DNA of 64,000 bases from Pollutimonas nitritireducens (GTDB taxonomy: Bacteria; Pseudomonadota; Gammaproteobacteria; Burkholderiales; Burkholderiaceae_B), in assembly GCF_002849615.1 (NCBI RefSeq), contig NZ_PDNV01000003.1, positions 310,001 through 374,000 on the forward strand, given 5' to 3'. A program made the position numbers and the translations under genes. Shown here in pieces: positions 1 to 64,000 of this stretch (position 1 is the stretch's first letter; every line of letters begins with the position of its first letter). Below the pieces are notes generated by a model. The model had not been told where the DNA came from. It did not search any database and worked only from the letters and a program-made list of their open reading frames with translations.

Positions 1-1
1 T

Positions 2-475
2 CCCCCATCCGGCGCAACGCCGACCGAAGCGCAGCGTCAGGAGAATGAATTATCGGAAAAGCTGGTATCGCAATTCCTGGCTGCCGATGTGATTGTGGTC
101 GGCTCGCCTCTGTATAATTTTTCGATTCCCAGCCAGCTCAAATCCTGGATCGATCGGCTGGCTCAGGCTGGCCGTACATTCACCTACACCGCAAATGGTC
201 CGGAAGGGCTGGCCAAAGGCAAGACGGTCATCGCAGCGCTCAGCCGCGGCGGCATCTACTCCACCAGCGAAGCCGGCCGCGCCATGGAGCACCAGGAAAG
301 CTACCTGAAGACGATATTCGGCTTCTTCGGCATCACCGACGTGCGGGTCGTGCGAGCCGAGGGCACTGACATGGGCGCCGAGAGCCGCACGAACGCATTG
401 CAGACGGCTGATAAATGTATCAAGGTCCTGGCTACCAAATCATTTGACCCCAGCACGGCTGAAATGGCCGCCTGA
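2..475 (+). CDS. azoR: FMN-dependent NADH-azoreductase, 3' part
   Basis: The reading frame is open from base 2, so the 5' end lies outside the window; 157 residues are visible. The fragment has the flavodoxin-like fold features of the AzoR family: the strand-turn [16 protein letters not shown] followed by [15 protein letters not shown], which in this family contacts the FMN and the dimer partner, and the late segment [15 protein letters not shown]. AzoR proteins are cytoplasmic homodimeric FMN enzymes of about 200 residues that reduce quinones and azo dyes with NADH, so about 45 residues are missing. The final helix ends with a short Ala-rich tail. It is followed by 145 bp before dbpA on the same strand. 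Assignment to the family is firm; the physiological substrate cannot be read from sequence. Confidence 0.9.
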
Positions 476-562
476 CGGTCATCACGCCTTGAACCTGCCC
501 TCGTGCGTTTGCCCGGGCAGCGACAGCCCAATGTCAATCACGGGCTACAATCAGGCCAGACA

Positions 563-598
563 TCCCGACCCCGACCCAATCCTGGCTCGGGGCCGGGA
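563..598. other. Inverted repeat in the azoR-dbpA gap
   Basis: The arms at 563-574 (TCCCGACCCCGA) and 587-598 (TCGGGGCCGGGA) are complementary at 11 of 12 positions, with a 12-nt loop. The hairpin ends 22 nt before the GTG chosen as the dbpA start. No T tract follows on the plus strand. It may be a weak terminator for azoR or a structured 5' leader of dbpA; the sequence does not decide between them. Confidence 0.45.
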
Positions 599-620
599 CG
601 CACTGAAATGCCTGCCTATT

Positions 621-2009
621 GTGACCCCCCTCTCTTTTTCTTCCCTCCCGCTCTCGCGCGCCATACTCGACAATCTCGATAACCTTGGCTATCAAGCCAT
701 GACGCCTATCCAGGCGCAGGGCCTTCCGCTCATCGTCGAAGGACGCGATCTCATTGCGCAGGCCAAGACCGGCAGCGGCAAGACCGCGGCATTCGGCCTT
801 GGCATCGTCCATTCCCTGAATGTCGCCTTGTCAGCGACTCAAGCATTGGTTCTGTGTCCCACGCGCGAACTCGCCGAGCAGGTCGCCAATGAACTGCGTC
901 GCCTGGCGCGTGCGTTGAGCAATACCAAGATCATCACGCTATGCGGCGGCACGCCCATACGTCCGCAAGTTGAATCGCTCAAGTTTGGCGCCCACATCAT
1001 TGTTGCGACGCCAGGCAGGCTGATGGACCACATCGACCGGAGTACGGTCGACTTGTCCCGCATAAAGACGCTGGTACTCGACGAGGCCGATCGCATGCTG
1101 GACATGGGTTTCTACGACGACGTCAATCACATTGTCAGCGCGTGCCCGACCCAGCGTCAGACGCTGCTTTTCTCGGCCACTTATGCCGACGACATCCGCA
1201 AGGCCAGTGCGCGTTTCCTTAAAAAGCCGGCCGAAGTGAAAGTGGAATCCGTGCATGATGCCAGCCATATCGAGCAGATTTTCTATGAGATCGATGCCGA
1301 TCGCCGGCTTGCTGTGGTCGGCCAGCTACTTGAACATTTCCGCCCTGTGTCGACGCTGGCGTTCTGCAATACCAAGGCGCAATGTCGCGAGCTGGTCACC
1401 TATCTGGAGTCGCGGGGGTTCAGTGCCTTGTCCCTGCACGGCGACCTGGAGCAGCGTGAACGTGAAGATGTGCTGGTACAGTTCTCGAATCGAAGCTGCT
1501 CTGTGCTGGTGGCGACCGACGTGGCAGCGCGGGGGCTGGATATCCAGACGCTGGATGCCGTCATCAACGTCGACGTAACGCCGGATGCGGAAGTCCACAT
1601 CCATCGTATCGGGCGCAGCGGTCGCGCGGGGGCCAAGGGCCTGGCGCTCAGCCTGTGTTCACCCGATGAAATGCGCTGGGCCAACCAAATTGAAAAATAC
1701 CAGGGCCAGCCGCTGATATGGGTGAACCCCAAGACACTGAAGCCTGCGCCGGGTGGTCGGCTCAATCCTCCAATGATCACGCTTTGCGTGCAGGGCGGAA
1801 AGAAAGACAAGTTGCGACCCGGGGATTTGCTGGGCGCGCTGACCAAGGACGCCGGCTTCGCAGCCGACCAGATCGGGAAGATCAACATCCTGGAATTTGT
1901 AAGCTTCGTTGCGCTGGACAGACATATTGCCCAGGAAGCCTACGATAAGCTGAGCAACGGCAATATAAAGGGCCGTCGCTTCAGGATGCGCTTTATGTCG
2001 GAACTCTGA
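621..2009 (+). CDS. dbpA: ATP-dependent RNA helicase DbpA
   Basis: This is a DEAD-box helicase of 462 residues from the GTG at 621 (E. coli DbpA has 457). In order: Q motif around residues 24-32 (GYQAMTPIQAQ), Walker A AKTGSGKT at 48-55, PTRELAEQ, DEADRMLDMG, the SAT motif, HRIGRSGRAG, and a C-terminal DbpA RNA-binding domain with GGKKDKLRPGDLLGALT and NIKGRRFRMRFM. That last domain recognises hairpin 92 of 23S rRNA and separates DbpA from other DEAD-box proteins, so the role is late 50S subunit assembly. The frame is open back to 444, but the extra 59 residues overlap azoR and have no family counterpart. The GTG at 621 gives MTPLSFSSLPLSRAIL, which matches the usual DbpA N-terminus. No strong ribosome binding site is visible, so the start is moderately certain. 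Confidence 0.93.
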   Translation: MTPLSFSSLPLSRAILDNLDNLGYQAMTPIQAQGLPLIVEGRDLIAQAKTGSGKTAAFGLGIVHSLNVALSATQALVLCPTRELAEQVANELRRLARALSNTKIITLCGGTPIRPQVESLKFGAHIIVATPGRLMDHIDRSTVDLSRIKTLVLDEADRMLDMGFYDDVNHIVSACPTQRQTLLFSATYADDIRKASARFLKKPAEVKVESVHDASHIEQIFYEIDADRRLAVVGQLLEHFRPVSTLAFCNTKAQCRELVTYLESRGFSALSLHGDLEQREREDVLVQFSNRSCSVLVATDVAARGLDIQTLDAVINVDVTPDAEVHIHRIGRSGRAGAKGLALSLCSPDEMRWANQIEKYQGQPLIWVNPKTLKPAPGGRLNPPMITLCVQGGKKDKLRPGDLLGALTKDAGFAADQIGKINILEFVSFVALDRHIAQEAYDKLSNGNIKGRRFRMRFMSEL

Positions 2010-2031
2010 CGCCCGCTTCCGGCCTTATGGG

Positions 2032-2706
2032 TCAAAGGTGCTCTTTAAGCCAATGTCCCAGCTTGGCCGCCTTGGTACTGAGGTAGTTCTCATTGAAGGG
2101 ATTGCGATTTACCTGAATGGGTATGCGCTCGACCACAGGCACGCCAAGACTTTCAAGTGTGCTCACCTTGCGAGGGTTATTCGTCATCAGCCGCAACGAG
2201 GCAATGCCGAAGTGATCCAGCATGGGCTTGCACAAGTCGTATCGGCGCATATCGGCCGGAAAACCCAATTGCTCGTTCGCCTCGACCGTGTCGGCGCCCG
2301 CATCCTGCAATTGATACGCACGGATTTTGTTCACGAGGCCGATGCCGCGACCTTCCTGCCGCATATATAGCAAGGCCCCACGTCCTTCCGTAGCGATGGC
2401 CTTGATTGCAGTTTCAAGTTGGGCGCCACAATCGCAACGCTGGCTGAACAAGGCATCACCCGTCAAGCATTCTGAATGAACGCGGGCCAGCACTGGCTCG
2501 CCATTATTGACGTCGCCCAATGTCAACATAAGATGCTCTTTCCCGGTGGCGGCCTCGACGAACACATGAATGCCGAACGTGGCCCAGGGAGTGGGCAGTT
2601 CGCTTGATGCAACGTAGCTGAGTTCCTGGACTGCAGGGGCGAGCTGTTCAATTGCTGCTTTTTCGATTTCCAATACGCCAGCGTCAGCGCCGTACATGGG
2701 CTGCAT
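2032..2706 (-). CDS. ribA: GTP cyclohydrolase II
   Basis: This 224-residue protein catalyses the first committed step of riboflavin synthesis, GTP to 2,5-diamino-6-ribosylamino-4(3H)-pyrimidinone 5'-phosphate. The zinc-binding cysteines are in [22 protein letters not shown]. The GTP-binding and catalytic stretch [22 protein letters not shown], the [12 protein letters not shown] segment and the MTNNPRK motif are all present. The start at 2706 ([13 protein letters not shown]) is chosen because GAGG lies nine bases upstream; the frame continues upstream to 2754 without family similarity. The gene stands alone and converges with dbpA, the two stop codons being 22 bp apart. It is a monofunctional RibA, not the RibBA fusion. 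I saw no FMN riboswitch upstream. Confidence 0.95.
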
Positions 2707-3025
2707 AAAATTTAACCTCGAAACGGAAGTACAACGGAGATTAACATTCTTCAATGCGCTTATGTCGCGGCACAGAAAGCCAACCGGCCCTCACGTCGAA
2801 TTCCACTGGCGGTCTCCGGGCCGCCAGCCTGACTTCCATGATACTTCTGTGCTGCGGTCAGCAGTAGTGTCTCCAAACAGCTTTCACCGTCCCGCACAAA
2901 GGACAATCGCCCCTCAATGCCCTCTGGCGCCTATGTCTGCCCAATACACGCAGTCGAAAAGCCAGATAAAATGAAGTCGTCCGGCAAGTTGGTGAACGCC
3001 AAGGCGCGCACTGGCCACTTTAACT
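2707..3025. other. Intergenic region between ribA and the first small gene
   Basis: This 319-bp divergent spacer holds no credible gene. It has one perfect 7-bp inverted repeat (2806-2812 with 2821-2827, loop of 8 nt) of unknown meaning. I compared the ribA side with the conserved segments of the FMN riboswitch and found no convincing match. It must carry promoters for both flanking genes, but none is clear enough to place. Confidence 0.5.
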
Positions 3026-3406
3026 TTGAAGATTTGTAATTTGAATACGACACCGATTGAATCCTGGGGCTTTCTCCATCCTGAATGCCACGGCGCCAAG
3101 GCACTGATGTTTTTCAGCTGGGACCTGGCCAAGACCATCGAGCAGCAATTTACCTTGCATGCCCAGTCGTCGTTGGCCATACAACTGTACGAAGCGCAAA
3201 AGGCGGTAGACCGCCTGCTTACCCAGTATGTCCAGATACAGGCCAATCCCGATGCATTTGAAGGTCAAAGCATCGAGCTGCACCTGGAAAGCGACGAGAC
3301 CGACCCCGATACAGCGCCAGTCCTGGCTCTGCATACATCGCCCCACCTGGAACAGCTGATCATAGAATCGCAAGCCCAGCAACAGGCATCCCGCTCCATC
3401 AACTGA
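3026..3406 (+). CDS. Hypothetical protein, first of a tandem paralogous pair
   Basis: A 126-residue soluble acidic protein without signal peptide or membrane segment; no family recognised. The only start that gives the full frame is TTG at 3026; a second TTG five codons later is possible, and neither has a clear ribosome binding site. The next gene encodes a diverged relative: both have an Ala/Gln-rich helix (LYEAQKAVDRLLTQYVQ here, FQAQAAANKLVQAYER there), then FEGQSIELHLESD versus FTKQSIEIKSVVD, then a strand with A(P)VLAL or LLLVPI and a closing helix LEQLIIES or LKQKLVELL. The shared layout is evidence that the frame is coding. The gap to the second gene is 47 bp. Confidence 0.6.
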   Translation: MKICNLNTTPIESWGFLHPECHGAKALMFFSWDLAKTIEQQFTLHAQSSLAIQLYEAQKAVDRLLTQYVQIQANPDAFEGQSIELHLESDETDPDTAPVLALHTSPHLEQLIIESQAQQQASRSIN

Positions 3407-3453
3407 AAACGACGCATACCAAGCCGCATGCGCGGTCCATTACCGGAGTCCAC

Positions 3454-3795
3454 ATGACTACAAAGCAATGGGGCTATGAACGCGCCGACTGTCGCGGAAG
3501 CTTCGCGCTAAGCCTGTTCCTGGACGACATGGAGCGTCTCATTGAACATTACACCGGCCAGGCCGCAGCCCAACCCGAAGCGGTAATTTTCCAGGCGCAA
3601 GCCGCCGCCAATAAACTGGTGCAGGCCTATGAAAGGAATGCGCGCAACACCACTGCTTTCACCAAGCAGTCCATTGAGATCAAGTCAGTGGTGGATGCTG
3701 AAGGCGCCCTGCTGCTGGTTCCCATATTTTCCACCGGGTTGAAGCAAAAACTAGTCGAGCTGCTTAAGCGGAGCAACGAGACCAAGGTTCACTAA
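3454..3795 (+). CDS. Hypothetical protein, second of a tandem paralogous pair
   Basis: A 113-residue soluble protein, mostly helical by inspection, with no family that I recognise. The ATG is preceded by GGAG seven bases upstream, a better start than that of its upstream paralogue. The conserved core is an Ala/Gln-rich amphipathic helix around residues 45-60, FTKQSIEI around 70-77 and a closing LKQKLVELLKRS helix. No catalytic motif, metal-binding cluster or DNA-binding motif is visible, so a structural or protein-interaction role is possible but unproven. It probably shares a transcript with the gene before it. Confidence 0.7.
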   Translation: MTTKQWGYERADCRGSFALSLFLDDMERLIEHYTGQAAAQPEAVIFQAQAAANKLVQAYERNARNTTAFTKQSIEIKSVVDAEGALLLVPIFSTGLKQKLVELLKRSNETKVH

Positions 3796-3831
3796 ACCCC
3801 ATCGCGCACCCATGTCACCTAAGATGCGTGT

Positions 3832-4032
3832 ATGAAAACCACAATTATCCTGTTGAGTATCCTGGCGGCCACAGCAACCTGGTGGTGGAACACACGAGCC
3901 CGTCAAAGCGCGGGCAAACCCAGCTTCGGACACCAATTTCAGAATATTCTGAAATGCCTGGCCGCCGGCGCTGTCGTCTACTTTGCCCTGATGGCCTGCG
4001 CTGTGGTCTATTTAATGATTACGACATCCTAA
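3832..4032 (+). CDS. Small two-helix membrane protein, hypothetical
   Basis: A 66-residue frame with two hydrophobic stretches: TTIILLSILAATATWWW (residues 3-19) and LAAGAVVYFALMACAVVYLMI (residues 43-63), joined by a basic polar loop. This is the pattern of a small inner-membrane hairpin protein. The start ATG lacks a strong ribosome binding site. An overlapping frame from 3828 is longer but has no sensible composition, so I prefer this one. It lies 36 bp after the tandem pair on the same strand. Function unknown. Confidence 0.5.
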   Translation: MKTTIILLSILAATATWWWNTRARQSAGKPSFGHQFQNILKCLAAGAVVYFALMACAVVYLMITTS

Positions 4033-4230
4033 TCAATACTCCGGATGGCCCTATCCATGCAAAAAGCGAATAAAACTTGCAAGATTGCCTAAAATGAAAT
4101 GTAATAGGGCTTACAAAACGTGGTATTTGTCCGCGAAATTGTAACTTGCGTCATAAACTTTTTTGATGCGGTACGAGTGCCACGGCCGCCGTTATCCGGG
4201 CCTTGAAAAAGCGTGTACCCGTTTTCCACT

Positions 4231-4752
4231 ATGAGTCCCATCATGCCTGCTCCCGCCTTAAAAATACTGGCCGGCGTGCTGACCGCGTTAGTCGGCCACG
4301 CTGCGTTGGCGACGCCGACGCTATGGCCCACCAGTCCCTCACGGACCCAATTGCCAACACCCTACGGAAACCTGCACGTCGCCAATAACGAGTACGTGTA
4401 TGAGTCACGCCTGCAAATCGACAATACTGATATTGATCCGATGGTGCAAGGCATCCTGAACATCACTTATGCGTTCAGCACACCGAATTCCCATGCAGCG
4501 CTCGTTTCAATCAATACAGGAAGTAATGCCTGTCCATACACGTACCGCTGGGTAGTACTTGAAAAATCCGGCTACAAGGTTTCGCCTGAGTTCGGGTCGT
4601 GCAATGATCAGATCAAGGTCACAGCAAAGGGGCGCAAGCTGACCATGCTGACCCCCAGCGCGCATACCCCCGACAAGGTAGACATGTACGTGTACGACGG
4701 CAAGACACTGAAGCACCGCAGTACACAACTCATTGCCGACAAAAGACGCTAG
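4231..4752 (+). CDS. Exported hypothetical protein
   Basis: A 173-residue protein if translation starts at the ATG at 4231; a GTG at 4213 and another ATG at 4243 are alternatives. The N-terminus [19 protein letters not shown] is a Sec signal peptide with a cleavage site after ALA, so the protein is periplasmic or secreted. The mature part has two Cys residues (ACPYTY and FGSCND) that could form one disulphide, and alternating polar/hydrophobic segments typical of a beta-rich fold. No family is recognised. Its stop overlaps the end of nrdJ on the other strand by four bases. Confidence 0.65.
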
Positions 4753-7598
4753 CCGCAACTGCCGATCGCGCCGCAAGCCGTGCAGAAGTCGCAACCGTCC
4801 TTCTTGATTACCGTGTGGTTGCCACACTCGTTGCATGTAGCACCTATCATTGCCGCATTCAACGACGAGCGCTGCGCGGGCTCGTCGGCCACGACACCCA
4901 TGGCGTTGATGGGCATGCCCTCTTCCGTCAGAATGCCAAGCATGGCATACCGATGAATGACCAATTGCGCCACATAGGCGACCGTCGACGGATAATTTGC
5001 TTGTCTTTCGCTTCCAGGCACGCGCGCCAGGAAGTCGCCGCGAGGCTCGGCATAATTCAGGAGCTTGCGCAGCTTCATGCCGATCCAGGCCGGGTCCACC
5101 ACGCGCATGTCGAGGCTGAGCAGTTTGCATAAGCCATCGAGGGCACGTGGATGAGCACCGGTCAGCCACATGCTGTAGGGACGCCGGCTGCCGTCGGGCA
5201 TCTGCAGCTCCTTGAGCATCAGCACGAAGTCATCCTGCGTGGAGGGATTACGTACATCGGCTACCCACGCCAATGTTCCGTCGGTGCCGGTTTTTGGCTC
5301 ATGCGGTGCAAAAAGCGCATTCAGCACCGGGCTTGGATCATTTTCCTGGGCGGCAAGTGCGCCCAAACTGTCGTAACGCCATGCCACAAGCCTGGCCAGC
5401 GCTGCCGTGGCGCTGGGTACCTGCACCAGCTCGCCACTTGGCGGCATGGGCATCTGGAAGCCGTCGCCGTAGGCGCTGGACAACACGGACAGCTTCTTGC
5501 GCAGCCAGCCTCTATCGTTGGCCCGCATATCGGTGGAAAGCGTCTTGGCAATGGCGTCCAAACCCCGCGGCGGCTGCCCACCCAATACCCAAACCTCGAA
5601 GGGGACATTAGCCTGATCGGCCACCACGACTGCAAATTCGCCCTGCGGCGTATGGATGGTCTCGCTGACCCACCCGGAAGCACCGGCTGGCAGTCCCGGG
5701 CGAGACGGCCAGCGCAAGGACGCGAGCGGCGGCGACATGGCGACTTCGGTGAGCACCAGGCGCTTGTCCTGCTCTGACAACGTGATGGGCTGTGGATTGC
5801 TGGCTTCGGCTGCCGCCCCGACCGACAACACGGCCCCAAGAATACTGTTCGGCCGATAGGTGGTGATGCCTTTGAGGCCTCGGTGCCAGGCCTGGAGATA
5901 GAGATTCTTAAATTCGTCGTAGGGATAATCGGCTGGTACGTTGACCGTCTTTGAAATCGCAGCGTCGACATACGGAGCCACAGCAGCAACCATAAGCATG
6001 TGGTCGATGGCCGAGATTTCCAGCGCAGAGACAAATGCCTCTGGGAGCTTGTTGACATCGCCGCCCAGCGCCCGGTAGATGCGGTAAGCGTGATCCTCGA
6101 CCGTATAGTCTTTTTTGCTGCCGTCGGCCATACGCTTCATGCGGTTGTAGAACCACGAAAAAGCCGGCTCGATACCATTGGAGGCGTTATCGGCGAACGC
6201 CAGGGAAATGGTGCCTGTAGGGGCAATGGAGGTAAGGTGGGAGTTGCGTATGCCATGCACACGGATCGCATCCTGGATGTCGGCGGGCAGACGCGACGCG
6301 AAACCGCCTTGCAAGTACTTTTCGGTATCGAGCAAGGGGAACGCGCCCCGCTCTTTGGCCAGATCGATGGACGCTTCGTAGGCAGCGTCGCGCATTTCGC
6401 GAGCCATGTCGGCCGCGAGCTCACGACCCTGATCGGTGTCGTAACGCACGCCCAGCATGATAAGCGTGTCGCCCAGGCCCGTAAAACCTAGACCCAGCCG
6501 ACGCTTGGCATCGGCCTCGCGCTTTTGTTCGTCGAGCGGCCATTTGGTGGCAATGAGCACATTGTCGAGCATGCGAACAGCAAGCTTCGTTGCTTTGCGC
6601 ATCTGCTTGAAATCAAACGCGGCATTGGCCGTGAATGGCGCGGTCACATACGCCGTCAGATTCAGGCTTCCCAGGCAGCAGCAGCCGTAATCGGGCAAGG
6701 GTTGCTCGCCGCAAGGATTGGTGGCTTCAATGGTCTCGCAATAGGAAAGATTGTTTTCGGCGTTGATGCGATCAAGATACAGTACACCTGGCTCCGCCGC
6801 CGCGTAGGTGCTTTGCATGATCAGATCCCACACTTCGCGCGCCTGCACCTTGCGATAGACCCATAGCCCATCGTCGCGAAGGTAAGCCCCGCTGCTTTTC
6901 AGGTCGACATTCGGTTCGTTGGCGTGAGTGAGCTCGAACGATGCGTCGGCTTCGACCGCCTGCATGAAGGCGTCGGTGACGCCGACGGATACGTTGAAGT
7001 TGTTCAATTGACCACGCTCTTGCTTGGCCGTGATGAATTCCATGACATCGGGATGCGTCACATTGATGACCGCCATCTGGGCACCACGGCGGGCACCGGC
7101 GGATTCGACGGTTTCGCATGAGCGATCGAAGACTCTCATGTAGGAAATCGGACCGGAAGCGCTGCTGCCCGTGCCTTTTACCATTGCACCACGAGGCCGG
7201 ATTGCTGAAAAGTTGTAACCCACGCCACCGCCCCGCCGCATGGTTTCGGCTGCCTGGGCCAACGCCGTATAAATGCCAGGCTTGCCGTCGACCCGTTCGG
7301 TGATGGAGTCGCCTACGGGCTGCACGAAACAATTGATCAGCGTGCTTTGCAGATCAGTACCGGCTGCGCTGTTGACGCGGCCCGCCGGAATAAAGCCATG
7401 CTGCATCGCCCATAGAAATTCTTCGGCATACTTCTTGCGCTGCTTCGGTTCTTCGACCTGGGCCAGCGCATTGGCCACTCGGCTGCGCACCTCGGTAATG
7501 CTGGTTTCACCACCCTTGGCATACTTTTCGATAAGAACCTCCGTAGAGATATCTTGCGGCTGAGCCAGCGCAATAGCGGTGTTTTCCATTTGTTGCAT
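4749..7598 (-). CDS. nrdJ: Adenosylcobalamin-dependent ribonucleotide reductase (class II)
   Basis: A 949-residue reductase that makes deoxyribonucleotides using a radical from coenzyme B12, so it needs no oxygen and no beta subunit. The catalytic barrel carries [13 protein letters not shown] (first redox Cys near residue 90), the [20 protein letters not shown] loop near residue 310 with the radical Cys, and PTGTISLAF. The C-terminal region has two related segments, [25 protein letters not shown] and [25 protein letters not shown], which look like a duplicated TSCPD-type domain. A Cys-rich tail, CNECG...CDFCTACG, should re-reduce the active site or bind zinc. The start at 7598 has AAGGA seven bases upstream; the frame runs open to 7706 without homology. 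No nrdAB or nrdD is in the window. No cobalamin riboswitch fits in the 117-bp upstream gap. Confidence 0.95.
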
Positions 7599-7715
7599 GC
7601 TTTGATCCTTGGTCTGTCCGAGTCCGCTTCGTAGACAGCATGGTCGACAGCGGTGGTAATAAATTGCTAATCGCAAGACGGTACCATATCCCCCCACGCG
7701 ATCCAATGACCTTCA

Positions 7716-7874
7716 TCAAGAAGTGCCTGCCGTCATCCCGGCGGTCTCCATCACGATACGCAGCAAATAGGCGGCGAGCGCCAGGACGGCGATACTCGCG
7801 GCCCAGATTCCCACCAGCCAGGCTACGCGTTTAAGCCACGACGGCCGCGCTGCCTTGATGTCGTTTTCCGGCAT
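7716..7874 (-). CDS. Small membrane protein of bd oxidase operon, DUF2474-like
   Basis: A 52-codon gene read directly from the sequence; it is below the usual length cut-off for gene finding. The N-terminus is polar (MPENDIKAARPSWLKR), followed by one transmembrane helix, VAWLVGIWAASIAVLALAAYLL, and a short tail RIVMETAGMTAGTS. Its ATG overlaps the cydB stop codon by one base (TGATG), so translational coupling is likely. In position, size and the SWLKR...W...W..S pattern it resembles the DUF2474/CydX-like peptides encoded after cyanide-insensitive oxidase genes, which sit in the membrane next to subunit I. The family assignment is from memory of the pattern; the gene itself is well supported by the overlap and the single clean helix. 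Confidence 0.8.
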   Translation of the reverse strand: MPENDIKAARPSWLKRVAWLVGIWAASIAVLALAAYLLRIVMETAGMTAGTS

Positions 7875-8881
7875 CAATGGTAGCCATCCTGTGCCGTCAC
7901 CTTACCCCTGAATACGTAATAGGACCAAGCGGTATACATCAGTATAAGCGGCACGATAAGCAAGGCGCCTACCAGCGTGAAACCCTGGCTCTGCAGAGGG
8001 CCGGAAGCATCCCAAATGCTGATATCGGGCGGAATGATATTGGGCCACACGCTGATCCCCAGGCCGCTATACCCCAGAAATACCAGGGCCAGTGTCAGCA
8101 GAAAGGGGGCTGCGTGAGGGCGGTTGTTCAGAGACCGCAAAAGAAAGTAGACCGCCAGTAGCACCAGCAAAGGCACGGGTGCGAACCAGAACAGGTTCGG
8201 CAGGCTGAACCATCTTTGCGCAATGTCGCTATGCGTGAGAGGCGTCCAGATGCTCAGCGCGACGATGACGGCGAGCAACGCCAGCGTCAGTGGCCTTGCC
8301 AACTGCAACATGCGGTCCTGCAGAGGACCTTGTGTCTTGAGGATGAGCCAGGTGCACCCCAACAGAGCGTATGCCACGATCAGACCCAGTCCCGTAAAAA
8401 TCGAAAAAGAACTAAGCCAGTCCAACGCGCCCCCTGCATAAGAGCGATTCACAACGTTGATGCCATGGATATAGGCGCCCAGCGTCACGCCCTGGAAAAA
8501 CGTAGCCGCGATGGAACCGCAGATGAACGCCTTGTCCCAAAGATGGCGCCGATGCGCCGGCGCCTTGAAGCGAAACTCGAAGGCGACACCACGAAATATG
8601 AGTCCGAGCAACATGAATATGAGCGGCAGCATGAAGGCGCTGAGGATTACAGAGTAAGCCAATGGAAATGCCGCCAGCAGTCCAGCGCCGCCAAGCACCA
8701 ACCAAGTTTCATTACCGTCCCACACTGGAGCGACCGTATTCATCATGACATCGCGATCTTCCTTACCCGTGACGAACAGGTACAGTATTCCGATACCAAG
8801 ATCGAAGCCGTCCATCACGACATACATGAGGATGCCGAACAGAATGATAATTGCCCATATAAGAGCCAGATCGATACCCAT
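7874..8881 (-). CDS. cydB: Cytochrome bd-type quinol oxidase subunit II
   Basis: A 335-residue integral membrane protein with about eight or nine hydrophobic helices. It begins with the CydB hallmark of an N-terminal helix followed by MDGFDLGIGIL, and has the conserved NTVAPVWDGNETWLVLGG segment near residues 48-66 and FRGVAFEFRFK near 96-106. Subunit II pairs with CydA to form the terminal oxidase that reduces oxygen with quinol electrons without pumping protons. It follows cydA by 4 bp and overlaps the small downstream gene by one base. With the shortened subunit I it fits the CioAB (cyanide-insensitive) branch. No cydDC heme/thiol exporter genes are next to it. Confidence 0.95.
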   Translation of the reverse strand: MGIDLALIWAIIILFGILMYVVMDGFDLGIGILYLFVTGKEDRDVMMNTVAPVWDGNETWLVLGGAGLLAAFPLAYSVILSAFMLPLIFMLLGLIFRGVAFEFRFKAPAHRRHLWDKAFICGSIAATFFQGVTLGAYIHGINVVNRSYAGGALDWLSSFSIFTGLGLIVAYALLGCTWLILKTQGPLQDRMLQLARPLTLALLAVIVALSIWTPLTHSDIAQRWFSLPNLFWFAPVPLLVLLAVYFLLRSLNNRPHAAPFLLTLALVFLGYSGLGISVWPNIIPPDISIWDASGPLQSQGFTLVGALLIVPLILMYTAWSYYVFRGKVTAQDGYH

Positions 8882-8885
8882 GGTT

Positions 8886-10322
8886 CTACCCTCGATTCAT
8901 GCTGACCTGCGCACGGGATTCGTCGGCGTCCGGTGCCGCCGACATCGGCCGACTCGGCGTGTTATGTTCGCCCGGCCCACCTTCCGGTGGTGCTTCCATA
9001 GCGTTCAAGACGGGCCCCTTGCGTATCAATGCCAGTATGTATAGCGTACCCGCACCAAATAGAACGAAGTAGACGACAACGAATAGAGCCAGGGTAATCC
9101 CCACTTCAAGCGCCCCATGCGGTGTGACTGCATCGGCCGTACGCATCACGTTGTAGACGATCCATGGCTGGCGCCCTATTTCGGTCGTAAACCAGCCTGC
9201 CAGTATGGCGACAAGACCACTGGACCCCATGTACAGTGAGTACCGCCATAGCGCCCTGGACTGGTATAGTCGACCGCGCATGCGGGCTGCGAAGGCCCAT
9301 AAGGCAAGCGCTATCATTAATATGCCCAGCCCGACCATGATGCGGAAGGTCCAGAACACAACCAGTGCATTGGGCCTATCGTTTTTAGCGAACTCTTTGA
9401 GGCCGGCGAACTGGCCGGTCCAGCTGTGAGTCAATATTAAACTGCCAAGGTGGGGAACTTCCACGGCAAAGTGATTCTTTTCCTGTTCCATATCGGGCCA
9501 GCCGAACAGGGTCAGCGGGACACCCTCTTCGCTCGGCCCATTTTCCCAATGCCCTTCAATTGCCGCAATCTTGGCGGGCTGGTGCTTGAGCGTATTCAGG
9601 CCGTGAAAGTCTCCAATGACGGCTTGCAGCGGCGCCACGACAAGAATCATCCACATGGCCATGGACAACATCTTGCGGATGGCCTGGTTGTCGTTATTGC
9701 GCAGCAGATGCCAACTGGCCGACGCCCCCACCATCAGGGCGGTCGCCAAAAAAGCAGCCACACCCATATGGGCGAGACGGTAAGGGAACGAGGGATTGAA
9801 AATAACGGCCAGCCAGTCGACAGGCACGACGCGTCCGTTGATGATCTCATAGCCAGCCGGCGTGTGCATCCAGCTATTGGAAGCCAGTATCCATGTCGCG
9901 GATATCAAGGTACCTAGCGCAACCATGATGGTGGACAGGAAATGCAAGCCTGGGCCGACACGGGACCATCCGAAGAGCATTACACCCAGGAAACCTGCCT
10001 CCAGGAAAAAAGCGGTCAGGACTTCATAGGCAAGCAGCGGCCCGGTTACGCCTCCCGCAAAATCCGAAAAATAGCTCCAGTTGGTGCCGAACTGGTATGC
10101 CATGACCAGCCCCGACACCACGCCCATGCCGAAATTTACCGCGAAGATCCTGATCCAGAACTGGTAGAGGTCGCGATATACGGTATTTTGCGTCTTGAGC
10201 CAACACGCCTCCAGTACTGCCAGGTAGCTGGCAAGACCTATCGTGATGGCAGGAAACAGAATGTGGAACGAAATCGTAAAGCCAAATTGGATACGAGCTA
10301 ATAATAGCGCGTCGACATCCAT
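8886..10322 (-). CDS. cydA: Cytochrome bd-type quinol oxidase subunit I
   Basis: A 478-residue subunit binding hemes b558, b595 and d. His20 in FTISFHILFPA corresponds to the conserved N-terminal heme ligand; YRLAHMGVAAF near residue 182 and the Met in PWIVYNVMRTADAV near 393 supply further ligands. The quinol-binding loop contains LKHQPAKIAAIEGHWE and is short, which, with a total length clearly below the 522 residues of E. coli CydA, places it in the CioA/short-Q-loop group. The start at 10322 (MDVDALLLARIQFGF) has GAGG eight bases upstream; 23 upstream codons in the same frame are ignored. Whether the enzyme is truly cyanide-insensitive cannot be told from sequence. The role is respiration at low oxygen or with inhibited heme-copper oxidases. 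Confidence 0.95.
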   Translation of the reverse strand: MDVDALLLARIQFGFTISFHILFPAITIGLASYLAVLEACWLKTQNTVYRDLYQFWIRIFAVNFGMGVVSGLVMAYQFGTNWSYFSDFAGGVTGPLLAYEVLTAFFLEAGFLGVMLFGWSRVGPGLHFLSTIMVALGTLISATWILASNSWMHTPAGYEIINGRVVPVDWLAVIFNPSFPYRLAHMGVAAFLATALMVGASASWHLLRNNDNQAIRKMLSMAMWMILVVAPLQAVIGDFHGLNTLKHQPAKIAAIEGHWENGPSEEGVPLTLFGWPDMEQEKNHFAVEVPHLGSLILTHSWTGQFAGLKEFAKNDRPNALVVFWTFRIMVGLGILMIALALWAFAARMRGRLYQSRALWRYSLYMGSSGLVAILAGWFTTEIGRQPWIVYNVMRTADAVTPHGALEVGITLALFVVVYFVLFGAGTLYILALIRKGPVLNAMEAPPEGGPGEHNTPSRPMSAAPDADESRAQVSMNRG

Positions 10323-10413
10323 ACAGAACCCCTCGATGGCGCGTTGCCCGGAACGATTGAAACACGCTTCCTGGAGTCTGAAATAGTACACCTATCCTTA
10401 GGAAAGATTTGGC

Positions 10414-10438
10414 AGCGAGCCTGGCGGCCAGGCTCGCT
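10414..10438 (-). terminator. Likely terminator after the catabolic cluster
   Basis: A perfect 11-bp stem (10414-10424 with 10428-10438, three-base loop) begins just past the stop codon of the dehydratase gene at 10447 and before the cydA start. On the transcribed strand the stem is followed only by a mildly T-containing stretch, so termination may be partial. It separates the catabolic run from cydAB on the same strand. Confidence 0.6.
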
Positions 10439-10446
10439 TCAGTGCA

Positions 10447-12231
10447 TCAATGATTGTTTCTCGACTCACCCCGTTGCTGGACGATGTCCAGGTATTGCGT
10501 TGCCGGTTCCAGGCAGGCACCGGTAGCGTGCTGCCCGACCATGCCCCGATACATTTCTTCCCAAGGCGTCTGGTTCACCAATTTCGGTTTCACCCAGGCT
10601 GCCCTTCTTGTTGCCAGCTCCTCGTCGGACACCAGCAGGTCCACGCGGCAGTTGTTCAAGTCGATACGGATCATGTCGCCGGTGTTGAGCAGGGCGAGAC
10701 CGCCGCCGATTGCCGCCTCGGGTGTCACGTTGAGGATGGACGGACTGGCCGATGTGCCACTTTGCCGACCGTCACCCATAGTGGGCAAGGTTTCAATACC
10801 CCTGGAAATCAACGACGCCGGAGGCTGCATGTTTACCACTTCAGCCCCTCCCGGGTAGCCGATAGGCCCGCAATTGCGGATAACCAGCAACGTCATTTCG
10901 TCGACGCCGAGGTCCGGATTTTCGATCCGGTCATGATAGTCTTCGGGACCCTCAAAGACGACCGCCTTCAAATCGACAACGTTGGGATGCGCGGGATCCG
11001 ATAAGAAGCGCGCCCGAAACTCCACATCGATGACGCTGATCTTGATGACAGCGCTATCAAACAGATTGCCGCTGAGCACGATATACCCTGCGTCGTCTAA
11101 TAGGGGGCTTTGATATTCGCGAATGACGTCGCGGTCGGGTTCCTGAACGCCCTGCAGGTTCTCCTGTATGGATTTGCCGGTCACCGTAAGGGCAGCGCCG
11201 TTCAGCTTGCCCGCCAATAGCAGTTCCCTCATGACAGCGGGAACGCCGCCGGCGCGGTGAAAGGCCTCGCCAAGGTAACGCCCGGCCGGCTGGCAGTCGA
11301 CCAGCAAGGGAATTTTGGGTCCCAGGCGCTGCCAGTCGTCTAGCGTATGGTCCACGCCCATGTGACGCGCAATGGCAATCATGTGGATGGGACAGTTCGA
11401 GGAGGCGCCCAGCGCCGCCGCGGCGACCACGGCATTCTCGAACGCTTCCTTGGTCATGATGTCCGACGGACGCAAATTTTCGTGCACCATGCCGACAATA
11501 CGGCGACCGGTCTCATAGGACATCCAGCCACGCTCGCGATAAGGCCCAGGTATCGCCGCGCAACCTGGCAAGGACATGCCCAGCACTTCCGCCAGTGAAT
11601 TCATGGACAGCGCGGTGCCCATCGTATTGCAGTGCCCAACAGAAGGCGCAGACGATGCGACGTTATTCATGAATTCGTCATAATCGATTTCACCGGCCGA
11701 GAAGCGCTTGCGCGCATCCCAGACCACGGTTCCGGATCCGGCCAGCTTTCCTTTCCACCAACCGTCCAGCATCGGTCCGCCCGATAGAACGATGGCCGGT
11801 ATATTGACGGTGGCCGCCGCCATCAGGCAGGCGGGCGTCGTCTTGTCGCAACCGGTCGTCAGCACGACACCATCCAGGGGGTAGCCATGCAGGACCTCCA
11901 CCAGGCCCAGGTAGGCCAGGTTTCTGTCCAGCGCCGCGGTCGGACGCTTGCCGGTTTCCTGGATAGGATGAACGGGAAACTCAAGAGGAATGCCGCCCAT
12001 GTCCCGTATGCCGTCCCGAACCCGGGATGCCAGTTCTATATGGTGGCGATTGCAGGGAGATAAGTCTGATCCAGTTTGGGCAATCCCGATAATGGGCTTG
12101 CCCGATTGCAGTTCTTCCCGGGTGATTCCGTAATTCATATAGCGTTCGAGGTACAGGGCCGTCATCCCGGGATCCGACGGATTATCGAACCACCGGCGAC
12201 TACGCAGCCGAGCACTGCCAGGTGTTGTCAT
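10447..12231 (-). CDS. IlvD/Edd-family sugar-acid dehydratase
   Basis: A 594-residue iron-sulphur dehydratase. Three conserved cluster ligands of the family are in place: Cys60 (DLSPCNRHH), Cys128 (TTGCDKTTPA) and Cys201 (VGHCNTMGTA). The N-terminal RSRRWFDNPSDPGMTALYLERYMNYGI and the length favour the L-arabonate/D-xylonate/sugar-acid branch over dihydroxy-acid dehydratase of valine synthesis, which is usually shorter and lacks this leader. The reaction would be removal of water from an aldonic acid to a 2-keto-3-deoxy acid. Companion genes upstream on the same strand (SDR dehydrogenases, FAH-family hydrolase) take such products further. It is the last gene of the cluster, 43 bp after the TRAP binding protein. 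The exact sugar acid is not readable from sequence. Confidence 0.88.
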   Translation of the reverse strand: MTTPGSARLRSRRWFDNPSDPGMTALYLERYMNYGITREELQSGKPIIGIAQTGSDLSPCNRHHIELASRVRDGIRDMGGIPLEFPVHPIQETGKRPTAALDRNLAYLGLVEVLHGYPLDGVVLTTGCDKTTPACLMAAATVNIPAIVLSGGPMLDGWWKGKLAGSGTVVWDARKRFSAGEIDYDEFMNNVASSAPSVGHCNTMGTALSMNSLAEVLGMSLPGCAAIPGPYRERGWMSYETGRRIVGMVHENLRPSDIMTKEAFENAVVAAAALGASSNCPIHMIAIARHMGVDHTLDDWQRLGPKIPLLVDCQPAGRYLGEAFHRAGGVPAVMRELLLAGKLNGAALTVTGKSIQENLQGVQEPDRDVIREYQSPLLDDAGYIVLSGNLFDSAVIKISVIDVEFRARFLSDPAHPNVVDLKAVVFEGPEDYHDRIENPDLGVDEMTLLVIRNCGPIGYPGGAEVVNMQPPASLISRGIETLPTMGDGRQSGTSASPSILNVTPEAAIGGGLALLNTGDMIRIDLNNCRVDLLVSDEELATRRAAWVKPKLVNQTPWEEMYRGMVGQHATGACLEPATQYLDIVQQRGESRNNH

Positions 12232-12274
12232 GACAACATTCCCCTTGAGTAGATTTAAAAATAGTTGATGAGAA

Positions 12275-13312
12275 TTACAGCGCCTGCGCTTTCTTGGCTT
12301 CGGCCATGATGGCGTCCACGGTCGGCGCTCCGATCTTGACCTTCAAGTCGGCAAGAATCGGAGTAAGGTCTTTGCGTATCTTTTCCTTTTCTTCCGATGA
12401 GAACTCGGATACTTTCACGCCCTTTTCCTTCAAGTAAGTGAGAGCGGCAATGGCAGCTTCACGGCTGATTTTGCGTTGGAACGCCTGGGATTCCTTGGCT
12501 GCCTGGCGAAGCACGCCCTGCTCATCGGCCGACAAGCCGTCCCACCACTTCTTCGAAGCCAGCAAAACGAACGGTGTATAGACATGGTTGGAAATCGTCA
12601 GGTAAGGCTGGACTTCGTAAAATTTGCTGGTCTGGATGGTGCTCAAGGGATTCTCCTGGCCATCGACGGTCTTGGTTTCGAGCGCCGTGAACAACTCGGT
12701 GAATGGCATTGGGATCGCGTTGGCACCCAATCCCTTGAATACGCTCAGCGCTACCTGGTTCTGCATCACCCGCAGCTTGATGCCATTAAGATCTTGCGCC
12801 GTATTAATAGCGAGGCGCGAGTTGGTGATATTGCGAAAACCGTTTTCCCAGTACAGCAGACCAATCAGTCCCTTGTCTGTCAATTTATCAAGCAGTTTCG
12901 TGCCTTCGGGCCCATCCAGGACATAATCAGCAACCTTTTCGTTGTCGAACAGGAAGGGCAAGTCGAACACGCCGAATTCCTTCACCATGCCTGCCAATGG
13001 AGCGGTTGACACGAATGTCATTTCCTGGGAGCCGCCGATCAAGGCATTTTGCATCTGTTCGTCCGAGCCCAACGAGCCGTTTCCGTAGGTCTTCACATTC
13101 ATTTTTCCGCCGCTGAGGCGGCCGACCTGTTCGGCGAAATGACGCGTCGCCTTACCGGTCGGGCTGTCATCGGCCAGACCGTAACCGAAACGGATGATGC
13201 GGTTCTTGATGTCTTGTGCCATGACTGATTGGGCCGAAAGTCCCAAGGCGGCGACGGCGGTAAAGCCGACCACCATATTTTTAAAACTGAACGATTTTTT
13301 CAACGACAACAT
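12275..13312 (-). CDS. TRAP transporter substrate-binding protein DctP
   Basis: A 345-residue periplasmic protein with a Sec signal peptide ending at QSVMAQ. The mature protein starts IRFGYGLADDSPTGKATRHFAEQV, the classic DctP N-lobe. The stretch LKLRV-like GIKLRVMQNQVALSVFKGLGANAIPMPFTELFTALETKTVDGQENPLSTI carries the Arg that binds the ligand carboxylate and the hinge motif. The start at 13312 has a purine-rich site (AAGGGTGGA) and removes 40 non-homologous residues. TRAP transporters use sodium or proton gradients to import organic and sugar acids. The gene order here (Q, M, then P) and the adjacent sugar-acid dehydratase suggest a sugar-acid substrate; this is inference. Confidence 0.93.
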   Translation of the reverse strand: MLSLKKSFSFKNMVVGFTAVAALGLSAQSVMAQDIKNRIIRFGYGLADDSPTGKATRHFAEQVGRLSGGKMNVKTYGNGSLGSDEQMQNALIGGSQEMTFVSTAPLAGMVKEFGVFDLPFLFDNEKVADYVLDGPEGTKLLDKLTDKGLIGLLYWENGFRNITNSRLAINTAQDLNGIKLRVMQNQVALSVFKGLGANAIPMPFTELFTALETKTVDGQENPLSTIQTSKFYEVQPYLTISNHVYTPFVLLASKKWWDGLSADEQGVLRQAAKESQAFQRKISREAAIAALTYLKEKGVKVSEFSSEEKEKIRKDLTPILADLKVKIGAPTVDAIMAEAKKAQAL

Positions 13313-13341
13313 GGTTTCCACCCTTTTTAATTGATTTGGTA

Positions 13342-14622
13342 CTAGTAAAACCAGCGCAACGGGGCCAATACTATTTCTGGAAACACAACCAGCATTGCGA
13401 TCAGCCCTGTATACGCCAAAACATATGGCCATACACCTTTTATGATGTCTTCCATTTTGATCTTAGCGACGCCACACACCACGTTCAGGACAGTACCCAC
13501 CGGCGGCGTCAACAAGCCGGTACATCCCACCAATATGAAAATCACGCCAAAATAGGTCGGGTCGATTCCCGCCTGCTTGATCACCGGCATAAGCACCGGC
13601 GCCAGGATCAGGATGGTCGGCGTCAAGTCCATGGCCGTCCCGATGAGAGTAAGCAGGATCACAATACTGAACATCAGCAACATCGGAGAATCGATCAACG
13701 GACCGAGCATGCCGATGAGCGCCTGCGGAAGATCGGCCAGCGTAATCATGTACGAGGTCACCAATGCGGCAGCCACCAGGAACATGACAATGGCCGTGGT
13801 CATCGCCGCATTGATCAGCAATGGATACAAGCTCTTGACGGTGATTTCCTTGTAGATCACCATCCCGACAAACAGCGCGTAGACTGCGGCGACAGCAGCC
13901 GCTTCGGTGGGAGTGAAGATGCCGAAACGCAAGCCGCCAATAATGATGACTGGCAGGAACAAGGCCCAACCCGCATCCTTGAATGTCTTTGCGCGAAGGT
14001 GCCAGGGTTCTTTGGGTGATGACTGTATGGTTTTCGAACGCGACGAAATGAACGCCCAAACCAAAACCAGGGTAAGCCCCATCAACAGGCCTGGGACAAT
14101 ACCGGCAATGAACAACTTGGTCACTGATACATTCGCCGCAACCCCAAAAATAATAAAAGAGATAGATGGCGGAATGATGGGAGCAATAATGCCGCCCGCC
14201 GCGATAAGGCCGGTAGCCTGATTCATGTCGTAGCCGCGGTCACGGAGCATGGGCACCAGCATGGCGGCCAACGCCGCCGCATCGGCAACAGCCGATCCCG
14301 AAAGTGCTGCCAATAGGATGCTGGCCATGATGGCCACATAGCCCAGTCCGCCCTTGATATGTCCAACAAACGCGCTGGCCAATGCGACCATGCGGCGCGA
14401 CATGCCACCCGCGTTCATCGCCTCGCCCGCGAGCATGAAAAGAGGCACGGCCATCAGGGCAAAACTGTCGGCGCCGGTGAGCATGTTCTGGGCCAGGATC
14501 TGGGCGTCGAAGAAGGACAAGTGAAACATCAGCGCGATGGCGCTGAGCAACAGCGCAAAGGCAATGGGCATGCCAAACGCCATGAAGCCGAGCAATGTAC
14601 CCACAAAAATAAATACGGTCAT
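13342..14622 (-). CDS. TRAP transporter large permease DctM
   Basis: A 426-residue, roughly twelve-helix inner-membrane protein of the DctM family. Typical features: N-terminal LLGFMAFGMPIAFALLLSA, the VPLFMLAGEAMNAGG loop, LSGSAVADAAALAAMLVPMLRDRGYD, the PPSISFIIFG re-entrant motif and a C-terminal PPVGTVLNVVCGVAKI. It forms the ion-coupled translocation pore with the small subunit encoded 49 bp upstream and is fed by the binding protein encoded 29 bp downstream. Standard length, no defects seen. Confidence 0.94.
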   Translation of the reverse strand: MTVFIFVGTLLGFMAFGMPIAFALLLSAIALMFHLSFFDAQILAQNMLTGADSFALMAVPLFMLAGEAMNAGGMSRRMVALASAFVGHIKGGLGYVAIMASILLAALSGSAVADAAALAAMLVPMLRDRGYDMNQATGLIAAGGIIAPIIPPSISFIIFGVAANVSVTKLFIAGIVPGLLMGLTLVLVWAFISSRSKTIQSSPKEPWHLRAKTFKDAGWALFLPVIIIGGLRFGIFTPTEAAAVAAVYALFVGMVIYKEITVKSLYPLLINAAMTTAIVMFLVAAALVTSYMITLADLPQALIGMLGPLIDSPMLLMFSIVILLTLIGTAMDLTPTILILAPVLMPVIKQAGIDPTYFGVIFILVGCTGLLTPPVGTVLNVVCGVAKIKMEDIIKGVWPYVLAYTGLIAMLVVFPEIVLAPLRWFY

Positions 14623-14671
14623 AACACTCTATTGGTTTTGGTTAATGCAGATTCTGGACAGTAGCGCGGTA

Positions 14672-15232
14672 TCAAATGTCTTCGACATAGTCGTAAGACG
14701 TCATGAACTTGCTTGCATTCCCGGGAGTGGCGGGCGCCCTGATGGCGACGTAGAGATCCGCAAGTATCATCAAGGCCATCGCGGTGGCACAAAACCAGAC
14801 AGCTCCGCTAAAGACGGCAATAGGAACACCTGCCACCGGCGTCACTGTGCTGAGGCCGATTATGGTTTGCGCCCATCCACCGTCTATCAACAACCAAAGC
14901 ACGGCCAGTATCAGCAATTGCCGCAGTATGTGGATGACTTTTTGCTGCTTCACGGGCAAGCGCACCATCAGCATATTGACCGCCAGATGCTGCTTGGCGC
15001 GAAAGGCAAGGACCGAGCCGATGAAAATCAGCCAGACGAAAGTCATGCGCGCCACTTCTTCGGAAATCATGATTCCGGAATTGAAGACATAACGCATGAC
15101 GACATTGCCAAAAACCAGGATCAACATCAATAACAAGCTCATTGCCATGACGGCCGTCAGTACCCCATATAAGGCGTTTCCCATCCGCCTCGCCACTAGT
15201 GCTGTCGTGCTCTTATCATTCATCAACTTCAA
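14672..15232 (-). CDS. TRAP transporter small permease DctQ
   Basis: A 186-residue protein with four hydrophobic helices, a basic N-terminus and the pattern NVVMRYVFNSGIMISEEVARMTFVWLIFIGSVLAFRAKQHLAV in the middle, which is the diagnostic block of the DctQ family. It supports the DctM pore in the inner membrane. It is the first gene of the TRAP sub-operon; the 95-bp gap to the upstream SDR gene may hold an internal promoter, but none is clear. A second Met at residue 4 is an alternative start. Confidence 0.92.
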   Translation of the reverse strand: MKLMNDKSTTALVARRMGNALYGVLTAVMAMSLLLMLILVFGNVVMRYVFNSGIMISEEVARMTFVWLIFIGSVLAFRAKQHLAVNMLMVRLPVKQQKVIHILRQLLILAVLWLLIDGGWAQTIIGLSTVTPVAGVPIAVFSGAVWFCATAMALMILADLYVAIRAPATPGNASKFMTSYDYVEDI

Positions 15233-15327
15233 ATCTCCCGAACGGGGTTAACAAGCGAACATGGCCTGCAAGAGCGGCCTGGAAACAAGACATCAATGCT
15301 GTCTGGTGTTCCGTTGCGAGGATCAGG

Positions 15328-16083
15328 TCAGGGCATGTACTGACCGCCGTTTACTTCGATGATCTGGCCCGTCACATATGCTGACATTTCGTTGGACGCG
15401 AGGTATAAAAATGCCCCCACACACTCTTGGGCGGTGCCAAACCTACCCATTGGTATGGACGAGCGCATGCCCTCCAATTGCTCGGCCGTCGTGAATTTTT
15501 CGTGAAAGGGAGTCGTGATGACGCCTGGCGCGACCGCGTTGACACGGATTTGGTTGGGAATGAGCTCCTTGGCAAGGCCCTTGGTGATCGTGCTGACAAA
15601 TCCCTTGGATCCGGCATACAAGCTGGAGCCCGGTCCGCCGCCATTGCGCGCGGCCACGCTGGTCAGATTGATGATGGATGACCCTTTCGGCATATGAGGC
15701 ACGGCATAGCGGGTACACATCAGCACCGACCGCACATTCAGGTTCACGACATCATCGAACACGTCGTCACTCATCTGGACAATAGGGACCCGTTTGACCA
15801 AGGCGCCGGCATTGTTGATGAGCACGTCGATACGGCCGAATTTCGCAACAGCGGCGGCGATCAACCCCTCGCACTCGGCCGTGTGGTGCAGATCGCCCTG
15901 CACGGTTATGGCACGCTGCCCGGTGGCATCAATTCCGTCAGCCACTGCCTTTGCAGCGTGTGAGGACGAAAAGTAATGCACGACCACGCTGGCACCGTGA
16001 CGCCCGAATTCCTGTGCGACGGCTGCACCGATACCCGTGGACGCGCCGGTGACGACGACCACTTTGTTCTTCAGGTCATTCAT
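15328..16083 (-). CDS. SDR-family NAD(P)-dependent oxidoreductase
   Basis: A 251-residue classical short-chain dehydrogenase: nucleotide-binding TGASTGIGAAVAQEFG at residues 12-27, NNAG near 88, catalytic Ser in NLTSVAAR near 137, YAGSK near 151-155, and the NGGQYMP C-terminus. The ATG at 16083 has AAGGAAGG upstream, and the gene overlaps the end of tctA by eight bases, so the two are translationally coupled. In this context it could oxidise the sugar to its lactone or the C4 hydroxyl of a keto-deoxy acid. The second SDR in the cluster fits the latter role better, leaving this one as the candidate sugar 1-dehydrogenase. Substrate assignment is inference. Confidence 0.9.
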   Translation of the reverse strand: MNDLKNKVVVVTGASTGIGAAVAQEFGRHGASVVVHYFSSSHAAKAVADGIDATGQRAITVQGDLHHTAECEGLIAAAVAKFGRIDVLINNAGALVKRVPIVQMSDDVFDDVVNLNVRSVLMCTRYAVPHMPKGSSIINLTSVAARNGGGPGSSLYAGSKGFVSTITKGLAKELIPNQIRVNAVAPGVITTPFHEKFTTAEQLEGMRSSIPMGRFGTAQECVGAFLYLASNEMSAYVTGQIIEVNGGQYMP

Positions 16084-17587
16084 ACTGCACCTTCCTTGCA
16101 TCGTAAAACGATTTATAGAATTTGATGAACACGGGCGTCGCCCAGATCAAGATAGTGAAAATGCCCAGGGCACACGCAATGGGCCGGCTGAAGAACATCA
16201 GAAAATCGCCATCGGCCTTGATCATGGAAAACACGAAGTTCTCTTCAAGCATGCCGCCCAGCACCACGCCCAGCACCGCCGGGGCGATGGGAAAATCGTT
16301 CTCTTCCATGAAGTAGGCGAGCAGGCCCACGCACAGCATCACGACAACATCGAAAATACTGTTGTTGATGGCGAAGACACCTACGATGCAGAAGATCAGG
16401 ATCAGGGGCATCAAAATATTCCGCGGAACATTCAGCACTGTTTTCGCTGCCTTGACAGCCAAGTATCCCAACGGAAGCATGATGATGTTCGCCAAAATGA
16501 ACACCAGGAATACCGAATACATCTCAACCGGGCTGTTGGTGAATATCATCGGGCCTGGCGCCATGTTTTTCATGTAGAGCACTCCGATGACTATCGCGGT
16601 GATCGAGTCCCCGGGAATTCCGAATACCAAGGCGGGTATCCACGCCCCCGCAAGGGCCGAATTATTCGCAGCCCCGGCTTCGACGATGCCCTCAACGTGT
16701 CCGGTGCCGAATTTTTTCGGCTCTTTCGAAAAACGCTTGCTCACCCCATACGACATCCATGCCGCGATGTCGGCCCCGGCCCCAGGCAAGGCGCCCACAG
16801 CGGTGCCCAGCGTGCACCCCCGCAGGATGGACATGGGATACTTCTTGGTCAGCCCCCACATGCCAGTGAAGATATTGCCCACGCTGGCCTTGATTTCCAC
16901 TCGCTTCTGCTCTGAATTCGTGGCATAGCGCAAGACTTCCGATATGGCGAACATGCCCACCATCATGGGCAGGAGCGTGACGCCATTGAGCAGGTCCTCG
17001 TTGCCGAACGTGAAGCGTGGGTATGCCGCGGGATTATTCATGCCTACGCAGGCCAGCAGCAAACCGATGAAAAGCGACACGAAACCCTTCAATGTGCTGG
17101 CGGGAGAAATGAAAATGGCACATGACAGGCCAAGTACCACCAGCCAGAAAAATTCGTAGGAAGAAAAATTAAGTGCAAAATCGGCCAGCGCGGGCGCAGC
17201 GGCAATAAGCACAATGGTGCCGAACAAGCCCCCGACAAACGAGAACACAATGCTGGCGCCCAAGGCCGTATCAGCCTGCCCTTTCTTTGTCATCGAGAAG
17301 GCTTCGTCGGTATAGGCCGCGGACGAAGGAGTGCCGGGGATGCGCAGAAGGCATCCCGGGATATCGCCGGATGTGATCGCCATGGCGGTTGCCGTCACCA
17401 TCATTGCTATGGCTGGCACAGGATCCATGAAGAACGTGATCGGGACCAGCAATGCCACTGCCATCGTCGCGCTCAGACCCGGTACCGCACCCACAAACAG
17501 GCCGAATACGGCAGCAATAAAAATTACGCCAAGGACGAAGGGGTCGGTTACCTGATTGAATGCCGCGAGAAGATTCGTGTATTCCAT
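16076..17587 (-). CDS. Tripartite tricarboxylate transporter large permease TctA
   Basis: A 503-residue membrane protein with about eleven or twelve helices. Family blocks: GAVPGLSATMAVALLVPITF near residues 25-45, SGDIPGCLLRIPGTPSSAAYTDE near 85, GALPGAGADIAAWMSYGVSKRFSKEP near 255 and IPGDSITAIVIGVLYMKNM near 320. It is the main permease of a TctABC system that works with a Bug-type binding protein to import carboxylates, powered by the membrane potential. The start at 17587 (MEYTNLLAAFNQ) lies 4 bp from the tctB stop; eight upstream in-frame codons are dropped. Confidence 0.94.
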   Translation of the reverse strand: MEYTNLLAAFNQVTDPFVLGVIFIAAVFGLFVGAVPGLSATMAVALLVPITFFMDPVPAIAMMVTATAMAITSGDIPGCLLRIPGTPSSAAYTDEAFSMTKKGQADTALGASIVFSFVGGLFGTIVLIAAAPALADFALNFSSYEFFWLVVLGLSCAIFISPASTLKGFVSLFIGLLLACVGMNNPAAYPRFTFGNEDLLNGVTLLPMMVGMFAISEVLRYATNSEQKRVEIKASVGNIFTGMWGLTKKYPMSILRGCTLGTAVGALPGAGADIAAWMSYGVSKRFSKEPKKFGTGHVEGIVEAGAANNSALAGAWIPALVFGIPGDSITAIVIGVLYMKNMAPGPMIFTNSPVEMYSVFLVFILANIIMLPLGYLAVKAAKTVLNVPRNILMPLILIFCIVGVFAINNSIFDVVVMLCVGLLAYFMEENDFPIAPAVLGVVLGGMLEENFVFSMIKADGDFLMFFSRPIACALGIFTILIWATPVFIKFYKSFYDARKVQYE

Positions 17588-17591
17588 GACG

Positions 17592-18065
17592 TCACCACGC
17601 CATCGTTTCAAGCAGGCCCCATGGCAAGGGCACCATGAGTATGCTGTAGAACATGAAGTGAATGATGAAAGAGCCGATGACTGCCACGGCTATGGCGATC
17701 GGCCATCGCACCTTGAAGGCCAGGAAAAGCACCAGCAGCACCAGGCCCGACGTAATGAGAAAGCCCAGAAACTCTGCCACGGCGAAATAGAAAAAAAGCG
17801 ATGTCGGTATCAATAAAAAACGGAACACCGAAGCCCTATCCCGCAACCAGACGGGCACCATCATGGGCGTATCGGTTTTCCTGTTCTTTATGCCCTGAAG
17901 GATCAGCAGCCCGGAACATGCCAACATCCCGAGTGCGATGGCACGGGGAAACAACCCGGCACCAAAGTTCTGGCCAGGGATTGCCGGGAAAGAAAGCGCC
18001 ATCAAGAATACGGCGATTGAGAAAATACCGAGTACCACGCCGACAAGGGCATCATTGATTTTCAT
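17592..18065 (-). CDS. Tripartite tricarboxylate transporter small permease TctB
   Basis: A 157-residue protein with four hydrophobic helices and the loosely conserved TctB layout: an N-terminal helix (VGVVLGIFSIAVFLMALSF), a loop with PGQNFGAGLFPRAIALGML, and two C-terminal helices ending in PLPWGLLETMAW. TctB proteins vary strongly in sequence; position between tctC and tctA is the main support. It assists TctA in the inner membrane. Confidence 0.88.
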   Translation of the reverse strand: MKINDALVGVVLGIFSIAVFLMALSFPAIPGQNFGAGLFPRAIALGMLACSGLLILQGIKNRKTDTPMMVPVWLRDRASVFRFLLIPTSLFFYFAVAEFLGFLITSGLVLLVLFLAFKVRWPIAIAVAVIGSFIIHFMFYSILMVPLPWGLLETMAW

Positions 18066-18140
18066 TGTCGCTCACAGGAAAAGGAGGCGCCGGGTAGCGC
18101 AATACTCGCTCGCCGGCCCTTTTTTGGGGATGCTACGGGA

Positions 18141-19121
18141 TCACTTTGCCGGCTCGCGGGCCATGCCGATTGCGGCAATGACCTCGCCGAAGTCTGCTTC
18201 CGACTTCTGCATGAAGGCACCAAAATCGGCCCCGCTGGCATAGCCGACCCCAAAGCCGCGCGTCTTCATGAATTCATTGAACTCTTTGCTTTGATTTATG
18301 TTCTTTAACGCCGTCACCATTTTTTGCGTTACGTCGTCAGGCAGTCCCTTGGGGCCTGCAATGCCGCGCCATACCCCAATTTCCCAGTCGCTTCCTATCG
18401 ATTCTTTCAACGTTGGCACATCGGGATACAGAGGCTCGCGTTTCGCTGCCATGACGGCAAGAGGCCGAGCCTTGCCGGCATCGATCATGGACCTCGCCTC
18501 AGGCAGCGAAGTAGGCACGATGTCTATACCTCCTGCAGCTAATTCAAGCATGGCTGGCGCTGCACCGTTGGACGGAACAAACGGCACCGCCTTGGGATCG
18601 ATATTGATATTCTTGAGCAGGCCCGCCAGGGCAATGTGCCATATGCCGCCTTGTCCGGTTCCCGATGCCTTCAGCTTGCCGGGATTGGCCTTGATGGCGT
18701 CGACCAGTTCGGCCATGGTCTTGTACGGCGACGTAGCGCTGACCGACACGGCCGCCGGATCGACATTCATCAAGGCAAGTGGTGTGTAATCGGCTGGAGC
18801 CAGCGTGGTGAGGCCCTGTTTCTTCATCATGGCTATTTCTACGGTCAGCATTCCGAGGGTGTAGCCGTCGGGCTTGGCCTTGGCGATGGCCGAGTGACCT
18901 ACGACACCATTGCCGCCGGTACGATTGACGACGTTCACCGGTTGTCCAAGCTCTTTTTCAAGCTGAGCGGCAATGATGCGGGCCGTGGCATCTGTGCCGC
19001 CGCCTGCTCCCCAGGGCACAATCATGGTGATGGGTCTTTCGGGCCAGGCCGCGTGGGCAGTACTGACCACCAGTCCGGCAACAAGCGTCATGGCTGATTT
19101 AAACAGCAAGCTTTTTTTCAT
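18141..19121 (-). CDS. Tripartite tricarboxylate transporter binding protein (Bug family, TctC)
   Basis: A 326-residue periplasmic protein with a signal peptide cleaved after AHA, followed by the Bug hallmark WPERPITMIVPWGAGGGTDATARIIA. NRTGGNGVVGHSAIAKAKPDGYTLGM is the second family block and forms part of the ligand pocket with two ordered waters. Bug proteins are hugely expanded in Bordetella-like genomes and bind carboxylates, amino acids or nicotinate, so the ligand is unknown here. A purine-rich GGAGAGAGA sits upstream of the ATG. The 197-bp gap to the preceding gene is the largest within the cluster and may start a separate transcript for tctCBA and the SDR. Confidence 0.93.
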   Translation of the reverse strand: MKKSLLFKSAMTLVAGLVVSTAHAAWPERPITMIVPWGAGGGTDATARIIAAQLEKELGQPVNVVNRTGGNGVVGHSAIAKAKPDGYTLGMLTVEIAMMKKQGLTTLAPADYTPLALMNVDPAAVSVSATSPYKTMAELVDAIKANPGKLKASGTGQGGIWHIALAGLLKNINIDPKAVPFVPSNGAAPAMLELAAGGIDIVPTSLPEARSMIDAGKARPLAVMAAKREPLYPDVPTLKESIGSDWEIGVWRGIAGPKGLPDDVTQKMVTALKNINQSKEFNEFMKTRGFGVGYASGADFGAFMQKSEADFGEVIAAIGMAREPAK

Positions 19122-19318
19122 TTGTCTCTCTCCAGTCTTATATAAAAATAGTGATCTGTTTTCTGAAGCACATGCATAGTGTTTACCGCTACTTGCCCAT
19201 TCTCTCCTTGCATTTTCACCATAAAGATATTGAGAAACCGGACTTTTTCAGTGCATCGTAATGCCGCTCAGGTGTCCGACGACACGATAAATGAGTCAGT
19301 ACTTTCCCGAATACGCTT

Positions 19319-20179
19319 CTAATCCAGTAAGGCGGCGTCCCACGCATGGACGGATTGTTCCTGTTCCCCCAGACCCTGTATGCCCAGACGCATGACATCA
19401 CCCGCTTTCAAGTACAGCGGCGGCTTCTGCCCAAGCCCGACACCGGGAGGCGTGCCGGTTGAAATCAAGTCGCCGGGATACAGCGTGGTGAATTGGCTGA
19501 TGTAGTGAATCAGATAAGCCACATCGAAAATCATGGTCTTGGTGCTGCCGTCCTGGAAACGCTTGCCATTGATATCCAGCCACATGGCGAGGCTTTGAGG
19601 ATCGGCGACTTCATCGGCAGTGACCAGCCACGGACCGACTGGGCCAAACGTGTCGCATCCCTTGCCCTTGTCCCAGGTTCCGCCACGCTCGATTTGGTAT
19701 TCCCGCTCGGACACGTCATTGACGACGCAATATCCCGCGACATACTTGAGCGCATCAGCCAGGCTGACATAACGCGCCTTGGTTCCGATCACGACGCCCA
19801 GTTCCACTTCCCAGTCGGTCTTGACCGATCCCTTGGGAATGACGACAGCGTCGTTGGCTCCTGAAGGGCGCGACCATTTATTGAAAAGAATGGGCTCCTT
19901 GGGCACTTCGGCGCCGGTTTCCGCAGCGTGATCGCTATAGTTCAGCCCGACACAAATGAACTTGCCCAGACCCGAATAAGGCGTGCCAATGCGGCCGGGA
20001 TTCTCGACCAGTGGCAGACTGGCAACGTCAATCCCCCGCAGGATTTTCAGCCGTTCAGGAGTCAGGCTTTCGGCAGTAATGTCGGATACCTTTCCAGACA
20101 GGTCACGGACCCTGCCCTGGTCATCCAGACAGCCAGGTTTTTCGTTTCCAACAGGCCCATATCGTAATAGCTTCATCAC
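19319..20179 (-). CDS. Fumarylacetoacetate hydrolase (FAH) family protein, candidate 2,4-diketo-3-deoxy sugar acid hydrolase
   Basis: A 286-residue FAH-fold enzyme. Metal-binding acidic residues are in KTDWEVELGVVIG (near residue 127) and ERGGTWDKGKGCDTFGPVGPWLV; the C-terminal QFTTLYPGDLISTGTPPGVG is the family signature. The N-terminal MKLLRYGPVGNEKPGCLDDQGRVRDLS is shared with the branch that splits 2,4-diketo-3-deoxy-L-fuconate or -rhamnonate into pyruvate and lactate. That branch is normally encoded beside a 2-keto-3-deoxy acid 4-dehydrogenase, and such an SDR is the neighbour 22 bp upstream here. Other members act in aromatic meta-cleavage, but no ring-cleavage gene is present. Family is certain; substrate is inferred. 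Confidence 0.85.
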   Translation of the reverse strand: MMKLLRYGPVGNEKPGCLDDQGRVRDLSGKVSDITAESLTPERLKILRGIDVASLPLVENPGRIGTPYSGLGKFICVGLNYSDHAAETGAEVPKEPILFNKWSRPSGANDAVVIPKGSVKTDWEVELGVVIGTKARYVSLADALKYVAGYCVVNDVSEREYQIERGGTWDKGKGCDTFGPVGPWLVTADEVADPQSLAMWLDINGKRFQDGSTKTMIFDVAYLIHYISQFTTLYPGDLISTGTPPGVGLGQKPPLYLKAGDVMRLGIQGLGEQEQSVHAWDAALLD

Positions 20180-20201
20180 TTCTTCCTTTTAAACGGGTGA
20201 A

Positions 20202-21855
<1,654 letters not shown>

Positions 21856-21885
21856 TGTTGCCTCTCCTGAAGGTTTTTTTCTACG

Positions 21886-22614
21886 TTATAAGCCGTTGCC
21901 CACGAACTCCTGCAATTCCCTGGTGGCCGGATTTTTAAGAATCTCGCCTGTACCTTCTTCCCATACCTGTCCCTGATGCATGAATACGATGCGACTGGCC
22001 AGTCGGTATGCGAACGCCATTTCGTGTGTCACGAGAACCATGGTCATGCCCTTGACAGCAAGCGCTTCGATGACCTTCAACACCTCGCCGGTCAGCTGGG
22101 GATCAAGCGCTGACGTGACCTCGTCAAACAGCATGAGCTGCGGATCCATGGCCAATGAGCGCGCAATGGCAACACGTTGCTGTTGGCCGCCCGAAAGTTG
22201 CTCGGGATACGCCTGGCGCTTCTCTGCCAGGCCCACTTGCACCAACGCGCGATCAGCCGCTTCGATAGCCTTCCGCCGGCTTAATTTCTTGACGTGAATC
22301 AGAGCAAGCGTGATGTTCTGCAATACCGTGAGATGCGGAAACAGGTTATAGCTTTGGAATACGATCCCGACGTTCTGACGCAGACTGCGCAAATTCACCG
22401 GCTTACGATCGAGCTTGTGGCCACAGACGGTTATCTCACCATCGTCCACCGTTTCGAGGTGGTCCATGCAGCGCAACGCCGTGCTTTTTCCGGATCCGCT
22501 TTGTCCGATGATGGCCAGGATCTCGCCCCTATTCACCGCAAGCGATATCCCTTTGAGCACGTGTTGATCGCCAAACCGCTTGTGCACGTTTTTGAGTTCA
22601 ACCACGGGCGACAT
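21886..22614 (-). CDS. Amino acid-type ABC transporter ATP-binding protein
   Basis: A 242-residue ATPase of the GlnQ/HisP class: Walker A GQSGSGKST near residues 38-46, Q-loop FQSYNLFPHLT, signature LSGGQQQR near 141, Walker B LMLFDEVTSALD and the switch His in VLVTHEMAFA. It energises import by the two permeases encoded upstream, overlapping the nearer one by 17 bp. No defect seen. Confidence 0.95.
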   Translation of the reverse strand: MSPVVELKNVHKRFGDQHVLKGISLAVNRGEILAIIGQSGSGKSTALRCMDHLETVDDGEITVCGHKLDRKPVNLRSLRQNVGIVFQSYNLFPHLTVLQNITLALIHVKKLSRRKAIEAADRALVQVGLAEKRQAYPEQLSGGQQQRVAIARSLAMDPQLMLFDEVTSALDPQLTGEVLKVIEALAVKGMTMVLVTHEMAFAYRLASRIVFMHQGQVWEEGTGEILKNPATRELQEFVGNGL

Positions 22615-23245
22615 TCAGCCTCCTTTCCAGTTTCTGGCTCCACCGGGATAGCGGGTAACAGATGACGAAATACAAAAAGGCAGCGCAGCCGAAATACAGG
22701 AAGGGCTCGAACGTGGAGTTATTCAGGATTTTGGAGTTATAGGACAATTCGGCATACCCGATGACCAGGGATGCAATCGAAGTATTCTTGACTATCTGAA
22801 CCATGAAGCCCACCGTTGGAGGAGTCGCGATACGCAAGGCTTGTGGCAAGATGACTCTGCTCATGCGTTGAATACGACTGAGGCCCAGGCATTCAGCCGC
22901 TTCCCATTGACTCCTGGCGACCGACTGTATGCAACCACGCCATATCTCGCCGAAATACGCGCTTGATTGAATGGTGAGCGCCAAGGTGGCGGCAAACAGG
23001 GCCGGCACGCTGTCCATGCCCACTAGATTAGGCCCATAGAAACAGACACCCATGAGCACGAGCAAAGGCGTCCCTTGAATGAGCTGAATATAGGCCGACG
23101 CTATGCCGCGGATTACGCCGGACGTCGACACACGCGAAAGCGCCACCAGAAGCCCCAGCATGCCCGCAAATAAAAACGTCAGGCTCGACAACACCAACGT
23201 GCCCCAAGCACCCTGAATCAGATACTCGAACTGGTGCGTAGTCAT
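22598..23245 (-). CDS. Amino acid-type ABC transporter permease
   Basis: A 215-residue inner-membrane protein of the HisMQ family with about five helices and the EAA-loop (SQWEAAECLGLSRIQRMSRVILPQALR) that docks on the ATPase. The first half has YIQLIQGTPLLVLM, the usual HisM/GlnP block. The start at 23245 (MTTHQFEYLIQGAWGTL) removes 59 residues that overlap the upstream permease in another frame. It lies 13 bp after that permease. Confidence 0.93.
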   Translation of the reverse strand: MTTHQFEYLIQGAWGTLVLSSLTFLFAGMLGLLVALSRVSTSGVIRGIASAYIQLIQGTPLLVLMGVCFYGPNLVGMDSVPALFAATLALTIQSSAYFGEIWRGCIQSVARSQWEAAECLGLSRIQRMSRVILPQALRIATPPTVGFMVQIVKNTSIASLVIGYAELSYNSKILNNSTFEPFLYFGCAAFLYFVICYPLSRWSQKLERRLNVARG

Positions 23246-23258
23246 TTGGCGGCGCTCT

Positions 23259-23942
23259 TCATAAGGGCGTACCCAGCTTGCGCCGACGCACGAATACGAG
23301 TTGAGCGACCAGCCAGAAAGCCAGGCGCACCATCGCAGACAAAGCCAGATAGACAACCCATAACACGATGAAAACTTCAAAATTGCGAAACGTATTGGCC
23401 TGGACCGAATTGGAAACACCAAAGAGCTCGTTGGCCCCTACCGCCGATAAAATGCTGGTGACGAGCATGAGAAGCACGTACTGGCTGGTCAACGCCGGGT
23501 AGACGCGTTCTATGGCGGGCCGAAGAATAATGTGCCAGTACACTTGTGCAGGCGACAGACCCAAGCATTCGGCCGCTTCACGCTGTCCCTTGTGAATGGA
23601 GTCTATCCCCGCACGAACGATTTCGCAGGTATAGGCGCCGATATTGATGACCAGCGCCAGCACCGCCCCAACCATAATGGGCAATCTCATGCCGACGCTG
23701 GCCATGCCGAATATCAGGAAGTAGCTTTGAATCAGCAACGGTGTATTGCGTATGATCTCGACGTAAGCGCCTACGCCCCGGCGCACCCAATTGGGGCCGC
23801 CGCTGCGCGCGATGGCACATAAGACGCCAATGACAAAGCCAGCAAGCGTCGCCCAGAAAGACATTTGAAGCGTGGTCCAAGCCCCGTCCAGAAACAGGGG
23901 CCAATAGGCCAGCACACTTTGAAAGTCGAACTCGTAGGTCAA
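23259..23942 (-). CDS. Amino acid-type ABC transporter permease
   Basis: A 227-residue permease, partner of the one above it in the operon: YVEIIRNTPLLIQSYFLIFG and the EAA-loop GQREAAECLGLSPAQVYWHIILRPAIERVYP. Two different permeases forming a heterodimer are normal for this class. It is the first gene of the whole minus-strand catabolic run, 290 bp from the divergent IclR-type regulator, so the main promoter must lie in that gap. Confidence 0.93.
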   Translation of the reverse strand: MTYEFDFQSVLAYWPLFLDGAWTTLQMSFWATLAGFVIGVLCAIARSGGPNWVRRGVGAYVEIIRNTPLLIQSYFLIFGMASVGMRLPIMVGAVLALVINIGAYTCEIVRAGIDSIHKGQREAAECLGLSPAQVYWHIILRPAIERVYPALTSQYVLLMLVTSILSAVGANELFGVSNSVQANTFRNFEVFIVLWVVYLALSAMVRLAFWLVAQLVFVRRRKLGTPL

Positions 23943-24102
23943 GTCTATTCCTGCTCGATGAAGGGACTGGTCAGGCGGGAAACCTTCCTGGGGTCCAAAT
24001 GACGTCGTCTCGAAATTTTATTTGTGAAATCATATTTCCTATCACTGCGGCTATCCTAAGCCACTTGTAAACTCAGATCAATGGAATAATCGCGCGTTTA
24101 TG

Positions 24103-24137
24103 CTAGGGATTTCCCTCTGAATAGGCGTATTCCCTAG
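24103..24137. promoter_or_regulatory. Inverted repeat in the iclR/ABC intergenic region
   Basis: The arms CTAGGGA (24103-24109) and TCCCTAG (24131-24137) are perfectly complementary with 21 bases between them. The site lies in the 290-bp gap between the divergent IclR gene and the first permease, where an operator is expected. Spacing is wider than a typical IclR site, so this is a weak candidate. Confidence 0.3.
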
Positions 24138-24178
24138 AATTCGCTCCAACGCTCACTAAAAGCACGATCAAGTTCAAA

Positions 24179-24209
24179 TTCGTATATAAAATATGTTTTT
24201 TTATATGAA
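24179..24209. promoter_or_regulatory. AT-rich imperfect palindrome before the IclR-type gene
   Basis: TTCGTATATAAAA at 24179-24191 faces TTTTATATGAA ending at 24209, sharing an 8-bp core (ATATAAAA against TTTTATAT) and the outer TTC/GAA. It ends 23 bp before the IclR start codon. IclR-family operators are often AT-rich palindromes of this sort, placed over their own promoter, so autoregulation is plausible. Confidence 0.35.
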
Positions 24210-24232
24210 AGACTTTGCGTGAGCGATACGCT

Positions 24233-25069
24233 ATGAATACTATGTCATCGGACGACACGCCGGACACAACCAGGCAACCAGCGGATAAGGCCACGCGTTA
24301 TGCGGCCCCGGCGCTCGAGAAAGGGCTCGATATTCTTGAGGCGCTAAGTCAGACCGCAGACGGCTATACGCTCAATGAGCTGTGCCAGACGCTGGGACGC
24401 AATGTGAACGAGCTTTTTCGCATGGTGGTTACCTTGCAACGGCGCGGATTCATTCAGGCTGATCAGAACGACCGCTATACCCTGACACTGAAAATGTTTC
24501 AACTGGCGCATCGCCAGCAACCGATAAAATCACTCGTCAGCGCCTCGCTGCCACTGCTGCATGAGCTGGCCGAGCGTGCGCGGCAATCCTGCCACTTGTC
24601 TATTTTCCAGAATGGGCGTGTGGTCGTCATTGCCCAGGTCGATAGTCCCGAGCGCTGGTCTTTCGGGCTCAAAATAGGCGTGGTAATGGGCTTGACCGAC
24701 ACATCGTCGGGCCATGTTTTGCTGGCCTACCAGGACGAAATAGAACGTACCCGCATGCTAAGCAGCCATATCAGAGTGGAAGGTGAACTCAATATGGATC
24801 CGGGCCAGTTGTTTGCCCTGCTCAAGGAGGTGCGCGCCAAAGGCTATGCATCCATGCCCAGTATCCAGATTGACGGCATTACGAATATTGCATTCCCTGT
24901 GCGCAGCATAGGAGGTCGTGTGGTGGCTGCGATCAATGTTCCACATATTGCCAGGATCGACGGCACACCCCGACCCAACATCGAGCAAATCAAGGAGATC
25001 ATGGGCAATGTCTGCACGCGGCTATCCACACGCATAGGTTTTGATCCTTATTGGGTCGAGCCGGATTAG
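24233..25069 (+). CDS. IclR-family transcriptional regulator
   Basis: A 278-residue regulator. The N-terminal winged helix runs through APALEKGLDILEALSQTADGYTLNELCQTLGRNVNELFRMVVTLQRRGFI, which is the IclR helix-turn-helix with the recognition helix near residues 55-68. The C-terminal effector domain (about residues 95-275) has VIAQVDSPERWSFGLKIGVVMGLTDTSSGHVLLAY and INVPHIARIDG. IclR proteins bind small carboxylates and usually control the divergent catabolic operon, which here is the whole three-transporter cluster. Two ATG codons, 24233 and 24242, are possible starts; a TTG at 24215 is less likely. The stop overlaps the OB-fold gene on the other strand by four bases. Confidence 0.92.
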   Translation: MNTMSSDDTPDTTRQPADKATRYAAPALEKGLDILEALSQTADGYTLNELCQTLGRNVNELFRMVVTLQRRGFIQADQNDRYTLTLKMFQLAHRQQPIKSLVSASLPLLHELAERARQSCHLSIFQNGRVVVIAQVDSPERWSFGLKIGVVMGLTDTSSGHVLLAYQDEIERTRMLSSHIRVEGELNMDPGQLFALLKEVRAKGYASMPSIQIDGITNIAFPVRSIGGRVVAAINVPHIARIDGTPRPNIEQIKEIMGNVCTRLSTRIGFDPYWVEPD

Positions 25070-25407
25070 CGGCAGTCGTTGCTGTCGTTGACCGCCTGAT
25101 GCTTGCGTTGAACGTCATAGGCCGTAAGTACCGCGTGGCACACCAGGTCCAGGGTCGGGCGAACGTCGCCTGCCTTGTCCTGATAGACCTTGGGCGTTAG
25201 GCTGCCCGACATCGCCACCGAATCGCCATCATCCAGGGCCAGGAGCGCAGTCTGCACCCTTTCATCGAAAGCAATGACGTTGCATAACAGCGTGTCGCCA
25301 TTGCCCGCCATTACTTTTACTTTCGCCGTTGTGTAGCTTTCGCCCGTCTTTCCCGTACCTTGCTTGGGCGCGCCGTAAAGCCTGCCTGCCGTGAGTGCGT
25401 CGATCAT
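25066..25407 (-). CDS. Small single-stranded DNA-binding (OB-fold) protein
   Basis: A 113-residue protein with the strand pattern of an SSB-type OB fold: ALTAGRLYGAPKQGTGKTGESYTTAKVKVMAG, then LLCNVIAFDERVQTALLAL, then DSVAMSGSLTPKVYQDKAGDVRPTLDLVCHAVL. There is no acidic DDDIPF-like tail, so it is not the replication SSB. Similar short SSB-like proteins occur as accessory genes in Burkholderiales. It has a GGAAG site upstream of the ATG. No recombination or plasmid genes are adjacent, so its role is unknown. Confidence 0.75.
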   Translation of the reverse strand: MIDALTAGRLYGAPKQGTGKTGESYTTAKVKVMAGNGDTLLCNVIAFDERVQTALLALDDGDSVAMSGSLTPKVYQDKAGDVRPTLDLVCHAVLTAYDVQRKHQAVNDSNDCR

Positions 25408-25571
25408 TTACTTTGCTTCCATCCATGAATAGCTGGCCAAATTTGGCTGGGTCCATCGTCAGAAGCTATTAGAATCCATTTGCGGCTGGCTTGCATACGC
25501 CAGCGCATATCAACGGAAACGTACCCACCGGTGCTCCAGTCGTTTCGCAAGCGGCCCCTGAGGAGGTGAAG

Positions 25572-26756
25572 ATGAATCGGACGACCCGCATATGGGCCCT
25601 GTCAGGAGCGGCCGCAGTCTCTGTAGGCTTTACACGTTTCGGCTATGCCCTCATTCTGCCGGCCATGCAGACTGATCTGAAGTTGAACTATGCGCAGGCT
25701 GGGTGGCTGAATACCGCAAACTCCCTCGGTTACTTACTGGGAGCCCTGCTGACCATCTTGGTCGTCGCCCGGCTCGGGAATCGATTCCTGTTTGCCAGCG
25801 GCTTGGTCGTGACTACTTCCTCACTGTTAGCCACCGGCATGACATACGACTTCGAGTGGCTCACGCTCTATCGTTTCCTCGCAGGGTTTGGCGCCGCCGG
25901 CGCTTTCATCTGCGGCGGAGTGCTTTCAGGCGTGCTGGGGACTCGCGCCATCGTCATTTTCTTCAGTGGCGGAGGATTGGGAATGCTGCTGACAGGCGCC
26001 GTTCTCCCCTGGCTGTTCTACGACACGGGCGCAGACGCCTGGCCTTGGGCCTGGCTTGTCATCGGTGCCATCTGCATCCCCTTGTCGTTCGCCGCCATCG
26101 CGGCTTCCGCCAGGATTCAGGAACCGTCCTTGCCGACCCAGTCGGCAAGCTGGACTTGGCGGCTGTGCATTGTTGAATTCACCGCCTATTTCTTTTTCGG
26201 CTTGGGCTACATCGCCTACATGACATTCATAATTGCATGGGTCAAGCATCAAACAACAGATCCATCACGCCTGGCCAGCATTACTTCAATAATGTGGATA
26301 CTCCTTGGCGCAATGACCCTGGTCGCCCCTGTCATCTGGCGCAAGGTGTTCAACGGGCGTCGGGACGGCATGCCTATGGCCCTGGCTCTTCTCGTACTGG
26401 CATGCGGCGCGGCGCTTCCCTTGCTGGTGCCCAACCTGATCGGCATCTGGCTTTCCGCACTGATGGTAGGCGCCAGTGTGTTCATGGTCCCTTCTGCAGT
26501 CACAGGTTTTGTCAAAACAAATCTGCCCGCGCCTGCGTGGGGCAATGCATTGGCGGTCGCCACGAGCCTTTTTGCCCTGGGACAAGCGATCGGACCCGTA
26601 GTCTGCGGTTGGATCAGTGACTTGACCGGCTCGCTGTCGAGTGGTCTTGCCGCCTCGGCCGGTCTGCTGTTTCTGGCGGCGGTCCTTGCCTTTTGCCAGA
26701 GGCCTCTGTCGCCCATGGCGGCTGGCAGGTCAGACTACACCCGCTCCACAAGATGA
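25572..26756 (+). CDS. MFS transporter, YbfB/YjiJ family
   Basis: A 394-residue carrier with twelve hydrophobic helices. GFTRFGYALILPAMQTDLKLNYAQAGWLNTANSLGYLLGALL at the N-terminus is the block that marks the YbfB/YjiJ group, and there is a short basic loop between helices 6 and 7. The start at 25572 is fixed by a perfect AGGAGGTGAAG site; an upstream in-frame ATG at 25491 would add 27 non-homologous residues. Substrate unknown; an efflux or aromatic/organic acid role is often guessed for this family. It stands alone after the divergent OB-fold gene. Confidence 0.9.
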   Translation: MNRTTRIWALSGAAAVSVGFTRFGYALILPAMQTDLKLNYAQAGWLNTANSLGYLLGALLTILVVARLGNRFLFASGLVVTTSSLLATGMTYDFEWLTLYRFLAGFGAAGAFICGGVLSGVLGTRAIVIFFSGGGLGMLLTGAVLPWLFYDTGADAWPWAWLVIGAICIPLSFAAIAASARIQEPSLPTQSASWTWRLCIVEFTAYFFFGLGYIAYMTFIIAWVKHQTTDPSRLASITSIMWILLGAMTLVAPVIWRKVFNGRRDGMPMALALLVLACGAALPLLVPNLIGIWLSALMVGASVFMVPSAVTGFVKTNLPAPAWGNALAVATSLFALGQAIGPVVCGWISDLTGSLSSGLAASAGLLFLAAVLAFCQRPLSPMAAGRSDYTRSTR

Positions 26757-26965
26757 AGTTCAAGATCGTTCCCCGAATTGCATTGCCCGCTAAGGGACCA
26801 CCGATGCCATTCTGTCGCGACAGCTCGCTGATCGAAGACGAGCACATACCCCAGGCAACTGACTTCGCCTGACTCTCCGCCGGCGGTAATCTCGGTAATA
26901 AAAGCGAGCCTGCCCCCCTGGGTCCGGTATATGCCGATTCCGTTCACGATCTGCGGGGAATTCAA
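26735..26965 (-). CDS. Small hypothetical protein
   Basis: A 76-residue frame from a TTG with GGAAGG seven bases upstream. The composition is protein-like, with an alternating-strand pattern (GIGIYRTQGGRLAFITEI, CLGYVLVFDQ, EWHRWSLSGQC, DLELHLVERV), suggesting a small beta-barrel. It overlaps the 3' end of the convergent MFS gene by 22 bp. No family recognised; a moderate call resting on the ribosome binding site and strand pattern. Confidence 0.45.
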   Translation of the reverse strand: MNSPQIVNGIGIYRTQGGRLAFITEITAGGESGEVSCLGYVLVFDQRAVATEWHRWSLSGQCNSGNDLELHLVERV

Positions 26966-27178
26966 GGGAACACCTTCCTTTGCTGGCTGGCAAGGGTGAA
27001 CAATCAGGATTTGTATCTCTCAGGACATGGTTGTGATCGTGAATAAAACGCCAGACACCGTCAATGGGCCGTTTAGCTTCCCACTAATTTCGACCTCTTG
27101 AAATTTCCGCAACCGCACTTATATCGCTAGCAGGCGGGTAGCCAGTTCTCCCGTTTCATTTACAAGGAGGTTACGTCG
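26966..27178. other. Gap between the small protein gene and hsp20
   Basis: These 213 bp hold no gene. The right end has the candidate heat-shock promoter listed separately and the AAGGAGG site of the first hsp20 gene; the remainder shows no evident structure. Confidence 0.5.
27097..27124 (+). promoter_or_regulatory. Candidate sigma-32 heat-shock promoter
   Basis: CTTGAAA at 27097-27103 matches the sigma-32 -35 element exactly. After 13 bp comes ACTTATAT (27117-27124), which agrees with the CCCCATnT-type -10 box at five of eight positions. The site lies 54 bp before the start codon of the first hsp20 gene, as expected for small heat-shock operons. Confidence 0.45.
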
Positions 27179-27622
27179 ATGAGAAATTCTTATTTGCAAA
27201 CCGACCTCTCGAGCGAATTTGATCGCTTGCAGCAGCAAGTGGCGTCGCTATTTGGGGGCCTTCCTTCAAGCCTGCGTTCGGATCGCTATGGGTCCTTCCC
27301 TAAGCTCAACGTAGGTACCACTGACGATGCTATCGAGATCGTCGCTTTCGTCCCTGGCGTGAAGTCCGATCAGCTGGATGTTTCGATCGATAAAGGTCTA
27401 TTGACCATCAGCGGACAGCGTGAGGCCTCGTTCACCAAGGAAGACGGCGATGACGCCCGGCGCTATGCCCAGGAACGGTACGCCGGTTCATTCCGTCGCA
27501 CCATCGAGCTTCCCCCGAATGCCAACCCCGATCAGGTGACTGCTCGATGCACCAATGGCTGCCTCATGGTGACGATTGCAAAACATGAGGCGTCCAAGCC
27601 CCGGGCGATCACGGTTCAATGA
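27179..27622 (+). CDS. Hsp20 family small heat-shock protein
   Basis: A 147-residue alpha-crystallin-domain chaperone. The domain spans about residues 40-147: FPKLNVGTTDDAIEIVAFVPGVKSDQLDVSIDKGLLTISGQRE, then YAQERYAGSFRRTIELPPNANPDQVTA and the NGCLMVTIAK strand, with a short C-terminal extension. Such proteins hold unfolding proteins without ATP. The ATG is preceded by AAGGAGG. It is followed after 16 bp by a second hsp20 gene, the usual paired arrangement (IbpA/B-like or HspA/HspB-like). Confidence 0.93.
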   Translation: MRNSYLQTDLSSEFDRLQQQVASLFGGLPSSLRSDRYGSFPKLNVGTTDDAIEIVAFVPGVKSDQLDVSIDKGLLTISGQREASFTKEDGDDARRYAQERYAGSFRRTIELPPNANPDQVTARCTNGCLMVTIAKHEASKPRAITVQ

Positions 27623-27638
27623 ACATGGAGGACGCATC

Positions 27639-28049
27639 ATGAACGATACCAGCAGCAACGCTTTGCAGCGCAATGAAGGTCAGGTCGCCGCTCGCAAGAA
27701 TGAGCAAGCGGCTCAGCCACTGACGCGTACGCCCGCTGTGGACGTGGAGGAAAACAGTCAGGGCATAACTCTGTGGCTGGATATGCCGGCTGTACCGAAA
27801 GAAAAATTGGAAATAGAAGTCCACGATGACAATCTTCGCATTCAAGGTGAAGCCGTCGTCCCGACACCTGGAAATCTCCAACTCCAATACGCCGAAGTCC
27901 GGGAATCGCGCTTTGCCCGCACGTTTACCCTGGCGCCCGATCTCGATACGTCGCGTATCGATGCAAATTTACAGGACGGCGTATTACGGATAACTATTCC
28001 GCGACGTGAGGAAGCGCGGCCCCGACGTATCGAAGTACAAGCCAGTTGA
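27639..28049 (+). CDS. Hsp20 family small heat-shock protein
   Basis: A 136-residue second small heat-shock protein. A polar 40-residue N-terminal region (Asn/Gln-rich) precedes the alpha-crystallin domain: PAVDVEENSQGITLWLDMPAVPKEKLEIEVHDDNLRIQGEA, RESRFARTFTLAPDLDTSRIDANLQDGVLRITIPRREEARPRRIEV. It is clearly distinct from its upstream partner, so the pair may form mixed oligomers. The ATG at 27639 has GGAGG upstream, and the 21 codons before it in frame are dropped. A strong terminator follows at 28075. Confidence 0.93.
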   Translation: MNDTSSNALQRNEGQVAARKNEQAAQPLTRTPAVDVEENSQGITLWLDMPAVPKEKLEIEVHDDNLRIQGEAVVPTPGNLQLQYAEVRESRFARTFTLAPDLDTSRIDANLQDGVLRITIPRREEARPRRIEVQAS

Positions 28050-28074
28050 GTCCACAGCTCATAGGCACGTTAAG

Positions 28075-28103
28075 GGCCCTCCTCGTTGGAGGGCCATTTT
28101 TTT
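28075..28103 (+). terminator. Rho-independent terminator of the hsp20 pair
   Basis: GGCCCTCC (28075-28082) and GGAGGGCC (28088-28095) form a perfect 8-bp stem with a five-base loop, followed by ATTTTTTT. Position 26 bp past the second hsp20 stop codon. Confidence 0.85.
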
Positions 28104-28294
28104 CGGGATCATGGCCAATACCGAGTTCCAAGTGCGACCAATTGTCGCCATTGGAATCCAAGAACGACACTCCTTTGGTCCCCGGGGAAACAGCGGGTTG
28201 GATATAAAACAGGGAGCCGACCTCGCCCAAACATAAGCAAAGGTGGCGCAGTGCGCCACATTTGCCATCGAGCCGGGACATCGATTACTTGATT

Positions 28295-28486
28295 TTATTT
28301 TTGGGCGTCTCTTGCCGCGCCTTGTAGCTTGTCGCCGGCCTTCTCGATTTGGGCGCCGGCATTGCTGATGGACTGGTCAACTGCTTTTCCGGCTTTTTCG
28401 GCCGGGCCTTCCTTAGGCTGGCACCCGGCCAGCGCCAGCGACAACATACCCATCACAATTACGGCACTGCTCTTGCTCTTGATCAT
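28295..28486 (-). CDS. Small lipoprotein, hypothetical
   Basis: A 63-residue protein. The signal peptide SSAVIVMGMLSLALAGC has a lipobox LAGC, so Cys at about residue 22 would be lipidated. The rest is a hydrophilic, Ala/Lys-rich amphipathic helix (AEKAGKAVDQSISNAGAQIEKAGDKLQ) that repeats the pattern EKAGKAV/EKAGDKL. Such small helical lipoproteins are often stress-related and attached to the outer membrane. The start at 28486 has a GAAAGAG site; the 38 upstream codons are not credible. Confidence 0.75.
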   Translation of the reverse strand: MIKSKSSAVIVMGMLSLALAGCQPKEGPAEKAGKAVDQSISNAGAQIEKAGDKLQGAARDAQK

Positions 28487-28652
28487 TCTTTTCTCTTTCA
28501 ACTCGTTAATTGGTTCGTATCCGGCTACATGCCGCAAGCAGCGAACGCGTACCTGGCCGTCGTTGCAGGGCACATTGAAACACATCGCGCAACATCCCAT
28601 CCGGGCCTAGGCCGCAACCTGTTTCGACATAGCCTCAACATTCCCCGGATGA

Positions 28653-28955
28653 CTACATTCCAATTAGTCTTTTGATCTGAACATTCTGGGCGGCGATAAG
28701 CTGTTCGAACTCCTCAGTAGAGTCGGAGCCCAGCTCCAGGAGCATGACGAAACTGTCTTTCCCCATGGCTTTCGTCACGCCGGCAATGGCGCGATACTTG
28801 GCGATTTCCCGCAGTTCATCTGCGCTTTTCCCCGAGGCATGTGCATCCTGGTCTGCGATCGCATCCACCTCGCGCATCAGCTCAGGATGGCGCTCAAAAA
28901 AACGCTGCTTGCCGAGAGCCACTACTTGTTTGATTTTGCTGGATTCATCGATCAT
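28653..28955 (-). CDS. Hypothetical protein
   Basis: A 100-residue soluble, helical, charged protein with AGGA eight bases before the ATG. Segments such as LGKQRFFERHPELMREVDAIADQDAHASG and KYRAIAGVTKAMGKDSFVMLLELGSDSTEEFEQLIAAQ look genuinely coding. No signal peptide, membrane segment or known motif. It sits with several other single small genes in a low-density region. Confidence 0.65.
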   Translation of the reverse strand: MIDESSKIKQVVALGKQRFFERHPELMREVDAIADQDAHASGKSADELREIAKYRAIAGVTKAMGKDSFVMLLELGSDSTEEFEQLIAAQNVQIKRLIGM

Positions 28956-29053
28956 CGGGTTGATCCTGTCTATAACGATACGTAACTTGTCGCAGAGGGG
29001 TCATGCGAATATAAGGAAGGAATTGTACAGGCACTGCCTTGGCTGGACACCGG

Positions 29054-29693
29054 CTAGCCTCGTACAGCAATACGGAAGGCGGCCGAAAGTGCAGTCATTG
29101 CGCCTCGTGCCTGGGCAGTCTTGGCCCTGGAATGAAGCAGGACTGGTAATCGCGGCAAGTCCGGCAAATGAAGTCTGGAGCCGACCTCAATGGCGCCGAA
29201 TGGCAGCATACGTGGGGCCAATGCAGCAACGCCAAGTCCTGCCATAACGGCGGCAGCGACCGCCGCAACACCCCCGCCGACAAAGATTGGCGTCCAGGGT
29301 ACGCCTGCCCCATCCAATAGCTCTCCAGCCAATGCGCGACCCCCCCCCCAAGGCTCGGAGAGCGTGGCAAGCGGCACGGGCTCATCCGGACGATGCTGCG
29401 ATCAATAACTGGGGATCCTGTGCATTCATACGTGCGATAAGCGAGGGACGTTCCGGGCCGGCAACATGATCGCTTATGCCGATAGGCAGACGCTGGCGGG
29501 CCGCAACGAAAACCGAAAGTGCACGCTCGTGCACATCCAGCAATTCCCGCGCGCGCTCGAGAAACATCGCACCCTGTGCCGAAAGCTCGACGTATCGTGA
29601 TGTCCGCTCAACCAGCCGGCAGCCCAATCTGTCTTCCAGACGCTTCAACTTCAAGCTTACCGCAGCCTGCGTGGTGCACATGACCTTCGCTAC
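29054..29693 (-). pseudogene. LysR-family regulator, broken remnant
   Basis: Two frames hold opposite ends of one LysR regulator. The first (29382-29681) starts inside the helix-turn-helix at TTQAAVSLKLKRLEDRLGCRLVERTSRYVELSAQG and continues to NAQDPQLLIAAS; the first 30 or so residues normally found are missing. The second (29054-29377) begins at PLATLSEPW and runs through GVPWTPIFVGGGVAAVAAAVMAGLGVAALAPR to the C-terminus. About 75 residues of the effector domain are absent between them and the frame shifts at the join (near 29380), so this is an internal deletion, not a single frameshift. A run of ten C (29340-29349) lies inside the second part but is read through in a sensible frame. The gene cannot make a working regulator. 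Confidence 0.85.
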
Positions 29694-29933
29694 AACGCGT
29701 CTTATATGGGCGTTTCACGCAGCGATGACGTTATATTCATCCAGCTTACGGTGAGCAACACGCGCAGCCTGGAGCAGAAAAAGGAGTTGTTCAAGCGAAT
29801 TTCGATTCTGCTTGGTGAAAGCCCAGGTATGCGTTCGGATGACATATTCGTGAACCTGGTCGAGGTCGCGAAGGAAAATTGGTCATTTGGTAATGGTCTC
29901 GCGCACTATGCTTTAGGTGATAGTGGTCGCTAG
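29684..29933 (+). pseudogene. Tautomerase-family protein, 5'-truncated
   Basis: Reading from 29684 gives RYNASYMGVSRSDDVIFIQLTVSNTRSLEQKKELFKRI and then GMRSDDIFVNLVEVAKENWSFGNG, which is the second half of a tautomerase_2-type protein (about 130 residues when complete). The catalytic N-terminal Pro half is gone. Coding similarity begins exactly where the lysR remnant on the other strand starts, so one deletion appears to have removed the divergent 5' ends of both genes. An ATG at 29706 could still give a 75-residue product, probably inactive. Confidence 0.75.
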
Positions 29934-29945
29934 CAAAGATGGTGC

Positions 29946-30155
29946 TCAGGCCGTACCGTCCGGCGAAAGAAGATCCACATGCTGCTTTGCAAACAAAATG
30001 CCGTCATCGAACGCTTCCTGTTCTGTCGATGCGCCTTCATACTTGCCGATATTCAAGCTTCGGTGATCGACGTGAGCTTCGAAACCATACCCGCCCGACT
30101 TGACCATGGTGGTTACTTCAACCTCACGGCCTCTGTATATTAACGATTTGTTCAT
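29946..30155 (-). CDS. Small hypothetical protein
   Basis: A 69-residue protein with AGAGG six bases before the ATG. It begins MNKSLIYRGREVEVTTMVKSGGYGFEAHVDHRSL and has an Ala/Glu/Gln helix (GASTEQEAFDDGILFAKQHVD), a strand-strand-strand-helix pattern. No family assigned. Codon use and composition look genuine. Confidence 0.6.
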   Translation of the reverse strand: MNKSLIYRGREVEVTTMVKSGGYGFEAHVDHRSLNIGKYEGASTEQEAFDDGILFAKQHVDLLSPDGTA

Positions 30156-30283
30156 ACGTGGCCTCTATGTAGTTGCGTTTACCATGATAGCAGGCCGGGC
30201 GCTCATAGCAGTCGGGATAAGCGCGGCACTATCCGCAATCTTCGGGCGCACCATCCGCTGCACAACTTGACGGCTTGGGAATT

Positions 30284-30556
30284 CTACTCCCGTCCGATGC
30301 CTATCCTGATCATCGGGTCAATAATTATCGCCGGTGCGCCGGAGCGATACACCGGCGCGCGATCGTACTGTCTATGCCTTGGTGCCTCGCACTTGCGTTT
30401 TTCTTCATATTCGCCGTCTTTTTTGAATTCTCGCTTTATCTTGCAATTGCCCTCCCAGTACTCTTCCTTGTATTCCCGACTGTCCCGACGGCCATGACCA
30501 CTTTCATCTTTCCATGGATCTGCGTTAACAGCAAATGGCACTGTACCGCTGTTCAA
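30284..30556 (-). CDS. Hypothetical protein, N-terminus probably damaged
   Basis: A frame of up to 90 residues from a TTG at 30556, with a GTG five codons later as alternative. The core DPWKDESGHGRRDSREYKEEYWEGNCKIKREFKKDGEYEEKRKC looks like a secreted, Lys/Glu/Tyr-rich protein with two Cys. The preceding VPFAVNA resembles the end of a signal peptide with an A-x-A cleavage site, but no hydrophobic core or start codon precedes it in this frame; a TGA closes the frame upstream. Either a frameshift has split off the signal peptide or the start is non-standard. It lies 30 bp downstream of a small lipoprotein gene on the same strand. Confidence 0.5.
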   Translation of the reverse strand: MNSGTVPFAVNADPWKDESGHGRRDSREYKEEYWEGNCKIKREFKKDGEYEEKRKCEAPRHRQYDRAPVYRSGAPAIIIDPMIRIGIGRE

Positions 30557-30586
30557 ACAAGCGTAAGAAAGCTCATTACACGCAGC

Positions 30587-30802
30587 TCAACAACGCCCTT
30601 TCTTTGCTTGCCCAGGCGGGCAGAAATTCCCGGCATCATGAGGGTGGCGATCCCTTTCATAGTAATCGCCATGGTATCGGTCACCCCGATAGTAGCCGTC
30701 ATCGTAGCCCCATCCGGTGCCAATAGAAACCGACGCCCCTGGCGTACGGACGGAACAACCGACTAGTAGAGCCACGGCCAGCATCATTGGAAAGATTTTC
30801 AT
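30587..30802 (-). CDS. Small lipoprotein with Gly/Tyr/Asp-rich tail, hypothetical
   Basis: A 71-residue protein. The N-terminus FPMMLAVALLVGCSVRT is a lipoprotein signal with the lipobox LVGC (Cys near residue 16). The mature part is rich in Gly, Tyr, Asp and Arg (GTGWGYDDGYYRGDRYHGDYYERDRH) and ends with FCPPGQAKKGRC, a tail seen on a number of small envelope proteins. Function unknown. The ribosome binding site is weak. The direct downstream neighbour may be a second envelope gene of the same pair. Confidence 0.65.
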   Translation of the reverse strand: MKIFPMMLAVALLVGCSVRTPGASVSIGTGWGYDDGYYRGDRYHGDYYERDRHPHDAGNFCPPGQAKKGRC

Positions 30803-30980
30803 ATTTCTGCAGAGTAGTTACAAACACAGTGAGTGTAGGGCGTCATTCGATCTTTAGTATGTGCGGGCGTAACAAAAAAGAACACAAAGAGACCGTGATT
30901 ATCACTGGTTCCGCCGCCGATGACTAACAGAGACAACAGCAGAGAATCGACACGGGGCACGTCGGAAACACCTCACGCAC

Positions 30981-31008
30981 AAAAAGGCCAACTCCGAAGA
31001 ATTGGCCT
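30981..31008 (-). terminator. Rho-independent terminator after tRNA-Lys
   Basis: On the minus strand AGGCCAA and TTGGCCT enclose TTC-TTCG-GAG, so the whole is a nearly continuous stem closed by a UUCG-type tetraloop, followed by TTTTT. It lies 16 bp past the tRNA 3' end and would end both the tRNA and any purB read-through transcript. Confidence 0.85.
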
Positions 31009-31024
31009 AAGTGCTTGATATTAC

Positions 31025-31100
31025 TGGTGGGCTGTGGGCGGCTCGAACGCCCGACCTACGGATTAAGAGTCCGCTGCTCTACCAACTGAGCTAACAGCCC
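31025..31100 (-). tRNA. tRNA-Lys (anticodon CTT)
   Basis: A 76-base tRNA with encoded CCA. The acceptor stem GGGCTGT/ACAGCCC is perfect, the D-arm contains AGCTCAGTTGGTAGAGC, the anticodon loop is CTCTTAA, giving CTT, and the T stem GGGCG/CGCCC closes the loop TTCGAGC. Discriminator base is A. It follows purB by 56 bp on the same strand and has its own terminator. No integrase or attachment-site repeat was seen next to it. Confidence 0.97.
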
Positions 31101-31156
31101 GTGTCCTGGAAAGAAAAAGATTCTACCGCGAAAATTGGCCCTGTGCCAGTACCAAT

Positions 31157-32783
<1,627 letters not shown>

Positions 32784-33398
32784 ATGAAACTAATTGGTTC
32801 GCTCACAAGTCCTTACGTGCGCAAAGTGCGCGTCGTCATGGCAGAAAAAAAGCTCGATTACGATTTCGTTCTTGAGAACGTGTGGGCCGACGACACGCAA
32901 ATACAGATTCACAATCCACTGGGAAAAGTGCCTTGCCTGGTCATGGACGACTCTGGCAGCCTTTTCGATTCCCGTGTCATCGTGGAATACCTGGACACCC
33001 TATCGCCGGTAGGACGCCTGATTCCACAACAAAGTCGCGACCGCGCCGCCACAAAGTGTTGGGAGGCCATAGGCGACGGTATCCTTGATGCAGCCATCGC
33101 AATCCATATCGAAACGCATCGCCGCCCGGCCGAACTACGCAGCGAAGACTGGATTTCACGTCAGTACCTGAAAATCTCGGTCGCGCTTGAATCGATGAAT
33201 AAAAGCCTGGACGACCAACCCTTCTGCATGGGCGTGAATTTCAGTCTGGCTGATATTGCAGTGGGCTGCGCCTTGGGTTATCTGGATCTGCGCTTCCCGC
33301 ATCTGGACTGGCGCTCTGAACACAGCAATTTGCAACGCCTCGACGAGAAGCTGCAAAGCCGTCCTTCGTTCATCAGCACATTGCCACCACAGGGCTAA
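32784..33398 (+). CDS. Glutathione S-transferase family protein
   Basis: A 204-residue cytosolic GST. The N-terminal thioredoxin-like domain starts MKLIGSLTSPYVRKVRVVMAEKKLDYDF with the Ser/Thr-Pro-Tyr active-site area at residues 7-11, followed by NPLGKVPCLVMDDSGSLFDSRVIVEYLD, where KVPCL and the D-S-R motif bind the gamma-glutamyl part of glutathione. The C-terminal all-helical domain has NFSLADIAVGCALGYLDLRFP near residue 152. Substrate is not predictable. It is transcribed alone, divergent from purB. Confidence 0.92.
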   Translation: MKLIGSLTSPYVRKVRVVMAEKKLDYDFVLENVWADDTQIQIHNPLGKVPCLVMDDSGSLFDSRVIVEYLDTLSPVGRLIPQQSRDRAATKCWEAIGDGILDAAIAIHIETHRRPAELRSEDWISRQYLKISVALESMNKSLDDQPFCMGVNFSLADIAVGCALGYLDLRFPHLDWRSEHSNLQRLDEKLQSRPSFISTLPPQG

Positions 33399-33465
33399 CA
33401 CCCCTGTAACGGCCGCTGAAAGCGGGCGTCATGACGACAAGGACGCAAACTGCGCGTCCTGTCGG

Positions 33466-34281
33466 TCAGGAAAATCCCTTATATGCTTCGAACAACATGT
33501 ATGCCGCCAGCAAGAACAACAGGCAGGCAAACACGCGCTTTAATGTCACTACCGGCAAGCGATGCGCACAGCGCGCGCCGTAGGGTGCCGTCAGGACGCT
33601 CATGGCCGACAGGACTATGAGCGCAGGCCAGAAGATGTAGCCCAGCATTCCTTCCTGGCCTTGCGCTTCTGAAAAGCCCGAATAGATGTAGCCCGCGCTG
33701 TTGGCCACGGCAATAAAGAAACCCAAGGCAGCAGACGTGGCTACGGCGTTATGCACCCGGACATTGCTGCGCGTCATGAATGGCACTGACAAAAAGCCTC
33801 CGCCCGCCCCCAGAAGGCCCGAGGCAAATCCGATCCCCGCACCCACACTGGCCGTCGCAACCTTGCCCGGCATGGTTCTTCCGACGACAGGGGGCTTTCC
33901 GCTGAGCATTTTCACGCCCGAGTAGGCGACAAACACCGCGAAGATCAGAGCCAGCCAGTTCGCGCTGATGTAGGAAAACACGGCGCCGCCCGATAATAGG
34001 CCACCCACTATCATGCCCGGCGCCATGACCCAGACGATATCCCAACGTATGGCGCCTTTGGCGTGGTGAGCTCGCATGCTGGAAATTGAGGTGAAGATGA
34101 TGGTGGTCATCGAGGTGGCGATTGCCGCGTGCACGATGAGGTCGTCACTGACACCATACAAAGGGAACAACATTGTGAGAAACGGCACGAGTATCATTCC
34201 GCCCCCGATTCCCAATAATCCGGCAGCAAAACCCACCGCGGCGCCCAGGCAAGCCAGGCTGACAATAAAGACCGGATCCAT
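33466..34281 (-). CDS. TauE/SafE-family membrane transporter
   Basis: A 271-residue protein with seven to eight hydrophobic helices and the twofold internal repeat of this family: GFAAGLLGIGGGMILVPFL near residue 18 and GFASGLLGAGGGFLSVPFM near 155. Members export sulphite, sulphoacetate or other organosulphur anions, or act as general anion carriers. The start at 34281 has AAGG six bases upstream; 50 in-frame residues upstream overlap mnmA and are dropped. It follows mnmA by 74 bp. No sulphur-metabolism gene is adjacent other than mnmA, so the substrate is open. Confidence 0.9.
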   Translation of the reverse strand: MDPVFIVSLACLGAAVGFAAGLLGIGGGMILVPFLTMLFPLYGVSDDLIVHAAIATSMTTIIFTSISSMRAHHAKGAIRWDIVWVMAPGMIVGGLLSGGAVFSYISANWLALIFAVFVAYSGVKMLSGKPPVVGRTMPGKVATASVGAGIGFASGLLGAGGGFLSVPFMTRSNVRVHNAVATSAALGFFIAVANSAGYIYSGFSEAQGQEGMLGYIFWPALIVLSAMSVLTAPYGARCAHRLPVVTLKRVFACLLFLLAAYMLFEAYKGFS

Positions 34282-34355
34282 ATAAACCTTGAAATTGAAG
34301 AACGGATGAAATGAAGAAAACCTGTGTATCGAGGCGGCTTTATAGCATGCCTGTA

Positions 34356-35471
34356 CTAAACGATGATGCCGCCCCCAAGGCAGACATCGCCCGAGTACAA
34401 CACGGCCGACTGTCCAGGTGTGACCGCCCACTGTTCCTGTTCGAACGACAGTCTGAAGCCGTCGTCCCTGGCATCACCCAGAATGCAGCTTGCATCGGCT
34501 TGCCGGTAGCGGGTCTTGGCGGCATACGAGCCGGGTGTCGGAGCGTGCCCGGCGACCCAACTGGCGTCTTGTGCTTGCAGTGATTGGCCCAGCAGCCACG
34601 GATGGTCATGCCCCTGCACGACATATAGCGTGTTGTGGGGAATATCTTTGCGCGCGGTGAACCAGGCGTCGGCGGTTCCGTCTTCACGCTGGCGCCCTTT
34701 GATGCCGCCAATACCCAGTCCCTTGCGCTGGCCCAGCGTATAGAATGCCAAACCTTGGTGTTCACCCACTATCGCGCCTTCGGGAGTCTTGATGGGCCCG
34801 GGCTTGGTCGGCAGGTAGCGATTAAGGAACTCGCGAAAAGGACGCTCGCCGATAAAGCAGATACCCGTGGAGTCCTTCTTGGCCGCATTGGGCAGATCAA
34901 GCGCCTGTGCCATGCGCCGCACTTCGGTCTTGGCAATTTCACCCAGCGGAAATAGCGTCCTGGCAAGTTGGCCTTGATTGAGGCGATGCAGAAAATAGCT
35001 TTGATCCTTGGTATGGTCGAGTGCCTTGAGCAGTTGATGCTGCAGACCGGTCTCAGTCTGGACAGAGCGCACACGGGCGTAATGCCCAGTTGCAATATGC
35101 TCGGCACCCAATGACATCGCATGATCGAGAAAGGCCTTGAACTTGATTTCGGCATTGCACAGGACATCTGGATTAGGCGTGCGCCCAGCCGAATACTCGC
35201 GCAGGAAGTCCGCAAACACACGGTCCTTGTATTCCGCGGCAAAGTTCACCGCCTCGATATCGACGCCAATCAGGTCCGCCACGCTGGCCGCGTCCAGCCA
35301 ATCCTGGCGGCTTGAACAGTACTCGGAGTCGTCGTCGTCTTCCCAGTTTTTCATGAACAGTCCGACGACCTCATAGCCTTGTTCTTTCAAAAGCCATGCA
35401 GTCACCGAGGAATCGACGCCCCCTGACATACCTACCACGACCCGCCCTTTTGATGCAGTTAATTTAGCCAT
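34356..35471 (-). CDS. mnmA: tRNA-uridine 2-sulfurtransferase
   Basis: A 371-residue enzyme that thiolates U34 of tRNA-Lys, -Glu and -Gln using sulphur relayed from TusE. The PP-loop GMSGGVDSS at residues 14-22 binds ATP, the first catalytic Cys is in [16 protein letters not shown] near 105 and the second in [16 protein letters not shown] near 203. [13 protein letters not shown] and the C-terminal barrel are present. It starts 26 bp after glcF on the same strand, so it may be read from the glc transcript, although MnmA itself is a housekeeping enzyme. Confidence 0.96.
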
Positions 35472-35497
35472 GCAGCTATTTTAGACGCTTCTGCCTC

Positions 35498-36748
35498 TTA
35501 CGAAAGCGAGTCGTCCGGGCCTGTCTCGAGGGCATCGTCGACGATTTCGATCCAGTGGCGCACCGGTGTGGCCGTACCGCTCTGCAGGTGCGTGATACAA
35601 CCGATGTTGGATGAGATGATGCAAGCGGGCTCCACCGCCTGTATGGCGCTCAGCTTACGGTTGCGCAGCGATTTCGAAAGCTCCGGCTGGGTAACGGAAT
35701 AGGTGCCTGCCGAGCCACAGCATAAGTGCGATTCCGCGAATGGCTGCAGCGTGAAGCCAAGATCGATCAGCATGCGCTCACTGACGCCGCGCAGACCCTG
35801 CCAGTGCTGAAGCGTGCACGGGGGATGGAAGGCAACGGCTGCAGGCGCCGCTTTCATGCGCTGGCGCAGAGCGCTGGCATGCGGCGCCACGAGTTCGGCC
35901 ACGTCCCGCACCTTGTCGACCAATCGCAGTGCCTTGATGACATAGTCGCGATCATGACGCAGATGGTGCGCATATTCCTTGACCATGGCTCCACAGCCTG
36001 ACGCGTTCATGACTATGGCCTCTGCCTCGCCACTGTCCAATAGCGGCAGCCAGGCATCTATGTTGGCCCGCATCTGTCCAAGCGCGGCATCCTGGGCGTC
36101 AAGATGAAAGTTGATGGCGCCGCAACAGCCCGCACCGGGGACAATACGCGTGCCTATTCCCAACGCGTCCAGCACGCGTATGGTGGCCGCGTCTATGGTG
36201 GGCATCATGGCCGGTTGCACGCAACCCGCCAGCATCAGCACCTGCCTGGGATGCCGGCTGCCGTTGGCCGGCAATACACCGACAGGACGGCTACGTGGAA
36301 TTTTATTTTTCAGAACTTCGGGAAGTGCCGGACGCAGCAAGCGGCCCAGCTTCATTGCCGGACCAAACAAGCGCGAATTCAAGGTATACCGCAATACCGC
36401 ACGTGTAACACGCTGCCCGAAAGGCCGTCGCACCTGCTGGTCGACCAGATTGCGGCCGATATCGACCAGGGCGCCGTATTCCACGCCCGACGGACAGGTG
36501 GTCTCGCAGTTTCGGCAAGTCAGACAACGGTCAAGATGTTCCTGTGTCGCCTGGGTAGGCTCAACGCCTTCAAGCACCTGTTTCATCAGGTAAATGCGAC
36601 CGCGCGGGCTGTCGCGTTCATCTCCCAGAATCTGGTAGGTCGGACAGGTTGCCAGACAGAAACCGCAATGCACGCAACGGCGCAGGATTTCGTCGGCTTC
36701 TTGGCCTTGGTCAGTATCACGCAGCCAGGATGCCAGATTAGTTTGCAT
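35498..36748 (-). CDS. glcF: Glycolate oxidase iron-sulphur subunit
   Basis: A 416-residue protein with two 4Fe-4S motifs at the N-terminus: CVHCGFCLATCPTY near residue 26 and CLTCRNCETTCPSGV near 75. Two CCG domains follow (AGCVQPAMMPTIDAATIRVLDALGI...GAGCCGAINFHLDA and HPPCTLQHWQGL...FAESHLCCGSAGTY), which hold a further heterodisulphide reductase-like cluster. GlcF passes electrons from the flavin subunits to the respiratory chain during oxidation of glycolate to glyoxylate. It lies 9 bp after glcE. Confidence 0.95.
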   Translation of the reverse strand: MQTNLASWLRDTDQGQEADEILRRCVHCGFCLATCPTYQILGDERDSPRGRIYLMKQVLEGVEPTQATQEHLDRCLTCRNCETTCPSGVEYGALVDIGRNLVDQQVRRPFGQRVTRAVLRYTLNSRLFGPAMKLGRLLRPALPEVLKNKIPRSRPVGVLPANGSRHPRQVLMLAGCVQPAMMPTIDAATIRVLDALGIGTRIVPGAGCCGAINFHLDAQDAALGQMRANIDAWLPLLDSGEAEAIVMNASGCGAMVKEYAHHLRHDRDYVIKALRLVDKVRDVAELVAPHASALRQRMKAAPAAVAFHPPCTLQHWQGLRGVSERMLIDLGFTLQPFAESHLCCGSAGTYSVTQPELSKSLRNRKLSAIQAVEPACIISSNIGCITHLQSGTATPVRHWIEIVDDALETGPDDSLS

Positions 36749-36757
36749 GATGGATTC

Positions 36758-37858
36758 TCAGAAGTCAGCGAACAGGCGTTTCGGATTGAAAATACCGACA
36801 GGATCGATTTCTTGCTTCAGGCGCAGGCTGATGTTCCTGACAGCCGGTGCCACGGGATGAAATACGCTCAGGTCGGCTGGCTTGGATTCGTAGCGATACA
36901 GCGTTGCATGGCCGCCCAGCCGAGCTACCGTGCTGCGCAACTCGTGTCCGCCTTCTATGCCGGCCAACCATCGCAAGCCGCCGTTCCACTCGACCAGGGT
37001 ACTGCCCAGATTCAGCGCCTGCGTATGCGGAGGCATGGCCACACGCCATAACGGACGGGCCTGGAAAAACGAATGCGTTTGATCCCGTAGACTGTCCCAG
37101 AACGCCGAAGCACTGGCGGCCTCAAGTGCTTCGCCACCGAGTCTTGTCGTGGCATTCTGGACGGCCGCTACGCTACCTGACAAACGGACATGCAACAGCC
37201 CTGTATCACTGTCTTGCAAGGCCAACCAACTGGTCGCCGATATTGGTAATGGCTGGTTGCGCCATTGCGTGAACAGGCTCAGCGCGCCGGATTCGTCCGT
37301 CTCGAAGACGAGTGTTCTTTCCTGGAACGGCTTGGGAGCCACTTTGATCGACACCTCGATCAGTGCACCGAAAATACCCATCGAACCGGCCAGCAGGCGG
37401 GATACGTCATAGCCTGCAACGTTCTTCATGACTTCGCCGCCAAAGGACAAGACGCTGCCTGAAGAATCGAGCAGCTTCGCGCCCAGGACGAAATCCCGGA
37501 CGCTGCCCGAAGCCATGCGACGCGGGCCCGACAGGCCGCTGGCGATACAGCCGCCGATGGTCGATCCGGGGCCGAAACGGGGCGGCTCGAAGGCCAGCAT
37601 TTGGTTCTGTTCGTCGAGGGTGCGCTCGATATCGCTTAGCAGCGTACCGGCGCGGGCCGTGATGACCAGCTCGGACGGCTGATAATTGACGACGCCATGG
37701 TAGCCGGACAGGTCAAGCACCGCCGTATCGCTGATGGTGTCGCGATCACCCGGTTCGCCGTAGAAGTGTTTGGTCCCACCGCCCTGTATGCAGACAGGCC
37801 GGACACCGGCACGGGCGGTCATGACTTGCTGACAAAGTTCAGATAAAACAAATTTCAT
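36758..37858 (-). CDS. glcE: Glycolate oxidase FAD-binding subunit
   Basis: A 366-residue protein of the FAD_binding_4 (VAO) family but shorter than GlcD, as usual for GlcE. It contains GGGTKHFYG near residue 26, STIGGCIASGLSGPRRMASGSVRDFVLGAKLLDSSG near 106 (FAD pyrophosphate and isoalloxazine contacts) and MKNVAGYDVSRLLAGSMGIFGALIEVSIKVAPKP near 143. The C-terminus ends in KQEIDPVGIFNPKRLF, the family closing motif. It pairs with GlcD and GlcF in the membrane-associated glycolate dehydrogenase; the genes are 9 bp apart on each side. Confidence 0.95.
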   Translation of the reverse strand: MKFVLSELCQQVMTARAGVRPVCIQGGGTKHFYGEPGDRDTISDTAVLDLSGYHGVVNYQPSELVITARAGTLLSDIERTLDEQNQMLAFEPPRFGPGSTIGGCIASGLSGPRRMASGSVRDFVLGAKLLDSSGSVLSFGGEVMKNVAGYDVSRLLAGSMGIFGALIEVSIKVAPKPFQERTLVFETDESGALSLFTQWRNQPLPISATSWLALQDSDTGLLHVRLSGSVAAVQNATTRLGGEALEAASASAFWDSLRDQTHSFFQARPLWRVAMPPHTQALNLGSTLVEWNGGLRWLAGIEGGHELRSTVARLGGHATLYRYESKPADLSVFHPVAPAVRNISLRLKQEIDPVGIFNPKRLFADF

Positions 37859-37867
37859 GGTCTGTTC

Positions 37868-39385
37868 TTAAAAACGAGGCAAGTCGGAAAAGCGGATCTG
37901 GCCGCTATGCACATGCATCTTGCCGTACTCGGCGCAGCGCGCCAGCACGGGGATCACTTTATCTGGATTCAGCAGGCCGTAAGGATCAAAGCCTCTTTTC
38001 AGGGCGGAGAAAAAATCAAGTTCTTCGCGCGTGAATTGTATGCACATCTGGTCGATTTTCTCGATGCCGACACCATGCTCGCCGGTCACCGTCCCGCCTA
38101 CTTCCACGCACAGCTCGAGGATGGCAGCGCCGAATTTTTCGGCGCGCTCGACTTCGCTGGGCTGGTTGGAATCGAACATGATCAAAGGATGCAGGTTGCC
38201 GTCACCGGCATGGAACACGTTGGCGCAGCGCAAGCGGTATTCGTCTTCCATCTGCTCTATGGCGCCCAGCACGCGTCCCAGGTGACGACGCGGAATGGTC
38301 CCATCCATGCAATAGTAATCTGGCGAAACACGGCCGGCCGCCGGGAATGCGTTCTTGCGCCCGGCCCAGAACAGGAGACGCTCCTCTTCCGAGCCCGACA
38401 CCTGCAAGCGCGTGGCGCCTGCAAGACGAAAGACCTGTTCCATTCGGGCCACTTCGTCGCTGACTTCATCGGGAGTACCGTCGGATTCGCAAAGCAGAAT
38501 TGCCGCTGCTTCGAGGTCGTAGCCCGCCTTGACGAAGGGCTCAACCATATGCACGGCACGCTTGTCCATCATTTCGAGCCCGGCTGGAATGATGCCGCCG
38601 GCAATAATATTGGTGACGGCCAGGCTGGCCGCGTCGACACTGGAAAAACTGGCCATGATGACCTGGGCACATGGCGGCTTGGGAATCAGGCGTACCGTGA
38701 CTTCCGTCACAATGCCCAACATGCCTTCCGAACCTATGAAGGCCGCCAGCAAGTCCAGTCCGGGACTATCGGGTGCGCCCGACCCCAGCTCGACCACATC
38801 GCCGTCAATGGTGATCATGCGCACCTGCAACACATTGTGTATGGTCAGGCCGTATTTTAGGCAATGCACACCGCCGGAGTTTTCGGCAATATTCCCGCCG
38901 ATGGAACAGGCAATCTGGCTGGAAGGATCGGGCGCGTAATACAGGCCATAAGGCGCCGCCGCTTCCGAAATGGCAAGATTGCGCACGCCTGGCTCGACAA
39001 CGGCAGTGGCCGATTCCAGATCTATTTTCTTGATTCGGTTCAGCTTGGCGAGCCCCATCAATATGCCTTGTGCATGGGGCATCGCCCCACCCGACAGACC
39101 TGTTCCGGCTCCGCGGGCGACGATGGGAATATTGAACGCCCTGCACGCCTGCAACACCGCAATGACTTGCGCTTCGGTTTCGGGCAGCACAACGACGGGC
39201 GGAAGGCAGCGATACAAGGACAAACCATCGCACTCGTAAGGACGGGTGTCTTCGACCTTGGACAGTATGCAGTGCTCGGGAATATGTGCTTTCAGCCGCG
39301 CGAACAGACCCGCAAAATCCGGTGCAGGATCCGGAACCGGACCGGGCACCGGTCCCGGCACCGGATTCATCGTCGTATCGTTCAT
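37868..39385 (-). CDS. glcD: Glycolate oxidase catalytic flavin subunit
   Basis: A 505-residue flavoprotein with the N-terminal FAD domain (VARGAGTGLSGGAMPHAQGILMGLAKLNRI near residue 92, PDPSSQIACSIGGNIAENSGGVHCLKYG near 152) and the C-terminal FAD-oxidase domain with the catalytic region NVFHAGDGNLHPLIMFD and GGTVTGEHGVGIEKIDQM. It oxidises glycolate (and often D-lactate) to the 2-oxo acid. An unusual N-terminal Pro repeat, (V)PGPVPGPVPDPAPD, is encoded by a short GC-rich tandem repeat and is probably a flexible leader. A perfect 12-bp palindrome sits 25 bp upstream of the ATG. Confidence 0.95.
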   Translation of the reverse strand: MNDTTMNPVPGPVPGPVPDPAPDFAGLFARLKAHIPEHCILSKVEDTRPYECDGLSLYRCLPPVVVLPETEAQVIAVLQACRAFNIPIVARGAGTGLSGGAMPHAQGILMGLAKLNRIKKIDLESATAVVEPGVRNLAISEAAAPYGLYYAPDPSSQIACSIGGNIAENSGGVHCLKYGLTIHNVLQVRMITIDGDVVELGSGAPDSPGLDLLAAFIGSEGMLGIVTEVTVRLIPKPPCAQVIMASFSSVDAASLAVTNIIAGGIIPAGLEMMDKRAVHMVEPFVKAGYDLEAAAILLCESDGTPDEVSDEVARMEQVFRLAGATRLQVSGSEEERLLFWAGRKNAFPAAGRVSPDYYCMDGTIPRRHLGRVLGAIEQMEDEYRLRCANVFHAGDGNLHPLIMFDSNQPSEVERAEKFGAAILELCVEVGGTVTGEHGVGIEKIDQMCIQFTREELDFFSALKRGFDPYGLLNPDKVIPVLARCAEYGKMHVHSGQIRFSDLPRF

Positions 39386-39409
39386 TGTCTCGCTTCTTTA
39401 TATTTTTTT

Positions 39410-39421
39410 ACGGTATACCGT
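39410..39421. promoter_or_regulatory. 12-bp perfect palindrome before glcD
   Basis: ACGGTATACCGT is self-complementary over all 12 bases and lies between the dld-like gene and glcD. Its GGTATACC core resembles half-sites used by FadR-type GntR regulators such as those controlling glycolate and lactate genes (TGGT...ACCA). It may be an internal operator; no T tract follows in the transcribed direction, so it is not a terminator. Confidence 0.35.
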
Positions 39422-39430
39422 GGCCGGAAC

Positions 39431-40843
39431 TCAGGCTAGCGGAATAATCTTCCCGGGGTTCAGGATATCGTTGGGATCAAAGGCCTTTTTCAAGCTCGCC
39501 ATCAGATCGAGCGCATCGCGCCCATGTTCGGCAGTCATGAATTCCATTTTATGAAGCCCTACCCCGTGCTCTCCGGTGCACGTGCCATCCATGTCGATCG
39601 CGCGCTGGACGAGCCTGTGGTTCAACTGTTCAGACTCTTCCCATTCCTGGGGACTATCGGAATCAAGCAGCATAAGGACGTGAAAGTTGCCATCACCGAC
39701 GTGCCCGACGATGGTATAGGGAAAGCTGGCCTGATCAAGTTCCGCCGCCGTTTCGGACACGCACTCGGCCAGGCGGGAAATGGGTACGCAAACGTCCGTG
39801 GTACTGGCGCGGCAGCCCGGTCGCAGCTGCAAACCGGCAAAATATGCATTATGGCGCGCCGTCCACAAGCGACTCCGGTCTTCGGGCTGTTCGGCCCATT
39901 GGAAATCCATTCCGCCGTTATCGTGCGTAATGCCCTGCACGATTTCCGCCTGTTCCTTGACGCCCGCCGGGCTGCCGTGGAATTCGAAAAGCAGCAGTGG
40001 TGATTCCTTTAGATCGAGTTTGCTATAGGCATTGGTGGCCTTGACGGCGGCTGTGTCCATGAACTCCACCCGCGCCACGGGCACACCCATCTGGATGATC
40101 TCTATGACACTTTGCACCGCCGTATCGAGCGTGCTGAAATTGCATATCGCGGCCGAGATGGCTTCAGGCTGTGGATACAAACGAATAGTGACTTCCGTGA
40201 TAATGCCAAGCGTGCCCTCGCTGCCAACGAAAATGCGGGTCAAGTCGTAGCCGGCAGACGATTTGCGCGCCCGGTTGGCCGTTTCGATGATGCGTCCATC
40301 GGCGGTGACCACTTTCAACGACATGACGTTTTCGCGCATGGTGCCGTAACGCACCGCATTCGTTCCTGACGCACGCGTGGCGGCCATGCCGCCCAGGCTG
40401 GCATCCGCTCCGGGGTCGATGGGGAAAAACAGACCGGTGTCGCGGATCTCGTCGTTGAGCTGTTTGCGGGTCACGCCCGCCTGCACCGTCGCGGTGAAAT
40501 CTTCGGCGTGGACGGCCACCACCTTATTCATTCCAGAGAGGTCAAGGCTGATACCGCCCTGAATCGCCAGCAAATGTCCCTCCAGCGACGAGCCGACGCC
40601 ATAAGGAATGAGCGGGACTTTATGCTGGTTGCAATGCCGCGCGACCCAGGCGACTTCTTCTGTCGTCAGCGCAAACACGACAGCATCGGGGAGCATGGGC
40701 GGATAGGGAGATTCATCGCGCCCGTGATGTTCGCACACTGCGTGTGCCGTGGAAAACCGGGAACCGAAACGCATCTTGAGCGTATCGAGAAACCCAGCTG
40801 GAATCGCACGGCGTAAATTTTGCGCAAAAGCGGGGGCGTTCAT
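39431..40843 (-). CDS. FAD-linked oxidase, D-lactate dehydrogenase (cytochrome)-like
   Basis: A 470-residue relative of GlcD that fits the D-lactate dehydrogenase branch: IPYGVGSSLEGHLLAIQGGISLDLSGMNKV near residue 82, IDPGADASLGGMAATRASGTNAVRYGTMRENV near 143 (FAD binding), and VGHVGDGNFHVLMLLD plus DGTCTGEHGVGLHKMEFM in the catalytic half. It would oxidise D-lactate or another 2-hydroxy acid and pass electrons to the respiratory chain. AAGGAG lies seven bases before the ATG. It is the first gene before glcDEF and 51 bp after aroG; a TGGT-type palindrome fills that gap, so I infer a separate, regulated dld-glcDEF transcript. Confidence 0.92.
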   Translation of the reverse strand: MNAPAFAQNLRRAIPAGFLDTLKMRFGSRFSTAHAVCEHHGRDESPYPPMLPDAVVFALTTEEVAWVARHCNQHKVPLIPYGVGSSLEGHLLAIQGGISLDLSGMNKVVAVHAEDFTATVQAGVTRKQLNDEIRDTGLFFPIDPGADASLGGMAATRASGTNAVRYGTMRENVMSLKVVTADGRIIETANRARKSSAGYDLTRIFVGSEGTLGIITEVTIRLYPQPEAISAAICNFSTLDTAVQSVIEIIQMGVPVARVEFMDTAAVKATNAYSKLDLKESPLLLFEFHGSPAGVKEQAEIVQGITHDNGGMDFQWAEQPEDRSRLWTARHNAYFAGLQLRPGCRASTTDVCVPISRLAECVSETAAELDQASFPYTIVGHVGDGNFHVLMLLDSDSPQEWEESEQLNHRLVQRAIDMDGTCTGEHGVGLHKMEFMTAEHGRDALDLMASLKKAFDPNDILNPGKIIPLA

Positions 40844-40864
40844 GCACTGCTCCTTATACTTCGC

Positions 40865-40882
40865 TGGTATGTTGACACACCA
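40865..40882. promoter_or_regulatory. Candidate operator for the dld-glcDEF operon
   Basis: TGGTATGTTGACACACCA is an 18-bp imperfect palindrome matching in 14 of 18 positions, with outer TGGT/ACCA half-sites separated by TGT-like inner arms. It lies 22 bp before the dld-like start codon in the 51-bp gap after aroG. TGGT...ACCA is the half-site pattern of FadR-subfamily GntR regulators, which include the known glycolate (GlcC) and lactate (LldR) regulators. No such regulator gene is in the window. Confidence 0.45.
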
Positions 40883-40894
40883 ATACTACGACTT

Positions 40895-42010
40895 TTAAGC
40901 CTGGCTGCCGATCAGGGCATTTGCTGATTGCGCGAGCAGGTCTCGCCGCCCTTCCAATACTTTGCGCCTGCCCTTCACGGCCAGGGACAAGCGCTCCAGC
41001 ACCTTGACCGAAGCATCCCAGTCTATACAGCCGTCGGTAATGCTCTGGCCATAGACCAGGGGCTGTCCAGGGGTCAAGTCCTGGCGACCGCCAACCAGAT
41101 GACTTTCGACCATGACGCCAAAAATACGGTCATCGCCTGCTTCGAGCTGGACGGCGACGTCGTCGATAACCAAGGGCTGGTTCAAGTAGTCTTTATTACT
41201 GTTGGCATGGCTTGCGTCCACCATGATCTGCGCCCGCAAACCCGCTTTATCGAGCGTTTGGCACGCGGCCTCGACATTTGCCGCATCGTAATTGGGATTT
41301 TTCCCACCGCGCAGGATGACATGGCAGTCTTCGTTGCCCACGGTGGACACGATGGCCGAGTGTCCGCCTTTGGTCACGGAAAGGAAATGGTGAGGCTGGG
41401 AAGCCGCCTTGATGGCGTCGATGGCTATCTTGATATTGCCATCGGTGCCATTCTTGAAACCCACTGGACATGACAGCCCTGACGCCAGTTCCCTGTGGAC
41501 CTGGCTTTCTGTGGTGCGCGCGCCGATCGCACCCCAGGAAACCAGGTCGGCAATGTATTGCGGCGTGATCATGTCGAGAAATTCGCAGCCGGCGGGGATG
41601 CCCATCTGGTTGACGTCTATCAGCAACTCACGCGCGGTACGCAGCCCCTGATTGATATTGAAGCTGCCATCGAGCCCGGGATCATTGATAAGGCCCTTCC
41701 AGCCCACGGTAGTACGCGGCTTTTCGAAATAGACGCGCATGATGATTTCAAGCTCGCCTTTGAAGCGTTCCCGTTGCGCCACCAGGCGCTTGGCGTACTC
41801 CAGTGCGCCCGCGGTGTTGTGTATGGAACATGGCCCGATTACGACCACCAACCTGTCGTCGATCCCCTGCAAGATATCGTGCACGGCGTGGCGCGCACCA
41901 TAGACGGTTGCCGAGACCTCGGTGGTGCAGGGGAACTCGCGCATGATATGTGCCGGAGGACTGAGCTCCTTGATTTCCCGGATGCGTAAATCGTCAGTAT
42001 TGTGGGTCAC
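40895..42010 (-). CDS. aroG: 3-deoxy-7-phosphoheptulonate (DAHP) synthase, AroG type
   Basis: A 371-residue class I-alpha DAHP synthase, which condenses phosphoenolpyruvate and erythrose 4-phosphate as the first step of aromatic amino acid synthesis. Visible: VVVIGPCSIHN with the metal Cys near residue 60, MRVYFEKPRTTVGWKGLINDP near 92-112, AIGARTTESQVHRELASG near 166-184, and VDASHANSNKD with the metal His near 267. The N-terminal 50 residues include the region that in E. coli AroG forms the Phe feedback site. A Phe-rich leader peptide and terminator lie directly upstream, so expression is most likely attenuated by charged tRNA-Phe, which supports Phe control at the RNA level too. Confidence 0.95.
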   Translation of the reverse strand: MTHNTDDLRIREIKELSPPAHIMREFPCTTEVSATVYGARHAVHDILQGIDDRLVVVIGPCSIHNTAGALEYAKRLVAQRERFKGELEIIMRVYFEKPRTTVGWKGLINDPGLDGSFNINQGLRTARELLIDVNQMGIPAGCEFLDMITPQYIADLVSWGAIGARTTESQVHRELASGLSCPVGFKNGTDGNIKIAIDAIKAASQPHHFLSVTKGGHSAIVSTVGNEDCHVILRGGKNPNYDAANVEAACQTLDKAGLRAQIMVDASHANSNKDYLNQPLVIDDVAVQLEAGDDRIFGVMVESHLVGGRQDLTPGQPLVYGQSITDGCIDWDASVKVLERLSLAVKGRRKVLEGRRDLLAQSANALIGSQA

Positions 42011-42050
42011 TTCTTAACTCCAGTGTAATTGCCAACTTCGCAAGCGGTAC

Positions 42051-42084
42051 AAAAAAAGCCGCCTAGCGTCGCTGGCGGCTTTTT
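42051..42084 (-). terminator. Attenuator terminator in the aroG leader
   Basis: On the minus strand AAAAAGCCGCC pairs with GGCGGCTTTTT around an inner AGC/GCT helix, followed by a run of seven T: a textbook intrinsic terminator. It lies between the leader ORF (ends 42102) and the aroG start (42010), so it can only act as an attenuator for aroG; by symmetry it may also stop plus-strand transcripts. The 5' arm segment CCGCCAGCGAC (42078-42068) is also complementary, in 10 of 11 positions including one G-U, to GCCGCTGGTGG inside the leader ORF (42138-42128), giving an alternative antiterminator. Confidence 0.88.
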
Positions 42085-42101
42085 GGGAATTTGGTTCTTT
42101 T

Positions 42102-42188
42102 TTACTGCGTACAACGCTTCCCTTCCTCCACCAGCGGCTTTGGAAAACTAAAAAAATAAAAGAAAAAGTAGGCGAAAGCGTGCGTCAT
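42102..42188 (-). CDS. aroG leader peptide, Phe/Tyr-rich
   Basis: A 28-codon ORF, below usual gene-finding length, starting MTHAFAYFFFYFFSF and ending in GKRCTQ. Seven of the first fifteen codons are Phe and two are Tyr; the dense block FFFYFF covers codons 8-13. Phe is thus strongly enriched, as in the E. coli pheA leader ([15 protein letters not shown]). The stop codon lies 18 bases before the attenuator hairpin. Low charged tRNA-Phe would stall ribosomes in the block while the segment at codons 16-20 pairs with the terminator arm, allowing transcription into aroG. The ribosome binding site is weak (GAG six bases upstream). A possible promoter TTGGCA-18-TAGAGT would put the transcript start almost at the ATG; an earlier promoter is equally possible. 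Confidence 0.85.
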   Translation of the reverse strand: MTHAFAYFFFYFFSFPKPLVEEGKRCTQ

Positions 42189-42277
42189 ATTCAAACTCTA
42201 GCACAGAGTACTGCCTTCTGCCAATCAAAAAATTAATAATAAATTCATCGTTTTGGTCACTGCCTCGTACAACATTC

Positions 42278-42309
42278 ATTTGAGTAGAAATGATTATGTA
42301 GTGTATGAT
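42278..42309 (+). promoter_or_regulatory. Candidate ehuBCDA promoter with EctR-like operator
   Basis: TTGAGT (42280-42285) and TATGAT (42304-42309) are 18 bp apart, a reasonable sigma-70 promoter 80 bp before the ehuB start codon. The 17-bp element ATTTGAGTAGAAATGAT at 42278-42294 overlaps the -35 box and matches the element at the ectR promoter (ATTTCAACAGAAATGAT) in 14 of 17 positions. A repressor bound here would block RNA polymerase. Confidence 0.5.
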
Positions 42310-42388
42310 TTTTGCAGCTATCGTTTCATACGAACAGATACTGCGGCGAGTCCTCGTCACACACCCGCTCAACAAACAGGACATGCAC

Positions 42389-43246
42389 ATGAAAAATAAA
42401 TCCACCATCGCTCTATGCACCCTGGCTGCGACACTGCTGATGGTCGCAGCACGCCCGGCTTCTGCTGCCACCCTCGCACAAGTCAAGGAGCGCGGCTACA
42501 TCCGCGTGGCAATCGCCAATGAAATTCCTTATGGTTACATGGATATGGACGGCAAAGCCAAGGGGGTGGGGCCTGACGTCGCCAAACACGTCATGGAGCA
42601 GTTGGGTATTAATGAGATCAAATGGGTCACGACCAATTTCGGCTCCTTGATTCCAGGATTGCGCGCAAATCGCTTCGATATGGTGGCCGCTGAAATGGCT
42701 ATTCTTCCGCAACGATGCAAAGAGGTTCTTTTTTCGGAACCGAACAGTTCGTATGGCGAAGGACTGCTGGTGGCCAAGGGAAATCCCGACGACATCCATA
42801 GCTTCGAGGCATTCGCCAAAAGCGACAAGAAAATTGCCATCATGGCCGGTGCCGACCAGCTTGAGATGCTGCAGTCCCTGGGCGTACCGTCCGATCGCAT
42901 GGTGACCATTTCAAATAATGCCGACGCCATTTCCACCGTAGCCACTGGTAGAGCAAGCGCCTATGCAGCGACCAGCCTGACCGTAAGCGAGCTGGCTGGA
43001 AAAAGTGACAAGGTCGAGCCGGCAGCCAACTTCACCGACCCGGTTATCGGCGGCCAACCTGCACGCAGTTGGGGGGCATTCACATTCACCCAGGATTCCC
43101 AGGATCTGCGCGACGCGGTCAGTGCCGAATTGGCAAAGTTTAAAAAGACAGACGGTTGGCAAAAGACCATGTCGCACTATGGCTTCAGCGCAACCGATGC
43201 AAAAGAGTCGTTCAACAAAGCCACCGAACAGCTATGCGCCGGTTAG
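42389..43246 (+). CDS. ehuB: Ectoine/hydroxyectoine ABC transporter substrate-binding protein
   Basis: A 285-residue periplasmic protein of the family-3 binding-protein class. The signal peptide (TIALCTLAATLLMVAARPASA) is cleaved before ATLAQVKERGYIRVAIANEIPYGYMD. The GYIRVAIANE(I/P)PYG segment, GVGPDVAKHVMEQLGI, and RFDMVAAEMAILPQRC agree with EhuB, which binds ectoine through an aromatic cage. The ATG at 42389 is favoured because AGGA lies seven bases before it; another ATG at 42383 is too close to that site. First gene of ehuBCDA, convergent with the ectoine synthesis operon. The EhuB assignment rests on sequence pattern plus this context. Confidence 0.88.
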   Translation: MKNKSTIALCTLAATLLMVAARPASAATLAQVKERGYIRVAIANEIPYGYMDMDGKAKGVGPDVAKHVMEQLGINEIKWVTTNFGSLIPGLRANRFDMVAAEMAILPQRCKEVLFSEPNSSYGEGLLVAKGNPDDIHSFEAFAKSDKKIAIMAGADQLEMLQSLGVPSDRMVTISNNADAISTVATGRASAYAATSLTVSELAGKSDKVEPAANFTDPVIGGQPARSWGAFTFTQDSQDLRDAVSAELAKFKKTDGWQKTMSHYGFSATDAKESFNKATEQLCAG

Positions 43247-43289
43247 GCGGCTGCCCTTCTTTTATTGACAACATAAAGTTGAAGCGCTG

Positions 43290-43961
43290 ATGGAATGGCT
43301 CAGTTACAGCAAGCCGCTGCTTGAAGGTGCCTGGGTAACAGTGCAGCTGACGCTGTACTCGACCATACTGGGCGCTTTCTTTTCCTTTGCGTTCGGCATT
43401 GGCAAACTTTCCCGGAACTGGGTGGCTAAAGGCATTTCGGTTTTCTTTATCGAGATATTCCGCGGCACATCACTGCTGGTGCAGCTTTTCTGGCTTTATT
43501 TCGCCTTACCGATACTGGGTCAGGCCATAGGCATAGACTTGCGCCTGCCCCCTGTGGTTGCCGGCACATTGGCTCTTGCCCTCAATATCGGTGCCTATGG
43601 CGCTGAAGTGGTGCGTGGCGCCATCCAGGCTGTGCCTCATTCGCAGCACGAGGCGGCGAAAGCACTGGACTTTACTCCCCGGCAAACTCTGTGGCGTATT
43701 TTGTTACCGCAGGCCGTTCCGGAGATGATGCCAAGCTTCGGCAATCTTGCCGTGCAAAATCTTAAAGACACCGCCCTCGTATCGCTCATCAGTCTGGGAG
43801 ACCTGGCTTTTCGCGCCGAGCAGATTCGCAACTTCACCCAGGACAGCACCACCATCTATACGCTGCTGCTATTCATGTACTTCGGTATGGCATTGGTATT
43901 GACCGCCATCATGAAACTGATCGAGCGTTCGGTCGGGCGCTGGCGCTCGGGGAGGGCCTGA
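43290..43961 (+). CDS. ehuC: Ectoine/hydroxyectoine ABC transporter permease EhuC
   Basis: A 223-residue HisMQ-type permease with about five helices: FFIEIFRGTSLLVQLFWLYFALP near residues 50-72 and the ATPase-docking EAA loop SQHEAAKALDFTPRQTLWRILLPQAVPEMMP near 117-147. The EhuC identity follows from gene order B-C-D-A and position beside ect genes; by sequence alone it is a polar amino acid-type permease. It lies 43 bp after ehuB and 2 bp before ehuD. Confidence 0.88.
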   Translation: MEWLSYSKPLLEGAWVTVQLTLYSTILGAFFSFAFGIGKLSRNWVAKGISVFFIEIFRGTSLLVQLFWLYFALPILGQAIGIDLRLPPVVAGTLALALNIGAYGAEVVRGAIQAVPHSQHEAAKALDFTPRQTLWRILLPQAVPEMMPSFGNLAVQNLKDTALVSLISLGDLAFRAEQIRNFTQDSTTIYTLLLFMYFGMALVLTAIMKLIERSVGRWRSGRA

Positions 43962-43963
43962 CC

Positions 43964-44656
43964 ATGCTATTCGGCATAGAGTGGGACACAAGTAATAACT
44001 GGCTATTTGCCGGATCCATATTTCCCATACTGCTAAAGGGCCTGGTCGTAACCATCCAGGCTACCGTTCTGGGTTTTGCCGTGGCTGCAGTGCTGGGTCT
44101 GGTGCTGGCCGCCCTGAAATCGGCACGGCTGCGCATTATCTCGTGGCCGGCCCGCCTGATTACCGAGTTTGTTCGCGACACGCCGCTATTGATTCAGCTG
44201 TTTTTCCTTTACTACGTGCTGCCGGAATACGGTATTGTGCTGCCGGCATTTCTGACCGGGGCGCTTGCCTTGGGCGTTCAGTACAGCGCCTACATGTCGG
44301 AAGTGTACCGGGCCGGCATCGAGTCGGTTTCCCGCGGACAAACCGAAGCGGCCCGCGCGCTGGACCTGTCTGCACTTCGAACTTTTTTCTTCATTATTGT
44401 GCCGCAAGCCATTCCTCGTATCGTGCCGGCCCTGGGCAACTACCTGGTGTCAATCATGAAGGATGTGCCAGTGCTGTCGGTCGTGTCGGTCCTTGAAATG
44501 TTGAACGTAGCCAAGATTATCGGCGACCGGACCTTCAACTACCTGATTCCCCTCTCGATGGTGGGCGGCTTGTATCTCGTGCTCACCTTGTTTGCCTCAG
44601 GTGCCATTCGATACCTGGATACCCGCCTTCCCAAGCAAGGACTGCCCCTGCGATGA
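43964..44656 (+). CDS. ehuD: Ectoine/hydroxyectoine ABC transporter permease EhuD
   Basis: A 230-residue partner permease: LITEFVRDTPLLIQLFFLYYVLPEYGI near residues 65-91 and the EAA loop GQTEAARALDLSALRTFFFIIVPQAIPRIVP near 125-155. It forms a heterodimer with EhuC in the inner membrane. Its stop overlaps the ehuA start by four bases, so the two are coupled. Confidence 0.88.
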   Translation: MLFGIEWDTSNNWLFAGSIFPILLKGLVVTIQATVLGFAVAAVLGLVLAALKSARLRIISWPARLITEFVRDTPLLIQLFFLYYVLPEYGIVLPAFLTGALALGVQYSAYMSEVYRAGIESVSRGQTEAARALDLSALRTFFFIIVPQAIPRIVPALGNYLVSIMKDVPVLSVVSVLEMLNVAKIIGDRTFNYLIPLSMVGGLYLVLTLFASGAIRYLDTRLPKQGLPLR

Positions 44657-45429
44657 ATGAACCCATTATAAAATTCGATAATGTCGTCAAACGCTTTGGC
44701 GATATCACTGTGCTGGATTCCCTGAACTTCCAGGTTCAGAAAGGTGAAAAAGTCACCATTATCGGCCCGTCCGGGTCTGGTAAATCCACAGTGTTGCGCA
44801 TCCTGATGACGCTGGAAGCCATCAATGAAGGCATAATCCACGTGGCCGGCAAGCCGCTCTGGCATGAATACAAGGACGATAGGCTGGTGCCTGCCAGCGA
44901 AGGTCACCTGCGCGAAATGCGCAAGGAGATGGGCATGGTGTTCCAGCAGTTCAACCTGTTTCCGCACATGACGGTACGCCGCAATGTGACCGAAGCGCCA
45001 GTGCAAGTGCTGGGCTTGTCAAAAGCTGAAGCTAACCAGCGCGCTGAAGAATACCTCGATCTGGTGGGCCTGTCTGATCAGGCGGACAAATTCCCCAGGC
45101 AGTTGTCGGGAGGACAGCAACAGCGCGTAGGCATTGCGCGCGCCCTGGCCATGCGTCCGAACATCATGCTGTTTGATGAGCCTACGTCTTCACTGGACCC
45201 TGAGCTGGTCGGCGAAGTGCTGACAGTCATCCAGCGCCTGGCCGAAGAGCATGACTTGACCATGCTGCTCGTGACCCACGAAATGCAATTCGCCAAGCAG
45301 ATTTCCGACCGTGTTTGCTTCTTCGACAAAGGCAAGATTGTGGAAGAAGGTCCACCGGAAATCCTGTATACCAGCCCCAAAGAAGAACGGACCCGCGAAT
45401 TCCTGAAGAATTTCATTAATCAGGAATAG
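44653..45429 (+). CDS. ehuA: Ectoine/hydroxyectoine ABC transporter ATP-binding protein EhuA
   Basis: A 258-residue ATPase: Walker A GPSGSGKST near residues 38-46, an insertion with LWHEYKDDRLVPASEGHLREMRKEMG near 73-98 that is typical of EhuA, Q-loop FQQFNLFPHMT, signature LSGGQQQR near 152, Walker B IMLFDEPTSSLD and the switch His in LLVTHEMQFA. Powers uptake of ectoines from the medium, for osmoprotection or as a carbon and nitrogen source. No ectoine-degradation genes (doeA, eutD, etc.) are in the window, which favours osmoprotection. Confidence 0.9.
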   Translation: MNEPIIKFDNVVKRFGDITVLDSLNFQVQKGEKVTIIGPSGSGKSTVLRILMTLEAINEGIIHVAGKPLWHEYKDDRLVPASEGHLREMRKEMGMVFQQFNLFPHMTVRRNVTEAPVQVLGLSKAEANQRAEEYLDLVGLSDQADKFPRQLSGGQQQRVGIARALAMRPNIMLFDEPTSSLDPELVGEVLTVIQRLAEEHDLTMLLVTHEMQFAKQISDRVCFFDKGKIVEEGPPEILYTSPKEERTREFLKNFINQE

Positions 45430-45444
45430 GAAGGGTCCGACGCT

Positions 45445-45466
45445 AAAGCCGGCCTTGGCGGCCTTT
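45445..45466. terminator. Weak bidirectional terminator between ehuA and ectD
   Basis: AAAGCCG at 45445-45451 can pair with CGGCCTTT (45459-45466) with one bulged C, leaving a seven-base loop. The gap between the two converging operons is only 48 bp, so a shared terminator is expected; the T tract is short on both strands. Confidence 0.4.
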
Positions 45467-45477
45467 CAGCCTGTACG

Positions 45478-46401
45478 CTAGGCAAGCGCCAAAGGCGCTT
45501 CTTGTGGAACCAGGGCCGAGAAATCGCGGCGCGCGGCAATATGCTCGGGCCGGGGCTTCAGCCCATGCATCGGGGCACCCAGTGCATTCTCGGTACTGTT
45601 GTATACCATGAAAACATTGGCACGAGGCCATGGCGAAATGTTGCCATTGGATCCATGCATGGTATTGCAGTCAAAAAAAACGACCGATCCGGCCTTTGCC
45701 GTCATGGGCCTGATTCCGCCTTGCTCGACCAGTAATTGCAGGCTCAAAGGATCAGGCACACCATACTCCTGCTTCTTGAGCGATTGCTTGTAGTGGTCGT
45801 CAGGCGTCTGGCCCTGGCAGGATACGAACTGCTGATGCGATCCCGGTACCAGCATAAGCGGGCCGTTGCAGGCATTGTTGTCGCTCAGCAATACCGAACA
45901 ACTCAGCGCCCGCATGCGTGGCATGCCGTCTTCGACGTGCCAGGTTTCGAAATCGGAATGCCAGTAGAACTCTTTGCCTTTGAAGCCGGGCTTCATGTTG
46001 GCGCGCGACTGGTGCATATAGACTTCCGAACCCAGAATCTGGCGCGCCACATTGATCAAACGAGGATCACGGGCAAGATTCCCAAGCATATCGCTGAGTT
46101 CATGAACCCGGAAGATTGAACGCACTTCGTTGCTACCAGGCTCTGTGATGGATTCCTCCATCGACACGATGGAGGAATCGGCGCTCATGCGCTTGACTTC
46201 ATCCAGGAGAACCTGCGTCTCGGCGTTGCTGAAAATATCTTCGAGCAACAGAAAGCCATCGCGCTCGTAAGCCGCTATCTGGCTTTCTTCCACGGCGTCG
46301 GCATAATTGCCGCCTTCATAGATTACTGGATCCTGCCTGGCAATGATCGCCGAACCGCGATCATTGCGCGAGGCATACCAGTCTGCAATGGGTTTTCTCA
46401 T
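45478..46401 (-). CDS. ectD: Ectoine hydroxylase
   Basis: A 307-residue non-heme iron(II) and 2-oxoglutarate-dependent dioxygenase that converts ectoine to 5-hydroxyectoine. The iron ligands are visible as His148 and Asp150 in FYWHSDFETWHVEDGMPRMRALS and His249 in FFDCNTMHGSNGN, almost the same positions as in studied EctD enzymes. The FETWHVEDGMPRMRA stretch is the EctD signature. The ATG at 46401 has AAGGAG seven bases upstream; a longer frame to 46422 overlaps ectC. Last gene of the operon, 17 bp after ectC. Confidence 0.96.
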   Translation of the reverse strand: MRKPIADWYASRNDRGSAIIARQDPVIYEGGNYADAVEESQIAAYERDGFLLLEDIFSNAETQVLLDEVKRMSADSSIVSMEESITEPGSNEVRSIFRVHELSDMLGNLARDPRLINVARQILGSEVYMHQSRANMKPGFKGKEFYWHSDFETWHVEDGMPRMRALSCSVLLSDNNACNGPLMLVPGSHQQFVSCQGQTPDDHYKQSLKKQEYGVPDPLSLQLLVEQGGIRPMTAKAGSVVFFDCNTMHGSNGNISPWPRANVFMVYNSTENALGAPMHGLKPRPEHIAARRDFSALVPQEAPLALA

Positions 46402-46418
46402 TAATAACTCCTTAACTT

Positions 46419-46814
46419 TCACGCGGCGCGCGCGTCTGCCGGGTAGACCCCTTTTTCATCATGCACTTCAAAGCCGGTCAAGGGCGGATTGAATACGCAA
46501 ATCACTCGTAGCGGCTCCTTGCCGCCCCGCAGCCAATGCTCATCATTTTCGTTGAGGGCGTAAACGACGCCAGGCCCCAGTGCGTATTTCTTGCCGTCGG
46601 CAATGGTCTCGATTTCGCCATCCCCTTCTATGCACCATACGGCTTCGAGATGGTTCTGATAGTGGATATGTGTTTCGGTACCGGGAAATATCACGGTCTC
46701 GTGAAAAGAGAAGCCCATGCCATCCTTTTGCAACAGCACCCGTCTGCTGAGCCAGTTTTCCGTTATGACCTCATGTTCGGTACCTATGACTTCGTTCACA
46801 TTCCGTACGATCAT
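46419..46814 (-). CDS. ectC: L-ectoine synthase
   Basis: A 131-residue cupin that closes the ring of N-gamma-acetyl-diaminobutyrate to ectoine. It begins [16 protein letters not shown], contains [42 protein letters not shown], with the metal-binding cupin residues, and [29 protein letters not shown], all highly typical for EctC. The ATG overlaps the ectB stop by four bases. Cytoplasmic homodimer in studied cases. Confidence 0.97.
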
Positions 46815-48121
46815 CGCGCTCTACCTCCAAATTTCAATACGTGGGCGCTTACGCCCTTCTCTGCCAACACTTCGGCAACGCTACGCTCAATGATTTCCAG
46901 TCCGCGCGAAAGCAGATCATCTTCTATCGTGAGTGCAGGAAGGACCTTGAGGACTTCATCATGCGCGCCTGAAGTTTCGATCACGAGGCCATATCCGAAT
47001 GCCTTCTTTGCCACCTGCGCCGCGACGTCGTCGTCGGCGGAAGTGATCAACCCCTGGATAAGGCCACGGCCGCGCACGCTCAACCCCGCCATCGGGTAGC
47101 TGTGGACCAGGTTTTCCAGCCAGTCGCGCACCAGACCTTCCTTGCGCTGAATTTCTTCGGAAAAAGCCCCATCGCTCCAATAAGTATCGAGCGCCTGGGC
47201 TGCGGTAACGAATGCCAGGTTATTGCCACGGAACGTTCCGCTATGCGCACCGGGCTTCCATATATCGAGCTCGGGTTTCATCAGCACGAGCGACATGGGA
47301 AGACCGAAGCCCGAGAGGGATTTGGACAATGTAATGATGTCAGGCTGGATGCCTGCCGATTCGAAGCTGAAAAAGTTGCCGGTTCGACCGCAGCCAACCT
47401 GGATGTCGTCAACGATCAACAACATGTCGTGCCGACGGCAGAGCTTCTCAAGTTCCTTGAGCCAACGCCATGTCGCCACGTTGACGCCGCCTTCGCCCTG
47501 CACCGTTTCCACGATGACGGCCGCCGGATGATCCAGCCCACTACTGGGATCGTCCAGCATGCGTTCCAGATAAGCCATCGTATTGATGTCCGGTCCCATG
47601 TAGCCGTCAAAAGGCATGAAGGTGGTATTGGCGAGCGAGACGCCTGCGGCATTCCGAAATTTGGAGTTGGCCGTCACCGCCAGCGAGCCGCCGCTTACGC
47701 CATGAAAGCCATGCGTGAACGAAATGACGTTTTGCCTGCCCTTGACCTGACGGGCAAGCTTCAACGCCGCTTCAACGGCATTGGTGCCTGTGGGACCGGT
47801 AAACTGCAAGGTGTAGTTCCAGCCACGGGGCTTGAACAAAACGCGATCGACCGTCTCGAGGAAATTCTTTTTGGCTGTTGTCGCCATGTCCAGACCATGA
47901 ATTAGGCCGTCGGTATCCAGGTATTCGATAACCTTTGCCTTGAACACCGGATTGTTATGGCCGTAGTTCAATGTCCCCGCGCCACTGAAGAAATCAATGT
48001 ACTGCTTATCATCCTCATCAATCAGTATGGATCCGCGTGCCTGTTTGAAGATGACAGGGAACGACCGGATGTAGCCCCGTACTTCCGACTCCATCCGGTC
48101 AAATATTTTTAAATCCATCAT
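46811..48121 (-). CDS. ectB: Diaminobutyrate-2-oxoglutarate transaminase (ectoine type)
   Basis: A 436-residue class III PLP aminotransferase that makes L-2,4-diaminobutyrate from aspartate semialdehyde and glutamate. Start [22 protein letters not shown] is typical for Ect[19 protein letters not shown] near residue 105-122 binds phosphate; [17 protein letters not shown] near 235 and [10 protein letters not shown] near 262 (PLP Lys) mark the active site. GAGG lies upstream of the first of two adjacent ATG codons. The frame extends to 48223, but the extra residues are in the 105-bp gap after ectA and are not homologous. Confidence 0.96.
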
Positions 48122-48226
48122 GTTTCTTCCTCTCTTTTGGCGAAGCGCCGGGACGAAGCGAAACAATGCTCCCGCCACTGGCTGGCGCCTCTGTTTGAAG
48201 AATATTGGCGCGTTAAGCACCATCGA

Positions 48227-48781
48227 CTACGCAGGCCGGAAAGGGCCTATGCGTATAAGGGGTTCATCGGGATGCTGCTGCATACCAAATAAATGGCCTT
48301 CGAATAACGACGTTTCGAATGAATGGGCACCCAACTGGCGCGCCATGGAGGCGAACAGGCTGCGCGAGGCGTGATTATCCGGATCCACCGTGGTTTCGAT
48401 ATATTTGATGCCGCCAAGCTCGGGCCGACGCAACAGATCGGTCAGCATGTGCCGCGCCAGACCTTTGGAGCGCGCCCGTTCATGCACCGCTACCTGCCAG
48501 ACGAACAGGACGTCAGCCCGTCCTGGCGGCACGTAAGCGGAGACGAAGGCTTCGATGCCGTCGCTGTCCTCCGCCACGACGCAGGTATCGCGGAAATGTT
48601 CGCTCAACAGCAGGTAGGTATAGAGGGAGTTGAGGTCCAGCGGCGGACACTGCGACACTAAAGTGTGGATGGCTGCCGCATCACGCTTGTTGGGGGCGCG
48701 CAAGACTGGGACAAGGTGCCGAGGGGTGCCACCCTCGGCGGAAGGCTGGAATAGAGGTGTGAAGGTATTTAGATCCTTCAC
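48227..48781 (-). CDS. ectA: L-2,4-diaminobutyrate acetyltransferase
   Basis: A 184-residue GNAT-fold enzyme that acetylates diaminobutyrate at the gamma nitrogen with acetyl-CoA. LRAPNKRDAAAIHTLVSQCPPLDLNSLYTYLLLSEHFRDTCVVAE near residues 28-72 is the EctA signature; FVWQVAVHERARSKGLARHML near 93-113 binds CoA; TTVDPDNHASRSLFASMAR near 130 is also conserved. The start is GTG and overlaps the stop of the upstream regulator gene (GTGA), so the regulator and the pathway are translationally coupled. Confidence 0.95.
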   Translation of the reverse strand: MKDLNTFTPLFQPSAEGGTPRHLVPVLRAPNKRDAAAIHTLVSQCPPLDLNSLYTYLLLSEHFRDTCVVAEDSDGIEAFVSAYVPPGRADVLFVWQVAVHERARSKGLARHMLTDLLRRPELGGIKYIETTVDPDNHASRSLFASMARQLGAHSFETSLFEGHLFGMQQHPDEPLIRIGPFRPA

Positions 48782-49320
48782 ACCACCAGTCCTGATTCTG
48801 GCGGAACGCCGCCAGTCGGCACATCCAGGATGGGCGAGGCCATTTCACCCGGTTGCTCGGCAAGCGCAGTCCCGTCCGACTCCATGAGATGGACGATACG
48901 CTCGAGAGACAACGTGATTGTGGCTTGCTCGAGTTCGGGCAGAGACTTCAGTGCGTCGGACAGTTTCTGCTGCAACGGCGACGGCGTGTCAAGCGCCAGT
49001 GCCCGTCCGGCGTCGGTGGCCGAAACAAACACAATACGGCGATCTTCGCGCCCACGCTCGCGTCGGACAAGGCCCTTGTCTTCCAGACGATCGAGTATGC
49101 CGACCACAGTGCTGGGGCTGACATGAATTTCACGGCTGATGGCTGTGGCTGTGAGCAAGCCATGCTCAATGACGGCGCGCAGGCAAACCAGCTGAGGGGC
49201 CGTGATATTGCTGCATGCTGCCAATTGACGGGAATGCAAGGCGATAGAACGCGTAATACGCCGCAGTGCCCGCAGGATGCGCAGATCGAACTGCTGATCT
49301 TCCATTGATTTAGTCATCAC
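48778..49320 (-). CDS. ectR: MarR-family regulator of the ectoine operon (EctR-like)
   Basis: A 180-residue MarR-type winged-helix protein: SRQLAACSNITAPQLVCLRAVIEHGLLTATAISREIHVSPSTVVGILDRLEDKGLVRRERGREDRRIVFVSATDAG, with the recognition helix near residues 68-80 and the DRR wing. EctR proteins of this family repress ectABC transcription in studied methylotrophs at low salinity. Here the gene is the first of the ect operon, not divergent, and overlaps ectA by four bases, so it probably controls itself with the pathway. A promoter with an overlapping palindrome is directly upstream. The C-terminal tail (Pro/Glu-rich, about 25 residues) is longer than in most MarR proteins. Symbol given by context. 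Confidence 0.85.
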   Translation of the reverse strand: MMTKSMEDQQFDLRILRALRRITRSIALHSRQLAACSNITAPQLVCLRAVIEHGLLTATAISREIHVSPSTVVGILDRLEDKGLVRRERGREDRRIVFVSATDAGRALALDTPSPLQQKLSDALKSLPELEQATITLSLERIVHLMESDGTALAEQPGEMASPILDVPTGGVPPESGLVV

Positions 49321-49342
49321 GCGAAATAGTTCAGTTAAATTG

Positions 49343-49383
49343 ATTTCAACAGAAATGATATGCGCGCAAAGCGTCTATGTCAA
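49343..49383 (-). promoter_or_regulatory. ectR-ectABCD promoter and candidate EctR operator
   Basis: On the minus strand TTGACA (49383-49378), a 17-bp spacer and TATCAT (49360-49355) form a nearly perfect sigma-70 promoter; the start codon is 35 bp past the -10 box. The palindrome ATTTC-4-GAAAT at 49343-49356 overlaps the end of the -10 box and the expected transcription start, where a repressor would act. On the plus strand the element reads ATTTCAACAGAAATGAT (49343-49359), the form shared with the ehuB promoter. Confidence 0.7.
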
Positions 49384-49426
49384 CCCAAACTGCCTTGATC
49401 AACTCGCAGTGTACGGGTCGACTAGC

Positions 49427-49471
49427 CTTGCCTGGTGCCGTTAAGGTAGCTTGGGCGGACCGCCAGGCAAG
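49427..49471. repeat. Inverted repeat after tldD
   Basis: CTTGCCTGG at 49427-49435 and CCAGGCAAG at 49463-49471 are perfectly complementary, and two more pairs extend inwards, leaving a 23-nt loop. It lies between the tldD stop codon (49508) and the ect promoter and may help end tldD transcription; no T tract follows. Confidence 0.45.
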
Positions 49472-49507
49472 ATGGGTTTCGTCCTCCTTTTGATGGTGTA
49501 CCGGCCC

Positions 49508-50971
49508 CTAAGCCGTCCCGGTGCCCCCGACTGTGAGTCCGTCCATCCGGACGGTGGGCATTCCGACACCCACCGGAACGCTCTGACCCTCTTTTCCGCA
49601 GGTTCCCACCCCTGGATCGAGTTGTAAATCATTACCAATCAGGCTGACCCGATTCATCGCATCTGGACCGTTGCCGATCAGTGTGGCTCCTTTTACAGGA
49701 TAGGTAACCTTGCCGTTCTCGATCATATAGGCTTCGGAAGTGGAGAATACAAACTTGCCACTCGTAATATCGACTTGTCCCCCGCCAAAGTTCACGGCAT
49801 ACAGACCCTTCTTCACCGATGCAATAATTTCCGGCGGCGGCACGTGACCCGGCAGCATGAAGGTATTCGTCATACGCGGCATAGGCAGGTGCGCATACGA
49901 TTCGCGCCGCCCGTTGCCGGTGACCGGCATTTTCATCAAGCGGGCATTCATCGAGTCCTGCATATACCCTTTCAGGATACCGTCTTCGATCAGCACATTG
50001 CGTTGCGTGGTATTGCCTTCATCGTCGATATTCAATGAGCCGCGACGATCGGCTAATGTGCCATCATCAATGACAGTCACACCCTTGGATGCCACGCGTT
50101 CACCGATGCGGCCGGCAAAGATGCTGGAACCCTTGCGATTGAAATCGCCCTCGAGGCCGTGCCCTACCGCCTCGTGCAGCAAGATCCCTGGCCAGCCCGA
50201 GCCAAGCACCACAGTCATTTCGCCGGCGGGCGCCGCCCTGGCATCAAGGTTGACGAGCGCTTCGTGAGTGGCCCGCTGCACATAGGATCGCAGCACATCG
50301 TCGGTAAAAAACGCAAGGCCGCTACGACCTCCCCCGCCGCCGTGGCCCATTTCGCGGCGACCATTGCGTTCGGCAATGACGGTGAGGGAAAGACGAACCA
50401 GCGGGCGGACATCGGCGGCCAGCCGCCCGTCGCTGCCGGCGACCAGGATCACATCGTATTCCGCGCCCAGGCCCGCCATCACCTGGATGATATGAGGATC
50501 CGCGGCCCGCGCCATGGCCTCGATGCGTTCGAGCAACGCTACCTTATCCGGTGCTGACAAGGTATTGACGGGATCAATTGCGGGATAGAGATCATGGCCT
50601 GCGGGAGGATGTCCTGAAATGACTTTCTGGCGTCCCGCCCCCTGGCGGGCGATGCTGCGTACCACACGCGCGGACGACAGAAGTGCGTCGGACGACAGTG
50701 TGTCGGAATAGGCAAACGCTGTTTTCTCACCACTGATCGCGCGAACACCCACGCCCTGTTCGATGGAGAAGCTACCGGTCTTGACGATACCCTCTTCAAG
50801 GCTCCAGCCTTCGCTTCGCGTGTATTGAAAGTACAGGTCGGCGTAATCGACCTTGTGCGTGAATATTTCGCCCAGCGCGCGCGCCATATCGTCTTCGCTC
50901 AAACCCCAGGGGTCGAGCAGAACCGATTTCGCGGTGGCCAGGGCACTGAAAGCAGGATCAACAAGTTTCAT
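49508..50971 (-). CDS. tldD: Metalloprotease TldD
   Basis: A 487-residue TldD/PmbA-family zinc protease. The HExxxH motif in [20 protein letters not shown] near residues 263-282 supplies two zinc His ligands, and the Cys in [18 protein letters not shown] near 458-475 is the usual third. N-terminal [40 protein letters not shown] is the family fold. With TldE (PmbA, not in the window) it degrades short peptides and processes modified peptides such as microcin B17. It is followed upstream by the amidase gene 24 bp away on the same strand, a common pairing in betaproteobacteria. Confidence 0.95.
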
Positions 50972-50995
50972 AAAAAGTACCGTAACAACGACAAA

Positions 50996-51814
50996 TTACA
51001 TCGTTCGATGTTTGAGGGCGGGTAAGGATTCCCGAACGTCGTGCAAGTGCTGAAGGTTTATGTCGCCCATGGCGATTCCCGAACCTTCCGCAATACTGTC
51101 GACAACGTCGCCCCATGGATCAATTAGAACAGAATGGCCCCAGGTCCGGCGACCGTTCTCGTGCTTCCCGCCCTGAGCCGCCGCCAGCACATAGCATTGA
51201 TTTTCGATCGCGCGCGCGCGCAGCAGTACGTCCCAGTGGGCGGAGCCGGTCGTATAGGTGAAGGCAGCGGGCACCACCATGAGGTTTACCTGACCAAGGG
51301 CGCGGAAAAATTCAGGGAAACGTAAATCGTAACAAATGGAAAGGCCCACACTGCCACAAGGCGCCGTGAATGTTTGTGGTGAATTTTCACCAGGCCGAAT
51401 GGATACAGATTCGTCGTAGGACTCGGCGCCCTTCTTGTAGCCGAACAGGTGGATTTTGTCGTATCGCGCAATACGCAAGCCGGAGGGGTCATAAACCAAT
51501 GTCGTATTGTAGATGCGGTCGGGCTCGCCGCAATCAAGCGGCAACGTGCCTCCCACCAACCAGATACCGTGCAGCAAAGCCTGGGCGCATAGGAATTCCT
51601 GAATAGGACCGTGCCCCAGCGTTTCCCTGATGGCGAGCTTGTCCCTGTCCTTGTTCCCCATCAGGCAGAAATATTCCGGCAGCACGATGAGTTGGGCGCC
51701 ACCATCGACAGCCTGTTGGATCAGCAATGAGGCTTGATCGAGATTTTGCGCAAGCTGAGTGGATGAAACAGTCTGGATGGCCGCCACGCGGAAATCATCT
51801 TTAATTGATACCAT
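50996..51814 (-). CDS. Carbon-nitrogen hydrolase, deaminated glutathione amidase-like
   Basis: A 272-residue nitrilase-superfamily enzyme with the Glu-Lys-Cys triad visible as Glu47 (IVLPEYFCLMG), Lys near 119 (ARYDKIHLFGY) and Cys near 160 (SICYDLRFPEF). The HLFGYKKGAESYDESVSIRPG region and HWDVLLRARAIENQCYVLAAAQGG are typical of the Nit1/YbeM group that hydrolyses deaminated glutathione, a repair function. The start ATG at 51814 is followed by VSIKDDFRVAAIQTVSS. Probably co-transcribed with tldD. Confidence 0.9.
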   Translation of the reverse strand: MVSIKDDFRVAAIQTVSSTQLAQNLDQASLLIQQAVDGGAQLIVLPEYFCLMGNKDRDKLAIRETLGHGPIQEFLCAQALLHGIWLVGGTLPLDCGEPDRIYNTTLVYDPSGLRIARYDKIHLFGYKKGAESYDESVSIRPGENSPQTFTAPCGSVGLSICYDLRFPEFFRALGQVNLMVVPAAFTYTTGSAHWDVLLRARAIENQCYVLAAAQGGKHENGRRTWGHSVLIDPWGDVVDSIAEGSGIAMGDINLQHLHDVRESLPALKHRTM

Positions 51815-51907
51815 GTTGATTATCTATAGTAAATTTAACAGAACTCCACAGGAACTTTAGTTTATTATGCGCAGTAATTAATACCAACACTCGATTCAGG
51901 AATATTC

Positions 51908-52282
51908 ATGGTCCGCGAAACCTATTTATCGGCAAAACAGAAAATAGAAAAAGAAATACAGAAACTTCAAAAACAAGCCCAAGCTTTACAAGCAAAACAA
52001 CGCGGTCCCGTTATCACCTCTATTATCCGCTCGATGCGCGATTATGAGATTACTCCGGAGGAAATCGCCGAGGCCTACAGCAGGAAGATAGTGAAAGCCC
52101 CAGCCTCCAAAACGAATCAAGTGGCTGCGAAAAGCAAACGACCCGTGCCGGCCAAATACCGGCACCCGCAAACCGGCGCAACCTGGACTGGCCGTGGCAA
52201 AGCGCCGCGCTGGGTAACTGCCGCCGAAGCGGAAGGCCAGACTCGAAACGAATTTCTTATCAAGACCGACCAGGCATCTTAG
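51908..52282 (+). CDS. H-NS family nucleoid protein (BpH3-like)
   Basis: A 124-residue protein. The N-terminal half is a coiled-coil oligomerisation region (YLSAKQKIEKEIQKLQKQAQALQAKQRG), followed by a linker rich in Lys/Ala/Pro and a C-terminal DNA-binding domain with KYRHPQTGATWTGRGKAPRWV, the betaproteobacterial form of the H-NS AT-hook-like motif (TWtGrGkaPrW). AGGA is six bases before the ATG. It should bind AT-rich DNA and silence genes. Transcribed alone and divergent from the amidase gene; it overlaps the next gene's end by four bases on the other strand. Confidence 0.92.
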   Translation: MVRETYLSAKQKIEKEIQKLQKQAQALQAKQRGPVITSIIRSMRDYEITPEEIAEAYSRKIVKAPASKTNQVAAKSKRPVPAKYRHPQTGATWTGRGKAPRWVTAAEAEGQTRNEFLIKTDQAS

Positions 52283-52926
52283 CGCCCGCGCTCGTAATTT
52301 ACCTCGCGAACCTCACCATTGTTGCCCGGGAAGCCATCGAACACGGCCTGTGCCAGGTAAGGCATGGCCTGTGCAAGATTATCGGACGTACTGACGTTTA
52401 CCGCAGTAGATCTATATACCTCGGCACCGCCATTTTGATTATCCTTGATAATCACCGTCAGCGTATTTTTATAAACGTCGACCGGCACTGTATAAGCCGG
52501 TGGTGTCATATAAATGCCGCCACCCCATCCCCGGTAACCACCATAATAGCCGCCAAATGCAGGGCCAAATCCCCAGCCGTCCATATAGGGATCGTAAGAG
52601 CGCTGGACCAGGGTAGTACTGATCGGATTGCTATAAACAATAGTGACATCGAATCGTGCTGATTGCCCGGAACGGGCCTCGACGAGTCCTGTAGGCCCTA
52701 TGGATGCGCGGACCATGTCGGCAACGGATTGGAATTCCAGGTTGTTGGTCTGACTGGCGACGGGCACTATTCTGTAGAACTGGCCTTCCACATTGGCAGG
52801 CCACTGCTGATAACTGGTGACCCGGGCCGAGAGCGTCGATGCACACCCCGACACCAATAACAGGCTTGCCATGACCGCCCAAAACCGCCAAACGGATAAT
52901 GAAGACCGGTGTGAACAATGCCCCAT
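52279..52926 (-). CDS. DUF4136-type lipoprotein
   Basis: A 215-residue protein with an N-terminal hydrophobic stretch ending in the lipobox VSGC (Cys near residue 28), so it is an envelope lipoprotein. The mature part fits DUF4136: TSYQQWPANVEGQFYRIVPVASQTNNLEFQSVADMVRASIGPTGLVEA, FDVTIVYSNPIST, a Gly/Tyr-rich insert GWGFGPAFGGYYGGYRGWGGGIY near residue 120-143, then strands ending in VFDGFPGNNGEVREVNYE. Function of this family is unknown. GGGG lies a few bases before the ATG. Confidence 0.85.
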   Translation of the reverse strand: MGHCSHRSSLSVWRFWAVMASLLLVSGCASTLSARVTSYQQWPANVEGQFYRIVPVASQTNNLEFQSVADMVRASIGPTGLVEARSGQSARFDVTIVYSNPISTTLVQRSYDPYMDGWGFGPAFGGYYGGYRGWGGGIYMTPPAYTVPVDVYKNTLTVIIKDNQNGGAEVYRSTAVNVSTSDNLAQAMPYLAQAVFDGFPGNNGEVREVNYERGR

Positions 52927-53101
52927 GATTTACCCCAAATATCTTGTTGATCGTAACCAGCCCTGCGAATCGAGATTCGGCATGGTGGCGTTACTGTTAC
53001 TAAGACCATTACACTCAAACAAAGGTTGCATCGTCATTCTAAAAAACCGATGCTGCGCAAATACTACAATAGCCTCAACATCGAACAGCGAGTCTACAGC
53101 C

Positions 53102-55810
53102 ATGCGCACCGACACAATCCCCACCATATCCCGCCACGACTATCAACCTTACCCCTATCGCCTTCCGCATGTCGCCCTCGAATTCGACCTCGATCCGCTG
53201 CAGACGCGCGTCAGTTCCCGGCTCGAGTTTGAACGCGTAGGCAACGTGAACGAACCCTTGCTTCTCAATGGGCAAGATCTGGTCCTGGAGTCGGTGATGC
53301 TCGACGGACAGACACTCGCGCCCCAGGCATACCGGCTACAGGACGAAACCCTCACCCTGTTCCCGACGAAGGCAAGCTTCACACTCCAGATTACGAGCCT
53401 TTGCAAACCGGCAGACAATTCGTCTCTGATGGGTTTGTATGTGTCGGGCGACAAATTGTTCACTCAATGCGAGGCCGAGGGTTTCAGACGTATTACATGG
53501 TTTCCGGATCGCCCCGATGTCATGTCGCGCTATCGCGTCACCCTTCGCGCTGACCGTATGCATTACCCCTTATTGCTCTCCAATGGCAATCTGCTGGAAT
53601 CCGTCGATTTGCCAGACGGCCGACACCAGGCCGTCTGGGAAGATCCTCACCCCAAGCCCAGCTATCTGTTTGCCTTGGTGGCGGGCGATTTCGCCTGCCG
53701 CGAGCAAACCGTCAAGACACACGGCAAGCGCGACGCGCTGTTGCAGATTTATAGCGATCGCGGCTCGGAGCCCAAGACACAATGGGCGCTGGACTGCCTG
53801 ATAAGATCACTCCAATGGGACGAGCAACGGTTCGGGCTGGAGCTCGATCTGGACCGCTTCATGGTAGTTGCTGCAAGAGACTTCAACATGGGGGCGATGG
53901 AAAATAAAGGCCTTAACATTTTCAATTCCGCCTACGTGCTGGCCGATAAGGACTCCGCAACCGATGCGGCGTATCGAGCCATCGAAGCCGTAATCGGGCA
54001 CGAATACTTTCACAACTGGACGGGCAATCGCGTGACCTGCCGCGACTGGTTCCAGTTGTCCCTGAAAGAAGGGCTGACTGTTTTCCGCGACCAGGAGTTC
54101 TCGGCCGATATGTTGGCGCACGACTTGTCCGGCGCCGAGGCGGCCAGCGCCCGTGCTGTCAAGCGCATTGATGACGTCAGCACGCTGCGCATCGCACAGT
54201 TTCCGGAAGATGCCGGGCCCATGGCCCATCCGATCCGGCCTGAAAGTTATCAGGAAATTGGCAATTTCTACACCGCCACCGTGTACGAGAAAGGCGCCGA
54301 AGTCATACGCATGCAACACACAATACTTGGAGAGACGGGATTCCGCGCTGGTATTGACGAATACTTCCGCCGCCATGACGGGGCCGCGGTTACCTGCGAT
54401 GACTTCGTCAGTGCCATGGAATCAGTATACGTACAGCGGAATCCCGGAAAAAACCTGGACGTCTTCCGTCGTTGGTACAGCCAGGCCGGCACGCCCCGGG
54501 TCAAAGTCGACCTGGCTTACGACGCCGAAGCCCATACATGTTCCATCACCTTGGCCCAGCACAATGAAGCCGTTGGCATCGAGCGACTGCAGTCGCCGGT
54601 ATTGCCCAAACCGCCTTTGCACATTCCCTTCGCCTTGGGCCTTCTGGATCAACAAGGAAAGCCACTGCCACTTGAGCACGATGGAAAAGCCGCCGAAACG
54701 GTGTTGCTCGAATTGACCGAAGAACGGCAAACGTGGGTCTTCGAAAACATTGCGCACAAACCGATACCCTCGCTATTGCGCAACTTTTCCGCACCCGTAA
54801 TCGTCGATATTGAACGACAGGAATCCGAGCTTATACTCCTGGCGCAACACGACACCGATCCTTTCGCCCGCTGGGAAGCCGTGCAGGAATTGGCCACGCG
54901 TCAACTGCTTTGTCTGACCCGGTCGATAAGCGATGAACGACAGTCCGACATCGCGTCGGGCCTGACCGAAACGTGGAAACGACTATTGCACGACCCCAAC
55001 CTGAGCGCGGCTTATAAGACACGGATACTCAGCCAACCGACAGAGAAAGAGCTGCTGGAAAAAACCAGCCCCATGGATCCGGCAGCGGTGGTGAAGGCAG
55101 GCAAACACATGCGTGAACAGCTGGGCCGCGCGCTGGCACCCGACTGGTTGGACATCTACCGTGCCACTTCGGGTAACGACGACGCATACCGGCCTGACCC
55201 GCTTTCTTCCGGGCGCCGGTCCTTGCACAATCTCTGCCTGCATTACTTGATGGCCGCCGGCCACCCCGATGCACAGCCGCTGGCCGTGGCCCAATACTAC
55301 GATGCGACCAACATGACCGACCGCATGGGCGGCCTATCGGCATTGGTACACTTTTCCGACTCGCCGCAGCGCCAGGAAGCGCTGAACCACTTCTACGAGC
55401 AGTGGCAACAGGACCCCCTGGTGATCGATAAATGGTTCGCTTTGCAGGCATCCGCCCCCGGCGCGACGGTCGAAACCATAAAGTCATTAATGCTGCACCC
55501 CGCGTTTTCCTTGCGCAATCCCAACCGGGCGCGCTCCCTGATTTTTCAATTCTGCATGAACAGCCTGCAGGGTGTGCATACGCCCGAAGGATACGCATTC
55601 TGGGCCGACCAGGTCATTGCCCTGGATCAGCTCAACCCTGAAATCGCAGCACGCCTGGCACGGGCGTTCGACAACTGGGCCCGCTACACCGCCAGAAACC
55701 GGGAAGCCATCCGGGCCGCCTTGCAACGCATCCAGCAACACCCCACACTGTCGCGCAACGTAAGCGAAATAGTTTCCAAAGCATTGAAAATACAGCAGGA
55801 GCAAAAATGA
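53102..55810 (+). CDS. pepN: Aminopeptidase N
   Basis: A 902-residue M1-family zinc aminopeptidase (E. coli PepN 870). The exopeptidase motif GAMEN is near residue 264 ([14 protein letters not shown]), the zinc site [14 protein letters not shown] near 299 with the second Glu ligand in [14 protein letters not shown] near 322, and the transition-state Tyr in [16 protein letters not shown] near 388. It removes N-terminal residues from peptides in the cytoplasm. The frame is open to 52817, but the ATG at 53102 ([19 protein letters not shown]) matches the family start; no strong ribosome binding site is visible. Its stop overlaps the fbp start by four bases. Confidence 0.95.
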
Positions 55811-56820
55811 AGCGCACAACATTGACCCAGTACTTGGTCGAGCAGCAGAGAAAAGAACAGGCAGTTTCAGCGGAAGTCCGCCTCCTCATAGAGACGGTGT
55901 CGCGGGCGTGCAAGGCCATCGGGCATGCGGTCAGCAAAGGCGCACTGGGTGGCGTTCTGGGCAGCCTGGAAAGCGAAAACGTTCAAGGCGAAGTGCAAAA
56001 GAAACTGGACGTACTGTCCAACGAAATATTGCTGGAAGCCAATGAGTGGGGCGGTCACCTGGCTGCCATGGCCTCAGAAGAAATGGAAACGATACACAGG
56101 ATTCCAAATCGCTACCCCAAGGGCGAATATCTGCTTCTGTTCGATCCCTTGGACGGCTCGTCCAATATCGATGTGAACGTATCCATTGGCACTATATTCT
56201 CGGTGCTGCACGCCCCGCACCATGCTTCAGGGCGGGACGTGGATGAAGACGACTTCCTGCAGCCCGGTGTACGCCAGGTTGCAGCCGGCTATGCGGTGTA
56301 CGGGCCGCAAACCATGCTGGTGCTGACGGTGGGTACAGGCGTGATGGGCTTCACGCTGGATCGCGAAATGGGTTCATGGGTACTGACGGACCCCAACATT
56401 ACCATTCCGGAACAAACCGCCGAGTTCGCCATCAACATGTCGAACATGCGTCATTGGGAAGCACCCGTCAAACGCTATATTGATGATTGTCTGGCCGGCG
56501 CGAGCGGACCTCTGGGCAAGGACTACAACATGCGATGGGTCGCGTCCATGGTTGCCGACGTGCACCGCATTCTTACCCGTGGCGGCATTTTCATGTACCC
56601 CCGCGACCAACGCCCTTCAGGCAAAAAAGGGAAACTGCGCCTCATGTATGAAGCCAATCCCATGAGCTTCCTTATTGAGCAGGCGGGCGGAGCTGCCCAC
56701 GATGGCAACCAGCGCATACTGGATGTTCAACCCACCACCTTGCATCAACGCATAGGGGTGATATTGGGGTCGAAGGAAGAAGTGGAACGTGTCAAGCGTT
56801 ATCACAACGAAGCGCTATAA
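55807..56820 (+). CDS. fbp: Fructose-1,6-bisphosphatase class I
   Basis: A 337-residue gluconeogenic phosphatase. Metal-binding motif [15 protein letters not shown] near residues 109-123, [12 protein letters not shown] near 92-103 and the substrate-binding [49 protein letters not shown] near 277-322 are all present. It follows pepN with a four-base overlap (ATGA), an arrangement seen in related Burkholderiales, so translation is coupled. No second FBPase is in the window. Confidence 0.97.
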
Positions 56821-56876
56821 GCACGCGCGATGCGGGTCCGGAAAACCGGTGCCAGCATCGCAAATGAGCTTGCAAG

Positions 56877-56905
56877 GATTCGGACGGGCCAAAGCCGTCC
56901 GGATC
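56877..56905. terminator. Terminator hairpin between fbp and the quinone reductase gene
   Basis: Arms at 56877-56887 and 56895-56905 form an 11-bp stem (core CGGACGG/CCGTCCG, one G-U) with a seven-base loop, in the gap between two converging genes. No clear T tract on either side. Confidence 0.5.
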
Positions 56906-56909
56906 ACAC

Positions 56910-57896
56910 TCAATCGAGTGTCAGAATGGTGGCGCCGGTAGTCTTGCGGCCTTGCAAAGCCTGTTGAGCCTGGCCGGCGTCTTCCAGGGGAAATCGCTGG
57001 CCAATGATGATGTCGATCTTCTTTTTTGCGACCAGGCCGAAAAGCTCATCCGATGCCGCCTGCATTTTTTCGCGCGTCGGTACGTGGGTAGCCAGGGTTG
57101 GACGTGTAACGTACAAAGAACCTTTGCTGGCCAATATGCCCAGGTTCACCCCTTCGACAGACCCGGATGCGTTACCGAAACTGACCATCAGGCCTCGTGG
57201 TTCGAGGCAGTCGAGCGAGGTAAGCCATGTGTCCTTGCCGACGCCGTCGTAGACGACGGGCACTTTTTTGCCATTCGTGAGCTCATTGACGCGGTCGACG
57301 ACATTTTCGCGGGAGTAGTCGATAACTTCCCACGCACCATGGGATTTTGCCAATGCGGCTTTTTCGGGGCTGGATGCCGTGCCGATAAGTTTGACGCCCA
57401 GGGCCTTGGCCCATTGGCAAGCGATGAGCCCGACGCCGCCTGCGGCGGCGTGAAATAGTATCGTTTCGCCACCTTGCAGGCGATACGTCTGGCGAAACAG
57501 ATACTGAACCGTGAGCCCCTTGAGCATCATGGCGGCAGCCTGTTCGAAACTGACGCCCTTGGGAAGCTTGACGACCCGATCGGCGGGAACATTGCGCGCT
57601 TCGGCGTAAGCGCCCAGTGGGCTTTGGCCATACGCGACGCGATCACCGACCTTCAGGTGCCTGACATCGGCGCCGACTGCCTCGATCACGCCCGACGCCT
57701 CGAAGCCCAGGCCACAGGGCAACGGATGCTTGTACAGCCCGGTGCGGTAGTAGATATCGATGAAGTTCAGGCCAACCGCTTTCTGGCGTATAGTTACTTC
57801 ATTTTTCTCGGGCGCCGGAACCCCTACCGAAACAAGTTTCAATACTTCCGGGCCACCGTTTTCTTCGATTCGTATAGCTTTGACCTGGTTTTCCAA
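56910..57896 (-). CDS. NADPH:quinone oxidoreductase, Qor type
   Basis: A 328-residue zinc-free medium-chain dehydrogenase. VKAIRIEENGGPEVLKLV begins the GroES-like domain; GLNFIDIYYRTGLYKHPLPCGLGFEASGVIEAVG near residues 42-75, and the NADPH-binding LFHAAAGGVGLIACQWAKALGVKLIGTASSPEKA near 140-174 follow. PVVYDGVGKDTWLTSLDCLEPRGLMVSFGNASG is also typical of Qor. The start is taken as TTG at 57896 because AAGGAG lies six bases before it; the longer ATG start at 57929 has no such site. Reduces quinones with NADPH in the cytoplasm. Confidence 0.92.
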   Translation of the reverse strand: MENQVKAIRIEENGGPEVLKLVSVGVPAPEKNEVTIRQKAVGLNFIDIYYRTGLYKHPLPCGLGFEASGVIEAVGADVRHLKVGDRVAYGQSPLGAYAEARNVPADRVVKLPKGVSFEQAAAMMLKGLTVQYLFRQTYRLQGGETILFHAAAGGVGLIACQWAKALGVKLIGTASSPEKAALAKSHGAWEVIDYSRENVVDRVNELTNGKKVPVVYDGVGKDTWLTSLDCLEPRGLMVSFGNASGSVEGVNLGILASKGSLYVTRPTLATHVPTREKMQAASDELFGLVAKKKIDIIIGQRFPLEDAGQAQQALQGRKTTGATILTLD

Positions 57897-57974
57897 GACG
57901 AACTCCTTAGATAGATGTTTAGGGCGCAATAAGCGCTTAGTTTAATTCCTTATTGCAACCCTGTACCTGAAAAA

Positions 57975-58853
57975 ATGAATCGTCAGCGTGCTCTCTTTGC
58001 GATTCATGTCGCCGCCGTATTATTTGGCCTGACCGGCATATTCGGTGAACTCATCCAGGCCGATGCCCTCGTCATTACTGCGGGCCGTGCAAGCTTCGCG
58101 GTCCTCGCCCTGCTCGCGTTCATTCGATACCAGGGCGGTTCCCTGATGCAAGGCTTCAGACTCCGGAACATCGGCGTCCTGGCGGCCGCAGGGGCCATGC
58201 TGGCCCTGCACTGGGTTACGTTCTTCATCAGCGTAAAGATCGCTGGTGTCGCGGTCGCGACCTTGGGCTTCGCCAGCTTCCCTGCATTCATCACGTTATG
58301 CGAATGCGTATTCTTCAAGGAAAAGGTCCGAATGGCGGAATGGTTGATCCTTGGCCTGGTCACGCTCGGCCTGATGCTGGTCACGCCATCCTTCGACTTT
58401 CGCGATGAAGCCACCGTGGGACTTGCCTGGGCGATTCTGTCGGGCCTGTCCTTTGCCATCTTCACACTGATCAACCGGCGTGCGGCCGCCCATATCCCCG
58501 CGCAACAGGTTGCCTGTTGGGAAAACCTGGTGGTGGCACTGCTGACGCTGCCCTTCTCTTTCCCGGCGATCGCGCAACTGGATGCCATCAACTGGCTGTG
58601 GATCGCGTTGTTGGGCGTTTTTTGCACTGCCCTGTCGCATTATTTGCTGGTATCGAGCCTGATGACGCTCAAGGCGCGCAGCGCAGGTATCGTGATTGCG
58701 CTGGAACCGCTCTATGCTATTTTCTTTGCCGCGATCCTGTTTGCCCAATATCCGTCGAACCGGGCGTTGTTTGGAGGATCGCTCATGATAGGCGCCATTG
58801 TATGGTCGGGACTGCGCAAGACCGGCACCCACGCCGGCAAGTCAGTCCCGTAA
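57975..58853 (+). CDS. EamA/DMT-superfamily transporter
   Basis: A 292-residue membrane protein with ten hydrophobic helices and two EamA repeats (about residues 8-135 and 150-285). Features: VLFGLTGIFGELIQADALVITAGRASFAVLALL near the start, WVTFFISVKIAGVAVATLGFASFPAFITLCE near 80, and LMTLKARSAGIVIALEPLYAIFFAAILF near 233. Members export amino acids or other metabolites; the substrate is not predictable. Divergent from the quinone reductase gene. Confidence 0.9.
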   Translation: MNRQRALFAIHVAAVLFGLTGIFGELIQADALVITAGRASFAVLALLAFIRYQGGSLMQGFRLRNIGVLAAAGAMLALHWVTFFISVKIAGVAVATLGFASFPAFITLCECVFFKEKVRMAEWLILGLVTLGLMLVTPSFDFRDEATVGLAWAILSGLSFAIFTLINRRAAAHIPAQQVACWENLVVALLTLPFSFPAIAQLDAINWLWIALLGVFCTALSHYLLVSSLMTLKARSAGIVIALEPLYAIFFAAILFAQYPSNRALFGGSLMIGAIVWSGLRKTGTHAGKSVP

Positions 58854-58868
58854 GCAAAGACCCGTCGA

Positions 58869-59939
58869 TCAGGACCGGCTGATCACATCCACGATGGCCT
58901 GGCCGACATCCCGGGTGCTGGCGCTTCCCTTCATATCGGGCGTACGCGGACCGTTTTCCAGGACAGTCTCGATGGCCTTCACAACTTCCTGCGCCGCCTG
59001 GGGATAACCCAAGAAATCCAGCATCATCGCACCGCTCCAGATCTGGCCTATAGGATTGGCAATGCCTTTGCCGTAGATATCCGGCGCCGAACCGTGCACT
59101 GGCTCGAACAAAGATGGAAACTTTCGCTCCGGGTTAAGGTTGGCGGAGGGCGCTATACCTATGGTGCCAGTGCAAGCCGGGCCAAGGTCCGAGAGAATGT
59201 CTCCGAACAGGTTGGAGGCCACTACCACATCGAAGCGATCCGGATGCTGGACGAAGTGGGCGCATAGGATATCGATGTGATATTTGTCCCAGCGGACGTC
59301 GGGATAGTGTTGCGCCATCTCGGCCACGCGATCGTCCCACCAGGGCATGGAAATTGAGATGCCATTGGATTTGGTCGCTGCGGTCAGGTGCTTGCCGCGT
59401 TTTTGGGCAAGCTCGAACGCGAACTTGAGGACGCGCTCCGCACCGATACGGGTGAACACGCTTTCTTGAATCACCACCTCGCGTTGAGTGCCTTCAAACA
59501 ATCGTCCACCGCTGTTGGAGTATTCGCCCTCGGTGTTTTCGCGGACAATGAAAAAATCGATATCTCCGGGCTTGCGGTCGGCCAAGGGCGATTTGACGCC
59601 CGGCATCAGACGCACCGGCCTCAAGTTGATGTATTGGTCGAATTCACGTCGGAATTTGAACAATGACTCCCAAAGCGCGACGTGATCAGGCACCAGGTCG
59701 GGCCAGCCTATGGCGCCAAAGAAAATGGCTTCATGCTTGCTGAGGCGCTCTTTCCAGTCTTCCGGCATCATGCGGCCGTGCTTGGCGTAATGATCGCAGC
59801 TCCAGTCGAGCTGCTCCCATTCGAAGCGGATATCGTGACGAGCTGCCACGGCATCCAGCACGCGCACCCCCTCGGGCATGACTTCTTTGCCGATTCCATC
59901 ACCCGCGATGACGGCGATACTGTGAACGTTATTGGTCAC
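58869..59939 (-). CDS. Tartrate/D-malate dehydrogenase family protein
   Basis: A 356-residue NAD-dependent beta-decarboxylating dehydrogenase of the isopropylmalate/isocitrate family. FFGAIGWPDLVPDHVALWESLFKFRREFDQYINLRPVRLMPGV near residues 73-115, ENTEGEYSNSGGR near 132-144 and ASNLFGDILSDLGPACTGTIGIAPSANLNPE near 238-268 are the substrate and metal sites. The DHVALWESLFKFRR stretch and Trp-rich loop separate tartrate/D-malate dehydrogenases (TtuC/DmlA) from LeuB. It could oxidise tartrate, D-malate or a 3-alkylmalate. No tartrate transporter is adjacent. Distinguishing TtuC from DmlA needs assays. Confidence 0.9.
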   Translation of the reverse strand: MTNNVHSIAVIAGDGIGKEVMPEGVRVLDAVAARHDIRFEWEQLDWSCDHYAKHGRMMPEDWKERLSKHEAIFFGAIGWPDLVPDHVALWESLFKFRREFDQYINLRPVRLMPGVKSPLADRKPGDIDFFIVRENTEGEYSNSGGRLFEGTQREVVIQESVFTRIGAERVLKFAFELAQKRGKHLTAATKSNGISISMPWWDDRVAEMAQHYPDVRWDKYHIDILCAHFVQHPDRFDVVVASNLFGDILSDLGPACTGTIGIAPSANLNPERKFPSLFEPVHGSAPDIYGKGIANPIGQIWSGAMMLDFLGYPQAAQEVVKAIETVLENGPRTPDMKGSASTRDVGQAIVDVISRS

Positions 59940-60013
59940 CTTGATCTCTCTTATCAGTTATGAAAATGGTTATGCAATCCTGCTTGCAACAGAACAATGC
60001 GGTACAGCGCGAT

Positions 60014-61519
60014 CTACTTGCGCCCGATCAGCGATCCCAGGACCCCCCGCACCAATCGATTGGCGGCACTCCGCGCAGCACTTTTGAACGCCGACTGGAC
60101 AATGCCGTCGCGGCGCCCTCCCCGTGGCCCTGTCGAGCCAAAAAGGAAATCGTTGACAGTGCCCATCAGCCCTCCGTCGGCGCCGGGTGCGTTTGCTGGC
60201 TCGCCGGTACCCGCGGACACTGCGGCGTCGGCAGGTGGGGACGCGGCACGCTTTCTCAGGATCTCGTACGCCGATTCGCGATCGACGGTTTGCTCATACT
60301 TGCCACCAAGCATGGATGCGGCACGCACGGCCTGGCGCTCGGCGTCGGTGGCTGCACCTATCCGGCTTCCCGGAGCAAGCATCCATACCCGTTCAGTGGG
60401 CATGGGGCGGCCTTTGGCATCCAGCATCGAAACCAGAGCCTCGCCCACGCCCAGCTCGGTGATTGCCGCCTCGATATCGAGGCCGGGATTAGGGCGCATG
60501 GTCTGGGCGGCGGTCTTGACTGCTTTCTGATCACGCGGCGTGAACGCCCGCAACGCATGCTGCACGCGGTTCCCCAATTGGCCAAGAACGGTGTCGGGAA
60601 TATCCAGCGGATTCTGGGTGACAAAATAAACGCCCACGCCTTTTGATCGCACCAACCGCACGACTTGTTCTATTTTTTCCAGCAAAGCCTTGGGTGCGTC
60701 GTTGAACAGCAAATGCGCCTCGTCAAAGAAGAATACAAACTTTGGCTTCTCGGGGTCTCCGACTTCGGGAAGCCCCTCGTACAAATCGGCGAGCATCCAG
60801 AGGAGGAATACTGCATACAGACGCGGCGACTGCATGAGTTTGTCGGCCGCCAGGATATTGACAATACCCTGTCCTTTTTCATTGACACGTATCCAGTCGA
60901 AAATATTCAACATGGGTTCACCGAAGAAACCATCGGCTCCCTGAGACTCCAGGCGCAGCAGGCTGCGCTGTATGGCCCCGATGGATGCGGACGACACGTT
61001 GCCATAGCGGGTTCGCAGTTCCGATGAACGATCGGCAATATGCTCAAGCATGGCACGCAGGTCTTTCAGGTCGAGAATGAGCTGGCCTTCATCGTCGGCG
61101 ACCTTGAATACCAGGCTGAGCACGCCTTCCTGGGTGTCGTTCAGTTCCAGCATACGCGCCAATAGCAAGGGCCCCATGTCGGAAACTGTGGCGCGTACCG
61201 GATGTCCTTGCTCGCCGAAAATATCCCAGAACACGACAGGGCAGCCTCCCCATACGGGCTCGGGCAAGCCGAGCTTTGCCAACCGCTCTTGCAGCTTGGG
61301 ACTGGATGCGCCTGATTGCGAGATGCCGCTGAGATCGCCCTTGACGTCCGCCACGAACACAGCAGTGCCCATGCGCGAGAACGCCTCGGCCAGCAGCTGT
61401 AATGTCACTGTTTTTCCCGTGCCGGTGGCGCCAGTAATGCATCCATGGCGATTGGCAAGTTGCGGCAACAGAAACGTGTCGGCACCGGCATTCTTTGCAA
61501 TAACAACGGGATCGGCCAT
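60014..61519 (-). CDS. HerA-like ATPase, DUF853 (YjgR) family
   Basis: A 501-residue P-loop ATPase. Walker [20 protein letters not shown] near residues 31-49, [15 protein letters not shown] near 53-67, Walker [75 protein letters not shown] near 265-335. The C-terminal region has the [10 protein letters not shown] segment and a Gly/Ala-rich linker. These proteins are hexameric FtsK/HerA-type motors; the function of the YjgR group is not settled. The ATG at 61519 has GGTGGA upstream. It ends 74 bp before the dehydrogenase gene on the same strand. Confidence 0.9.
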
Positions 61520-61629
61520 TCGTATTCCACCATTTCGGACAAGACTAAAAAGAATGCCAAGTGTAATTCGATGCCACTTCCTGTGCACGCGTTAAAATCC
61601 CTTCTTTCTCTTGAATTAAATGACACTTT

Positions 61630-62361
61630 ATGGCCGGTCACAGTAAATGGGCGAACATCCAGCACCGCAAGGGGCGCCAAGATGCCAAGAGAGGCAAACT
61701 CTGGACAAAAATCATTCGCGAGATCACGGTCGCTGCGCGCGCCGGTGGCGCCGACCCTGATTCCAATCCGCGCCTGCGGATGGCATGGGACAAAGGCATG
61801 GCTGCCAATATGCCGAAAGAGAATATCCAGCGTGCGATCCAGCGCGGCGCCGGCGGCGCCGACGGCGCAAATTACGAAGAAATCCGCTATGAGGGTTATG
61901 GTGTGGGCGGAGCCGCGGTCATTATCGACTGCATGACCGATAATCGCACCCGCACGGTCGCCGAAGTGCGTCATGCATTAAGCAAGCATGGCGGCAACCT
62001 TGGGCAGGAGGGCTCCGTAGCCTTCATGTTCCAGCATTGCGGCCAATTCCTGTTCGCGCCGGGAACGTCGGAGGAACGCGTCATGGAAGCCGCTTTGGAA
62101 GCGGGCGCCGAAGACATTCAGACCGATGACGAAGGCATGATCGAAGTCATTTGTTCGCCTGCCGACTACGCTGCCGTGAAGGCGGCGTTCGAACAGGCAT
62201 CGCTGGTACCGGAGGTCCAGGGCGTCATCATGAAGGCGCTGAGCGAAACGGAACTCACCGGCGAAGACGCCATGAAAATGCAGAAAATGCTGGATGTGCT
62301 CGAAGGGCTGGACGATGTGCAGGATGTCTTTACCACCGCCGTCCTGGATGAAGCCGACTAA
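61630..62361 (+). CDS. yebC: YebC/PmpR family regulator (TACO1 homologue)
   Basis: A 243-residue protein starting [32 protein letters not shown], the invariant N-terminus of this family. [39 protein letters not shown] and [15 protein letters not shown] follow, then two alpha/beta domains ending in [14 protein letters not shown]. The family has been described both as DNA-binding transcription regulator and, more recently, as a ribosome-associated factor that relieves stalling. It is followed by purD after 57 bp. Confidence 0.96.
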
Positions 62362-62418
62362 GGCATTTGAACGAACCCGCCATTTACTCAATACGTCTTA
62401 CCATAAACAACTCACACT

Positions 62419-63714
62419 ATGAAACTACTTGTAATCGGTGGCGGTGGTCGCGAACACGCCCTGGCCTGGAAACTGGCCCAATCCTCCCGCGTGGAAACGG
62501 TATATGTCGCGCCGGGCAACGGCGGGACTGCGCGGTCGGAACGATTGCAAAACGTACCATTGGTCAATATTGACGAACTCGTTGCTTTCGCCCGAAAGGA
62601 ACAGATTGCGTTTGCCGTGGTGGGTCCGGAAGCGCCGTTGGCGGCCGGTGTCGTCGACGCGTTTCAGGCAGCCGGTTTGAAAATATTCGGGCCTACCCGG
62701 GCAGCGGCACAACTTGAAAGTTCAAAAGATTATGCGAAGGCGTTCATGGTGCGTCACCATATCCCTACCGCGGCCTACCGGACCTTCACCGATCCGGCAC
62801 GGGCCAAAGCCTATATCGCCGAACAAGGCGCGCCCATCGTCATCAAGGCCGATGGCCTGGCGGCCGGGAAAGGTGTGGTCGTCGCGGCGACCACGGACGA
62901 AGCCTTCGACGCCATTGATCAGATGCTGGGCGACGGATCGCTGGGTGCGGCGGGTGCGCGCGTAGTCATCGAAGAGTGTCTGCTCGGTGAAGAAGCCAGC
63001 TTCATCGTCATGTGCGATGGACGCAGCGTGCTGGCGCTGGCCACCAGCCAGGATCATAAACGGCTCAACGACAACGATCTGGGTCCCAATACAGGAGGAA
63101 TGGGCGCTTATTCCCCGGCGCCGGTCATCAGCGCTGCCCTTCATGACCGGATCATGCGCGAGGTCATCGATCCGACGATCGCCGGCATGGCCAAAGACGG
63201 AACACCCTATACCGGTTTCCTGTATGCTGGCCTCATGATAGGCGGCGGCCCGGACGCCGCGCGCACACTAAAGGTGCTCGAGTTCAATTGCCGTATGGGC
63301 GACCCCGAAACGCAACCCATCGTAATGCGCATAAAAAACGACCTTGCGCAGGTGTTCGCGCTTGCCGTTGACCAGCGCCTGAATGAAGCCAGCATAGATT
63401 GGGATCCGCGCACAGCGCTGGGCGTCGTCTTGGCGGCTCACAACTATCCGTCGACACCGCGCAATGGTGACACGATCAGCCGATTACCCCAGGACACCCC
63501 CGAATGCATGGTATTTCATGCGGGAACCGTGCTCGATAATGGCACACTCAAGACGTCGGGGGGACGGGTGCTGTGCGTAACCGCGTTGGCCGACTCAGTC
63601 AAATCGGCCCAGGCTGCGGCTTATGCTGCAATAGCACAGACCCACTTTGCCGGAATGCAATACCGCAAGGACATCGGATGGCGCGCCATACCGGCCGGAA
63701 ACAGTTCAACGTAA
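62419..63714 (+). CDS. purD: Phosphoribosylamine-glycine ligase
   Basis: A 431-residue ATP-grasp ligase that joins glycine to phosphoribosylamine, step two of purine synthesis. It starts [22 protein letters not shown], with [36 protein letters not shown] near residues 65-100, the ATP-binding [23 protein letters not shown] near 141-163, [27 protein letters not shown] near 211-237 and [15 protein letters not shown] near 291. Full length. It probably shares a transcript with hemF, which starts 10 bp on. Confidence 0.97.
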
Positions 63715-63724
63715 GGAGCCCGAT

Positions 63725-64000
63725 TTGACCGTTCCGATTTCCGCTGCCCATGACTATTTTCTGGGTCTCCAGGCTCGTATCGTGGCAGCCCTGGAGGCAT
63801 CCGACGGCAGCAGCTTCAAGGCAGACCAATGGACTCGCCCTGAAGGCGGGGGCGGCTTGTCGCGCTACCTCGAGGGGGGTTCCGTGTTCGAACGCGCAGG
63901 TGTGCTGTTCAGTCACGTCCAGGGCAAGACCTTGCCGCCGTCAGCCAGCGCGCACCGCAGTGAACTTGCCGGCCGCGCCTGGGAAGCGATGGGTGTCTCC
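63725..64000 (+). CDS. hemF: Oxygen-dependent coproporphyrinogen III oxidase, 5' part
   Basis: The first 92 codons of a gene that runs past the window. The start is TTG at 63725 with AAGGAG six bases upstream. The visible part includes [47 protein letters not shown] near residues 43-69 and [23 protein letters not shown], which are the HemF N-terminal blocks. HemF performs the oxygen-dependent double decarboxylation to protoporphyrinogen IX in heme synthesis. Confidence 0.93.

Follow-up and report, generated by a model that had tools for sequence, protein, structure and literature searches.

Between aroG (42010-40895, minus strand) and a divergently oriented gene for a substrate-binding protein (42305-43246, plus strand) lies a short open reading frame crowded with aromatic codons, and the question that this locus raises is whether translation of the frame sets expression of the gene that follows and, if so, which amino acids are sensed. 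By the window we mean the whole 64,000-nucleotide stretch of DNA that was analysed, to which all coordinates refer. The frame, MTHAFAYFFFYFFSFPKPLVEEGKRCTQ, comprises 28 codons and runs on the minus strand from an ATG at 42188 to a stop codon at 42102 (42102-42188); the earlier note had counted seven Phe and two Tyr among its first 15 codons, and a base-by-base check returns the same numbers. All nine are contained in codons 5-15 (F A Y F F F Y F F S F; 42144-42176, minus strand), a putative sensor block whose aromatic identity is conserved and within which F, Y and W interchange. Nine F/Y/W residues per 14 codons were reached in none of 3240 dinucleotide shuffles (81 upstream regions, 40 shuffles each) and eight in a single one. 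The gene itself begins with GTG, 7 nt downstream of a Shine-Dalgarno motif read from the sequence (GGAG, 42018-42021, minus strand), and encodes a type I DAHP synthase of 371 aa (NF006723, 584 bits, cut-off 568). Since a profile search of the genome for type II DAHP synthase (PF01474) gave no match and its second PF00793 protein is KdsA, no DAHP synthase besides AroG was detected there. Our reading, in which the sequence comparisons described below give us high confidence, is that the element would act as a ribosome-mediated transcription attenuator, in which the rate of translation through Phe and Tyr codons (through Trp codons as well in relatives) would set aroG transcription.

Attenuators of this class combine a short upstream frame rich in codons for pathway end products, an intrinsic terminator between that frame and the structural gene, and an alternative antiterminator that shares the 5' arm of the terminator; the window has all three, with modest covariation in the case of the third. 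The terminator (42051-42084, minus strand), with seven U, is where the earlier note had put it and is evident from both the fold (stem-loop of -19.4 kcal/mol) and the comparative alignment; a simple terminator scan did not list it on the minus strand because the scan rule disallows a bulge. The pairing of 42138-42128 with 42078-42068 that had been suggested also holds, at 10 of 11 positions including one G-U. We describe the antiterminator (all arms on the minus strand) as bipartite, with an outer helix between segment 2 (CGCUGGUGG, 42128-42136) and segment 3 (CCGCCAGCG, 42070-42078), the latter common to the antiterminator 3' arm and the terminator 5' arm, and an inner helix between GGGAA (42118-42122) and UUCCC (42085-42089); both 3' arms derive from fold and comparative alignment. 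Calculated up to segment 3, the antiterminator has a free energy of -24.4 kcal/mol, as against -19.4 for the terminator stem-loop. The window duplex alone is only moderately unlikely, 4 of 200 shuffles being as good, so that its weight comes from its conservation. Taken over its full 181 nt, the region has a fold no more stable than those of shuffled sequences (z -0.23), and this overall z-score is uninformative.

In order to establish how far these parts are conserved we compared 81 aroG loci, namely the window and the best 80 relatives listed, a choice that biases the set to close AroG relatives. Each locus was scored by the best 14-codon stretch for F/Y/W in short ATG or GTG frames within 400 nt upstream of aroG; 67 of the 81 score at least 6, compared with 50 of the 3240 shuffles. 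The 69 leaders taken forward are these 67 together with two that score 5 (L053 and L074), a third of that score (L035) having been excluded by eye, and their starts were in three cases picked by hand (an upstream ATG in L013 and L017, an internal one in L054). An aromatic-rich frame, a terminator and an aligned segment 2 are thus present in 69 of the 81 loci, a comparison that supports the peptide-leader attenuator on aroG put forward in the earlier note; where that note had named absence of the frame, or drift to non-aromatic residues, as the telling outcome, these 69 homologous loci keep both frame and aromatic codons. The leader is missing from the other 12 (L035, L049, L050, L060, L061, L067, L068, L069, L071, L075, L076 and L079), L061 offering only 172 nt of upstream sequence and being counted as a miss. 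Nor is the leader restricted to Alcaligenaceae, for among the window and its best 80 relatives it is found also in other Betaproteobacteria, in Gammaproteobacteria (Xanthomonadales) and in Alphaproteobacteria. We placed 65 leaders in five groups from organism names, without a tree and with several vaguely named MAGs among them (including L008, L015, L016 and L072); L040, named Mycobacterium, was put with the Alphaproteobacteria, and L033, L058, L074 and L081 stayed ungrouped.

Base pairing is conserved in the terminator and in the outer antiterminator. All 69 leaders have an intrinsic terminator between leader and aroG (a step carried out without shuffle control), and in an alignment of 67 distinct sequences 98.2% of the terminator cells are paired, one pair exchanging between A-U and G-C in 34 and 33 sequences, respectively. 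The corresponding value for the outer antiterminator helix is 92.8% (8 of 9 pairs counted) and for the inner helix 63.8%, or 70.2% in a set of 20 sequences. For both the terminator and the outer antiterminator, slid alignments pair less. Covariation in both hairpins had been proposed as a check in the earlier note, and each covariation score exceeds all 500 shuffles for the 67 sequences; a three-column slide comes near that of the terminator (0.137 vs 0.145), and the score for the whole antiterminator is above its slid versions as well. Within groups the antiterminator signal is modest, its score being reached by 51 of 500 shuffles for the 20 Alcaligenaceae-type sequences and by 78 of 500 for the Oxalobacteraceae-type set. 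The counts of antiterminator pairs changed on both sides and of pair types are unremarkable, being reached by 133 and 38 of 500 shuffles, respectively; for two of the antiterminator's covariation counts an alignment slid by one column does as well or better. These alignments are sequence-based, with the structure of the window imposed on them, or that of L034 in the case of the Oxalobacteraceae-type set, and the automatic segment-2 call is misplaced in L017, L039, L059, L077 and L081. We rely on the alignment because the duplex shuffle test for individual loci varies widely, the real duplex being equalled or bettered by at most 10 of 200 shuffles in 45 of the 69 loci and by as many as 42 in L002, 109 in L039 and 146 in L040.

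Selection on the leader acts at the level of codons. The core of segment 2, GG[C/T]GG, starts at the third codon position in 61 of the 69 leaders (the pattern used also allowing A, at the fourth base). Plain codon-position counts do not provide a clean test of selection because F/Y changes fall on position 2, and we have substituted a nearest-relative test that covers 61 of the 69 leaders in 50 pairs, eight in which segment 2 lies in another codon phase, or could not be located, having been dropped. It considers single-base differences only, leaving aside 15 two-base and 9 three-base aromatic/other differences and 12 two-base aromatic/aromatic ones. At aromatic codons every one of the 27 third-position changes is synonymous, T/C only and none to A or G. 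Among the 25 nonsynonymous changes 16 are F/Y switches, where 12.8% would be expected (p=3e-9, a guide value given that it is uncorrected for phylogeny and that the pairs are non-independent), and the other nine lead to other residues, five of them Tyr/His. Because single-base changes at aromatic positions are mostly synonymous or F/Y switches, the leader frame is very probably translated and its residues are held aromatic, while the choice among aromatic residues is fairly free.

This freedom bears on the most serious competing explanation, that of an attenuator for which only the charging of tRNA-Phe matters and the Tyr codons are tolerated bystanders. Phe does account for seven of the nine aromatic codons in the window block, and Alcaligenaceae-type leaders hold on average 5.2 Phe vs 2.4 Tyr, with 0.1 Trp. 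The mean F/Y/W values are 4.3/2.5/0.9 for Burkholderia-type, 4.5/2.1/0.4 for Oxalobacteraceae-type, 2.7/3.0/1.0 for Xanthomonadales and 2.0/2.6/1.4 for Alphaproteobacteria leaders. However, Tyr is found in all 65 grouped leaders (20 of 20 Alcaligenaceae-type and 45 of 45 in the other four groups) and Trp in 37 of the 65, including 34 of the 45 outside the Alcaligenaceae-type group; F/Y exchanges are, as noted, the majority of the single-base nonsynonymous changes, and AroG catalyses the first reaction, shared by all three aromatic pathways. A sensor for Phe alone is, we believe, unlikely. Given the F/Y swaps between relatives and the Trp codons in those 34 leaders, the sensor is probably multi-aromatic, responding in the window to Phe and Tyr.

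A promoter for the leader is predicted at 42195-42224 on the minus strand, with a -35 element TTGGCA (42224-42219), an 18-nt spacer and an extended -10 element TGC-TAGAGT (42203-42195), corresponding to 9 of 12 matches, with TG ahead of the second hexamer. By itself the scan carries little weight, since 2 promoter-like sites are found in the region vs 0.9 in shuffles. In all 20 Alcaligenaceae-type loci an extended -10 of the form TGnTAnnnT ends 6-9 nt before the leader ATG; a looser TAnnnT occurs at the same place in 12% of shuffles. From this spacing, the mRNA of the Alcaligenaceae-type loci may start at or near the leader AUG and so be leaderless, the start predicted for the window from the -10 position being 42188 (minus strand), at or within 1-2 nt of the AUG. 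A Shine-Dalgarno-like 4-mer precedes the leader in 8 of these 20 loci and is lacking in 12, and L008 has a better-scoring promoter 34 nt upstream. Leaderlessness is not general, because in the Burkholderia-type and Oxalobacteraceae-type loci, where a -10 was found in 21 of 30, it lies 23-36 nt upstream in 20 of the 21; few alphaproteobacterial or Xanthomonadales promoters were found by the promoter rule, and for this reason the proposal is limited to the 20 Alcaligenaceae-type loci.

How might the position of a ribosome decide between the two structures? A ribosome covers the RNA from -17 to +12 relative to the A-site codon, and stall energetics were computed for the window leader with this footprint. 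With the A site at codons 5-13 the whole antiterminator is left free (-24.4 kcal/mol), and at codon 15 it is weakened to -16.5 kcal/mol. Release at the stop codon had been regarded in the earlier note as not classical; a ribosome at the stop could nevertheless explain the OFF state, since the 3' RNA then has -0.1 kcal/mol, that is, almost no antiterminator, and the terminator -19.7, values that come from energy and footprint arithmetic only. The stop codon lies 20-26 nt 3' of segment 2 in 18 of the 20 Alcaligenaceae-type loci (13 nt in L015, the segment-2 call being misplaced in L017), 11-17 nt in 15 of 15 Burkholderia-type loci and 4 nt in 6 of 15 Oxalobacteraceae-type loci. After transcription of the complete terminator, the fold of lowest energy retains it at seven of the eight stall positions tried, F12 being the exception, so that the antiterminator would have to form first and persist, winning kinetically.

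The course of events that we propose would begin with transcription at or beside the leader AUG. When charged tRNA-Phe or tRNA-Tyr is scarce a ribosome would stall in codons 5-13, covering all or part of segment 1 and leaving segments 2 and 3 free to form both helices of the antiterminator (42136-42128 with 42078-42070 and 42122-42118 with 42089-42085); if this were in place before the last terminator arm is made, aroG would be transcribed. When aromatic amino acids are plentiful the ribosome would proceed to the stop codon and cover the inner antiterminator arm, allowing the terminator to form. In RNA that is not translated, segment 1 may pair with the segment-2 region, which would likewise lead to termination. 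Segment 1 (codons 1-8, 42167-42188) is the 5' arm of this possible 1:2 protector helix, whose 3' arm (42111-42132, both on the minus strand) overlaps the antiterminator arms; both come from full-leader folds, the best fold of the naked full leader RNA (-37.0) pairing codons 1-8 with codons 19-26 and leaving the terminator intact. The best fold of naked RNA truncated at segment 3 (-27.6) has the antiterminator and lacks the 1:2 helix, which speaks against the helix. Comparative support is weak, a partner-swap test over 29 clusters being weakly significant (KS p=0.027, with 34% of swapped partners doing at least as well as the window's own); a first test had used a segment missing part of the helix in Burkholderia-type loci. 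On both grounds we treat the 1:2 helix as a possible element and do not claim it.

The distribution of the leader was surveyed with a covariance model (R1) built from the 69 aroG leaders with the antiterminator as its structure. In 150 genomes drawn evenly from the order it gave 39 matches, in 38 genomes, at E <= 0.01. Of these matches, 35 share the strand of aroG and precede it by 22-144 nt. Among the other four, two (G114 and G124) look like real aromatic leaders before homologous proteins for which Pfam gave no family and NCBIfam nothing of weight; the last two look by eye like plain terminators. AroG is present in 118 of the 150 genomes, and the model finds the leader in at least 35 of the 118, a lower bound set by strict filters. 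Of the 83 genomes that have aroG but no match next to it, 15 were inspected upstream of the gene, and 14 of the 15 have no frame with more than four aromatics per 14 codons, the exception (L114) having seven within a 51-codon frame; two second copies of aroG (L100 and L101) have no leader. The leader is thus common in the order but far from universal. At the level of the phylum, the model matched 55 sites in 54 of 299 evenly drawn genomes at E <= 0.001. Inspection of 35 of the 55 (L116-L150) places 24 before AroG and nine, all leaders, before pheS or pheA, with neither leader nor AroG at L145 and L146; nine further matches recur from the order survey and stand before aroG. Within the genome of the window a second match (28 bits) was rejected as chance, being a terminator after what looks by eye like a cytochrome c gene, and a third scores 18.7 bits.

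The position of the matches also helps to judge whether the short terminated transcript might itself be the product, as a small RNA or a trans-acting peptide, with control of aroG secondary. A terminated transcript of ~140 nt that includes the frame is expected, and PMC7298713 provides a precedent in peTrpL/rnTrpL of S. meliloti, which arise from a leaderless attenuator. Against this, the groups differ in the N- and C-terminal residues of the leader but share the aromatic block and the pairing segments, and the 35 of 39 order-survey matches lie directly before aroG. We consider the idea quite improbable as a replacement for attenuation; a trans role in addition to control of aroG is possible. 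Slightly less probable still is a TnaC-like arrest, where the nascent peptide and not codon occupancy would stall the ribosome upon binding of an aromatic amino acid. Conservation is indeed visible at the peptide level as well as at the codon level. An arrest peptide is, however, expected to keep specific residues, and in the leader the order of residues in the block is not conserved and F, Y and W interchange.

At gathering score no Rfam family is found in the 4-kb region of the window that was searched or in 18 relatives. The Phe_leader family, RF01859, gives the window 29.9 bits where at least 55 are required, and none of the 18 relatives reaches its gathering score; because 29.3 bits are also given to a plain terminator at another site in this genome, values near 30 mean little, and we have dropped this score as support for the attenuator. 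The near-identity of the two scores would suit chance, or an ordinary terminator beside a T-rich stretch, a reading of negligible probability that conservation across classes, codon-level selection and the position before aroG have in our view already refuted.

Turning to known systems, RF01859 comprises leaders of pheA or pheST, a definition that does not extend to the window, where the gene after the leader is aroG. The enterobacterial leaders of pheA (pheL) and pheST (pheM) resemble that of the window in having a Phe-rich leader frame, an antiterminator and a terminator; the window differs in its target, in Tyr and, among relatives, often Trp within the block, and in a start that in Alcaligenaceae-type loci is probably at or near the AUG. 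The model, although built from aroG leaders only, finds the nine leaders before pheS or pheA (for example MTNKLFFFVFFFTFP) at 32-45 bits; judged against pheM and pheL we take these to be enteric, with PheS and PheA confirmed by NCBIfam at one locus each and by eye at the other seven. In E. coli a single leader senses several end products of a branched pathway in ilvGMEDA (Ile, Val, Leu) and in thrABC (Thr, Ile); the leader described here would likewise be multivalent, for the aromatic family and with different genes and sequence. E. coli aroG is repressed by the DNA-binding protein TyrR and is not known to have a leader peptide, so that gene and metabolic signal are the same or related and a repressor protein stands in place of a leader peptide. 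TyrR and TrpR targets in Gammaproteobacteria are described in PMC5343134. In the Sinorhizobium meliloti trpL-trpE(G) attenuator, according to PMC7298713, the transcript begins at the AUG of the leader frame, as predicted here, with a Trp sensor and another target gene as differences. PMC6379268 reports that in Ralstonia solanacearum aroG1-lacZ rises ~15-fold in rich and ~10-fold in limited medium on deletion of aroG2, a response that would fit control by aromatic supply. Attenuators linked to tyrA, from the Merino site, are tabulated in PMC1173090 (Table 7). Among the open PMC papers listed there is no description of an aroG leader or attenuator, and older predictions may exist elsewhere. The proposed mechanism belongs to a classical kind, and what seems new lies in the gene targeted, in the mixture of aromatic codons and in the breadth of occurrence.

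A broader proposal, on which we are evenly divided, is that these leaders form a widespread and previously undescribed family of pan-aromatic attenuators in which codons for Phe and Tyr, joined by those for Trp in most other groups, would be functionally interchangeable, gating the first common step in Beta-, Gamma- (Xanthomonadales) and Alphaproteobacteria from an mRNA that is leaderless at least in the Alcaligenaceae group; the enteric pheA and pheST leaders would then possibly be specialised relatives. DAHP synthase sets the flux into all three aromatic amino acids. E. coli controls this flux through isoenzymes and DNA-binding repressors (PMC5343134), whereas in the window it appears to depend on the charging of several aromatic tRNAs, averaged by one RNA element at the single DAHP synthase gene detected. 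The leader lends itself readily to asking whether the effects of codons that call for different amino acids add up within one leader or combine as an OR gate, and the loci supply a candidate set of leaderless attenuators. For strains that make aromatic products a design rule follows, in that removal of the leader should derepress aroG, and a function is suggested for some 70 small open reading frames at the loci seen here.

Immediately 3' of aroG, and on the same (minus) strand, lies a gene for an FAD-linked oxidase of the GlcD kind (39431-40843), whose product scores below the cut-off of the GlcD model; the two genes may be cotranscribed. The first of the divergent plus-strand genes beside aroG (42305-43246) encodes a substrate-binding protein that in a profile search scores 294.6 bits with the ectoine EhuB model TIGR02995, above the cut-off, and is followed by three genes (43290-43961, 43964-44656 and 44653-45429, all plus strand) whose products, read by eye, appear to be ABC transporter permeases and an ATPase.

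In G052, a 2.0 Mb genome of the same family as that of the window, aroG was found, and neither the R1 search nor inspection of its upstream DNA (L099) located a leader; the attenuator may have been lost in this small genome. Upstream of aroG in G098 (L114) there is a frame of 51 codons, Trp being frequent among its aromatic residues, with 7 aromatic residues in 14 codons, that differs in layout from the other leaders.

On the minus strand of L096:57-874 (G114; leader MVTFSVVYNVYFYWYRSSGGAKGC) and L097:257-951 (G124; leader MKTLNIRPFAYFYWYHTNVRYSFALV), what look like multi-aromatic leaders also precede protein-coding genes. The two proteins are homologous in pairwise comparison (38% over 85 aa, 7e-13); profile searches assigned neither to a Pfam family and yielded no substantial NCBIfam match. 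Possibly, then, a switch like the aroG leader controls an unknown gene in these genomes.
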